NCBI GenBank assembly: GCA_029940535.1
Contig: JAPYUM010000046.1
Span: forward strand, 1 to 33,184
Direction of reading: 5' to 3'
Source: Vicinamibacterales bacterium
GTDB taxonomy: Bacteria > Acidobacteriota > Vicinamibacteria > Vicinamibacterales > UBA8438
DNA length: 33,184 nucleotides
The translations under genes were made by a program, and so were the position numbers. The notes beneath the pieces are model-generated. The model was not told the DNA's origin and did not search any database. It worked only from the letters and a program-made list of their open reading frames with translations. Shown in pieces: positions 1-33,184 of the stretch (position 1 is its first letter; each line of letters starts with the position of its first letter).

Positions 1-54
1 GGCGGCCAGAAGCGGCCTGGTTCCTGGGACGGCCACGCCGGAGAGCAGCCCTAG

Positions 55-159
55 GGTTTCCTGGCGAGGCGTCCGTCTGGCGGTGTTGCTTCCTCGGTCA
101 CATGCCGCCTGCATGCTCCCTCGTCGCGCCTTGCCAGCCGAACGCCTCGCCAGGAAACC
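55..159 (+). repeat. Dispersed inverted-repeat element, complete copy A
   Basis: The element is bounded by a perfect 18-bp inverted repeat: GGTTTCCTGGCGAGGCGT at 55-72 and its exact reverse complement at 142-159. The 69-bp core carries TTGCTTCCTCGGTCACATG and GCATGCTCCCTCGTCGCGCC, and both recur in copies near 9389 and 26495. There is no transposase, so it would be a non-autonomous or REP/MITE-like unit. No target duplication could be identified with certainty. Confidence 0.8.
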
Positions 160-178
160 GAAGGTGTGCAACAGGGTG

Positions 179-226
179 CCTGGGCGGCGTTGCTTCGTCG
201 GTCACAGCCCGCCTGGCATGCTCCCT
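179..226 (+). repeat. Partial core of the same dispersed element (copy A')
   Basis: This stretch repeats the element core (GGCGGCGTTGCTTCGTCGG, then CATGCTCCCTCG) in the same orientation as copy A, 20 bp beyond it, but lacks both 18-bp ends. It may be the residue of a tandem insertion or an internal deletion derivative. Its outer limits are approximate. Confidence 0.55.
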
Positions 227-231
227 CGACC

Positions 232-364
232 TCTTCAGACGGGGCTGGGCCCCGGCCCCTACGCGGGCCCTCGCGGGGGCCCCGAAGCCCCACTCCGGTA
301 CGCTCGTGTCGTCATTCGTAGCCGCGGGTCTTTAGACCCGCCCCCGGGGGCGGTCTAGAGACCG
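232..364. repeat. Cluster of consecutive GC palindromes
   Basis: Starting with a diverged copy of the CTTAGACGGGGCTG palindrome (232-258), the stretch contains several perfect small hairpins. GCGGGTCT-TT-AGACCCGC lies at 324-341, CCCCCGGGGG at 341-350, and CGGTCT-AG-AGACCG at 351-364. No reading frame in it resembles a protein. The remaining bases up to 581 hold no recognised gene, apart from a weak thiamin-riboswitch-like stretch discussed in the findings. Confidence 0.6.
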
Positions 365-581
365 GGAGCTACGGACGTTTTCCCCGAGCCGAACACCGAA
401 AACACCCTTGGACGGTTCCACGTCCCTCCCGCCCTGGGACGCCAGATCCGTCCCGACCGCATTCCGTCGCCCCTATGTCGTTGCCTGGACACTCCATCAA
501 CCGCCTCGTACACTCTGGAGAGATACGTGCGCGACGGGCCTGATCCGAGGTGGGTACCGCGCGCGGAAGACGCGCTCTCAC

Positions 582-1757
582 GTGCATAGCAGAATCAAGG
601 TCACCGTCGTAGGTGGTGGCGTTATCGGGTGCGCCGTGGCCTACGAACTGGGTCGTCGGGGCCTCGAGGTCTGCGTGCTCGAGCGTCGGGACGTGGGCCT
701 GGGGGCGACCCAGGCGTCGGCCGGGATGCTGGCGCCGTTTATCGAAGCGGAGCACGCCGGACCGCTGTGGCGACTCGGCATCCGGGGTCTCGAGTTGTAC
801 GACCAGTTCGTCGCTGATGTCGTTGGTGACAGCGGGGATCCGGTGCCGTACGGGCGCTGCGGCACTATCGAAGTGGCGACGGACGCCCTCTCCTTGGCGA
901 GGTTGGAGCGGTCCGCCAGTGAGCTGGCGGCAGCCGGGGTCGCTTGCCGGTTGGTGAGTGGCGCCCAGGCCATCGCCGACGAGCCCCACTTGAGCCAACA
1001 GGTGTCTAGCGCCCTCCTCATACCGTCGCATGGGTTCGTCGGGGCGGGGCCCCTGACGGCCGCTCTTCGGCGAGCTGCCGTTCGGGTGGGCGTGTCCTTT
1101 CGGTCGCGGTGTACGGTGAGCCGGCTCGGGCCGACCCCCGAGGGAATCGAGGTTCAGACCGACGGGGGACCGCGACTGAGCGATGTGGTGGTGCTGGCGG
1201 CCGGGAGCTGGAACGACCAGGTGGGGATTGAGGATGGCGCGCCGCCTCGGGTCAAGCCGGTGCGTGGCCAGCTCCTGCAGCTACGGTGGCCGGCCGGCCC
1301 GCCTTTGACGAAGGTGGTCTGGTCGTCAGGATGCTATGTGGTGCCATGGCCCGATGGCACGACGCTCGTCGGCGCCACCGTCGAGGACGTTGGTTTCGAC
1401 GAGCGCGCCACCGTGGCGGGGGTGAACGGTTTGCTCGACGCGGCCCGGGAGGTCTTGCCGGTCACCACCCGGGCAGAGTTCGAGGGGGTGCGAGTTGGTC
1501 TGCGCCCAGGCACAGGGGACGACCTGCCAATTATCGGGTGGTCGCACGCGGTGCCCAAGCTCCTGTATGCGACGGGCCACTACCGCAATGGTGTGCTGCT
1601 GGCTCCGCTCACCGCGCGACTGGTCGCCGACCTTGTGCTTGATGCGTCACCGGACCCGATACTCGACACGCTGGCGCCGGGACGCTTCGAGGCCGCAGCC
1701 ACCCCGCTAACCGGTGCGTCTGTCGTCGGGTCCGACACCAGCAGCGTCGCGGAATAA
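582..1757 (+). CDS. thiO: Glycine oxidase ThiO, FAD-dependent
   Basis: This is a DAO-family flavoprotein of 391 residues. Glycine oxidase makes the iminoacetate used to build the thiazole ring of thiamin in the cytoplasm. The N-terminus has the dinucleotide-binding motif GGGVIG at residues 11-16, followed by an acidic strand end (LERRDVG) and the ThiO-like GATQASAGMLAPF. The C-terminus has GTGDDLPIIG and ATGHYRNGVLLAPL, typical of ThiO. An in-frame ATG exists at 408, but the 58 extra residues are low-complexity and unlike the family. GTG at 582 puts the Rossmann motif at the usual distance, although no strong ribosome-binding site is visible. A second thiamin/thiouridine gene, thiI, lies much further along. 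Confidence 0.88.
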   Translation: MHSRIKVTVVGGGVIGCAVAYELGRRGLEVCVLERRDVGLGATQASAGMLAPFIEAEHAGPLWRLGIRGLELYDQFVADVVGDSGDPVPYGRCGTIEVATDALSLARLERSASELAAAGVACRLVSGAQAIADEPHLSQQVSSALLIPSHGFVGAGPLTAALRRAAVRVGVSFRSRCTVSRLGPTPEGIEVQTDGGPRLSDVVVLAAGSWNDQVGIEDGAPPRVKPVRGQLLQLRWPAGPPLTKVVWSSGCYVVPWPDGTTLVGATVEDVGFDERATVAGVNGLLDAAREVLPVTTRAEFEGVRVGLRPGTGDDLPIIGWSHAVPKLLYATGHYRNGVLLAPLTARLVADLVLDASPDPILDTLAPGRFEAAATPLTGASVVGSDTSSVAE

Positions 1758-1762
1758 CGCGC

Positions 1763-1789
1763 GGGGTTCGGGGCGCAGCCCCGTCTAAG
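1763..1789 (-). repeat. 27-bp GC palindrome repeat, copy 1
   Basis: It sits six bases after the thiO stop. Read on the minus strand it matches the repeat at 16000-16026 at about 25 of 27 positions. The core GGGGCGCAGCCCC is a strong hairpin that could act as a transcript end, but no T-run follows. Confidence 0.65.
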
Positions 1790-1800
1790 TAATTGAATCC

Positions 1801-2550
1801 GTGCGACACGCATCAACCCCGAGACGGCCCAGACATGCACGCCTGCGTCGGTTGGCCTGGCGAACCGTGCGTGTCGTCGGTCTGGGCGCCTGCGTCGCCG
1901 TGGCGGTGTCGACGGTTGCCATCGTCGTGTTGCGCTGGGCGCCCCCGCCGACAACGGCGTTCATGCTGCGTCACCAGGTCGGGGTGTGGCGGGCCGGGGC
2001 GTCCGAGGCCGGCGTGCGTTACCGGTGGGTCGACTGGGCCGATATCAACCCCGAACTGGCCGTGGCCGTCGTTGCCGCCGAGGACCAGCGCTTCCGGGAA
2101 CATCACGGCCTGGACTTCGCGGCGATCCGTGACGCGCTCGAGGAGCGGCGTCTTGAGGGTCGCGTGCGGGGCGCAAGCACCATCTCGCAGCAGGTGGCGA
2201 AGAACCTGTTCCTCTGGCCGGGCCAGAGTTGGTTGCGAAAGGGTGTTGAGAGCTACCTCACCGTGCTCATCGAGCTGGTGTGGAGCAAGCGCCGGGTGCT
2301 CGAGGTCTATCTCAACGTCGCGGAGTTCGGAAACGGCGTCTACGGGGTCGGGGCCGCCAGCGCTCGTTTCTTCGCCCTGGAGCCGGCCCTCATCGACCGC
2401 GAAGAGGCGGCACTGCTGGCCGCCGTGCTGCCGAATCCGAAGCGGCTCGACGTGGCGCGCCCATCAGCCTATGTTCGGTCGCGTCAGAGTTGGATCCTTG
2501 CGCAGATGGAGCAATTGGGTGGTGTCAGTTATCTCGATGACCTCCGATGA
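1801..2550 (+). CDS. mtgA: Monofunctional peptidoglycan glycosyltransferase
   Basis: This GT51-family enzyme of 249 residues polymerises lipid II into glycan strands on the periplasmic face. A basic N-terminus is followed by one membrane anchor at about residues 24-45. Motif 1 EDQRFREHHG contains the catalytic Glu at residue 94. Motif 2 ASTISQQVAKNLFLW is at 125-139, and the later KRRVLEVYLNVAEFGNGVYG motif is at 163-182. Length and the absence of a transpeptidase domain match MtgA rather than a class A PBP. The start is GTG at 1801, just before the basic anchor region. It lies 43 bp after thiO with a palindrome between them, so they may be separate units. Confidence 0.92.
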   Translation: MRHASTPRRPRHARLRRLAWRTVRVVGLGACVAVAVSTVAIVVLRWAPPPTTAFMLRHQVGVWRAGASEAGVRYRWVDWADINPELAVAVVAAEDQRFREHHGLDFAAIRDALEERRLEGRVRGASTISQQVAKNLFLWPGQSWLRKGVESYLTVLIELVWSKRRVLEVYLNVAEFGNGVYGVGAASARFFALEPALIDREEAALLAAVLPNPKRLDVARPSAYVRSRQSWILAQMEQLGGVSYLDDLR

Positions 2551-2762
2551 CGAAGGCTGGGCCACGGTTCGGCTCGCGTGGTGAAAAGTGATAATCTCTG
2601 CGCGGTGTCGGCGCGTCAATGAGCGCCGAATCTGGCAAATGCGGCCCCCTGGGCGCGCGCTGTCGTCAAGTCGCGCTTGGGGCAGCGTGGGCCGTGAGGT
2701 CCTCTGGGCCTGCCGCAATCGCGCGGTGCTCGTGACTCGCCCGCAAGGCGGAGTGATACAGG

Positions 2763-3575
2763 ATGGAACAGGTTCATAGGGTTCAGATCGTCGCCCCAGT
2801 GCGCGGCTGGGGGCAGACGACGCGGCCGGACGCGTGGTGGCTGCAGCCCCTCGTCGTGTTTCTTGGGCTCTCGACGGCCATCGGGTACATGACCTGGGCC
2901 GCGTTTCAGGGCGAGTTCTACCACTTTGGCCCGTATCTGTCGCCACTCTATTCTCCGGAGTTGCTGGGAGGTTCGCCCCACAGCCTGTTTGGGCCGCAGC
3001 CCGCGTGGTGGCCGGGATTCCTCCCGTTCTCGCCCGCCTTCCTGATTCTGTGGGCGCCGGCCGGGTTCCGGGTGACCTGTTACTACTATCGGGGGGCCTA
3101 CTACAAAGCGTTCTGGGCGGATCCGCCGTCCTGCTCGGTTGGCGAGCCGCGGTCGACATTCCTTGGCGAGAACTCTTTTCCCCTGATCGTCCAGAACATC
3201 CACCGCTACTTCATGTATCTGGCCCTCTTGTTTCTGGTGTTCCTGACCTACGACGTGTGGAATGCGCTGTGGTTCGAAAATGCCGCCACCGGCGTCGTGT
3301 CATTCGGCATTGGCGTCGGCACGCTGGTGCTGGCGTTGAACGTCGTCCTGCTCGGCAGCTATTGTTTCGGGTGTCATTCGCTGCGCCATCTGGTGGGTGG
3401 TCGACACGACCGGATCGCGGGGCTGGCAGTGCAGCGATCGTGCTACGACTGCGTGAGCGGTTTCAACCGCCGGCACATGCTCTACGCTTGGATGAGCCTG
3501 GCGTGGGTCACCTTTTCGGATGTCTATGTGCGGTTGTGCGCGATGGGGATCTGGACAGATTTCAGACTGTTGTAG
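2763..3575 (+). CDS. sdhC: Succinate dehydrogenase membrane anchor, SDH1-type cytochrome subunit
   Basis: This 270-residue polytopic membrane protein lies immediately before sdhA and sdhB. It resembles the single large anchor of mycobacterial SDH1 rather than the short SdhC/SdhD pair of E. coli. About five hydrophobic segments are visible, near residues 27-46, 88-103, 147-166, 178-200 and 240-255. Candidate haem or quinone-site histidines are H147 (IHRYFMYLAL), H205 and H209 (FGCHSLRHL), and a CxxC is present (CYDC, residues 227-230). GGAG at 2750-2753 is well placed for the ATG. The upstream 212 bp carry a GATAAT at 2590-2595 but no convincing -35 box. It would anchor the complex in the cytoplasmic membrane and pass electrons to quinone. 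Confidence 0.82.
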   Translation: MEQVHRVQIVAPVRGWGQTTRPDAWWLQPLVVFLGLSTAIGYMTWAAFQGEFYHFGPYLSPLYSPELLGGSPHSLFGPQPAWWPGFLPFSPAFLILWAPAGFRVTCYYYRGAYYKAFWADPPSCSVGEPRSTFLGENSFPLIVQNIHRYFMYLALLFLVFLTYDVWNALWFENAATGVVSFGIGVGTLVLALNVVLLGSYCFGCHSLRHLVGGRHDRIAGLAVQRSCYDCVSGFNRRHMLYAWMSLAWVTFSDVYVRLCAMGIWTDFRLL

Positions 3576-3583
3576 GCCCGTGG

Positions 3584-3600
3584 TTCGGGGCGTCGCCCCG
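3584..3600 (+). repeat. GC palindrome between sdhC and sdhA
   Basis: The sequence TTCGGGGCGTCGCCCCG is related to the palindrome repeats after thiO and lipB. It lies inside the sdh operon eleven bases before the sdhA start, where it could form a hairpin that tunes relative expression or mRNA decay. Regulatory function is inference. Confidence 0.5.
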
Positions 3601-3611
3601 CCCGACTGAAA

Positions 3612-5426
3612 ATGACATACGAATCCTTCGAATACGACGTGTTGGTGATCGGCGCTGGAGGCGCCGGTCTGCGTGCCGCCATCGAGGCCTCGTCCGCTGG
3701 GGTGTCGGTCGGTCTCGTGTGCAAGTCGCTGCTGGGCAAAGCCCACACGGTGATGGCCGAAGGTGGCATGGCCGCCGCCCTGGGCAACGTGGACGACCGG
3801 GACGACTGGAAGGTGCACTTCGCCGACACGATGCGTGGCGGACAGTACCTCAATAGCTGGCGGATGGCGGAGTTGCATGCGCAGGAGGCGCCGGCTCGGG
3901 CGCGAGAACTCGAGGCTTGGGGCGCCGTGTTCGACCGCACCAAGGACGGGAAGATTCTTCAGCGGAATTTCGGCGGTCACAAGTATCCCCGCCTCGCGCA
4001 TGTCGGTGACCGGACCGGACTCGAGATGATCCGAACGCTGCAGGATCACGGGATCCATCAGGGCATCAACGTGCACATGGAGTGCACGATCATCGAACTG
4101 TTGAAAAATGGTGACCGGGTCGTCGGCGCCTTTGGCTACGACCGTGAGAAGGGGCGCTTCCGGCTGTTCACGGCGCGCGCGGTGGTGCTGGCCAGTGGCG
4201 GTATCGGGCGGGCGTTCAAGGTTACGAGCAACAGCTGGGAGTACACCGGAGACGGGCACGCGCTCGCCTACCGCGCGGGCGCGGAGTTGATGGACATGGA
4301 GTTCGTCCAGTTTCACCCCACCGGTATGGTCTGGCCACCCAGTGTTCGCGGCATCTTGGTCACCGAGGGCGTGCGCGGTGAGGGGGGAGTGCTACGGAAC
4401 AGCGACGGGAAGCGGTTCATGTTCGAGGACATTCCTGACGCGTACAAGAGCTCGACCGCCGATGACGAAGAGGAAGGTTGGAAATACACGCAGGGCGACA
4501 AGAATTCCCGACGACCGCCCGAACTGCTGACCCGGGATCACGTCGCGCGGTGCATCGTGCGTGAGATCAAAGAGGGGCGCGGTAGTCCACACGGCGGTGT
4601 GTTTCTCGACATCGCCTGGATCAAGGAGCGTCTGCCGAACGGCGCCGAGCACATCAAGAAAAAGCTGCCGAGTATGTATCATCAGTTCAAGCAGCTCGCG
4701 GGAATCGACATCACTCAAGAGCCGATGGAAGTCGGCCCCACGACCCACTACGTCATGGGCGGCATTCGTGTCGACGCTGACACTCAGATGTCGACGGTGC
4801 GCGGGTTGTTCGCCGCCGGCGAGTGCGCAGCGGGATTGCACGGTGCGAATCGCCTCGGTGGGAATTCCCTGTCAGACCTGTTGGTGTTCGGGCAACGAGC
4901 GGGCCAGTATGCGGCGGCGTTCGCCAAGGAACAGACCACGGCCGCGATCAATTCGGACGAGGTGGAAGCGGCGGCGCGCCACGCGCTCGAGCCGTTCGAG
5001 CGAGAAGGGTCGGATGCCGAGGGGCCGTACCAGGTGCAGTTCGACCTGCAGGACATGATGCAGGCACAGGTCGGTATCGTGCGGAGCGAGGGCGAGATCC
5101 AGAAGGCGGTCGACGGCTTTCCAGGGCTACACCAGCGCGCCAATCGGGTCGGGGTGCAGGGCAACCGCGAGTACAACGCCGGGTGGCACACCGCCCTCGA
5201 CCTGCGAAATCTGCTGATGGTGGCCGAAGCGGTGGCCCGGTCTGCGATTCTCCGGAAGGAGAGTCGGGGCGCGCACTTCCGCGAGGACCATCTGGAGAAG
5301 GACCCGGAGCAGGGCAAGCTCAATACCGTGATCCGTCAGGGGACCGGTGGCGAGATGGACGTCGTCCAGGAGACGTTGGCTCCGATTCGCGACGACCTGC
5401 AGCAGATTATCGAGGACAACAAGTAG
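3612..5426 (+). CDS. sdhA: Succinate dehydrogenase flavoprotein subunit
   Basis: This 604-residue catalytic subunit oxidises succinate to fumarate. The FAD-binding GAGGAG is at residues 14-19. H45 in GKAHTVMAEGG is the expected site of covalent FAD attachment. The substrate-site motif FHPTGMVWP is near residue 235, and the capping and C-terminal regions (GLFAAGECAAGLHGANRLGG, then DLRNLLMVAEAVARSA) are intact. The length of about 600 fits SdhA/FrdA. It is transcribed between the membrane anchor and sdhB in the anchor-A-B order of SDH1-type operons. The ATG at 3612 has only a weak ribosome-binding site (CTGAAA). Confidence 0.95.
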   Translation: MTYESFEYDVLVIGAGGAGLRAAIEASSAGVSVGLVCKSLLGKAHTVMAEGGMAAALGNVDDRDDWKVHFADTMRGGQYLNSWRMAELHAQEAPARARELEAWGAVFDRTKDGKILQRNFGGHKYPRLAHVGDRTGLEMIRTLQDHGIHQGINVHMECTIIELLKNGDRVVGAFGYDREKGRFRLFTARAVVLASGGIGRAFKVTSNSWEYTGDGHALAYRAGAELMDMEFVQFHPTGMVWPPSVRGILVTEGVRGEGGVLRNSDGKRFMFEDIPDAYKSSTADDEEEGWKYTQGDKNSRRPPELLTRDHVARCIVREIKEGRGSPHGGVFLDIAWIKERLPNGAEHIKKKLPSMYHQFKQLAGIDITQEPMEVGPTTHYVMGGIRVDADTQMSTVRGLFAAGECAAGLHGANRLGGNSLSDLLVFGQRAGQYAAAFAKEQTTAAINSDEVEAAARHALEPFEREGSDAEGPYQVQFDLQDMMQAQVGIVRSEGEIQKAVDGFPGLHQRANRVGVQGNREYNAGWHTALDLRNLLMVAEAVARSAILRKESRGAHFREDHLEKDPEQGKLNTVIRQGTGGEMDVVQETLAPIRDDLQQIIEDNK

Positions 5427-5528
5427 CCCGCGTCATGGCGTAGGCACCTCGTTCCGGCTGCAGCCGGGAGCCACTGCCTGGCACGACGGGACAGCACGCA
5501 GGACGACGCGGGACAGCGGGAGACGTTG

Positions 5529-6269
5529 ATGAGCAGCGCGACATTCCGAATTTGGCGAGGGAACGCGGACGGCGGCGCCTTCGAGGACTACACGACCGAG
5601 GTGTCCGAGGGGATGGTCGTGCTCGACGCCGTGCACCAGATTCAGGCGGAGAAAGCCAACGACCTTGCCGTGCGCTGGAATTGCAAGGCTGGCAAGTGCG
5701 GGTCCTGCTCGGCCGAGGTCAACGGTAACCCGAAACTGATGTGCATGACACGGTTGAACTCGTTGCCGCTCGACCAGCCGGTGACCATTGAACCGATGCA
5801 GACGTTTCCGCTTATTCGCGATCTCGTCACGGATGTATCGTGGAACTACGAGGTCAAAAAGCGGATCAAGCAGTTCGCGCCCCGGGCGCCCGATGCGCCG
5901 GATGGCAGCTGGCGGGTGGAGCAGTACGACGTTGAACGTGTCCAGGAATTCCGGAAGTGTATCGAGTGCTTTCTCTGTCAGGATGTCTGCCACGTTCTGC
6001 GTGACCATCGGCTACACGACAAGTTCATCGGGCCACGCTACTTTGTCTACACAGCCGCGCTCGAGATGCAGGTCCTCGACACCGCCGACCGCGTGAATGA
6101 CCTTGCCAACGAACACGGCGTGGGCTATTGCAACATCACCAAGTGCTGCACCAAGGTCTGCCCCGAAGAGATCACCATCACCGACAACGCGATCATCCCG
6201 CTCAAGGAGCGCGTCGTCGACGAGATGTATGACCCGTTGACCAAGATGCTCCGAATGTTCCGTGGGTAG
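5529..6269 (+). CDS. sdhB: Succinate dehydrogenase iron-sulfur subunit
   Basis: This 246-residue electron-transfer subunit has three cluster sites. The [2Fe-2S] ligands are C52, C57, C60 and C72 (CKAGKCGSC then C). The [4Fe-4S] ligands are C144, C147, C150 and C154 (CIECFLCQDVC). A [3Fe-4S]-type group falls at C201, C206/C207 and C211 (CNITKCCTKVCPE). ATG at 5529, preceded by GGGAGA, is preferred over the TTG three bases earlier. The 102-bp gap after sdhA contains a short imperfect direct repeat (ACGACGGGACAGCA and ACGACGCGGGACAGC). It completes the three-subunit complex linking the TCA cycle to the quinone pool. Confidence 0.94.
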   Translation: MSSATFRIWRGNADGGAFEDYTTEVSEGMVVLDAVHQIQAEKANDLAVRWNCKAGKCGSCSAEVNGNPKLMCMTRLNSLPLDQPVTIEPMQTFPLIRDLVTDVSWNYEVKKRIKQFAPRAPDAPDGSWRVEQYDVERVQEFRKCIECFLCQDVCHVLRDHRLHDKFIGPRYFVYTAALEMQVLDTADRVNDLANEHGVGYCNITKCCTKVCPEEITITDNAIIPLKERVVDEMYDPLTKMLRMFRG

Positions 6270-6599
6270 GTCCAGCCCGCCGCGCGACGCACCGCCGCGT
6301 GTGGTCAGCCAGTCTCGTTGCTGCGCGTCGATGTCGACCGGGAACTTGGTCGGTCGATCTGGTCCAGGACCTCGCCTCCCGCGTGTCTCGCCTTGAGATA
6401 GAGTTCCGTGGTCATGATGGCGGCCAACGGCGTGATGAACGGCGAAACCGAGGGCGCTCTCCGGCCGATCGGCTGGTTGCTTCGCGAGCGCCGACATGAC
6501 CGCCTTCCCCAGATTCTTCGGTATCTTGGAAGCCCGCTCCCGAACGTCGAGCGGCTCGCCGTCTGGGAGGCCGTCGAGGAAGGACAAGGAGTTGCTCAT
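6270..6599 (-). pseudogene. Possible decayed gene coupled to the symporter
   Basis: Reading leftward, an ATG at 6599 overlaps the symporter stop codon (ATGA). It opens a frame beginning MSNSLSFLDGLPDGEPLDV and containing KAVMSALAKQPADRP. Coding-like codon use (GC-rich third positions) then appears to move to another minus frame reading ITPLAAIMTTELYLKARHAGG, and afterwards back to a frame reading KFPVDIDAQQRDWL. Past about 6270 the first frame is only antisense to sdhB. This looks like one small gene broken by two frameshifts, or a sequencing error in an intact one. The product is not recognised, and nothing else is seen in this gap. Confidence 0.35.
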
Positions 6600-8062
6600 C
6601 CGGGGAGCGGTTCGAGCCGGGATGGCGGCGAACCGACTTTCGACACCGCAATACACACACCGACGTTGACCAGCATGGCCACGACACCCGCATGGAGATT
6701 CCACAGTTGGCTGTGGCCGCTCGCCAGTAGGCCGGCGTAGACAGCGACGCCGGTGGCCAGGCCGGCCAGGGCCGCCGGAGTGGTGAGCCGGTCCCAACTG
6801 ACCCCGAGGATGAAGAGCGGCGCGACCTGGGCCAGGATCTCCATCTTGAGCTCCGTCAGACCCCAGAGCGTGAAGCGTGGGTTGAGCGCGATGCCAACGA
6901 GGCCGGCCACGAGTACCCACGACACCATCTTTCCGACATGGGTCAGACGCGCTTCATCGGCGCCACGAAGCACGGTTGTGCCAAGTACGTCTTTCGCCAG
7001 TATCGAAGACAGACTCAGCAATACAGAGTCCGCCGTCGACATGATCGCGCTCACGACCGCCACGATCACTATCAAACTGAGCGCATAGAGGACCGGCGAG
7101 CGGGCGCTCCATTCAGTGAGCAGGAGGGGCAACACCTGGTCGGCTTCGATCGGGCCGGTGCCGGCGAGTTGCTCGATGGCGAGTATGCCGACCAGGAACA
7201 CCGATCCAGTGGTGACCATGGGGAGGAAGACCATGACGCTGAACGAGCGCCTGAGGGCGGTGCTGTCCCGCGCCGCATAGATCCGCTGAATCGCGTGCGG
7301 ATAGACGGCTCCTGACAACCCAATCAGCGCGAGCGTGCTGAACCAGTTGCGGCAGACGTCCCATCCCGGTACCGACACCTTCTCCGGAGCCTCTCGGGCG
7401 ATCCAGGTGGTTACGGCCGCCAGGTGGTCCGGGGTGGGAGATGCCGCGAGCAGCAACCCGGTCAATCCCACCGCGAGCATCACCCCCTGCAGCGCATCGG
7501 TCCAGGCCACGGCTCGCATGCCGCCGATGGTCTCGTAGACGAGCACCACAAGTGTCAGGAGGACGACACCGACCCAGTACGGCACGGCGCCACCCGAGAG
7601 TCCGGCCGTGATGTGTCCCATGGCCATCAGTTGCGCCAGCAGGTAGTTGGCGATGGCGGCAATCAGCAGGACGTTGGCCAGGAGTGTAAGGGATGGCGAG
7701 TGGAACCGGTACGTGAGCCAGTCGCCCGGGGTCACGAAATGATGGCGCTTGGCGAGGTGGTGGAGTCGTGGCGCGAAGAGCAGGTAGGCGACGATGATCG
7801 CCATCATGAAGCCGACGCTCATCACCCAGGAGAAACCGAGACGGTAGGCTTCGCCCGGGTATCCGATCAGGGTATTGCCGCTGTACTGGGTCGCATACAA
7901 GGTCAACAGGAGGACGGGGCCGCTGAGTTGTCGGCCGGCGAGGTAGAACTCGGCCAGCGAGTCACCGGTTCGTTGCCGGCGGGCCGCAACCCCCAACGCC
8001 AGAACCAGGGCAAGATACAGCCCGACCGCGATTCCGACCCCGCCGCCGAGAGAACTGCTCAT
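6596..8062 (-). CDS. Sodium:solute symporter family transporter
   Basis: This 488-residue SSS-family (PutP/PanF-like) permease has about 13 hydrophobic helices and would use the sodium gradient to import a small solute. Typical family segments are visible: DSLAEFYLAGRQLSG near the N-terminus, ATQYSGNTLIGYPGEAYRLG, ETIGGMRAVAWTDALQG, and STADSVLLSLSSILAKD in the later half. The substrate cannot be told from sequence. The ATG at 8062 is preferred, because a TTG start at 8149 would overlap the upstream gene and add a proline-rich tail unlike a transporter. It follows a small two-helix membrane gene by 40 bp, an arrangement common for SSS/DUF3311 pairs. Confidence 0.9.
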   Translation of the reverse strand: MSSSLGGGVGIAVGLYLALVLALGVAARRQRTGDSLAEFYLAGRQLSGPVLLLTLYATQYSGNTLIGYPGEAYRLGFSWVMSVGFMMAIIVAYLLFAPRLHHLAKRHHFVTPGDWLTYRFHSPSLTLLANVLLIAAIANYLLAQLMAMGHITAGLSGGAVPYWVGVVLLTLVVLVYETIGGMRAVAWTDALQGVMLAVGLTGLLLAASPTPDHLAAVTTWIAREAPEKVSVPGWDVCRNWFSTLALIGLSGAVYPHAIQRIYAARDSTALRRSFSVMVFLPMVTTGSVFLVGILAIEQLAGTGPIEADQVLPLLLTEWSARSPVLYALSLIVIVAVVSAIMSTADSVLLSLSSILAKDVLGTTVLRGADEARLTHVGKMVSWVLVAGLVGIALNPRFTLWGLTELKMEILAQVAPLFILGVSWDRLTTPAALAGLATGVAVYAGLLASGHSQLWNLHAGVVAMLVNVGVCIAVSKVGSPPSRLEPLPG

Positions 8063-8102
8063 TGGCGTACCCGGTGCGGGTGGCGTGGGAGGTTGAACGG
8101 AT

Positions 8103-8447
8103 TCATGCGTCCGGCGACTCCTGGCTCGGCCACAGGCGGTTGATGACAAACGCCGTGAAGAGGGCCACTCCGAATGTGGCGGCCAGGGAAATCACGACCC
8201 AGTGGGGCAGTCCGAACCAGAGCCGTAACGGCGCATCCGCTGGTATGTACCAGGGCACCGACGCCGCGAAGAGCAGCAGATAGACACCCCAGATCCATCG
8301 GGGGAATTGCCCGTTGGAAGCCGGTACAGGTTGCGCGGACGTCACAGGGCCGTGCGAGTCAGCGCCACTGTCTTGGTAGTCGTGCGGCATCGGCGCTCGT
8401 ATGGCGAGGTGTGAAGCGGCCTCGATCGATTTCTTGTCACTTATCAT
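8103..8447 (-). CDS. DUF3311-like small membrane protein, symporter partner
   Basis: This small protein (114 residues from ATG 8447, 95 from ATG 8390) has a hydrophilic N-terminus and two hydrophobic helices. The first is WGVYLLLFAASVPWYI and the second VVISLAATFGVALFTAFVI, joined by a short loop (PADAPLRLWFGLPH). Size, topology and position directly before an SSS symporter fit DUF3311-type proteins, thought to be accessory subunits of such transporters. The start is uncertain. Neither ATG has a clear ribosome-binding site, and a TATGAT box on this strand overlaps the upstream ATG, which would favour 8390. Confidence 0.65.
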   Translation of the reverse strand: MISDKKSIEAASHLAIRAPMPHDYQDSGADSHGPVTSAQPVPASNGQFPRWIWGVYLLLFAASVPWYIPADAPLRLWFGLPHWVVISLAATFGVALFTAFVINRLWPSQESPDA

Positions 8448-8486
8448 AGGGCCGGAATGAACAAAATTCGCATGGGAGAACGCGCA

Positions 8487-9383
8487 ATGAGAAAGTGGCT
8501 CGCCGGTGGTTTGGCCGCGTCGGTGTTGCTGGTCGTCGGTTCCTTCGCCGAAAGCCAGACGACGTCGTTGGCTGGCGTCATCGATTTTCACGTGCATTCA
8601 GGGCCCGACTCGAGACCTCGTTCGGTCAGCGATCTCGAAGTGGCCCGGATTGCCAAACGGGCCGGCATGCGCGGTTTGGTCTTCAAGAACCACTTTACGA
8701 TGACGGCCGACCGAGCCTGGCTGGCGATGCAGGAGGTCGACGGGATTGAAATATTCGGAGGCGTCGCCCTCAATCACGCGGTGGGCGGTTTGAATGCGGA
8801 AGCGGTGCGACAGCTGGTGGCGTTCTCCGGTGGACGCGGCAAGGTGGTCTGGTTGCCGACCTTCGACGCGGAGTTTTGGATGACAAGAGCGGGGGACCCG
8901 GGTGAATTCGTTCCGGTCATGCGGGACGGTCGGCCCGACCCCGCGTTGGGGGAAATCTTCGATCTGATCGCCGAGCACGATCTTGTTCTGGCGATGGGGC
9001 ATTCCTCCCCGGAGGAGGTCCTGGCGCTGATCCCTGAAGCGCGTCGCCGAGGCGTGCGGCAGATTCTGGTTACCCACGGTCTGGGACAGCAACCGACAAC
9101 CGAGCAGCTCAGCGCGATGGTTGAACAGGATGCGATTATTGAGCTGGTGTGGCTTGCCGTGGGGAACGGAGAGTTCACAATCGCCGACTACGCGGCCGCC
9201 ATTCGGGAGGTTGGCGCCCGCAATTTTCTGATGTCGTCGGACTTGGGTCAGGAGATGAACCCGCTTCACACCGACGGGCTGGTGGCATTCATGAACGGAC
9301 TCCGGGCTGAGGGGATCAGCGACGCCGACATCGATCTGATGATTCGCCGGAATCCGGCGCGTCTACTTGGCCTCGACCCGTGA
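8487..9383 (+). CDS. Exported DUF6282-like metal-dependent hydrolase
   Basis: This 298-residue protein has a signal peptide (MRKWLAGGLAASVLLVVGSF, then cleavage near AESQ). The mature part looks like an amidohydrolase/PHP-type TIM barrel. It shows DFHVHSGPD (H35, H37), KNHF (H69), AMGHSSPEE (H172), VTHGLGQQ (H197) and SSDLGQE near residue 264, a plausible set of metal ligands. The resemblance is to DUF6282 proteins, whose substrate is not known. Two earlier in-frame ATGs (8457, 8472) exist. ATG at 8487 is preferred because GGGAG is correctly spaced before it and the signal peptide then begins properly. It is divergent from the symporter pair, so a shared substrate is possible but unproven. 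Confidence 0.75.
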   Translation: MRKWLAGGLAASVLLVVGSFAESQTTSLAGVIDFHVHSGPDSRPRSVSDLEVARIAKRAGMRGLVFKNHFTMTADRAWLAMQEVDGIEIFGGVALNHAVGGLNAEAVRQLVAFSGGRGKVVWLPTFDAEFWMTRAGDPGEFVPVMRDGRPDPALGEIFDLIAEHDLVLAMGHSSPEEVLALIPEARRRGVRQILVTHGLGQQPTTEQLSAMVEQDAIIELVWLAVGNGEFTIADYAAAIREVGARNFLMSSDLGQEMNPLHTDGLVAFMNGLRAEGISDADIDLMIRRNPARLLGLDP

Positions 9384-9388
9384 CCCGA

Positions 9389-9513
9389 GGTTTTCCGACG
9401 AGGCGCCCGCGTGGACGGCGTTGCTTCCTCGTTCACCCCCGCCCGGCGGGCGGGGGTGACGCCTGCATGCTCCCTCGTCGCGCCTTGCCACACAGACGCC
9501 TCGTCAGAAACCC
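9389..9513 (+). repeat. Dispersed inverted-repeat element, complete copy B
   Basis: Ends GGTTTTCCGACGAGGCG (from 9389) and ACGCCTCGTCAGAAACCC (9496-9513) form an imperfect inverted repeat matching copies A and C. The core shares GGCGTTGCTTCCTCG and TGCATGCTCCCTCGTCGCGC. This copy has a private near-perfect hairpin at 9434-9458, two 12-base arms around one base. It begins five bases after the stop of the preceding hydrolase gene and ends just before the convergent peptidase gene. Confidence 0.75.
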
Positions 9514-9535
9514 CCTTAGACGTTTTCAACAACCG

Positions 9536-10480
9536 CTAGTGAACACTGCCTCCGGGGTCGCCTTTTAACAGCCGTTCCCGGGCCGCGCGCTCCGCGTCGG
9601 CTGTCTCCTCTTCGTCCCAGACCCGCCGCTGTTCGGCGCGACGCCGACGATTCGCTCCGATCGCGAACAGCGCGAGCATCGTGATCAGGCTCCACAGGAA
9701 CGCTGGCCCGGTCAGAAACGGAAGCCAGCGTCCCCAGACCCGCTGACGGCTCCAGAATCGGTCCAGCGCATGCGTGAGCGGCTCGCCGGTCGCGCCCACG
9801 AACGCGGCATCGAATCCTTGGCCCTGTCCGAGCAGTGAGAGCACGCGGGCTGCGCCATTTTCGCCGTGGACACGGAGCAGATCCCGCACCAACGCGCTGG
9901 CGACCGCATAGCCACGCTGGTTGGCCGCCCGGCCACCGCCGAACAGCCGTTCAAGGTCCGCCAACGAGGGGCTCCCATGTCTGATGAGTGTCCAGGCTAG
10001 GCGCGTGCGGTCGGACAGCGCGAGGGGGCGCTCCGCGGCCATCGCGAGGCCCTCGTTGAACCATCTCGGCACCGAGTGGCCGCGGGCGGCGCGGGAGAAC
10101 AGGACGTGCGCCACCTCGTGGTGCAGGAGGCTTTCGAGCGAGTTCGAGGGATACCCGTTGGCTCGTGCCGGGAACAACACGACGAGATTGCGACCGGCGT
10201 CGGCGAAGCCGGAGATCCAGGGCGGCGTCCTCCGCGCGAGGTCCGAGTCTTCGGGGCTGAGGTAGACGTCAATCGGCGGGCCTGGGTCTCGCAGCCCAGC
10301 CAGGGTCATCGCGGTGGCGAGACGGGTCGTCGGAAATTGCTCGACTCGTGCCGACAGTGCGCTGAGGGTGTCCGGCGCGTTGATGCGGAGCGTCGGGAGA
10401 GACTCGGGCTGGCCGCGGGCCGGCGCCGTCGCGCCGACGAGCAGCACCATCCCGAGCGTTGCGACAAGAAAGGCTCGCAT
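9536..10480 (-). CDS. Membrane-anchored peptidase MA-like gluzincin
   Basis: This 314-residue exported zinc metalloprotease candidate has a signal peptide at residues 1-23 (MRAFLVATLGMVLLVGATAP, then ARGQ). The zinc motif HEVAH is at 121-125, and the downstream ligand glutamate is probably E143 in WFNEGLA. This HExxH plus NEG(L/F)A arrangement is typical of the peptidase MA (PF13485-like) group. A C-terminal transmembrane helix near 255-277 (FLWSLITMLALFAIGA) precedes a basic, charged cytoplasmic tail, so the catalytic domain would face outward. The function is probably proteolytic, with unknown target. It starts 34 bp downstream of a truncated sensor remnant. Confidence 0.75.
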   Translation of the reverse strand: MRAFLVATLGMVLLVGATAPARGQPESLPTLRINAPDTLSALSARVEQFPTTRLATAMTLAGLRDPGPPIDVYLSPEDSDLARRTPPWISGFADAGRNLVVLFPARANGYPSNSLESLLHHEVAHVLFSRAARGHSVPRWFNEGLAMAAERPLALSDRTRLAWTLIRHGSPSLADLERLFGGGRAANQRGYAVASALVRDLLRVHGENGAARVLSLLGQGQGFDAAFVGATGEPLTHALDRFWSRQRVWGRWLPFLTGPAFLWSLITMLALFAIGANRRRRAEQRRVWDEEETADAERAARERLLKGDPGGSVH

Positions 10481-10512
10481 GCTGGCACGCCGCGACGCCC
10501 GGTTAGAACCCC

Positions 10513-10537
10513 GTTAACTTATTCCTGAGCGGGTCCT
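10513..10537 (+). repeat. 25-bp direct repeat, copy 1
   Basis: The core AACTTATTCCTGAGCGG with its flanks matches 17668-17692 in the same orientation at 23 of 25 positions. On the minus strand it supplies the last codons and TAA stop of the truncated sensor gene. It may be the scar or end of a mobile element. Confidence 0.6.
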
Positions 10538-10849
10538 CACAAAACGAGCGTCGGTACTTCCATAGACCGTGATGTCTAACCAGCGTCCACCGAGAACCTC
10601 CGCTGTCGATTCGGCGAGGACGGCTGGATTGATCAGGGTGAGGAGCACACTCGCCAAGGCCGTGAGGGTGGCATGCCGGCGGCCATACAGATAGGCGGAC
10701 GCCACGGTGGGCAGCGTGTAGAACCCCAGCACCATGCGCTGGCTGCTTACGATGAAATTCAGCAGCGCCGCGATGGCAAAGAGGGACAGAAGGAGCCACC
10801 GCTCCTTGTTGACCTGTTCGAGCTGCCGGCTGAGCGAATTGCCTGCCAT
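10514..10849 (-). pseudogene. Truncated membrane sensor remnant
   Basis: This frame of 111 residues starts at ATG 10849 and has three hydrophobic stretches (LLLSLFAIAALLNFIVSS, LGFYTLPTVASAYLYGRR, ALASVLLTLINPAVLA). GFYTLP followed by YLYGRRHAT resembles the N-terminal membrane module that precedes HD, GGDEF or kinase output domains in large sensor proteins. Here it ends at about residue 100 without any output domain. The last codons and stop come from the 25-bp repeat also found at 17668. It is probably a remnant of a sensor gene cut off at the repeat. A functional small membrane protein cannot be excluded. Confidence 0.6.
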
Positions 10850-10947
10850 GAAGGATGTGTGAGTCGGGTTCCTTGTTCGACGAAGATTTTTCGCCAGTAT
10901 GAGGTGAAAGTCCAGTCAGGCACCTCGGTGTCGCCGCCCTCCGAGTG

Positions 10948-11625
10948 TCAGATGCGAGTGACGACGCTGTCGAACGGTCTACGCGCGATGTCGGGCACAG
11001 TCGCTCCGGCAGCCGGATGCCCGACGACCAGAATCAGGAACGGTCGTTCGCTCGACGGTCGGCCGAGAATGTCGTTCAGGAATCGCATTGGGCTGGGTGT
11101 GTGCGTCAGAGAGGCAAGCCCGGCTTGATGCAATGCCGCGATCAGCATGCCGGTCGCGATCCCTACAGATTCCTGGACGTAGTAGTGCTTGATCTTGTCG
11201 CCGTCGTCTACGCCGAACAGTTGCGCAAAGATCACGATCAGGCACGGCGCCTCCTCCAGAAACGGTTTGTGCTCGTCGGTTCCCAGTGGGGCGAGTGCGT
11301 CCAGCCACTCCTTCGGCGCGCGACCCTGGTAGAAGGCCCGCTCCTCTTCCTCGGCCCCTTGGCGGATACGTCGCTTGGTCGTCGGGTCCTTGACCACGAC
11401 GAAGTGCCATGGTTGTTGGTTGGCGCCACTCGGGGCGGAGAGGGCCACCCGCACACAGTCGTCAATGGCGGTGTCCGGCACGGGCCGGTCGGAGAAGTGA
11501 CGCACACTGCGACGTTGACTGAGAACCGCGCACAACTGCACGGCGCGCTCACACAACTCGCCGTCGTCGATGTGTCCAAGGCCAGGAAGCGGCACCTGCC
11601 GACCGCGGCGCGAGTTGGACGCCAT
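10948..11625 (-). CDS. Nitroreductase family flavoprotein
   Basis: This 225-residue FMN-dependent NAD(P)H oxidoreductase belongs to the nitroreductase fold. It has the N-terminal FMN-phosphate motif QRRSVRHFSDRPV, the SAPSGANQQPWHFVVVKD segment and a C-terminal LVVGHPA glycine-rich turn. The RAPKEWL insertion and overall pattern resemble iodotyrosine-deiodinase/BluB-like members more than classical NfsB, but the substrate is unknown. The ATG at 11625 overlaps the stop of the smr-domain gene (TGATG), which implies translational coupling. It is the third gene of the queF-smr-nitroreductase operon. Confidence 0.85.
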   Translation of the reverse strand: MASNSRRGRQVPLPGLGHIDDGELCERAVQLCAVLSQRRSVRHFSDRPVPDTAIDDCVRVALSAPSGANQQPWHFVVVKDPTTKRRIRQGAEEEERAFYQGRAPKEWLDALAPLGTDEHKPFLEEAPCLIVIFAQLFGVDDGDKIKHYYVQESVGIATGMLIAALHQAGLASLTHTPSPMRFLNDILGRPSSERPFLILVVGHPAAGATVPDIARRPFDSVVTRI

Positions 11626-11888
11626 CACTCACCGCTCGTCAGTCTGGCGATGGTCGCGCCGAGATGTGACTCGGAGGCATCCCAGAACTGGGCCACGAGC
11701 GGATGCCGTTCGAGCGCGCTGTGCACGGTTCGGCGTTGCACGCCGATGCCGCGGCCGTGAATGAGTCGCACCTCGTCAAGTCCCTGCATGTGCGCCGCCC
11801 TTATGAACTCTGCAACCACGGATCGTATGTCTTTCGGTGCGAATGTATGCAAGTCCAGCGTATCCTCGATTGGCACCACGTGGGTCAT
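11625..11888 (-). CDS. Small Smr-domain protein
   Basis: This 87-residue protein is a single Smr domain. It has the LDLHTF motif near the N-terminus and the IHGRGIG motif (HGxGxG) in the middle, followed by a helix and C-terminal strand. Smr domains are known as endonuclease-like nucleic-acid-binding modules, often found in MutS2. A free-standing Smr domain this small has no assigned role. ATG 11888 overlaps the queF stop (ATGA), and its own stop overlaps the nitroreductase start. An upstream in-frame start at 12023 would duplicate queF sequence out of frame and is rejected. Confidence 0.82.
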   Translation of the reverse strand: MTHVVPIEDTLDLHTFAPKDIRSVVAEFIRAAHMQGLDEVRLIHGRGIGVQRRTVHSALERHPLVAQFWDASESHLGATIARLTSGE

Positions 11889-12280
11889 CGGCCTGTCGAC
11901 CGTCGCCGCTTCGTCGCCGCCTTCTTGGGCCGAGGCGGCTTGAGGTAGTGCACAGTGACACTGGTGGTGATGCCTCCACGCACCGAGAAGTCTCCGACGA
12001 CCGTCATACTGCGTGGCGAACAAGCAGCGACGAGGTCATCAATAATCTTGTTGGTGACGTGCTCGTAGAAGATGCCGCGGTCGCGGAAACCGATGAAGTA
12101 GTACTTCAGCGCCTTCAGTTCCAGGCAGCGGGCGTCGGGCACATAGGTGATCCGGATCTCTCCGAAGTCAGGCAACCCCGTCTTCGGGCAGAGCGATGTG
12201 AATTCCGGGCAGGCGATCGCGATTTCGTAGTCGCGTGACGGCGCGGGGTTAGGGAAGGTCTCAATTGATCCGACGGGCAT
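11885..12280 (-). CDS. queF: NADPH-dependent preQ0 reductase QueF
   Basis: This 131-residue enzyme reduces 7-cyano-7-deazaguanine to preQ1 in queuosine tRNA-modification synthesis. It belongs to the short, unimodular QueF type. Visible signatures are FTSLCPKTGLPDFG, with the thioimide-forming Cys31 and the proton-donor Asp38, then CLELKALKYY with Glu54 and FYEHVTN with His74. The C-terminal tail is lysine/arginine-rich. ATG at 12280 is chosen because the family begins just before the proline-rich lead-in, and because a TATAAT box ends seven bases upstream, implying a leaderless message. It heads an operon with smr and nitroreductase genes. Confidence 0.93.
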   Translation of the reverse strand: MPVGSIETFPNPAPSRDYEIAIACPEFTSLCPKTGLPDFGEIRITYVPDARCLELKALKYYFIGFRDRGIFYEHVTNKIIDDLVAACSPRSMTVVGDFSVRGGITTSVTVHYLKPPRPKKAATKRRRSTGR

Positions 12281-12286
12281 GTTGGC

Positions 12287-12292
12287 ATTATA
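12287..12292 (-). promoter_or_regulatory. -10 box for a leaderless queF transcript
   Basis: A perfect TATAAT on the minus strand lies six bases before the queF ATG, so transcription would begin at or within a base or two of the start codon. No good -35 box is seen. The start lacks a Shine-Dalgarno sequence, consistent with leaderless initiation. Confidence 0.6.
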
Positions 12293-12473
12293 TCGAGTGT
12301 CCGTTCGACGTCCGTCCCGCGGTGTCCAAGTCGCGCCGCGGTGGGTGATTGACACCGCAAAACCTGGCGCGCTAGCATACGGCGTCCTTACCTGAAGGAT
12401 AATTCAAAGCCGCCATCGGCGCGCGTGGCGGCGATGAGAAGATGAGATGCGCGCCTAAGCTAGGGGGACGCCG

Positions 12474-12767
12474 ATGCCCGATGCCCGAAGGATGGGCAAG
12501 ACCGAACTGTTCGCGCATTTCAGCGAGAAGTTCGGCATGAAGCGGACTGAAGTGCGCGATTTCTTCGATGCACTTCAAGCACTCTCGGAAGCCGAACTGA
12601 AGCGAACCGGTGAGTTCGTGTTGCCGGGGATGGTGAAGTTCGTGAAGCAAGACCGTCCGGCGAGAATGGGCCGCAACCCCTCGACCGGCGCCCAGATCCC
12701 GATTGCGGCCAAGACCGTGGTCAAGGCCCGGATCGCCAAGCCGTTGAAGGATTCCGTCCTGACGTAG
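12474..12767 (+). CDS. HU/IHF-family DNA-binding protein
   Basis: This 97-residue histone-like protein has the HU fold order: two N-terminal helices (MGKTELFAHFSEKFGMKRTE and FFDALQALSEAELKRTG), the beta segment EFVLPGMVKFVKQ, and the DNA-clasping arm. The arm sequence ARMGRNPSTGAQIPIAAKTV retains the RNP(S/T)TGxxI motif with the intercalating proline. It ends KARIAKPLKDSVL. It would bend and compact DNA as a dimer. AGGGGGA lies at a good distance before ATG 12474. A second ATG at 12492 gives a more typical HU start, so the first six residues are uncertain. A strong hairpin follows the gene. Confidence 0.9.
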   Translation: MPDARRMGKTELFAHFSEKFGMKRTEVRDFFDALQALSEAELKRTGEFVLPGMVKFVKQDRPARMGRNPSTGAQIPIAAKTVVKARIAKPLKDSVLT

Positions 12768-12786
12768 TACTCGCGGAAGCGGAACC

Positions 12787-12815
12787 AGGGAGCCCGGTGT
12801 CCGGCCGGGCTCCCT
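12787..12815 (+). terminator. Hairpin terminator after the HU-like gene
   Basis: A perfect 11-bp stem (AGGGAGCCCGG with CCGGGCTCCCT) encloses a 7-base loop, 20 bp after the stop codon. It lacks a clear T-run but lies between convergent genes, so it could serve both. Confidence 0.7.
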
Positions 12816-12854
12816 GCGAGTTCGGTTGCGTCCCTCAGCTGGCGTGCCGCCGTG

Positions 12855-13097
12855 CTACACGGCGGAACCGACTCCGATGAGCGTGCGGCTGTACACCGAC
12901 GCGTGCAGCAGACTGGCGACCTGCGTCTCGAGGCGGTTGACCGAGTCGGCGTCCAGGATGATGTGATCCTCCGGCTGGAACACGACTTCAGCGCTGAAAC
13001 GCGCGTCGCCGTGCAGCGTGCGAGTTTCGTCGTAGCGCACGCTGAGGGTGCGTTCCTCCACGTCCAGGTTCGTCTTCTTGATCAGTTTTTGAAACAT
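12855..13097 (-). CDS. Hypothetical protein of 80 residues
   Basis: The product is not recognised. It starts MFQKLIKKTNLDVEERTLSV and has an acidic middle (FQPEDHIILDADSVNRLETQ) followed by a predicted helix (VASLLHASVYSRTLIGVG). No signal peptide or membrane segment is seen. ATG 13097 has a well-spaced GGGAG before it. A longer in-frame opening upstream is antisense to the neighbouring HATPase gene and is rejected. It is probably a small soluble cytoplasmic protein. Confidence 0.65.
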   Translation of the reverse strand: MFQKLIKKTNLDVEERTLSVRYDETRTLHGDARFSAEVVFQPEDHIILDADSVNRLETQVASLLHASVYSRTLIGVGSAV

Positions 13098-13170
13098 CGT
13101 TGTCTCCCTTGCAATGAGTGTCCTGTGGCCGTGATTCACAACATACGTCCGCGCCGGGGCAGTCCGCATC

Positions 13171-13704
13171 CTAGCTAGCGGCGCTCGTGGCGACCTCACG
13201 GCTGGCCGCCACCCGGTCGAATTCCAGCCGGAAGGTCGTGCCCCGTCCGAGGGTGCTTGCGACCGTGATCTCGCCGCCCAGCTGATCGACGATCTTGCGC
13301 GAGATCGCCAGCCCGAGGCCGCGTCGCTTCGTTGTTTCGAAGTCTTCGAAGATGTTTTCAAGCCGATGGTGCGGGATTCCGGTGCCGGTGTCGCGCACCG
13401 AGATCCGAACTCGAGCCTCCTGTTCTTCGACCGAAAGGGTCACGCCGCCGCCCGGCGCCGTCGCTTCGATAGCGTTCAGAACCAGGTTGCGATAGACACG
13501 GCTCAACGCGAATACGTCTCCCTCAATGAACGGTCGATCGTCCGACAACCGGATATCCAGGCTGACGTCGGCGGTATCCGCCAGCCCTTCCTCGCCAGTC
13601 TCCGCCGTCAACACGCGATAGCTGCGCTTGAGGATAGCCGTCAGCGTGTCACGCATGCCCTCCTCGTCGTCGACGACAAGTACCGTCTTGGATTTTGGAC
13701 TCAT
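13171..13704 (-). pseudogene. Receiver/HATPase chimera from an internal deletion
   Basis: This open frame encodes 177 residues. Residues 1-42 (MSPKSKTVLVVDDEEGMRDT onward, to GEEGLA) are the first half of a response-regulator receiver with acidic pocket D12/D13. The sequence then passes directly into a histidine-kinase ATPase domain (from DTADVSLDIRL). That domain has the N box RNLVLNAIEA (N78), G1 box DTGTGIP (D105) and G2 box GLGLAI (129-134). The phospho-acceptor aspartate and the whole histidine dimerisation domain are missing, so ordinary phosphorelay is impossible. The junction is near base 13578. The ATPase half keeps its ligands, so a new role as an orphan ATPase is conceivable but unsupported. 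ATG 13704 starts precisely at the receiver. Confidence 0.7.
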
Positions 13705-14082
13705 AGACCGAAGGACCCGCTCCTCAGGCCCGGCCGGACGAGTGGGGCTACGACGCCCGGAACTGGCAATTTTTTCTTGGCCAGGGGGTTGAGGGACCCG
13801 TGGATTACAAGACGCGGTAGGGGTCGCAGGAAAGGTTGGTGGTTCGGGACGCGCGGCCCACGCTGCGCCTTGGGGCACGCTCGGTCGGTAGCGGTAACGC
13901 CGCGATCTGTGCGCTCGCTCCGCCGCGCGCGCCGTTCGTGAAATAATTTACCGGATGGTCCTGCGGTCGGGCGTCGCCTCGCGCAGTCGGCGGGGCCGGT
14001 GGCCACGGGCTGCGGCTGCGTGGCATCGTCGATCACGGCCCCTCAAATTGGCCCTACGAACAGTGTTACGAGACACAACCAA
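13705..14082. other. Gene-free divergent intergenic region
   Basis: This 378-bp gap separates the receiver/HATPase chimera from the E2 gene. It has AATTTTTTCTTGGCC near 13767 and an AT-rich GAAATAATTTACC near 13938, which could hold promoters. Frames through it encode arginine/proline-rich sequence typical of non-coding GC-rich DNA. No RNA gene or repeat was recognised. Confidence 0.5.
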
Positions 14083-15282
14083 ATGCCAACCGACGTACTG
14101 ATGCCGCAGATGGGTGAGTCCATTGCCGAGGGTACGATTGTTCGATGGGTAAAGCAGGTCGGTGACTCGGTCGAGCGTGACGAGCCGCTCTTCGAGATTT
14201 CGACCGACAAGGTCGATGCCGAGATCCCCGCCCCGGTGGCTGGGGTGCTTGCGCAGATTCACGCTGGGGTCGGAGAAACGGTACCCGTCAACACCGTAGT
14301 GGCGGTGATCGGAACCCTGGGTGAAGTCATTGCCGCGGAGCCCGCGCGGACCGAACCGGTCACGCCCGCGGCCGCAACTCCGACTGATTCCGGTGCCCCG
14401 ACCTTGGAGCCGTCACCCTCGCCGTCCGCTTCCGCGTCTCGCCGCCTGTCTCCGCTCGTGCGGCGGCTCCTCGCGGAACATGGCATAGACGCGTCGCGCG
14501 TGTCGGGTACGGGCGACGGCGGCCGGGTGACCAGGGCCGACGTGCTGGCATACGTGGCGCGGCGCGACACCGGCGCCCACGATTCGGACGGTCCAGAGGC
14601 GACGGTGCCGGCGCTCGGTGAACGGACGGAGCCGTTGGGCGTCATGCGGCGTCGTATTGCCGAGCGCATGGTCGCCAGTCGTCGGACGGCCGCCCACGTC
14701 CATACGGTCTTTGACGTCGACTTTTCACGCGTTGCCGCGCGCAGAGCGACCGGTGATGGTGGGACGCGGACGGTGGGATACCTCGCCCACATCGCGAAGG
14801 CGGTCTGCGGTGCACTGGTGGCGGTGCCTCGCGTCAACGCGTCTCTGGACGGTGACCGCGTCCTGCATCACGGGCGAGTCAATCTCGGCATCGCGGTCGC
14901 CCTCGAGTGGGGTCTGATCGTGCCCGTCATCAAAGCGGCCGACGCCATGTCTGTCGAGGAAATTGACGTAGCGATTACGGATCTGTCGACCCGGGCCCGC
15001 GCGAAGCAGTTATCGCCGGATGATGTCGACGGGGGCACGTTCACGGTCACGAACCCGGGCGTGTTCGGGTCTGTATTCGGTCTGCCGATCATCAACCAAC
15101 CCCAGTCCGCGATTCTCTGCGTGGGCGTGATCGAGAAGCGCCCGGTAGTGGTTGACGACGTGGTTGTGGCCCGGCTGCAGTCCTACCTCACGTTGGGTTT
15201 CGATCATCGCCTCATCGATGGCGCCGTCGCCGATCAATTCATGGCCAACGTTCGGGACACGCTGGAAGAGCGCTCCAGCTGA
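14083..15282 (+). CDS. Dihydrolipoamide acyltransferase (E2) of a 2-oxoacid dehydrogenase
   Basis: This 399-residue E2 core subunit transfers acyl groups from lipoyl to CoA. Residues 1-75 are a lipoyl domain with attachment lysine K43 in STDKVDAEIPAPV. Next comes an Ala/Pro/Thr-rich linker, then a peripheral subunit-binding domain at about 130-165 (SPLVRRLLAEHGI, then DGGRVTRADVLAYV). The catalytic domain ends with FDHRLIDGAVADQF, carrying the active-site His and Asp. Whether it serves pyruvate, oxoglutarate or branched-chain substrates cannot be decided; no E1 or E3 gene is nearby. ATG 14083 starts directly at MPTDVLMPQMGES as usual. lipB, whose product feeds lipoylation, starts 16 bp later. 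Confidence 0.92.
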   Translation: MPTDVLMPQMGESIAEGTIVRWVKQVGDSVERDEPLFEISTDKVDAEIPAPVAGVLAQIHAGVGETVPVNTVVAVIGTLGEVIAAEPARTEPVTPAAATPTDSGAPTLEPSPSPSASASRRLSPLVRRLLAEHGIDASRVSGTGDGGRVTRADVLAYVARRDTGAHDSDGPEATVPALGERTEPLGVMRRRIAERMVASRRTAAHVHTVFDVDFSRVAARRATGDGGTRTVGYLAHIAKAVCGALVAVPRVNASLDGDRVLHHGRVNLGIAVALEWGLIVPVIKAADAMSVEEIDVAITDLSTRARAKQLSPDDVDGGTFTVTNPGVFGSVFGLPIINQPQSAILCVGVIEKRPVVVDDVVVARLQSYLTLGFDHRLIDGAVADQFMANVRDTLEERSS

Positions 15283-15298
15283 CGAGCGGGGTTCTCGA

Positions 15299-15997
15299 GT
15301 GCACGCTGACCAGGGCCCGACAGAGACGGCTGCCCCCGGCTTCCATCGGCCGCCGCTGGTCGTGCGCTCGCTCGGCGTGGTGCCCTACGAGGTCGCGCTC
15401 AACCGGCAGCGTCAGTTGGTCAAGGCGCGTCAAGCCGACGAGACCCCAGACCATCTGCTGCTACTCGAGCATCCCGCGGTCATTACCATCGGGGTGCGGG
15501 GTCGGGCGCACCCGCAGCACCTGCTCGCGTCCCGGGCCGAGCTTCGGGAGGTGGGGATCGACGTGCACGATGTCGCCCGAGGCGGTGACGTCACGTACCA
15601 TGGTCCGGGGCAGATCGTCGGCTACCCGGTGGTCAGCTTGAAACCGGACCGCTGCGACGTGCGTCGATACGTTACTGATCTCGAAGAGATACTCATCCGA
15701 ACGGCGGCCAGCTTCGGGGTGGAGGCTGGGCGGGTGGCCGGTCTGACCGGGGTCTGGGTCGGCAACGACAAGCTCGCCGCCATCGGCGTGCGTGTGTCGC
15801 GGTGGGTCACCAGTCACGGCTTTGCGCTCAACGTCGCCACCGATCTCGACCACTTCCGCTTCATCGTGCCGTGCGGTCTGGAAGGACGTGGGGTCACCTC
15901 GTTGGAGCGTCTACTCGGGACACCTCTCTCTCAGACCGAGGTCGAGGCGGCCGTCGCCAGCGAGTTCGCCAGCGTGTTTGGCCGCCGTGTTGTTTAG
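15299..15997 (+). CDS. lipB: Octanoyltransferase LipB
   Basis: This 232-residue enzyme transfers octanoyl from acyl carrier protein to lipoyl-domain lysines, the first step of endogenous lipoate synthesis. Signatures are LLLLEHPAVITIG, RGGDVTYHGPGQIVGYPV, the catalytic lysine in VGNDKLAAIGVRV and the catalytic cysteine in IVPCGLEGRGVTSL. GTG at 15299 is selected; longer frames begin inside the E2 gene. The adjacency to a lipoyl-bearing E2 implies co-transcription and direct functional coupling. A GC palindrome repeat begins two bases after the stop. Confidence 0.94.
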   Translation: MHADQGPTETAAPGFHRPPLVVRSLGVVPYEVALNRQRQLVKARQADETPDHLLLLEHPAVITIGVRGRAHPQHLLASRAELREVGIDVHDVARGGDVTYHGPGQIVGYPVVSLKPDRCDVRRYVTDLEEILIRTAASFGVEAGRVAGLTGVWVGNDKLAAIGVRVSRWVTSHGFALNVATDLDHFRFIVPCGLEGRGVTSLERLLGTPLSQTEVEAAVASEFASVFGRRVV

Positions 15998-15999
15998 TC

Positions 16000-16026
16000 C
16001 TTAGACGGGGCTGCGCCCCGCACCCC
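16000..16026 (+). repeat. 27-bp GC palindrome repeat, copy 2
   Basis: It starts CTTAGACGGGGCTGCG and ends CCCCGCACCCC. It is nearly identical, in opposite orientation, to the repeat behind thiO at 1763-1789. GGGGCTGCGCCCC forms the hairpin core. Again it lies immediately behind a stop codon. Confidence 0.65.
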
Positions 16027-16102
16027 ACGCGGCCGCGGGGGTGTTACTGACTCCATGCCTGGGTTCGCTGGGCATACTCTCGCGTCCCTGGGAATCTTCC
16101 CG

Positions 16103-16132
16103 GGAATAACGAGCACGCCTTTCGTGTTCTGA
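16103..16132 (+). promoter_or_regulatory. Possible ECF-type autoregulatory promoter
   Basis: GGAATAA (16103-16109) and TCTGA (16128-16132) resemble RpoE-like -35 and -10 elements upstream of the sigma-factor gene. The 18-base spacing is a little wide. It is a weak match. Confidence 0.2.
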
Positions 16133-16156
16133 GTAGATGAGAGACGGAGGCAAACG

Positions 16157-16903
16157 ATGCAGCACAGCACAGGTGATCAGCAGCTGGTGAAGCGGCTCAA
16201 GGATGGCGACTCGACGGCGATGCCCGAACTGCAGGCCCACTATGGGGGACGAGTCTTTCAGCTGGCTCTGCGTTACATGAAGAATCGCGAGGACGCCGAA
16301 GAGGTGACGCAGGACGTCCTTTTGCGCGTGTTTCAGAAGATAGATGCGTTCCGTGGCGACGCGGCGCTCTCGTCCTGGATCTATCGGATCACATTCAACA
16401 CGGCGATGTCTCGGCTCCGCACTCTGAAGTTCCGGCGACCGGCCGAGATATCTCAGGACATGCCGGAGTGGGGCGATGGCGATGCAAGCGCCTCTCGGGA
16501 CGTGGCCGATTGGTCCGATCTTGCCGACGACCAGGTGCTTCGAAGTGAAATGCGATCCCGCCTTGTGACAGCGCTATCCCAGTTGCCCGAAATCTATCGG
16601 GCGGCGGTGCTCCTGCGCGACATCGAGGGCCTGTCGACCGAAGAGGCGAGCGCGGTCGCCGGAGTGAAGACACAGACACTGAAGTCGCGACTGCACTGCG
16701 GGAGATTGATGCTCCGCGAAGAACTCGGTGACTTTGCCGCCGGGCTGCTCCCTCCTTGCGCCTGGCCAGACGAACGCCTCGCCCGGAAACCTGTTCGTCA
16801 TTGGCTTAGTGCGTTGTCGAGTTGTACCTGCTCGAGACGGCTCAGTCGAGGCGAGAGTACGGTTTCGACGCCGCTCGCGTCGACAGTGACGCCGGCCGCC
16901 TGA
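16157..16903 (+). CDS. ECF-type RNA polymerase sigma factor with element-derived tail
   Basis: This 248-residue protein contains sigma region 2 (QLALRYMKNREDAEEVTQDV, then FRGDAALSSWIYRITFNTAM) and region 4 (RLVTALSQLPEIYRAAVLLR, then TEEASAVAGVKTQTLKSRLH). Together these make a complete ECF factor ending near residue 195 (LREELGDFAAG). The last roughly 53 residues do not belong to the family. They are encoded by a half copy of the dispersed repeat element (PCAWPDERLARKP) and then by sequence antisense to the MDH-like gene, overlapping it by 106 bp. GGAGG precedes ATG 16157. No anti-sigma gene follows, where one is often found. The sigma core should be functional, but the tail may affect stability. 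Confidence 0.85.
   Translation: MQHSTGDQQLVKRLKDGDSTAMPELQAHYGGRVFQLALRYMKNREDAEEVTQDVLLRVFQKIDAFRGDAALSSWIYRITFNTAMSRLRTLKFRRPAEISQDMPEWGDGDASASRDVADWSDLADDQVLRSEMRSRLVTALSQLPEIYRAAVLLRDIEGLSTEEASAVAGVKTQTLKSRLHCGRLMLREELGDFAAGLLPPCAWPDERLARKPVRHWLSALSSCTCSRRLSRGESTVSTPLASTVTPAA
16744..16791 (+). repeat. Right half of the dispersed element (copy D)
   Basis: GCTGCTCCCTCC and CGAACGCCTCGCCCGGAAACC match the right half of copy A with small changes. The left half and left end are absent. This segment is in frame with the sigma-factor gene and replaces its native 3' end. Confidence 0.65.
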
Positions 16904-17643
16904 GCGCTGGCCGATCCGCTCCGGAGTTCTCCGACGAAACAGGCGAACGCTCGCCGAGAACGACCCGTCATCATCGCTTCAATGACCTCAGCGGCGGCCG
17001 ACGCCAGCGTATAGGGCCCAGGTGGCCACAGTTGGCCCAGACAACGTCTGAGTCGAGCCAGCTGTGGCGGTGACAGTCGCTCGTCCAGAGGGTACCCGCC
17101 GATAGTGGCGCTGCTCCAGGGGACGACCGGATGGCTCGGTGGCACCCCCACGAGGTTGACGACGACCTCCGCCGGGGAAGCGTCGGCCTCGAGGGCGATC
17201 AGCGCCCGTAGTCCAGAGAGGAGCGCCCCGGGGGCTGTGCCAATGATCCGTTGTGGGTCGATCCCGAGGTTCCCGATACCCAGTTCGACCAACGAGGCGT
17301 GCGAGGCTCCGGCGCACACGATGGGGGCCCGCCGATTCAGCGTGGCTACCTGAGCCAGGATCTCACCGGCCGTCTCACTTTCCCAATCGTCGTCCGGCGT
17401 ATCGGCCGGGCCGGTCAGCACGACGATGGCGGCTCCGACGACGCCATCGACGTGTTCCGTCGCCGTGACTCGGGTCTCGAATCGTTCCACTGGGCCCGCC
17501 TGGCTGATGTCCAGGGCCTTGCCCCTCGCGACGCTCGAAGCCGGGTCCACAAGACGGATGCTCCGCACGCAGTCTCGGCCGGCCAGGGCATGGGCCAGCG
17601 CACCACCGAGAGTGCCCGCTCCTAGAATCGCAACAGTCGACAT
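16798..17643 (-). CDS. Malate/lactate dehydrogenase-like protein lacking catalytic residues
   Basis: This 281-residue protein has an LDH/MDH Rossmann fold. It starts with VAILGAGTLGGALAHALAG, then LVDPA and GKALDISQAGP as in malate dehydrogenases. Every expected catalytic segment is altered. The substrate-loop arginines (usually PRKPGMSR) are replaced by PADTPDDDW. The asparagine segment (SNPLD) is GASHASL, the aspartate/arginine pair (LDSAR) is LLSGL, and the catalytic histidine motif (GGHGD) is GVPPSHP. It probably binds a dinucleotide but should not be a working malate dehydrogenase. ATG 17643 is preferred to the GTG directly before it. Its 3' end overlaps the sigma-factor extension. Confidence 0.72.
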   Translation of the reverse strand: MSTVAILGAGTLGGALAHALAGRDCVRSIRLVDPASSVARGKALDISQAGPVERFETRVTATEHVDGVVGAAIVVLTGPADTPDDDWESETAGEILAQVATLNRRAPIVCAGASHASLVELGIGNLGIDPQRIIGTAPGALLSGLRALIALEADASPAEVVVNLVGVPPSHPVVPWSSATIGGYPLDERLSPPQLARLRRCLGQLWPPGPYTLASAAAEVIEAMMTGRSRRAFACFVGELRSGSASAQAAGVTVDASGVETVLSPRLSRLEQVQLDNALSQ

Positions 17644-17667
17644 CACAGTGACGACCCGGTCAGAATG

Positions 17668-17692
17668 GTCAACTTATTCCTGAGCGGATCCT
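17668..17692 (+). repeat. 25-bp direct repeat, copy 2
   Basis: It matches 10513-10537 at 23 of 25 positions in the same orientation. It lies 25 bp upstream of the MDH-like start. On the minus strand its end yields TTGACC, which could serve as a -35 box for that gene, although the matching -10 is poor. Confidence 0.6.
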
Positions 17693-17867
17693 TCGCGGCA
17701 CGCGTGTCACCGGCGCGCCCAAGTCATCTATTCTAGTGTCGTGTCCGCCCGCCTGTCGTCTTGCCACGCGGGCGCCACGGTCCATAAGATATCAGCTGGC
17801 TCCCGACGCGAGCCGTGTCCCGCGGGTCACGCCCTCGTTGTTTATTTTCGAGAGGAACATCGACTTG

Positions 17868-18602
17868 ATGACGAATGTGCCCGCGTTCGAAGGGCGGACG
17901 GCCATCGTGACCGGCGGCTCGCGGGGTATCGGCTTGGCTACCGCGGCGGCGCTCCGTTCGACCGGCGCGAACGTGTTGATTTGCGGCCGTTCCGCGGATG
18001 CCCTCGCCGAGGCCGTTGATCGGTTGCGGGCGGATTCGGCCTCCGGAGGCCTGGTCACCTCGGCCAAAGTCGACGTGGGCGAACCCAATCAGGCAGAGCG
18101 TCTGATTCGCACCGCCGTCGACGAGATGGGCGGCCTGGACATTCTGATCAACAACGCCGGAGTCGGCCGTTTTGCACCCTTGGCCGAGCTCTCTGACGAG
18201 GATTGGAGAGAAACGCTCGACACCAACCTGTCCGGGGCCTTCTACTGCTGTCGGGCGGCGATTCCGGTCATGCGTTCACGCGGCCACGGATGGATCATCA
18301 ATGTGAGCAGTCTTGCCGGCCAACATCCATTCGCCGGCGGCGCCGCCTACTGCGCCTCCAAGGCTGCCCTCAACGCGCTGACCGAGTCGCTGATGCAGGA
18401 GGTCCGTCAAGATCACATCCGGGTCAGTTGCGTGGTCCCTGGTTCGGTCGACACCCGATTCGGTGGCCGTGGTCCCGGAGATGAGTCCAGTTGGAAGCTC
18501 GCGGCCACTGATGTCGCACAGACCATCGTCGACCTGCTCCGGCATCCACCCAGGAGTTTGCCGAGCCGCGTCGAGCTACGCCCGTCGATGCCCCGAAAGT
18601 AA
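17868..18602 (+). CDS. Short-chain dehydrogenase/reductase
   Basis: This 244-residue classical SDR is probably an NAD(P)(H)-dependent oxidoreductase. The cofactor motif TGGSRGIG is at 15-22, NNAGVG is near 93, and the catalytic Ser-Tyr-Lys set sits in NVSSLAGQHPFAGGAAYCAS followed by K (about 145-163). R19 in the cofactor motif favours NADP. The PGSVDTRFGG segment fits the 3-oxoacyl-ACP-reductase-like group, but the substrate is unknown. ATG 17868 begins just before the first strand, with GAGAGG some 16 bases upstream. An earlier in-frame ATG at 17736 would add an unrelated tail. A kinase-like pseudogene follows four bases after the stop. Confidence 0.9.
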   Translation: MTNVPAFEGRTAIVTGGSRGIGLATAAALRSTGANVLICGRSADALAEAVDRLRADSASGGLVTSAKVDVGEPNQAERLIRTAVDEMGGLDILINNAGVGRFAPLAELSDEDWRETLDTNLSGAFYCCRAAIPVMRSRGHGWIINVSSLAGQHPFAGGAAYCASKAALNALTESLMQEVRQDHIRVSCVVPGSVDTRFGGRGPGDESSWKLAATDVAQTIVDLLRHPPRSLPSRVELRPSMPRK

Positions 18603-18606
18603 TGCC

Positions 18607-19517
18607 GTGACTCTCAACAAGAACCAGGGTGTCTCGCCAGAACAACTCGGTCACTACACCCTGCTGGAGCGGGTTGGCGATGGAAGCCTAGGATCACCCT
18701 TTCGTGCTCGCGACACGGTGCTGGGGCGAACCGTCCTGGTCAGGGACGTATACGAACGCTTCCGGGGTGATCCGGTCGTTCGCGCGAACTTGCTCAAGCG
18801 AGCCCGGGCGGCGGCGGCCGTGTCTCATCCCAACGTGGTCACGTTGTTCGAGGTGGGAGAGGCCCGGACGAGTTCTTCTTGGTGTTCGAATTTGTGCCGG
18901 GCCAAACACTCGATGAAGCGCAGGACGGTCGACCGCTTGGCGTTCGTCAGACGGTCGCCCTTGGGGTTCAACTGGCCGACGCGTTGGGTGCCGGGCATGC
19001 AAAAGGAGTTCTACATCTCGACGTCCGGCCCTCGACCATCAAGCTGAGCCGCCGAGGGCACGCCAAACTGCTTGATTTGGGTCTCGGCACGTGGGCCGCG
19101 CGTACGCCGTTGTCCACGGGTGGGTTCTCCGACGAAGCGGCCGGCGGCGCCGGAGGCGATTCGTATCAGTCCCCCGAACAGCGGGGCGGTGATCGGCTGG
19201 ACGTTCGGTCAGATCTCTTTTCGTTGGGGCTGGTGCTGAACGAGATGCGGACAGGTCGCGCGCCGGTCGACGGCGACCAGACCGTGCCCCGGCCGAGCGA
19301 GGTCAATGCCGAGATACCGCCCGAGTTCGACGCGATCGTCGGACGGGCGACGGCGCATCGCGCCGCCGACCGGTATCAGAGCGCGGCGCCCATGGCGGCC
19401 GAATTGCGTAGTTTGGCCGCGATTCTCGACGTTCGCAGTGGCGACGAGGAGTCACCGACCTACATCGCCGTGACTGCTCCCGAATCGGACCAGCCCTCCG
19501 CACCTAACCCCTGCTGA
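18607..19517 (+). pseudogene. Frameshifted serine/threonine pseudokinase
   Basis: A kinase-like gene begins at GTG 18607 (LGHYTLLERVGDGSLG, a degenerate glycine loop). It loses frame near 18868-18871 by one base and resumes in the next frame with FEFVPGQTLDEAQDG through the C-lobe (YQSPEQRGGDRLDVRSDLFS). Even when repaired it is a pseudokinase. The ATP lysine position reads VLVRDV, the catalytic loop is HLDVRPSTIK (normally HRDxKPxN) and DFG is DLG. After the stop at 19515-19517 the same frame continues with a hydrophobic stretch (LPVLAVAVWFGLSQ), suggesting a lost C-terminal membrane helix. It is probably a decaying gene. A sequencing error could explain only the frameshift. Confidence 0.75.
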
Positions 19518-19600
19518 TTGTCGCCGCCGCCGTTGCCCGTGCTGGCCGTCGCGGTCTGGTTCGGGCTATCGCAGCGCGGTTGAGATGCGCGTCGGGGGCG

Positions 19601-19894
19601 TCACTCCGCGAACACGGTCAGTTCGACGCGGCCCGTTCGAAGCCTGTCGCCGGTCCTCAGTGTGGCTCGGTCGACCGGCTCGTCGTTGACATACGTGCCG
19701 TTCGTGCTCCTGAGGTTCTCGACGATCAGCGCGTCGTCACGGACCAACAGGCGACAGTGCAGCCGCGACACCAGGGCCGCGTCCAGCACGAAGTCAGCTC
19801 GCGGTCCCCGCCCCATGGTGCGGACTCGACCCGCGGTCATCCGGAACTTGTAGGGGCCGCCCTCCGCACCGTCATCCGAACGAAGTATCCACAT
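19601..19894 (-). CDS. FHA-domain protein
   Basis: This 97-residue protein is essentially one forkhead-associated domain. It has RTMGRGPRADFVLDAALVSRLHC and STNGTYVNDEPV, giving the conserved Gly-Arg, Ser-Arg-x-His and Asn-Gly residues that bind phosphothreonine. It would read a phosphorylated partner in the cytoplasm. The neighbouring convergent kinase-like gene is dead, so its partner may lie elsewhere or be lost. ATG 19894 is chosen because the domain starts there, and the longer frame upstream runs through a MITE-like element. AGGGGA, eight bases before the ATG, is part of that element's terminal repeat. Confidence 0.85.
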   Translation of the reverse strand: MWILRSDDGAEGGPYKFRMTAGRVRTMGRGPRADFVLDAALVSRLHCRLLVRDDALIVENLRSTNGTYVNDEPVDRATLRTGDRLRTGRVELTVFAE

Positions 19895-19897
19895 GTG

Positions 19898-20065
19898 ACT
19901 AGTCCCCTGTAACCGTAATACGTTGCATAAGTCGCCAGCGGGGCATCGCGCCTGAATGCGTTGTTCCGCGGTCACAAATCGCCACTTTGCTCCCCTGTCA
20001 CGCCTGTTCATGCGCGCGCCGCGCTACCGACTTATACAACGTATTTACGGTTACAGGGGACTAGT
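19898..20065. mobile_element. MITE-like element with 37-38 bp inverted ends
   Basis: The left end (19898-19934) begins ACTAGTCCCCTGTAACCGTA. The right end (20028-20065) is its reverse complement with one substitution and one extra base. CTAG occurs at both edges and could be a 4-bp target duplication, leaving an element of 158 bp; because ACTAGT is itself palindromic this is not certain. The roughly 93-bp interior codes for nothing recognisable. Structure and size fit a non-autonomous transposon. It lies just upstream of the FHA gene. Confidence 0.8.
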
Positions 20066-20098
20066 GTCCCGTCTCAGAAGTTCGCTCACGGGACACTA
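20062..20098 (-). terminator. Hairpin at the end of the alpha/beta hydrolase gene
   Basis: An 11-bp perfect stem (TAGTGTCCCGT with ACGGGACACTA) surrounds a 15-base loop. Its base contains the TAG stop codon of the hydrolase gene, and the other side abuts the MITE-like element. There is no T-run, so terminator function is inference. Confidence 0.45.
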
Positions 20099-21760
20099 CG
20101 GGGTCCTCGCCAGCCAGTTGATCAGCCCGTTGGTCAACAACGGACTCACAGAGCCGCGGGAGAGGTCGCCATAGGCGGGTTGCCCGCTTGACTCGGTCTC
20201 GACGAGCACGTGGTCGAGGCCGTCGAGCGTGAGCGTCTCCACCGTGGCTTCCCGCCGACGAGTTCGCGCAACCTCCTCGAGTTGCTCCGTGTGGTGCGGT
20301 CCCACTTGCTGATCGAGTGCCCCTCTCAGGATCAGTAGTGGCTGCCGGGTTCGCCGGAGGGTGTCGGCGGTGTCGAACTCCAGAAAACTGCGAAACCAAG
20401 GCGTGTCGGCCTGACTGCGCATCGCTTCCGGCACGCCGTTCCACGTGCCGCCGTCGAGGACCGCGTCGTGAATCTGCCGCTGGAGGCTGATGTTCGCGGC
20501 GCGCTCCGCCTCGGGCGCCGCGAGTTGGTCGAGGGCGGCGCGTTGCTGTTCCAGGATCAACTCAGTGCCCGTCCCGGACGGTGTGCCCACCAGCACAAGG
20601 TTGTCTGCCCGCCGCTCCCTCCGAGCGGCGATCATCGCAACCCACCCGCCATCGCCGTGCCCCAGGAGCGTGATGCGGTCTTGATCGACATCATCTCGCC
20701 GGTCGAGGTGTCGCACCAGCGTTCTGGCATCGTCGGCGTGGGTCTCGACGGTGGCTGACTCACTGCGCCCCCCGCTTTGCCCGCTGCCGCGTCTGTCGTA
20801 GCGGAGGGTCAAGTACCCGGCATCGGCGAGGGCGTTTGCGATTTGGCCGAGTATCGGCACACCGGACAAGGTGCCGTCGCGGTCGGTGCTGGTCGAGCTG
20901 GGCACCAACAGCACCGCCGGCCATCCTCCCACCGGTCGCGGATGGTCCACCGGCGTCGTGATCGTCGCGGCGAGGGAGAACCCCTCCGACTCTATGCGCG
21001 TGTCTTCGTCGCCAGCATGGCTGACTTGCCGGACCCGGGAGGATACGGAAACGACGTCCTCACGCGCCACGTCGAGTCCGGCCAGTGGAATCGTCACACG
21101 TACCAATCGCTGGCCGGCGTCGGTCCAGACGGCCACCGCCACGGGAGCGCCCGCCTGTTCGAACAAGAGGTTGTGCACGCGCGCATTGATGACGGCGGAT
21201 GGTGTCTCAATTCGACTCGTGGAGATGCCATCGACTTTGGCCAACGTGGTGCCCTGCGGCGGCACGAACACCGAGAACTGGTCGCCAATCTCGGCCCCGG
21301 CTAGACGGGCCGCGAGCGCTTCGTAGGCGGCGAAGAAGTACTCGGGCAACACGACCGCGTCCGCCGGGGTGGGCTCGCTAAGGTTGGCCTGCTGGCCCGA
21401 CTGCTCCACTGCGCTCGTGGCCCCGGTCTCGTCGAAAGTGGTTTGCAACGAGAATGGCGCGTCGTTTCGGATTCCCTGGATGTCGAGCGACCGAGGACGC
21501 CACTGCTTGTCGTACTTGACCTCGAAGCGCTGGTTCTGAAGATTGATCGGGTGGGCGAGATCGCCGCGCGATCGGATGGTCCAACCGTCGATGTCCTGGA
21601 CGAGTTCGATCCGCTCGAATCCGACCGGCATCGAACGTACGAACACGTTGAACGTGGCGGCGGCGGGGGGTGCCGATGGGGTTTGCGCGACCGCAGGGGG
21701 CCCGGTCAGCACCAGCGCCGCGAGAGTACAATACGCCGAGACGCGCACACCGGTGAGCAT
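20096..21760 (-). CDS. Exported alpha/beta hydrolase without the canonical serine
   Basis: This 554-residue protein has a signal peptide (LTGVRVSAYCTLAALVLTG, cleavage near AVAQ). An N-terminal beta-rich domain of about 240 residues (TFNVFVRSMPVGFERIELVQ onward) is followed by an alpha/beta-hydrolase domain (LAATITTP, then RYDRRGSGQSGG). The nucleophile elbow reads GHGDGG near residue 369, where the family has GHSxGG. A single base change (AGC to GGC) would explain this. The acid (RGALDQQVG) and histidine (DGLDHVLVE) positions are present. It is probably periplasmic or envelope-associated; activity is doubtful. ATG 21760 gives a proper signal peptide. An earlier in-frame start would overlap the divergent YgfZ-like gene. 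Confidence 0.8.
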   Translation of the reverse strand: MLTGVRVSAYCTLAALVLTGPPAVAQTPSAPPAAATFNVFVRSMPVGFERIELVQDIDGWTIRSRGDLAHPINLQNQRFEVKYDKQWRPRSLDIQGIRNDAPFSLQTTFDETGATSAVEQSGQQANLSEPTPADAVVLPEYFFAAYEALAARLAGAEIGDQFSVFVPPQGTTLAKVDGISTSRIETPSAVINARVHNLLFEQAGAPVAVAVWTDAGQRLVRVTIPLAGLDVAREDVVSVSSRVRQVSHAGDEDTRIESEGFSLAATITTPVDHPRPVGGWPAVLLVPSSTSTDRDGTLSGVPILGQIANALADAGYLTLRYDRRGSGQSGGRSESATVETHADDARTLVRHLDRRDDVDQDRITLLGHGDGGWVAMIAARRERRADNLVLVGTPSGTGTELILEQQRAALDQLAAPEAERAANISLQRQIHDAVLDGGTWNGVPEAMRSQADTPWFRSFLEFDTADTLRRTRQPLLILRGALDQQVGPHHTEQLEEVARTRRREATVETLTLDGLDHVLVETESSGQPAYGDLSRGSVSPLLTNGLINWLARTP

Positions 21761-21809
21761 ATCATCTCGAGTCCCACGGTTTGGTTGCGCCCCCGGAAAT
21801 CGCCTGTTC

Positions 21810-22862
21810 ATGGACATACCAGAGGCCTACATTGCCGCTCGCCGCTCATCGGCTCTGATCGACCTGTCGGCTCGTGGAAAACTCGCGGTACGGGGCGCCG
21901 ACCGTGCGTCGTATCTGCAGGGATTGCAAACCAACGATGTCGAGGCGCTCTCGGCCGGTGAGGGTTGCTACGCGATGTTTCTGACGCCGCAGGGCCGGAT
22001 CGAGTCTGATGCCCACGTGTTCCACCTGGGTGACGAACTACTCCTGGACGTGCATCCGAGCGTGGCGGTGGCGCTCGAGGAACGACTTCGCGAGTTCGTG
22101 TTTACCGAAGACGTGACAGTTGACGATCGCACGTCGACGTGGGTCGCTTTCGGGGTCCATGGCCCTGGGGCCGCCGCCGTGGTTGGCGCCGTGGTGCAAC
22201 CAGGAACTGGCGGCGAGACCAGTCTGGTGGGCGCGGCCGAACTGGTCGCGCTTTCAGAATGTCACCATCGGTCGGGTCAGTTTGCCGGTGAACCGGTCGT
22301 CGTGGCCCGAAGCAGCGAGATTGGGGAGGTTGGTTTCGTGCTCTATACCGCATCGGCGAATGGGCCGGCGCTACGAGCCACGTTGATGGGAGAGGGCGCC
22401 GTCGAGTTGGATGCGTCTACCTTCGACCTGCTCCGGATCGAAGCCGGTCGGCCGGTGTTTCCGGCGGATCTGGATTCTGAGACGATTCCACTGGAGGCCG
22501 GTCTCGAAGACCGTGCGATCAGCATGACCAAGGGCTGCTACGTCGGCCAGGAGGTGATCGTGCGGATTCTTCATCGCGGGAAGGGCCGCGTCGCGCGGCG
22601 TCTGGTGGGACTCGGCTTCGAACCTGACGCAGTGCCGCCGCTCCCTGGGGCGACACTGAGCGTCGGTGCCGACGAGTCGTCCGTCGGGGTCGTCACGAGC
22701 GCGGCCCGGTCACCGGCGCTGGGGCGGTCGATCGCGCTTGGCTACGTGAAGCGCGAGCTTGCCGACGTGGACACCAGGCTCGTGGTCCAGGACGGTGAGG
22801 GATGGAACTCGGCCACCGTGACGGCTAGACCGTTTCTTCCGCTGGACGGAGCCGGCCGGTAG
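21810..22862 (+). CDS. ygfZ: YgfZ/GcvT-like folate-binding protein
   Basis: This 350-residue protein of the GcvT/YgfZ superfamily has the YgfZ signature KGCYVGQEV at about 241-249 with conserved C243. Other features are YLQGLQTNDVEAL near the N-terminus and PLEAGLEDRAIS before the signature. YgfZ proteins use tetrahydrofolate and support repair or assembly of iron-sulfur enzymes; SDH encoded in this window could be a client. GcvT itself lacks the KGCYxGQE motif. ATG 21810 is adopted because a longer frame runs antisense through the neighbouring signal peptide. The divergent start codons are 49 bp apart. Confidence 0.88.
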   Translation: MDIPEAYIAARRSSALIDLSARGKLAVRGADRASYLQGLQTNDVEALSAGEGCYAMFLTPQGRIESDAHVFHLGDELLLDVHPSVAVALEERLREFVFTEDVTVDDRTSTWVAFGVHGPGAAAVVGAVVQPGTGGETSLVGAAELVALSECHHRSGQFAGEPVVVARSSEIGEVGFVLYTASANGPALRATLMGEGAVELDASTFDLLRIEAGRPVFPADLDSETIPLEAGLEDRAISMTKGCYVGQEVIVRILHRGKGRVARRLVGLGFEPDAVPPLPGATLSVGADESSVGVVTSAARSPALGRSIALGYVKRELADVDTRLVVQDGEGWNSATVTARPFLPLDGAGR

Positions 22863-22886
22863 ACGCCCGCCAATCGTTCGCGCTGC

Positions 22887-23300
22887 CTATTGTCGTGAAG
22901 TTCCACGGGCCAGTAGGGCGACGAGTTCCCGGTCCGCCGGCGGAAATTTGAGCCCACCGAGTTCGCTCCGCGAGACCCATCGCATCCGTTGTCCCAGCAT
23001 CGGTGTTGGTTCCCCCTTGAGGACGCATCGGTGAAAGTGCAGTTCAACGATCCGATCAGGGTAGACGAATCGAGTTGAAAGCAGTTCGCGTCCGACCTCG
23101 ACCACCACGCCCAGTTCCTCCCGCATCTCTCGTTCGAGACATTGTTCGTTGGTCTCGCCCCGTTCCACTTTTCCGCCGGGAAACTCCCAGTACCCGCCCA
23201 GGTGAGTCCCGGATGGACGTTCCGTTACCAGAATCCCGTCCGCTTGCTCGACGACCGCGGCCACCACCACGACCGGTCGCGCTTCCTGTTTGGTCGTCAA
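22887..23300 (-). CDS. mutT: MutT-type Nudix hydrolase, mutY-coupled
   Basis: This protein of about 137 residues is probably an 8-oxo-dGTP diphosphatase. It has an intact Nudix box GGKVERGETNEQCLEREM followed by REELG, and the MutT-like lead RPSGTHLGGYWEFPGG. The TTG start at 23300 overlaps the mutY stop (TTGA), has GGAGC upstream and gives a typical N-terminus (TTKQEARPVVVVAAVVEQ). An ATG at 23372 is possible but would overlap mutY by 76 bp. Partnership with mutY points to oxidised-guanine avoidance. It may also stand in for the missing C-terminal domain of the adjoining MutY. Confidence 0.82.
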   Translation of the reverse strand: MTTKQEARPVVVVAAVVEQADGILVTERPSGTHLGGYWEFPGGKVERGETNEQCLEREMREELGVVVEVGRELLSTRFVYPDRIVELHFHRCVLKGEPTPMLGQRMRWVSRSELGGLKFPPADRELVALLARGTSRQ

Positions 23301-24016
23301 CCGCTTCGATGCTCCAGGTCCGGATCGAATGGGTATGCTTCGCAAATAGGGCGCATCGGACAGACTGGACATCGGGGGCGCCGGGCCACGCAGACCGTTG
23401 CCCCAATGTCCATCAACGCCTGATTGAAATCAAAGACATGCCGTCGCGGGAGGAGGGCGGCGGAGAGTGACCATAGGTACTTCTTGAGTGGCGTGGAGGT
23501 GCGATCTCCGCGTGCGACAAAGACACGAAACAGGACCCGGGCCACGTTCGTGTCGACGATCGGAGCGCGGTGGCCGAACGCGAAGCTCTGGATCGCGCCG
23601 GCCGTGTAGGCGCCGATGCCCTTGAACGAACGGAGAGTCCGTTCGTCCGATGGCAGCTCCCCGTTGTAGCGACTCACGACTTCGCGAGCGATCGTGTGCA
23701 ACCGGCGCGGTCTGGCGTTGTACCCGAGTGGGCGCCAGGTCCGGTCCACCGCCGCGGGCCGGGCCGAGGCTAGTGTTTCCAGCGAGGGGTACTTTCGAAG
23801 CCACTCTTCGTATTTCGGTAACACGCGGTCGACCTGTGTCTGCTGCAGCATCATCTCCGACACAAGGATGTGATACGGGTCTCTCGTGTGCCGCCAGGGC
23901 AGGTCCCGGGCGTTCTTCCGATACCACCCGAGCAGTCGCCGGCGAAACCTGCGTCGCATCGCCGGCTCCGGCAGTTGGTACGTCGTCGACGGTCTTCCGG
24001 CGCGGGAGGGGGGCAT
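23297..24016 (-). CDS. mutY: Adenine DNA glycosylase MutY, short form
   Basis: This 239-residue enzyme excises adenine mispaired with 8-oxoguanine. E54 in SEMMLQQTQV and D155 in APIVDTNVARV are the catalytic residues, and the helix-hairpin-helix GIGAYTAGA is present. The iron-sulfur ligands C209, C216, C219 and C225 have the expected C-X6-C-X2-C-X5-C spacing. The protein ends about 15 residues after the cluster, whereas E. coli-type MutY carries a further domain of about 120 residues that recognises 8-oxoguanine. A separate Nudix gene follows with a 4-bp overlap. ATG 24016 is only 23 bp from the divergent adenosyltransferase gene. Confidence 0.9.
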   Translation of the reverse strand: MPPSRAGRPSTTYQLPEPAMRRRFRRRLLGWYRKNARDLPWRHTRDPYHILVSEMMLQQTQVDRVLPKYEEWLRKYPSLETLASARPAAVDRTWRPLGYNARPRRLHTIAREVVSRYNGELPSDERTLRSFKGIGAYTAGAIQSFAFGHRAPIVDTNVARVLFRVFVARGDRTSTPLKKYLWSLSAALLPRRHVFDFNQALMDIGATVCVARRPRCPVCPMRPICEAYPFDPDLEHRSG

Positions 24017-24024
24017 GACCGGAG

Positions 24025-24033
24025 CACTATAAT
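24025..24033. promoter_or_regulatory. Overlapping bidirectional -10 boxes
   Basis: ACTATAAT reads TATAAT on the plus strand (24028-24033), six bases before GTG 24040. On the minus strand it reads TATAGT (24030-24025), eight bases before the mutY ATG. Both transcripts would be nearly leaderless. No -35 boxes are obvious. Confidence 0.55.
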
Positions 24034-24039
24034 CGACCA

Positions 24040-24576
24040 GTGAAGATTTACACTCGGACTGGCGATGCTGGCGAGACCGGGCTGCTCGATGGGACCCGTG
24101 TTTCGAAGGCGGAGCCGCGTGTGGACGCCTATGGCGAAGTCGACGAACTCAACGCGTATCTGGGAGCCGTCCTCAGCGCGAGGATCGATCCCGATCTGGC
24201 CGAGATGCTCGTGGAGATCCAGCGGTGTCTGTTTTCGCTGGGAGCATCGCTAGCCGATCCATCGACACGCGCCAGCGGCCATGCGAAGGTGACGGTAACG
24301 GAGGCGGACGTGGAGCGTCTCGAGGGCTGGATCGACAGTCTTGAAACCGAACTTGCCCCGCTGCGTCAGTTCATCCTGCCCGGCGGGCATCCGACGGCGG
24401 CGTCCCTGCACCTGGCTCGGGCGGTCTGCCGACGCGCCGAGCGACGGGTGGCCGGGCTGGGGGCGTCGGCGGTCGATGCGACGGTGATTGCGTACGTGAA
24501 CCGGTTATCCGATCTGCTGTTCGTGCTCGCGCGTGTCGTCAATGTGCGGGCGGGCGTGGCGGAGCAGGAGTGGTAG
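24040..24576 (+). CDS. PduO-type cob(I)alamin adenosyltransferase
   Basis: This 178-residue ATP:cob(I)alamin adenosyltransferase makes coenzyme B12. It has the N-terminal ATP-binding motif YTRTGDAGETGLLDG, RVDAYGEVDELNAYLG, and the C-terminal helix ARAVCRRAERRV with VIAYVNRLSDLLFVLAR. These match the MMAB/PduO family, not CobA or EutT. It would supply adenosylcobalamin to a mutase or similar enzyme outside this window. GTG 24040 is the start, placed six bases after a perfect TATAAT, so the message is probably leaderless. Confidence 0.93.
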   Translation: MKIYTRTGDAGETGLLDGTRVSKAEPRVDAYGEVDELNAYLGAVLSARIDPDLAEMLVEIQRCLFSLGASLADPSTRASGHAKVTVTEADVERLEGWIDSLETELAPLRQFILPGGHPTAASLHLARAVCRRAERRVAGLGASAVDATVIAYVNRLSDLLFVLARVVNVRAGVAEQEW

Positions 24577-24588
24577 TGTCTCCAACCA

Positions 24589-24606
24589 GCGCCGCGGTGG
24601 CGGCGC
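24589..24606. terminator. Hairpin between convergent genes
   Basis: GCGCCGC and GCGGCGC form a perfect 7-bp stem around GGTG, 12 bp after the adenosyltransferase stop and ahead of the convergent gene end. It would serve both directions. A T-run is lacking. Confidence 0.55.
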
Positions 24607-24632
24607 ACTAGCTCGGTGGTCGCCCACCTTCG

Positions 24633-25163
24633 CTAGCCCACGTGACCCGCGGCCGGAGAGATGCCCTCCTTGAAGCCCTCGTCGCGGTGCTCCATATCGC
24701 CCTGGACCGCGTCGAAGACTCGGCGCGCCAGTTCCTGCGAGACGCGCTCCCGTACGCTGCCGCATTCGACCAACGTGTCGCCGTCCGCGCGAATCAACAC
24801 ATCCCATCGGTCATGAGCGATACCCTCCGGACGGTCGGTGAACGAGCCCGAGTCTCCAGGGTCGTCCGCCGCAAAACGCTGGGCCGAATACGAGGCGAGC
24901 GGTGTGCCGTTGATGAGCACTCGTACCAGCCGGATGCGCTCCTTCAAGATGGTCACACTACGCCAGTAGAAATGCACGTCGTCCGCCACGAACAATTCAA
25001 GACCGTCCTGCGTGGGAATTTCGGCGAGGATCGACCGGCCGGCGTCCAGGAGTGCGTCGTGCTCACGTTCGCGCATCCGTCGATGAAATCGCAGGGTCGA
25101 CGCCAAGCCGAGCGCGAAGAGGAAGAGGCCGAGCGCGATGAGACCGGCGATGACGTCGCGCAT
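24633..25163 (-). CDS. Membrane-anchored hypothetical protein
   Basis: The family is not recognised. It has 176 residues: one N-terminal transmembrane helix (VIAGLIALGLFLFALGLAS), a basic stretch (RFHRRMREREHD), and a soluble domain. The soluble domain has alternating strand-like segments (LELFVADDVHFYWRSVTILK and RIRLVRVLINGTPLASY) and a C-terminal helix (RVSQELARRVFDAVQGDME). The TM-then-Arg order suggests a cytoplasmic domain. TAAGAT six bases before ATG 25163 suggests leaderless initiation. It is convergent with the adenosyltransferase gene. Confidence 0.7.
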   Translation of the reverse strand: MRDVIAGLIALGLFLFALGLASTLRFHRRMREREHDALLDAGRSILAEIPTQDGLELFVADDVHFYWRSVTILKERIRLVRVLINGTPLASYSAQRFAADDPGDSGSFTDRPEGIAHDRWDVLIRADGDTLVECGSVRERVSQELARRVFDAVQGDMEHRDEGFKEGISPAAGHVG

Positions 25164-25169
25164 GCGTTG

Positions 25170-25175
25170 ATCTTA
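25170..25175 (-). promoter_or_regulatory. -10 box for the membrane hypothetical gene
   Basis: TAAGAT on the minus strand lies six bases before the ATG at 25163. TCGACG about 18 bases further upstream matches four of six -35 bases. This is consistent with a leaderless transcript. Confidence 0.4.
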
Positions 25176-25285
25176 GGCGGTACCGTGCGTCCACGTCGAC
25201 AGACGGTCGCGGTTTCTGGCCGGCGGTAGTTGGATCGAGCTTCTCTCACCCACTAGGATCGACGTTACTGTCGTCAGGAACCACC

Positions 25286-26473
25286 ATGCCGTCCGTGATC
25301 GTGCACTACCAGGAGATCGCTCTCAAAGGACGCAACCGCCCCTGGTTCGTCGAGCGGCTCGTCAGTAACGTCCGGGCGGCGACGGCCGACCTGGGGGTTC
25401 GCAAGATCCGGGCGCTCATGGGGCGAATCGAGGTCCAATACGAGTCCGACGACAATTGGGACGAGATTCGGGAGCGGCTGGGCCGTCTGCCAGGCATCGC
25501 CAATTTCTCGAAGGCGGTCAGGACGAGATGCGACTTCGACGTGATCGTCGAAACCGTGCTGGCCGAGTTGGCCAATATGCAGGTGGAGAGCTTCCGGGTG
25601 ACGGCCCAGCGAGCCGACAAACGGTTTCCCATGACATCTCCTGAGATCGAGCGCCAGCTCGGCGGGCGAATCAAGGCCGCCCAGGGATGGCGAGTGGACC
25701 TCGAGCGACCGGCGTTGACCGTGCGGGTGGAAACCCTGACTGACGAGGCGTTCTGTTACCTCCACAAGGAACCTGGCGCTGGCGGGCTTCCCAGCGGAGT
25801 GAGCGGTCGCGTTGCGTGTCTACTCTCGGGCGGGATCGATTCACCGGTGGCCGCCTACCGAATGGTCAAACGGGGGTGTCGGGTCCGGCTGATTCACTTC
25901 CACAGCTACCCTATCTTGTCCCACACGTCACAGGACAAAGTGGCGGAGATTGCCGATCGGTTGACCCGCTCTCAGCTCGACACTCGGCTCTACCTCGTGG
26001 CGTTCGGCGACATACAACGCCAGGTGGTCTTGGCGGTTCCGCCCCCGTTGCGGGTCGTCGTCTATCGGCGGCTGATGTTGCGGATCGCGGAACGGATAGC
26101 GCTCGCGAGCGGGGCTCTGGCGCTTGTCACGGGGGAGGCAGTTGGCCAGGTCGCCTCGCAAACCCTCGACAACATGGCCGTCATCGATTCAGTGGCGTCG
26201 CTGCCGGTGCTTCGACCCCTCGTCGGGATGGACAAGGACGAGATCGTGCAGGAGGCGCGGCGGCTTGGCACGTATGAGGTGTCGATTATCCCGGACGAGG
26301 ACTGCTGCACCTTGTTCACGCCGAAGCATCCGGCCACCAAGGCGCGGGCCCGCCAGGTGGACGCGGCCGAGCAGGGGTTGGAAGTGGAACGCCTGGTCGA
26401 AGAGGCCGTGACGTCGGCCGTCCGGCGGGACCTCAGTTTCCCCGCCAAGCCTGCATCACGCGTAGTGGCCTAG
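25286..26473 (+). CDS. thiI: tRNA 4-thiouridine synthetase ThiI
   Basis: This 395-residue enzyme adenylates U8 of tRNA for sulfur transfer and also serves thiamin thiazole synthesis in some bacteria. The N-terminal half is the ferredoxin-like/THUMP region (YQEIALKGRNRPWFVERLV, then FRVTAQRADKRFPMTSPEIE). The PP-loop SGGIDSP is near 181-187, and the DEDCCTLFTPKHP motif carries the conserved cysteine near 339. The C-terminal rhodanese domain of E. coli ThiI is absent, as in many bacteria, so sulfur must come from another carrier. AGGAA precedes ATG 25286 at good spacing. Confidence 0.93.
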   Translation: MPSVIVHYQEIALKGRNRPWFVERLVSNVRAATADLGVRKIRALMGRIEVQYESDDNWDEIRERLGRLPGIANFSKAVRTRCDFDVIVETVLAELANMQVESFRVTAQRADKRFPMTSPEIERQLGGRIKAAQGWRVDLERPALTVRVETLTDEAFCYLHKEPGAGGLPSGVSGRVACLLSGGIDSPVAAYRMVKRGCRVRLIHFHSYPILSHTSQDKVAEIADRLTRSQLDTRLYLVAFGDIQRQVVLAVPPPLRVVVYRRLMLRIAERIALASGALALVTGEAVGQVASQTLDNMAVIDSVASLPVLRPLVGMDKDEIVQEARRLGTYEVSIIPDEDCCTLFTPKHPATKARARQVDAAEQGLEVERLVEEAVTSAVRRDLSFPAKPASRVVA

Positions 26474-26494
26474 CAGGTCACTGAAACGTCCGCG

Positions 26495-26604
26495 GAGGTT
26501 TTCTGACGAGGCATCTGCGTGGGAAGGCGCGACGAGGGAGCACGCAGGTGGCATGTGACCGAGGAAGCAACGCCGTCCACGCGGGCGCCTCGTCGGAAAA
26601 CCTC
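26495..26604 (-). repeat. Dispersed inverted-repeat element, complete copy C
   Basis: GAGGTTTTCTGACGAGGC (26495-26512) and GCCTCGTCGGAAAACCTC (26587-26604) are inverted repeats with one mismatch. The core reads in the opposite orientation to copies A and B (GAAGCAACGCC at 26564-26574). The element fills the space between the thiI stop and the stop of the convergent Nudix gene, and its edge falls within that stop codon. Confidence 0.78.
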
Positions 26605-27140
26605 TACCGAGTGTGGGTGTGGAGGACACCGGCGTAGTAGTCGCGCAGCGCTTCGTGGGTGCTGCGGAACGCCAGGTCTGACCAGGGGATCTCATCCTCG
26701 CTGAATGTCCCGATCTCCAGACTCTCGTCGTCGTGGTGGAGTTCGCCGGAGGTTGCCGTCGCCGCGTAGACGATGATGACCGGTGGGCGTCCCGGGTATG
26801 AGTAGATACTGACGAGTCCATCGAGCCGGATCTCGATCCCGGCTTCTTCGCGGGCTTCTCGGAGGGCCGCGGAGCTGACGACCTCTCCCCGGTCGACATA
26901 CCCGCCTGGAAACACCCAACGTCCGTAACCCGGCTCGATGGCGCGTCGCACCAGGACGATCCGACCGTCCTCCATCGCGATGATGGTGCCGACCGCCACT
27001 TTGGGGTCCAGATACAGCACGAACTCACATTTCGTGCAGACCAGCCGCTTCGGGTCTCCAGCCTTCAGCTGGCGGGACTCGAGTGCGTGGCCACACGCCG
27101 GGCAGTAGCGGTAGCCGCCGTCCTTGTCGTGAAAGTGCAT
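26604..27140 (-). CDS. Nudix hydrolase with N-terminal zinc ribbon
   Basis: This 178-residue protein begins with a zinc ribbon (C13, C16, C35, C38: CPAC and CTKC). A Nudix domain follows, with box GGYVDRGEVVSSAALREA followed by REEAGI at about 79-102. This arrangement resembles NudC-type or ADP-ribose-type pyrophosphatases acting on nucleoside diphosphate derivatives, but the SQPWPFPxS motif of NAD pyrophosphatase is absent. The substrate is unknown. The TAG stop at 26604-26606 overlaps the edge of the repeat element; the last residues (LHTHTR) may already differ from the ancestral C-terminus. Confidence 0.85.
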   Translation of the reverse strand: MHFHDKDGGYRYCPACGHALESRQLKAGDPKRLVCTKCEFVLYLDPKVAVGTIIAMEDGRIVLVRRAIEPGYGRWVFPGGYVDRGEVVSSAALREAREEAGIEIRLDGLVSIYSYPGRPPVIIVYAATATSGELHHDDESLEIGTFSEDEIPWSDLAFRSTHEALRDYYAGVLHTHTR

Positions 27141-27275
27141 CCGGTGAACCCGTCCGGTCGACGCTCAATGACGCGGACACGGCACTAGCATACTCCCGGC
27201 AAGTCCACTTCCTCCCGACTGATCGGCCGGACCCCGCGATTTCAGAGACAGCTCATGCCGACCAGGGCTCTCACG

Positions 27276-27281
27276 TATAAT
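27276..27281 (+). promoter_or_regulatory. -10 box close to the def start
   Basis: A perfect TATAAT ends eight bases before ATG 27290. Transcription would start at or just before the ATG, giving a leaderless or near-leaderless message. No clear -35 box is seen. Confidence 0.5.
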
Positions 27282-27289
27282 TCGGTCCC

Positions 27290-27814
27290 ATGTCCATCTT
27301 GAAGGTCGCCCGGATGGGGCATCCGGTGCTTCGCGAGCGAGCTCGACCGCTCGACGGCACTGAGATCGCGACACCTCGTATCCAGCGCCTCATCGACGAT
27401 ATGTTCGAGACGATGCACGACAGTCAGGGCATCGGTCTGGCCGGTCCCCAGGTCCACGAGAGCATCAGATTGTTCGTGGCGGGCGTCGACGACGACGATG
27501 GAACGATGGCGCCGGTCGTCATCATCAATCCGGAGGTCAGTCAGATCGGCTCAGTGGTAGAGGAAGACTGGGAGGGGTGTCTCAGCATCCCGGACATCCG
27601 GGGGCGCGTCTCTCGAGCCCTGGAGATCCGGATCCGGGCCTTGGATCGTCATGGAAAACCTATTTCGATGACGGCGAACGGCTTTCCGGCGCGGGTGATT
27701 CAACACGAGACGGATCATCTGGATGGCGTGCTGTTTTTTGACCGGATGACCGCCTTCGACAGTCTGACCTTCTTGGACGAATACTCGCGATTCTGGTCGA
27801 AGAACGACGAGTAG
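27290..27814 (+). CDS. def: Peptide deformylase
   Basis: This 174-residue metalloenzyme removes the N-formyl group from nascent proteins. All three motifs are present. GIGLAGPQV is at 47-55, EGCLSIPDIRG has the metal-binding Cys97, and QHETDHLDG has H139, E140 and H143. The length matches bacterial Def. It is preceded by a TATAAT-based start and has no fmt gene next to it, unlike the common def-fmt pair. It is convergent with the ThyX-like gene, with only 29 bp between stops. Confidence 0.95.
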   Translation: MSILKVARMGHPVLRERARPLDGTEIATPRIQRLIDDMFETMHDSQGIGLAGPQVHESIRLFVAGVDDDDGTMAPVVIINPEVSQIGSVVEEDWEGCLSIPDIRGRVSRALEIRIRALDRHGKPISMTANGFPARVIQHETDHLDGVLFFDRMTAFDSLTFLDEYSRFWSKNDE

Positions 27815-27843
27815 GACCTCGCTCCGGACCCTGGTCAGTGTCC

Positions 27844-29463
27844 TCATTCTGCGCCCGGTTGTGCCTCTCGGCGACGCTCGGAGTTTCGCTCCGCGCTCAG
27901 CCGTTCGAGGGCAACGGCTGAGTGGTCGGCGAATGTCATCGCGTCGGCAATGGCCTGGTGGCCCGCCTCTTCGGCAATGAGACGGTGCATGCGCTGGCAG
28001 ACCCGCCGGTAGGCAGGGTGGCCCTGGGGAGACGTCCGCAGCTCGATCACGTGCATGGCTTCGCGGGCGTTCATCTGCATCCGGTATCGGATCCGGTAGG
28101 CCATGGCCACCGTGTATTGTGCGAGTTGGGTGGACTCGGCGCGCAGCGCCTGGTGCATCTCGGCCGTTCGGTCCATGACCCGCCGCCAGTCATCCACGGC
28201 TCCGAGCTCCTCGATGGCGGCCGGCTCGGTGTAGCCGTGGTCCGTCGTCAGTTCTTGCCATTCGATGGTGAGCAGTCGATGGCGCTGCAGGTCGCGGAAC
28301 GCGCCATAGTCCGACAGCATCTCGAACGAGTACGTCGTCCGCTCGAACGCCCGCCCTGGTCGATGACGTCGGTTCGCGCGATTCCCGATATAGGCGCGCA
28401 GCACCGTGGCCCGCTCGTCGGCACCCATGCGTCGCGCAATCTCCAGAAGTTGGTTTTCTGAGAGACGGGAAGACTCGTACAAGGCCGCCGCGACAACCTT
28501 GACCTCGCCCTCCGGGTCGAATTCCGTCAGCGCCACCTCTGGCCGGGGGTCGGGGTCGATCTGTCCAAGCAGACGGGCCGCGATCGCACCCGTCTCACTC
28601 CGCGTCTCGGTGAGGTAGCGACTCCAACGAACCCCGCGGTCTTCTCGGTCGACTCGGGTCAGAAAGGCGGGGATGAGCCGCCGAAGCTCCCTGAGCATGA
28701 GGTCGGCGCAGTCGCGGGCTTCGGCGAGCGGATGGGCGCGCAGGCGCAGCAGTAGGTGCTCGAACGCCTGACCGGTGCCGAAGATACCAACGTTGGAGCG
28801 AGTGGCCGCCGGCAAGAGTCCCCGAAGCGTGTCCAGGGCCTTGGCCCGGATAGCGGCTCGGTACACGCCGTCCGAGTCGGTCGACGACTGTGGGTGCCGA
28901 CGGCGGTAGTACGCCTGGGCCGGCTCGATCCATCGGCTGTAGGTCTGGAACGCGTCATCGAGGGTCGCCTGATACGGGGCTCGGAGCGGGTGCCCCTCCA
29001 ACTCGGGGGGCGTCAGGTACTTCCATCCGCCGCCCGGTCGATCGGTATACGGCACATACCGCGTCGACTGCTCGAGGTAGGCCATGAGACGACCACGCTC
29101 GAGGACCTTCGTCAGTACGTTCGACACCCCTTCGCACGCCAGGTGCGCTCCGCCGAGCTGGGCGACCGAGTCGTCGCCGTAGTCGCCGAAGACGCGCTCG
29201 TACAGACGCTCTGCGCGCTCAGTTCCGATCCCGGCGTGGACGGTGTCGCCGACCACACTGTCCAGGAACTCGTCGAGAAACAGTCGTCGAATCGATTTCG
29301 CGGAACGCGAGTATCGAGCGAACAGGGCGCCCTTGACCACCTCAGGGAGGTTGCGTAGCGCGAAGACCGGCTGGTCAAGATTGGTGAAATAGGGCGTCAG
29401 CGCACGACGCTCATCGGACGTGAACGACTCTTCGGTGGGATCAGGCACGCGTATAATTGTCAT
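27844..29463 (-). CDS. Tandem ThyX-like protein with two complementary half-motifs
   Basis: This 539-residue protein contains two ThyX (flavin-dependent thymidylate synthase) folds. Repeat 1 has YSRSAKSIRRLFLDEF, a H-x-GVSN segment, LERGRLMAYLEQSTRYV (121-137) and LRLRAHPLAEARD (239-251). Repeat 2 has TYSFEMLSDYGAFRDLQRHR (377-396) and ELRTSPQGHPAYR (474-486). The canonical motif RHRxxSxNExSxRY is split. Repeat 1 keeps the EQSTRY half but has ERGR for RHR; repeat 2 keeps RHR but has TIEWQEL afterwards. The canonical enzyme is a homotetramer of about 220-residue chains. Whether this is a thymidylate synthase is unclear. ATG 29463 lacks a ribosome-binding site, and GTG 29448 is an alternative. 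Confidence 0.78.
   Translation of the reverse strand: MTIIRVPDPTEESFTSDERRALTPYFTNLDQPVFALRNLPEVVKGALFARYSRSAKSIRRLFLDEFLDSVVGDTVHAGIGTERAERLYERVFGDYGDDSVAQLGGAHLACEGVSNVLTKVLERGRLMAYLEQSTRYVPYTDRPGGGWKYLTPPELEGHPLRAPYQATLDDAFQTYSRWIEPAQAYYRRRHPQSSTDSDGVYRAAIRAKALDTLRGLLPAATRSNVGIFGTGQAFEHLLLRLRAHPLAEARDCADLMLRELRRLIPAFLTRVDREDRGVRWSRYLTETRSETGAIAARLLGQIDPDPRPEVALTEFDPEGEVKVVAAALYESSRLSENQLLEIARRMGADERATVLRAYIGNRANRRHRPGRAFERTTYSFEMLSDYGAFRDLQRHRLLTIEWQELTTDHGYTEPAAIEELGAVDDWRRVMDRTAEMHQALRAESTQLAQYTVAMAYRIRYRMQMNAREAMHVIELRTSPQGHPAYRRVCQRMHRLIAEEAGHQAIADAMTFADHSAVALERLSAERNSERRREAQPGAE
29452..29457 (+). promoter_or_regulatory. Possible -10 box for the MBL-fold gene
   Basis: TATAAT on the plus strand lies 49 bases before GTG 29507, inside the first codons of the divergent ThyX-like gene. 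Paired -35 sequence is not obvious. Confidence 0.35.
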
Positions 29464-29506
29464 CGCTTTTGTCGGTTCGTCAAACAGACCTCCTCTCGGG
29501 CCCCCT

Positions 29507-30298
29507 GTGAATACCACACTGGTTTTCGGCGACAACCCCGGGCCGTATACCGGCGCCGGCAACAACACCTATTTCATTTCCGGGAAGATTCCGACTCTCG
29601 TGGACGCGGCCACGGGCCAACCTTCCCACCTGGATGGGCTGGCCGGCGCGCTCGGGGCGGCGAGTCTCACCCAGGTGCTGGTGACTCACGCACATCCCGA
29701 CCACGCGGATGGCTGCGACCCGATCGCGGCCCGATGGCCAACCGCCGTGTTCCGAAAGATGCCGTGGCTGGAGCGCGACACGCGGCACTCGGTCGACTTC
29801 CAACCGGTCGCGGACGGCGACCCGATTCCGGCCGGGGACGGGACGCTGAGAACGGTGCACACCCCCGGTCACGCACCGGACCATCTGTGTTTCTTCGACG
29901 AGGCGGGGGGCACGTTGTTTTGCGGTGACCTGGTCGTGCTGGGTAGCTCCGTGGTCATCCCGAGTTCTCGTGGGGGCAGCTTGACGCAATATCTCGCGTC
30001 GCTCCGGCGGGTACGAGATCTGGCTCCGGCGCGCATGCTACCGGCCCACGGGAGCGCCATCGATGCGCCGGGCTCCGTCATTGACGGTTACCTCGAGCAT
30101 CGCCAGCGGCGGGAGGATCAGATCATTGACGTCATGCGGGCCGGCGCGCGACACCCGGATGTGATTGTGGAGCGCCTGTACCAGGGCGTCCGGGCGGAGC
30201 TTCGGCTGCTCGCGAAGGAGAGCGTGCTGTCGCATTTGATCAAGTTGCGGGACGAAGGTCGTGTGCGTGTGGACGGCGAAGAATGGGCGCTCAGTTGA
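29507..30298 (+). CDS. MBL-fold metallo-hydrolase, LACTB2-like
   Basis: This 263-residue metallo-beta-lactamase-fold protein has the metal motif THAHPDHADG (H61, H63, D65, H66). Further ligands lie in HTPGHAPDH and FCGDLVV, and PAHG supplies the last His. The C-terminal region (HRQRREDQIIDVMRAG through SHLIKLRDEGRV) resembles the winged-helix end of LACTB2-like proteins, some of which are nucleases. The substrate is unknown. GTG 29507 gives the usual start (NTTLVFGDNPGPYTG). ATG 29420 would overlap the ThyX-like gene antisense and is less likely. Confidence 0.82.
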   Translation: MNTTLVFGDNPGPYTGAGNNTYFISGKIPTLVDAATGQPSHLDGLAGALGAASLTQVLVTHAHPDHADGCDPIAARWPTAVFRKMPWLERDTRHSVDFQPVADGDPIPAGDGTLRTVHTPGHAPDHLCFFDEAGGTLFCGDLVVLGSSVVIPSSRGGSLTQYLASLRRVRDLAPARMLPAHGSAIDAPGSVIDGYLEHRQRREDQIIDVMRAGARHPDVIVERLYQGVRAELRLLAKESVLSHLIKLRDEGRVRVDGEEWALS

Positions 30299-30310
30299 GT
30301 CTGTCCTGCG

Positions 30311-30346
30311 CCTTGAGCCTCGAGCCCAGAGCCTTGAACCCTGAAC
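30311..30346 (+). repeat. Short degenerate tandem repeat before the permease gene
   Basis: CCTTGAGCC, TCGAGCC, AGAGCC, TTGAACC and CTGAAC follow one another directly before the ATG of the purine permease gene. The unit is 6-8 bases with drift. The stretch replaces a normal ribosome-binding site. Confidence 0.35.
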
Positions 30347-30347
30347 G

Positions 30348-31688
30348 ATGACCAACGCGGACGTCGGTGCCCTCGAGCGCTGGTTTCACCTAACCGAACA
30401 GGGGACCACCCCCCGAACGGAGATTTTGGCCGGCGTGACCACGTTCCTCACGCTGGCCTACATCCTGTTCGTTCAGCCGGCGCTGATGAGCTCCATCGGT
30501 CTCGACTTTGGGGCCGTTTTCGTCGCCACCTGCCTCGCCTCCGCGTTTGCCACACTTCTGATGGCGGGCCTGGCGAACTACCCGATCGCGGTCGCTCCCG
30601 CGATGGGCCACAACTTCTACTTCGTCTTCACGGTGGTGGTGGCGATGGACGTGCCGTGGCAGGTGGCGCTGGGCGGTGTCGCCATCGCGGGTCTGCTCTT
30701 CGTTGCCACGGCCGGTTTCGGGCTCAGGGAGCGGCTTATCGTGGCCATTCCACGTTCGTTGAAGCACGCCATTGCGGCTGGGATTGGTCTGCTCATCGCG
30801 ACGATCGGGTTGCAATGGGCTGGCATCGTGGTCGCCTCGCCTGGCACCCTGGTGGCCCTCGGCGATCTGCGCACCCCGCCGGTGCTGGTGGCCCTGCTCG
30901 GGTTGGTGGTGACCGCGGTATTGTGGGCACGGGGTATCCACGGCGCGATTCTGATCGGGATACTGGTCTCCACGGCCGCGGCGTGGGCCGGCGGGCTTGC
31001 ACGCTTTCAGGGCGTGGCCGCGCTGCCGCCCTCGATCCTGCCGACGCTCGGGCAATTCGATCCGCTTGGTGCCTTTCGCATCGAGTTTGCGTCAGTCATC
31101 TTCGTGTTTTTCTTCCTGGCGTTGTTCGATTCGGTCGGCACTCTCGTGGCGGTGGGTGAACAGGCCGGCCTGATGCGTGACGGCGTGTTGCCGAGGGCGC
31201 GTGGCGCGTTGCTGGCTGACGCGGTCGGAACCGTCGCGGGCGCCGCATTGGGTACCTCCACGGTGACCGCCTACGTCGAGAGTGCCACCGGCGTCTCAGC
31301 CGGCGGGCGAACCGGATTGACCGCGGTTGTGATCGCTGCCCTGTTTCTTCTGTCGCTGTTTTTCTCGCCACTCGTGGGAATGATCGGCAGTGGCTACGAT
31401 GCGGGCGGTGGCGTCACGTTGTATCCAGCCGTGGCGCCGGCGCTGATTCTGGTAGGCACGATGATGGTGAAGGGCGTACGGCATATCGAGTGGGACGACC
31501 CAACCGAGGCCTTGCCCGCTTTTCTGACGCTGATGGTGATGCCGCTCGCGGTCAGCATCACTGACGGGATCGCGTTCGGGTTCATCGCCTTCACGGTGCT
31601 CAAGGTCGCGACCAGGCGTGGCGGTGAAGCGCACTGGCTCGTCTACCTCTTCGCCGGGCTGTTTCTGTTCAGATATGCGTTTCTGTAG
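30348..31688 (+). CDS. NCS2-family purine permease, AzgA type
   Basis: This 446-residue membrane transporter has about 12-14 helices and belongs to the AzgA/GhxP/PbuG branch of the nucleobase permeases. Signatures are RTEILAGVTTFLTLAYILFV, PIAVAPAMGHNFYFVF, LFDSVGTLVAVGEQAGLM and GTSTVTAYVESATGVSAGGR, the last being the substrate-site region. The likely substrate is a purine base such as adenine, guanine or hypoxanthine, taken up with protons. The usual PGMGLNAYF is APAMGHNFYF here, so the asparagine is shifted and specificity could differ. The start is ATG 30348 without a clear ribosome-binding site. Confidence 0.9.
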   Translation: MTNADVGALERWFHLTEQGTTPRTEILAGVTTFLTLAYILFVQPALMSSIGLDFGAVFVATCLASAFATLLMAGLANYPIAVAPAMGHNFYFVFTVVVAMDVPWQVALGGVAIAGLLFVATAGFGLRERLIVAIPRSLKHAIAAGIGLLIATIGLQWAGIVVASPGTLVALGDLRTPPVLVALLGLVVTAVLWARGIHGAILIGILVSTAAAWAGGLARFQGVAALPPSILPTLGQFDPLGAFRIEFASVIFVFFFLALFDSVGTLVAVGEQAGLMRDGVLPRARGALLADAVGTVAGAALGTSTVTAYVESATGVSAGGRTGLTAVVIAALFLLSLFFSPLVGMIGSGYDAGGGVTLYPAVAPALILVGTMMVKGVRHIEWDDPTEALPAFLTLMVMPLAVSITDGIAFGFIAFTVLKVATRRGGEAHWLVYLFAGLFLFRYAFL

Positions 31689-31691
31689 GTA

Positions 31692-31728
31692 CACAGGGGG
31701 CCGTCTACTGCCCGCCGGCACCCCTGTG
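31692..31728 (+). terminator. Hairpin after the purine permease gene
   Basis: CACAGGGG (31692-31699) pairs perfectly with CCCCTGTG (31721-31728) around a 21-base loop, three bases after the stop codon. No T-run follows. Confidence 0.45.
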
Positions 31729-31760
31729 CGAGAATCAGGTTCAGGAGCAGGCTTCACTGC

Positions 31761-32609
31761 ATGACAACGCATGACAACCCGAAGGGGTATGCGAATCCTC
31801 ATTTGCTGACCGGCACCAAGGCGCTGGCTCAGCGAATCGGCGGCCCCGGCTCGCCCACGTTGCTCGATCTTCGACCCGCCGAGCAGTTCGCGGTCGGGCA
31901 CCTCCCGGGTGCGGTGCATCTCGACCTGTTCGGACTCAGTCTGATTGACACCAGTCCGGCTCCGCTCGCCGCTTTTTTCTGGATGATCGGACATCTGCTC
32001 GCGTCGCGGGGAGTCGAGCCGGCTCGTCCGGTCGTGGTGTACGACGACCAATCCGGCATCCGCGCGGCACGCGCGTTCTGGTTTCTCGAGTACTTCGGGC
32101 ACCCCGAAGTCAGCCTGCTCGACGGGGGCGTCGGCGCCTGGCAGCGCGAGGGTCGCCTCGTGAGTCTGGAGGTCGTCACCCCGCGGGCGAGTCGTTGGCA
32201 GGTCGGTGGCGTCGAGACGCGGTTGGCGACATGGCGCGACCTGAGAGACCGACTCGATACGCCGGATGTCGCCATCCTCGACACCAGGACCGAAGGCGAG
32301 TATGAGGGTACGACGGTCCGCGCCAAGCGAGGGGGCGCTGTCCCCGGCGCAGTGCACGTCGAATGGACGCGTAACCTTGATGAGACCGGCGCGTTCAAAT
32401 CTGGGGAGTCGTTGCAGGAGATGTACGCCGAGGCAGGAATCACCCGGGAGAAGGAAGTGGTCAGCTACTGTCAGGGCGGCTACCGCGCCGCGCACAGCTA
32501 TTTGGCCCTCCGGCTCATCGGCTACCAGCGGGTGCGAAACTACATCGGTTCATGGAAAGAATGGGGAGATCGGGACGATCTCCCGATCGAGATCGTTGGC
32601 ACGGCTTGA
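31761..32609 (+). CDS. Tandem-rhodanese sulfurtransferase
   Basis: This 282-residue protein has two rhodanese domains. Domain 1 (LLDLRPAEQFAVGHLPGAVH) has no active-site cysteine loop. Domain 2 (ILDTRTEGEYEG) carries the catalytic Cys near residue 236 in SYCQGGYRA. This is the thiosulfate/3-mercaptopyruvate sulfurtransferase layout, although the active loop CQGGYR differs from CRKGVT and CG(S/T)GVT, so the donor is uncertain. It could provide sulfur for ThiI, which lacks its own rhodanese domain here; that link is speculative. GGAG lies upstream of ATG 31761, and a second ATG follows at 31770. Confidence 0.88.
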   Translation: MTTHDNPKGYANPHLLTGTKALAQRIGGPGSPTLLDLRPAEQFAVGHLPGAVHLDLFGLSLIDTSPAPLAAFFWMIGHLLASRGVEPARPVVVYDDQSGIRAARAFWFLEYFGHPEVSLLDGGVGAWQREGRLVSLEVVTPRASRWQVGGVETRLATWRDLRDRLDTPDVAILDTRTEGEYEGTTVRAKRGGAVPGAVHVEWTRNLDETGAFKSGESLQEMYAEAGITREKEVVSYCQGGYRAAHSYLALRLIGYQRVRNYIGSWKEWGDRDDLPIEIVGTA

Positions 32610-32610
32610 T

Positions 32611-33184
32611 GTGACATGGTTCGACAACCCTGCGTGGCGGCGACCGCCTGGGCGGTATGCGTGTGGCGGTCACGCTCGTCGGCGTCGCGGCGTCACCGTC
32701 AGTGACGTACGGACCCTCTCCATCGAGGATCTGCTGTGTCGGGATCCGGTAGGGCTCGATCTCACCCCGGTCAGAGTTCTCGTGCGCGGACAGCGGGTCC
32801 TCGTGACCGGCGCCGCCGGTTCGATCGGATCGGAGCTCTGCCGGCAGATTTGCCGGGTTGAACCGGCCGAGCTCGTGCTGTTCGAGCGGTCGGAGACCGA
32901 CCTCTATTCCTTGCACAACGGACTCATTGAACTCGGGTTTGAGCATCTCATCAGCCCTGTCGTGGGCGATGTGACCGACGAAGAACGGCTGGAAGACGTA
33001 TTCAGTCGATTCAGGCCACACATCGTGTTCCACACGGCCGCGTACAAGCATGTGCCGTTGATGGAGCACAACGCGTGTGAGGCGGTGAAGAACAACGTCG
33101 GAGGGACCCGCAAGCTGGTGGAGGTCGCGGCTCGACATGGGCGAACAGATTCTGGTGTTCGATCTCGCGCGCAATCTGATCCGC
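32611..33184 (+). pseudogene. CapD/FlaA1-like epimerase-dehydratase remnant, internally deleted, runs off the window
   Basis: In the frame opening at GTG 32611 the sequence shows TVSDVRTLSIEDLLCRDPVG, then the NAD motif VTGAAGSIGSELCRQI and FHTAAYKHVPLMEHNACEAV followed by KNNVGGTRKLVEVAARHG. This is the central part of a membrane UDP-sugar 4,6-dehydratase/epimerase. The usual roughly 230-residue N-terminal membrane portion is missing. After AARHG (about 33133-33142) the frame degenerates, and the next frame reads MGEQILVFDLARNLIR, which is the far C-terminal motif of the same family. About 150 residues, including the catalytic Tyr-Lys region, are therefore deleted with a frameshift. The rest lies beyond the edge. 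Confidence 0.75.

Follow-up and report, generated by a model that had tools for sequence, protein, structure and literature searches.

ThyX is an antibacterial drug target, and its active site, in the canonical 222 homotetramer, is well known to be built from three identical subunits. The contribution of each subunit has been described for the M. tuberculosis enzyme, in which FAD is held by the RHR motif (residues 95–97) of subunit A together with Ser71 and Arg190 of subunit B, and dUMP is bound by Arg95 and Arg199 of A and by Ser105 and Arg107 of C; Tyr108 of C forms a lid, and Gln103 of C also lies in the site (PMC6514825). In PBCV-1 ThyX, Ser88 and Gln89 of monomer B likewise face Arg182 of monomer A (PMC3498832). 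R174 activates dUMP, and S88, R90, and Y91 matter for catalysis (PMC8316439). In the 33 canonical ThyX rows that we aligned, H79, R80, S88, R90, Y91, R147, and R174 are invariant within one domain.

The window, that is, the whole stretch of 33,184 nucleotides analyzed, carries at 27844..29463 on the minus strand a gene for a tandem ThyX protein of 539 aa plus stop, recognized from the open reading frame (ORF) listing, two Pfam Thy1 stretches, and relatives. The initial annotation had placed a tandem ThyX-like protein here, longer than the canonical 220–250 residues or so, and the ORF and both Thy1 stretches bear this out. The ORF runs from an ATG at 29463 to a stop at 27844–27846, and an alternative upstream GTG at 29568 would yield 574 aa. 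Thy1 (PF02511) matches the protein in its two stretches with 138.8 bits (E-value 2.4e-40; curated cut-off 24.8 bits) and also matches 54/54 of its relatives. Repeat 1 (residues 1–305; 28549..29463) is a ThyX domain keeping the dUMP-side residues (Thy1 match 2.6e-21), and repeat 2 (residues 306–539; 27847..28548) is a ThyX domain keeping the FAD-side RHR and R174 (Thy1 match 6.7e-16); these and all features of the protein given below lie on the minus strand. The NCBIfam thyX equivalog TIGR02170 scores 52.1 bits against a cut-off of 87.9, so that the protein falls outside this single-domain equivalog as modelled. A metallo-beta-lactamase/winged-helix gene (29420–30298, plus strand) is divergent from the tandem thyX; with its listed GTG start it overlaps the thyX 5′ end, and a later start is more likely.

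The source genome (4.83 Mb, 96.85% complete) is a draft of 228 contigs, and the double-length gene could in principle result from two thyX genes joined in assembly or from a wrongly called frame. Such an artefact is refuted by the recurrence of the same single ORF in some 150 genomes of independent origin, among them that of Aquihabitans sp. G128, a complete chromosome (NZ_CP077604.1), as well as on plasmids and in phages.

Structure prediction agrees with the profile matches, both repeats being predicted as ThyX folds, a check on the monomer that had been proposed at the outset. The full-length AlphaFold model has a mean pLDDT of 86.6 and a pTM of 0.86. The model of repeat 2 (residues 307–515) matches T. 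maritima ThyX with a Z score of 16.4 (2.5 Å over 190 residues); repeat 1, predicted alone with a pLDDT of 79.8, gives a VIA match to M. tuberculosis ThyX at Z 14.1 (4.8 Å over 201 residues), far above its first unrelated rows at Z 4.5. Residues 41–70 of repeat 1 reach pLDDT values, by blocks, of 84/89/81 in the full-length model versus 70/68/69 when the repeat is predicted alone, and this rise in confidence in the presence of repeat 2 suggests that the modelled repeats are in contact.

We compared the active-site residues across 149 nonredundant tandem ThyX proteins, a set comprising four divergent subfamilies of 98, 29, 18, and 4 members, the first being that of the window protein. Alignment columns were tied to TM0449 numbering through a PDB sequence check (R78, H79, R80, S88, R90, Y91, R147, and R174) and mapped onto the tandem proteins by profile alignment and motif anchors. 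In repeat 1 (KVLERGRLMAYLEQSTRY), the EQSTRY motif (residues 131–136; 29056..29073) retains S88, R90, and Y91 in 98/98 proteins of the window's subfamily, and Arg214 (28822..28824), equivalent to TM0449 R147, is Arg in 98/98, the corresponding position of repeat 2 being Arg in 0/98. Ser99 (29167..29169), the equivalent of TM0449 T55 and M. tuberculosis Ser71, a third-subunit residue touching the FAD phosphates, is Ser in repeat 1 of 98/98 and Arg in repeat 2 of 98/98. Repeat 1 has lost RHR, as initially proposed, and carries ERGR in its place (residues 122–125; 29089..29100); the idea of a wholesale replacement needs refining, however, because R-G-R is in register with R78-H79-R80 and the strict loss in the window protein is that of H79 only. 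Across the subfamily, Gly takes the H79 position in 95/98 and His never does, and at the R78 position Trp (61/98) outnumbers Arg (34/98). The His53 position of repeat 1 is Asp in 97/98.

Repeat 2 (LQRHRLLTIEWQELTTDHGY) shows the reverse pattern. Its RHR (residues 394–396; 28276..28284) retains R78-H79-R80 in 98/98, and no S-x-R-Y follows it; the degenerate, hard-to-align loop at this place, EWQELTTDHGY (residues 401–411; 28231..28263), has Tyr at the Y91 position in 1/98. Further downstream, NAREAMHVIELR (residues 465–476; 28036..28071) provides the equivalents of the FAD-binding N163 and R165 and of the catalytic R174, conserved in the subfamily at 98%, 100%, and 100%, respectively. The set R78/H79/R80, S88, R90, Y91, R147, and R174 is thus complete across the two repeats of the window protein and present once over the pair, in line with the initial view that the repeats together hold one complete ThyX motif.

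The same division was found almost without exception in the comparison set. The exact arrangement, with S88/R90/Y91/R147 in repeat 1 and R78/H79/R80 in repeat 2, holds in 148/149 proteins and in all four subfamilies, so that the motif distribution first noticed in the window protein, EQSTRY in repeat 1 and RHR without the following Ser motif in repeat 2, is general. By position, repeat 1 has S88, R90, and R147 in 149/149 and Y91 in 148/149, and repeat 2 has R78, H79, and R80 in 149/149 and Arg at R174 in all 145 scored. A whole RHR is present in repeat 1 of 0/149, S88, R90, Y91, and R147 occur together in repeat 2 of 0/149, and none of the 149 combines an RHR-x7-S motif with S-x-R-Y inside one domain, these elements being divided between the repeats. 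The third site role, on which the initial annotation was silent, also falls to repeat 1: the T55 position is Ser or Thr in repeat 1 of 149/149 and in repeat 2 of 17/149. In a 54-sequence alignment, E131, S133, R135, Y136, and R214 of repeat 1 and R394, H395, R396, and R476 of repeat 2 are invariant. Because 148/149 homologs share the division and these key residues are invariant, the split is not due to chance.

Three ORFs from outside the tandem set deserve mention. One (L197; G130:C1:4376800-4380200) is a 692-aa canonical ThyX interrupted near the RHR region by about 400 residues, an insertion that looks like an intein. The other two (L195 and L196) are the sole Thy1 matches of the complete genomes G027 and G039 (of the same order), in which no tandem ThyX was found; their order looks permuted, with the NTHRMFSRNASSSRA part first and the GHWSPFEH part last. 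We considered them as truncated tandem ThyX and dropped this idea, as they look like a single permuted ThyX-like domain.

In ThyX tetramers, RHR/R174 and S88/R90/Y91 come from different subunits, so that the split matches a natural subunit boundary of the site. By analogy with the solved structures, repeat 2 would keep the role of subunit A, and repeat 1 that of subunit C plus the Ser of subunit B. R147 probably belongs to the C role, in keeping with the TM0449 binding-site annotation. Our preferred reading, to which we assign a probability of roughly 0.8, is that the protein is an active thymidylate synthase made of two fused ThyX domains, between which the site residues are divided, with live composite sites and dead reciprocal ones. 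It would carry out the flavin-dependent conversion of dUMP and CH2-THF to dTMP. Two chains would pair, their four domains mimicking the ThyX homotetramer; repeat 2 would provide the FAD-holding RHR and the dUMP-activating R174; R147, the three dUMP/lid loop residues (Ser, Arg, and Tyr), and the third-position Ser in contact with the FAD phosphates would come from repeat 1. A live site would then consist of repeat 2 as A and of copies of repeat 1 as B and C, an arrangement in which all residues would be retained in the places that a live site requires. As repeat 2 gives RHR/R174 and repeat 1 gives the dUMP/lid residues and the Ser, each chain would contribute one live composite site, which makes two per pseudo-tetramer, the two reciprocal sites being dead. 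We infer the enzyme activity, the oligomeric state, and the meeting of repeats 1 and 2 at the canonical interface. Composite sites with some of them dead had been one of two initial suggestions, and the subunit assignments, the strict division, and the lack of another candidate in the genome (see below) favor it.

Each repeat diverges from canonical ThyX and duplicates may decay, so one could also imagine that a single repeat is functional, with a live site formed by identical repeats of two chains, and that the other is decaying or a structural leftover. This is very unlikely: all the site residues occur in a single repeat in 0/149 proteins, both repeats are intact in four subfamilies, and pN is far below pS in both. 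In a comparison with an 86%-identical relative, dN was 0.09 and dS 0.81, with dN/dS of about 0.13 for repeat 1 and 0.06 for repeat 2; purifying selection acts on both repeats.

In a tree of repeats built without the active-site columns, for which the tool warns of long branches, the repeat 1s of subfamilies 0, 2, and 3 group together (SH-aLRT 96), as do their repeat 2s (SH-aLRT 92), whose branching mirrors that of the repeat 1s. A topology that makes sisters of the two repeats of the window's subfamily is rejected (AU P = 0.0086). Because the repeats group by position and the sister joining is rejected, the duplication is probably older than subfamilies 0, 2, and 3. As to a separate duplication for subfamily 1, both alternatives fit (AU P = 0.57–0.68).

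The losses on the dead side are incomplete. In the window's subfamily, repeat 1 still has R80 and, in most cases, an Arg close to the position of R174; R80 survives in repeat 1 of three subfamilies, and Y91 in repeat 2 of subfamily 2. We do not claim a loss of R174 from repeat 1, on which alignments disagree, one residue being missing between N163 and R174: hhalign places Arg there in 92% of subfamily 0, and subfamily 1 has no Arg by hhalign and Arg by another anchor. As a variant of the preferred reading, the dead pseudo-sites may have found a new use, such as the regulatory binding of a nucleotide or of FAD in an allosterically controlled ThyX. The retained R80 and residues invariant in the subfamily (E122, G124, R125, and D97 in repeat 1; P369, G370, R371, W402, Q403, and G410 in repeat 2) speak for it; however, invariance can be structural, and the dead-site letters differ between subfamilies, so that we consider re-use possible but doubtful. 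A wider scenario is put forward just as tentatively: in a widespread, undescribed class of thymidylate synthase, a tandem duplication long ago would have made an obligately asymmetric pseudo-tetramer with two sites out of a symmetric enzyme with four, and the dead sites would have been re-used for regulation.

The genomic context points to thymidylate synthesis. ThyX is anticorrelated with ThyA and DHFR (PMC6822775), and profile searches of the 96.85%-complete draft source genome found no second Thy1 protein, no ThyA, and no DHFR_1; the other thyA or thyX that the initial annotation had thought worth looking for is thus not found there, and the tandem ThyX is the only thymidylate synthase candidate in this genome. 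The genome carries a dNK-family kinase, which makes thymidine salvage possible. ThyA was found in 0/40 genomes of the kinship set (the source genome and relatives) and in 0/43 tandem-ThyX genomes from several phyla, 41 of which list no single-domain ThyX (one being the complete Aquihabitans sp. G128 chromosome). In a sample of Acidobacteriota, Thy1 is missing from every one of the 29 genomes that have a full-length ThyA; six genomes with Thy1 also gave weak partial ThyA matches (E-values 1e-6 to 1e-25), which we did not score as ThyA. The tandem ThyX stands in for ThyA and DHFR in the source genome and for ThyA in the other tandem-ThyX genomes surveyed, which include drafts, where absence is not proof. 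ThyA, Tdk, and dNK are all absent from five tandem-ThyX genomes that are 92–100% complete (G007, G008, G012, G015, and G021); tdk is reportedly present in species without any thymidylate synthase (PMC5954106).

These data bear on the other initial suggestion, a new flavin- or nucleotide-binding role, according to which the protein would derive from ThyX and no longer make dTMP, being, for example, a PolB-like UMP/dUMP methylase or a sensor. The missed NCBIfam cut-off and the replacement of His53 by Asp could be read in this way, PolB shows that the ThyX fold accepts a related substrate, and the entry title of 3ge9 describes a C. glutamicum ThyX as not required. Against this, all residues that contact dUMP and FAD are kept, once, across the repeat pair, and the tandem protein replaces ThyA/ThyX in dozens of genomes, some of them also without Tdk or dNK; we found no support for such a role and hold it to be unlikely. 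The neighborhood of the gene gives no further clue: the window itself contains no thymidylate-linked neighbors, and because the def, Nudix, ThiI, and metallo-beta-lactamase neighbors are kept by near relatives only, we dropped gene neighborhood as a functional indicator.

Full-length relatives are 95–55% identical to the window protein. A scan with one genome per species gave 285 candidate relatives, of which 80, with 95–56% identity, were kept. Their record titles, in which MAG labels can be wrong, name Acidobacteria, Rokubacteria, Acidimicrobiia and other Actinobacteria, and also Deltaproteobacteria/Myxococcales, Gemmatimonadetes, Planctomycetes, and Chloroflexi. Two MAG records titled Bifidobacterium breve (L017 and L054) carry the gene with 60–65% identity, and these titles are probably wrong. 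In the kinship set, 38/40 genomes have Thy1 matches, which almost always come as a pair within a single ORF of some 530–600 aa. The Acidobacteriota sample has Thy1 in 114 of 149 genomes, with two matches in 77; one of these 77 cases is a canonical gene that carries a long insertion, and another is split over contigs. Three genomes (G014, G020, and G192) hold two different tandem ThyX genes each (four Thy1 matches in two ORFs).

Double-length copies are also found on plasmid records of Euzebya, Miltoncostaea, Parabacteroides, and Paenibacillus, and in two jumbo phages, and relatives occur on 29 viral contigs. The Paenibacillus rhizovicinus plasmid gene (L203:1932-3518) is a divergent tandem ThyX with RHNR instead of RHR in its second repeat. 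The copy on a Parabacteroides distasonis plasmid (NZ_OY725790.1, circular, 278 kb, from a Bacteroidales strain) shares 47% identity with the window protein; it lies next to genes for a HIT protein and for a protein predicted to bind ATP, and it suggests horizontal transfer. In the viral set, S-x-R-Y/F comes first and RHR last in 27/29, the RHR part of this count being biased because one search pattern contained RHR; the other two keep S-x-R. Many of these viral contigs (L206–L234) exceed 100 kb, up to 529 kb, and their sizes indicate that very large phages carry the split ThyX. Genes for dUTPase and dCMP deaminase adjoin a jumbo-phage copy, and dcd (dCTP deaminase) lies near the Euzebya plasmid copy; all three are enzymes leading to dUMP. 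The same one-way split recurs across hundreds of bacteria from soil and water and in giant phages, in most cases with no other visible route to dTMP.

Large groups of bacteria from soil, the sea, and groundwater, most of them uncultured and including Vicinamibacteria, Acidimicrobiia, and Rokubacteria, appear to have the tandem ThyX as their only thymidylate synthase, and very large phages carry it as well. The tandem enzymes represent a natural experiment in which subunit roles have been genetically separated, so that mutations could target one role at a time in the same live site, which is impossible in a homotetramer. A search of the open-access literature turned up no paper that describes a tandem ThyX or a division of its motifs. 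The name thymidylate synthase is already given to such proteins in public annotation and in PHROGs.

Among described proteins, PolB (4p5a/4p5b) shares the ThyX-like fold (Z 11–13.5), but it matches less well, has a single domain, and is a UMP/dUMP methylase by entry title. T. thermophilus Thy1 (6j61) has a ThyX fold, is longer than usual, and ranks first among the VIA rows for repeat 2 (Z 16.5, 4.9 Å over 201 residues), tied with T. maritima ThyX; it differs in having one ThyX domain plus an extra C-terminal domain in a 270-aa chain, with no tandem. The PHROG profile phrog_36506 (thymidylate synthase, 491 positions, phage proteins) is of double length and matches the window protein at 2.2e-13 and the Tunturi_5 jumbo-phage copy at 3.3e-27, although the entry offers a name only and describes no residue division. 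The double-length proteins that PGAP calls FAD-dependent thymidylate synthase, such as WP_164711104.1 from a Euzebya pacifica plasmid, are of the same kind: the Euzebya, Miltoncostaea, and Parabacteroides copies are 47–50% identical over at least 90% of the protein, and the Euzebya copy has the same split motifs, but they are named by homology, with no note of the tandem structure and partition. With canonical ThyX (PF02511; TM0449, M. tuberculosis ThyX), finally, the tandem protein shares the family, the fold of both repeats (Z 14 and 16), and every key site residue apart from His53; it likewise replaces ThyA and goes along with a lack of DHFR. It differs in that a canonical chain of about 220–250 aa holds all the site residues and forms four identical sites per homotetramer, whereas the 539-aa tandem protein divides these residues between its repeats and probably has two sites per four domains.
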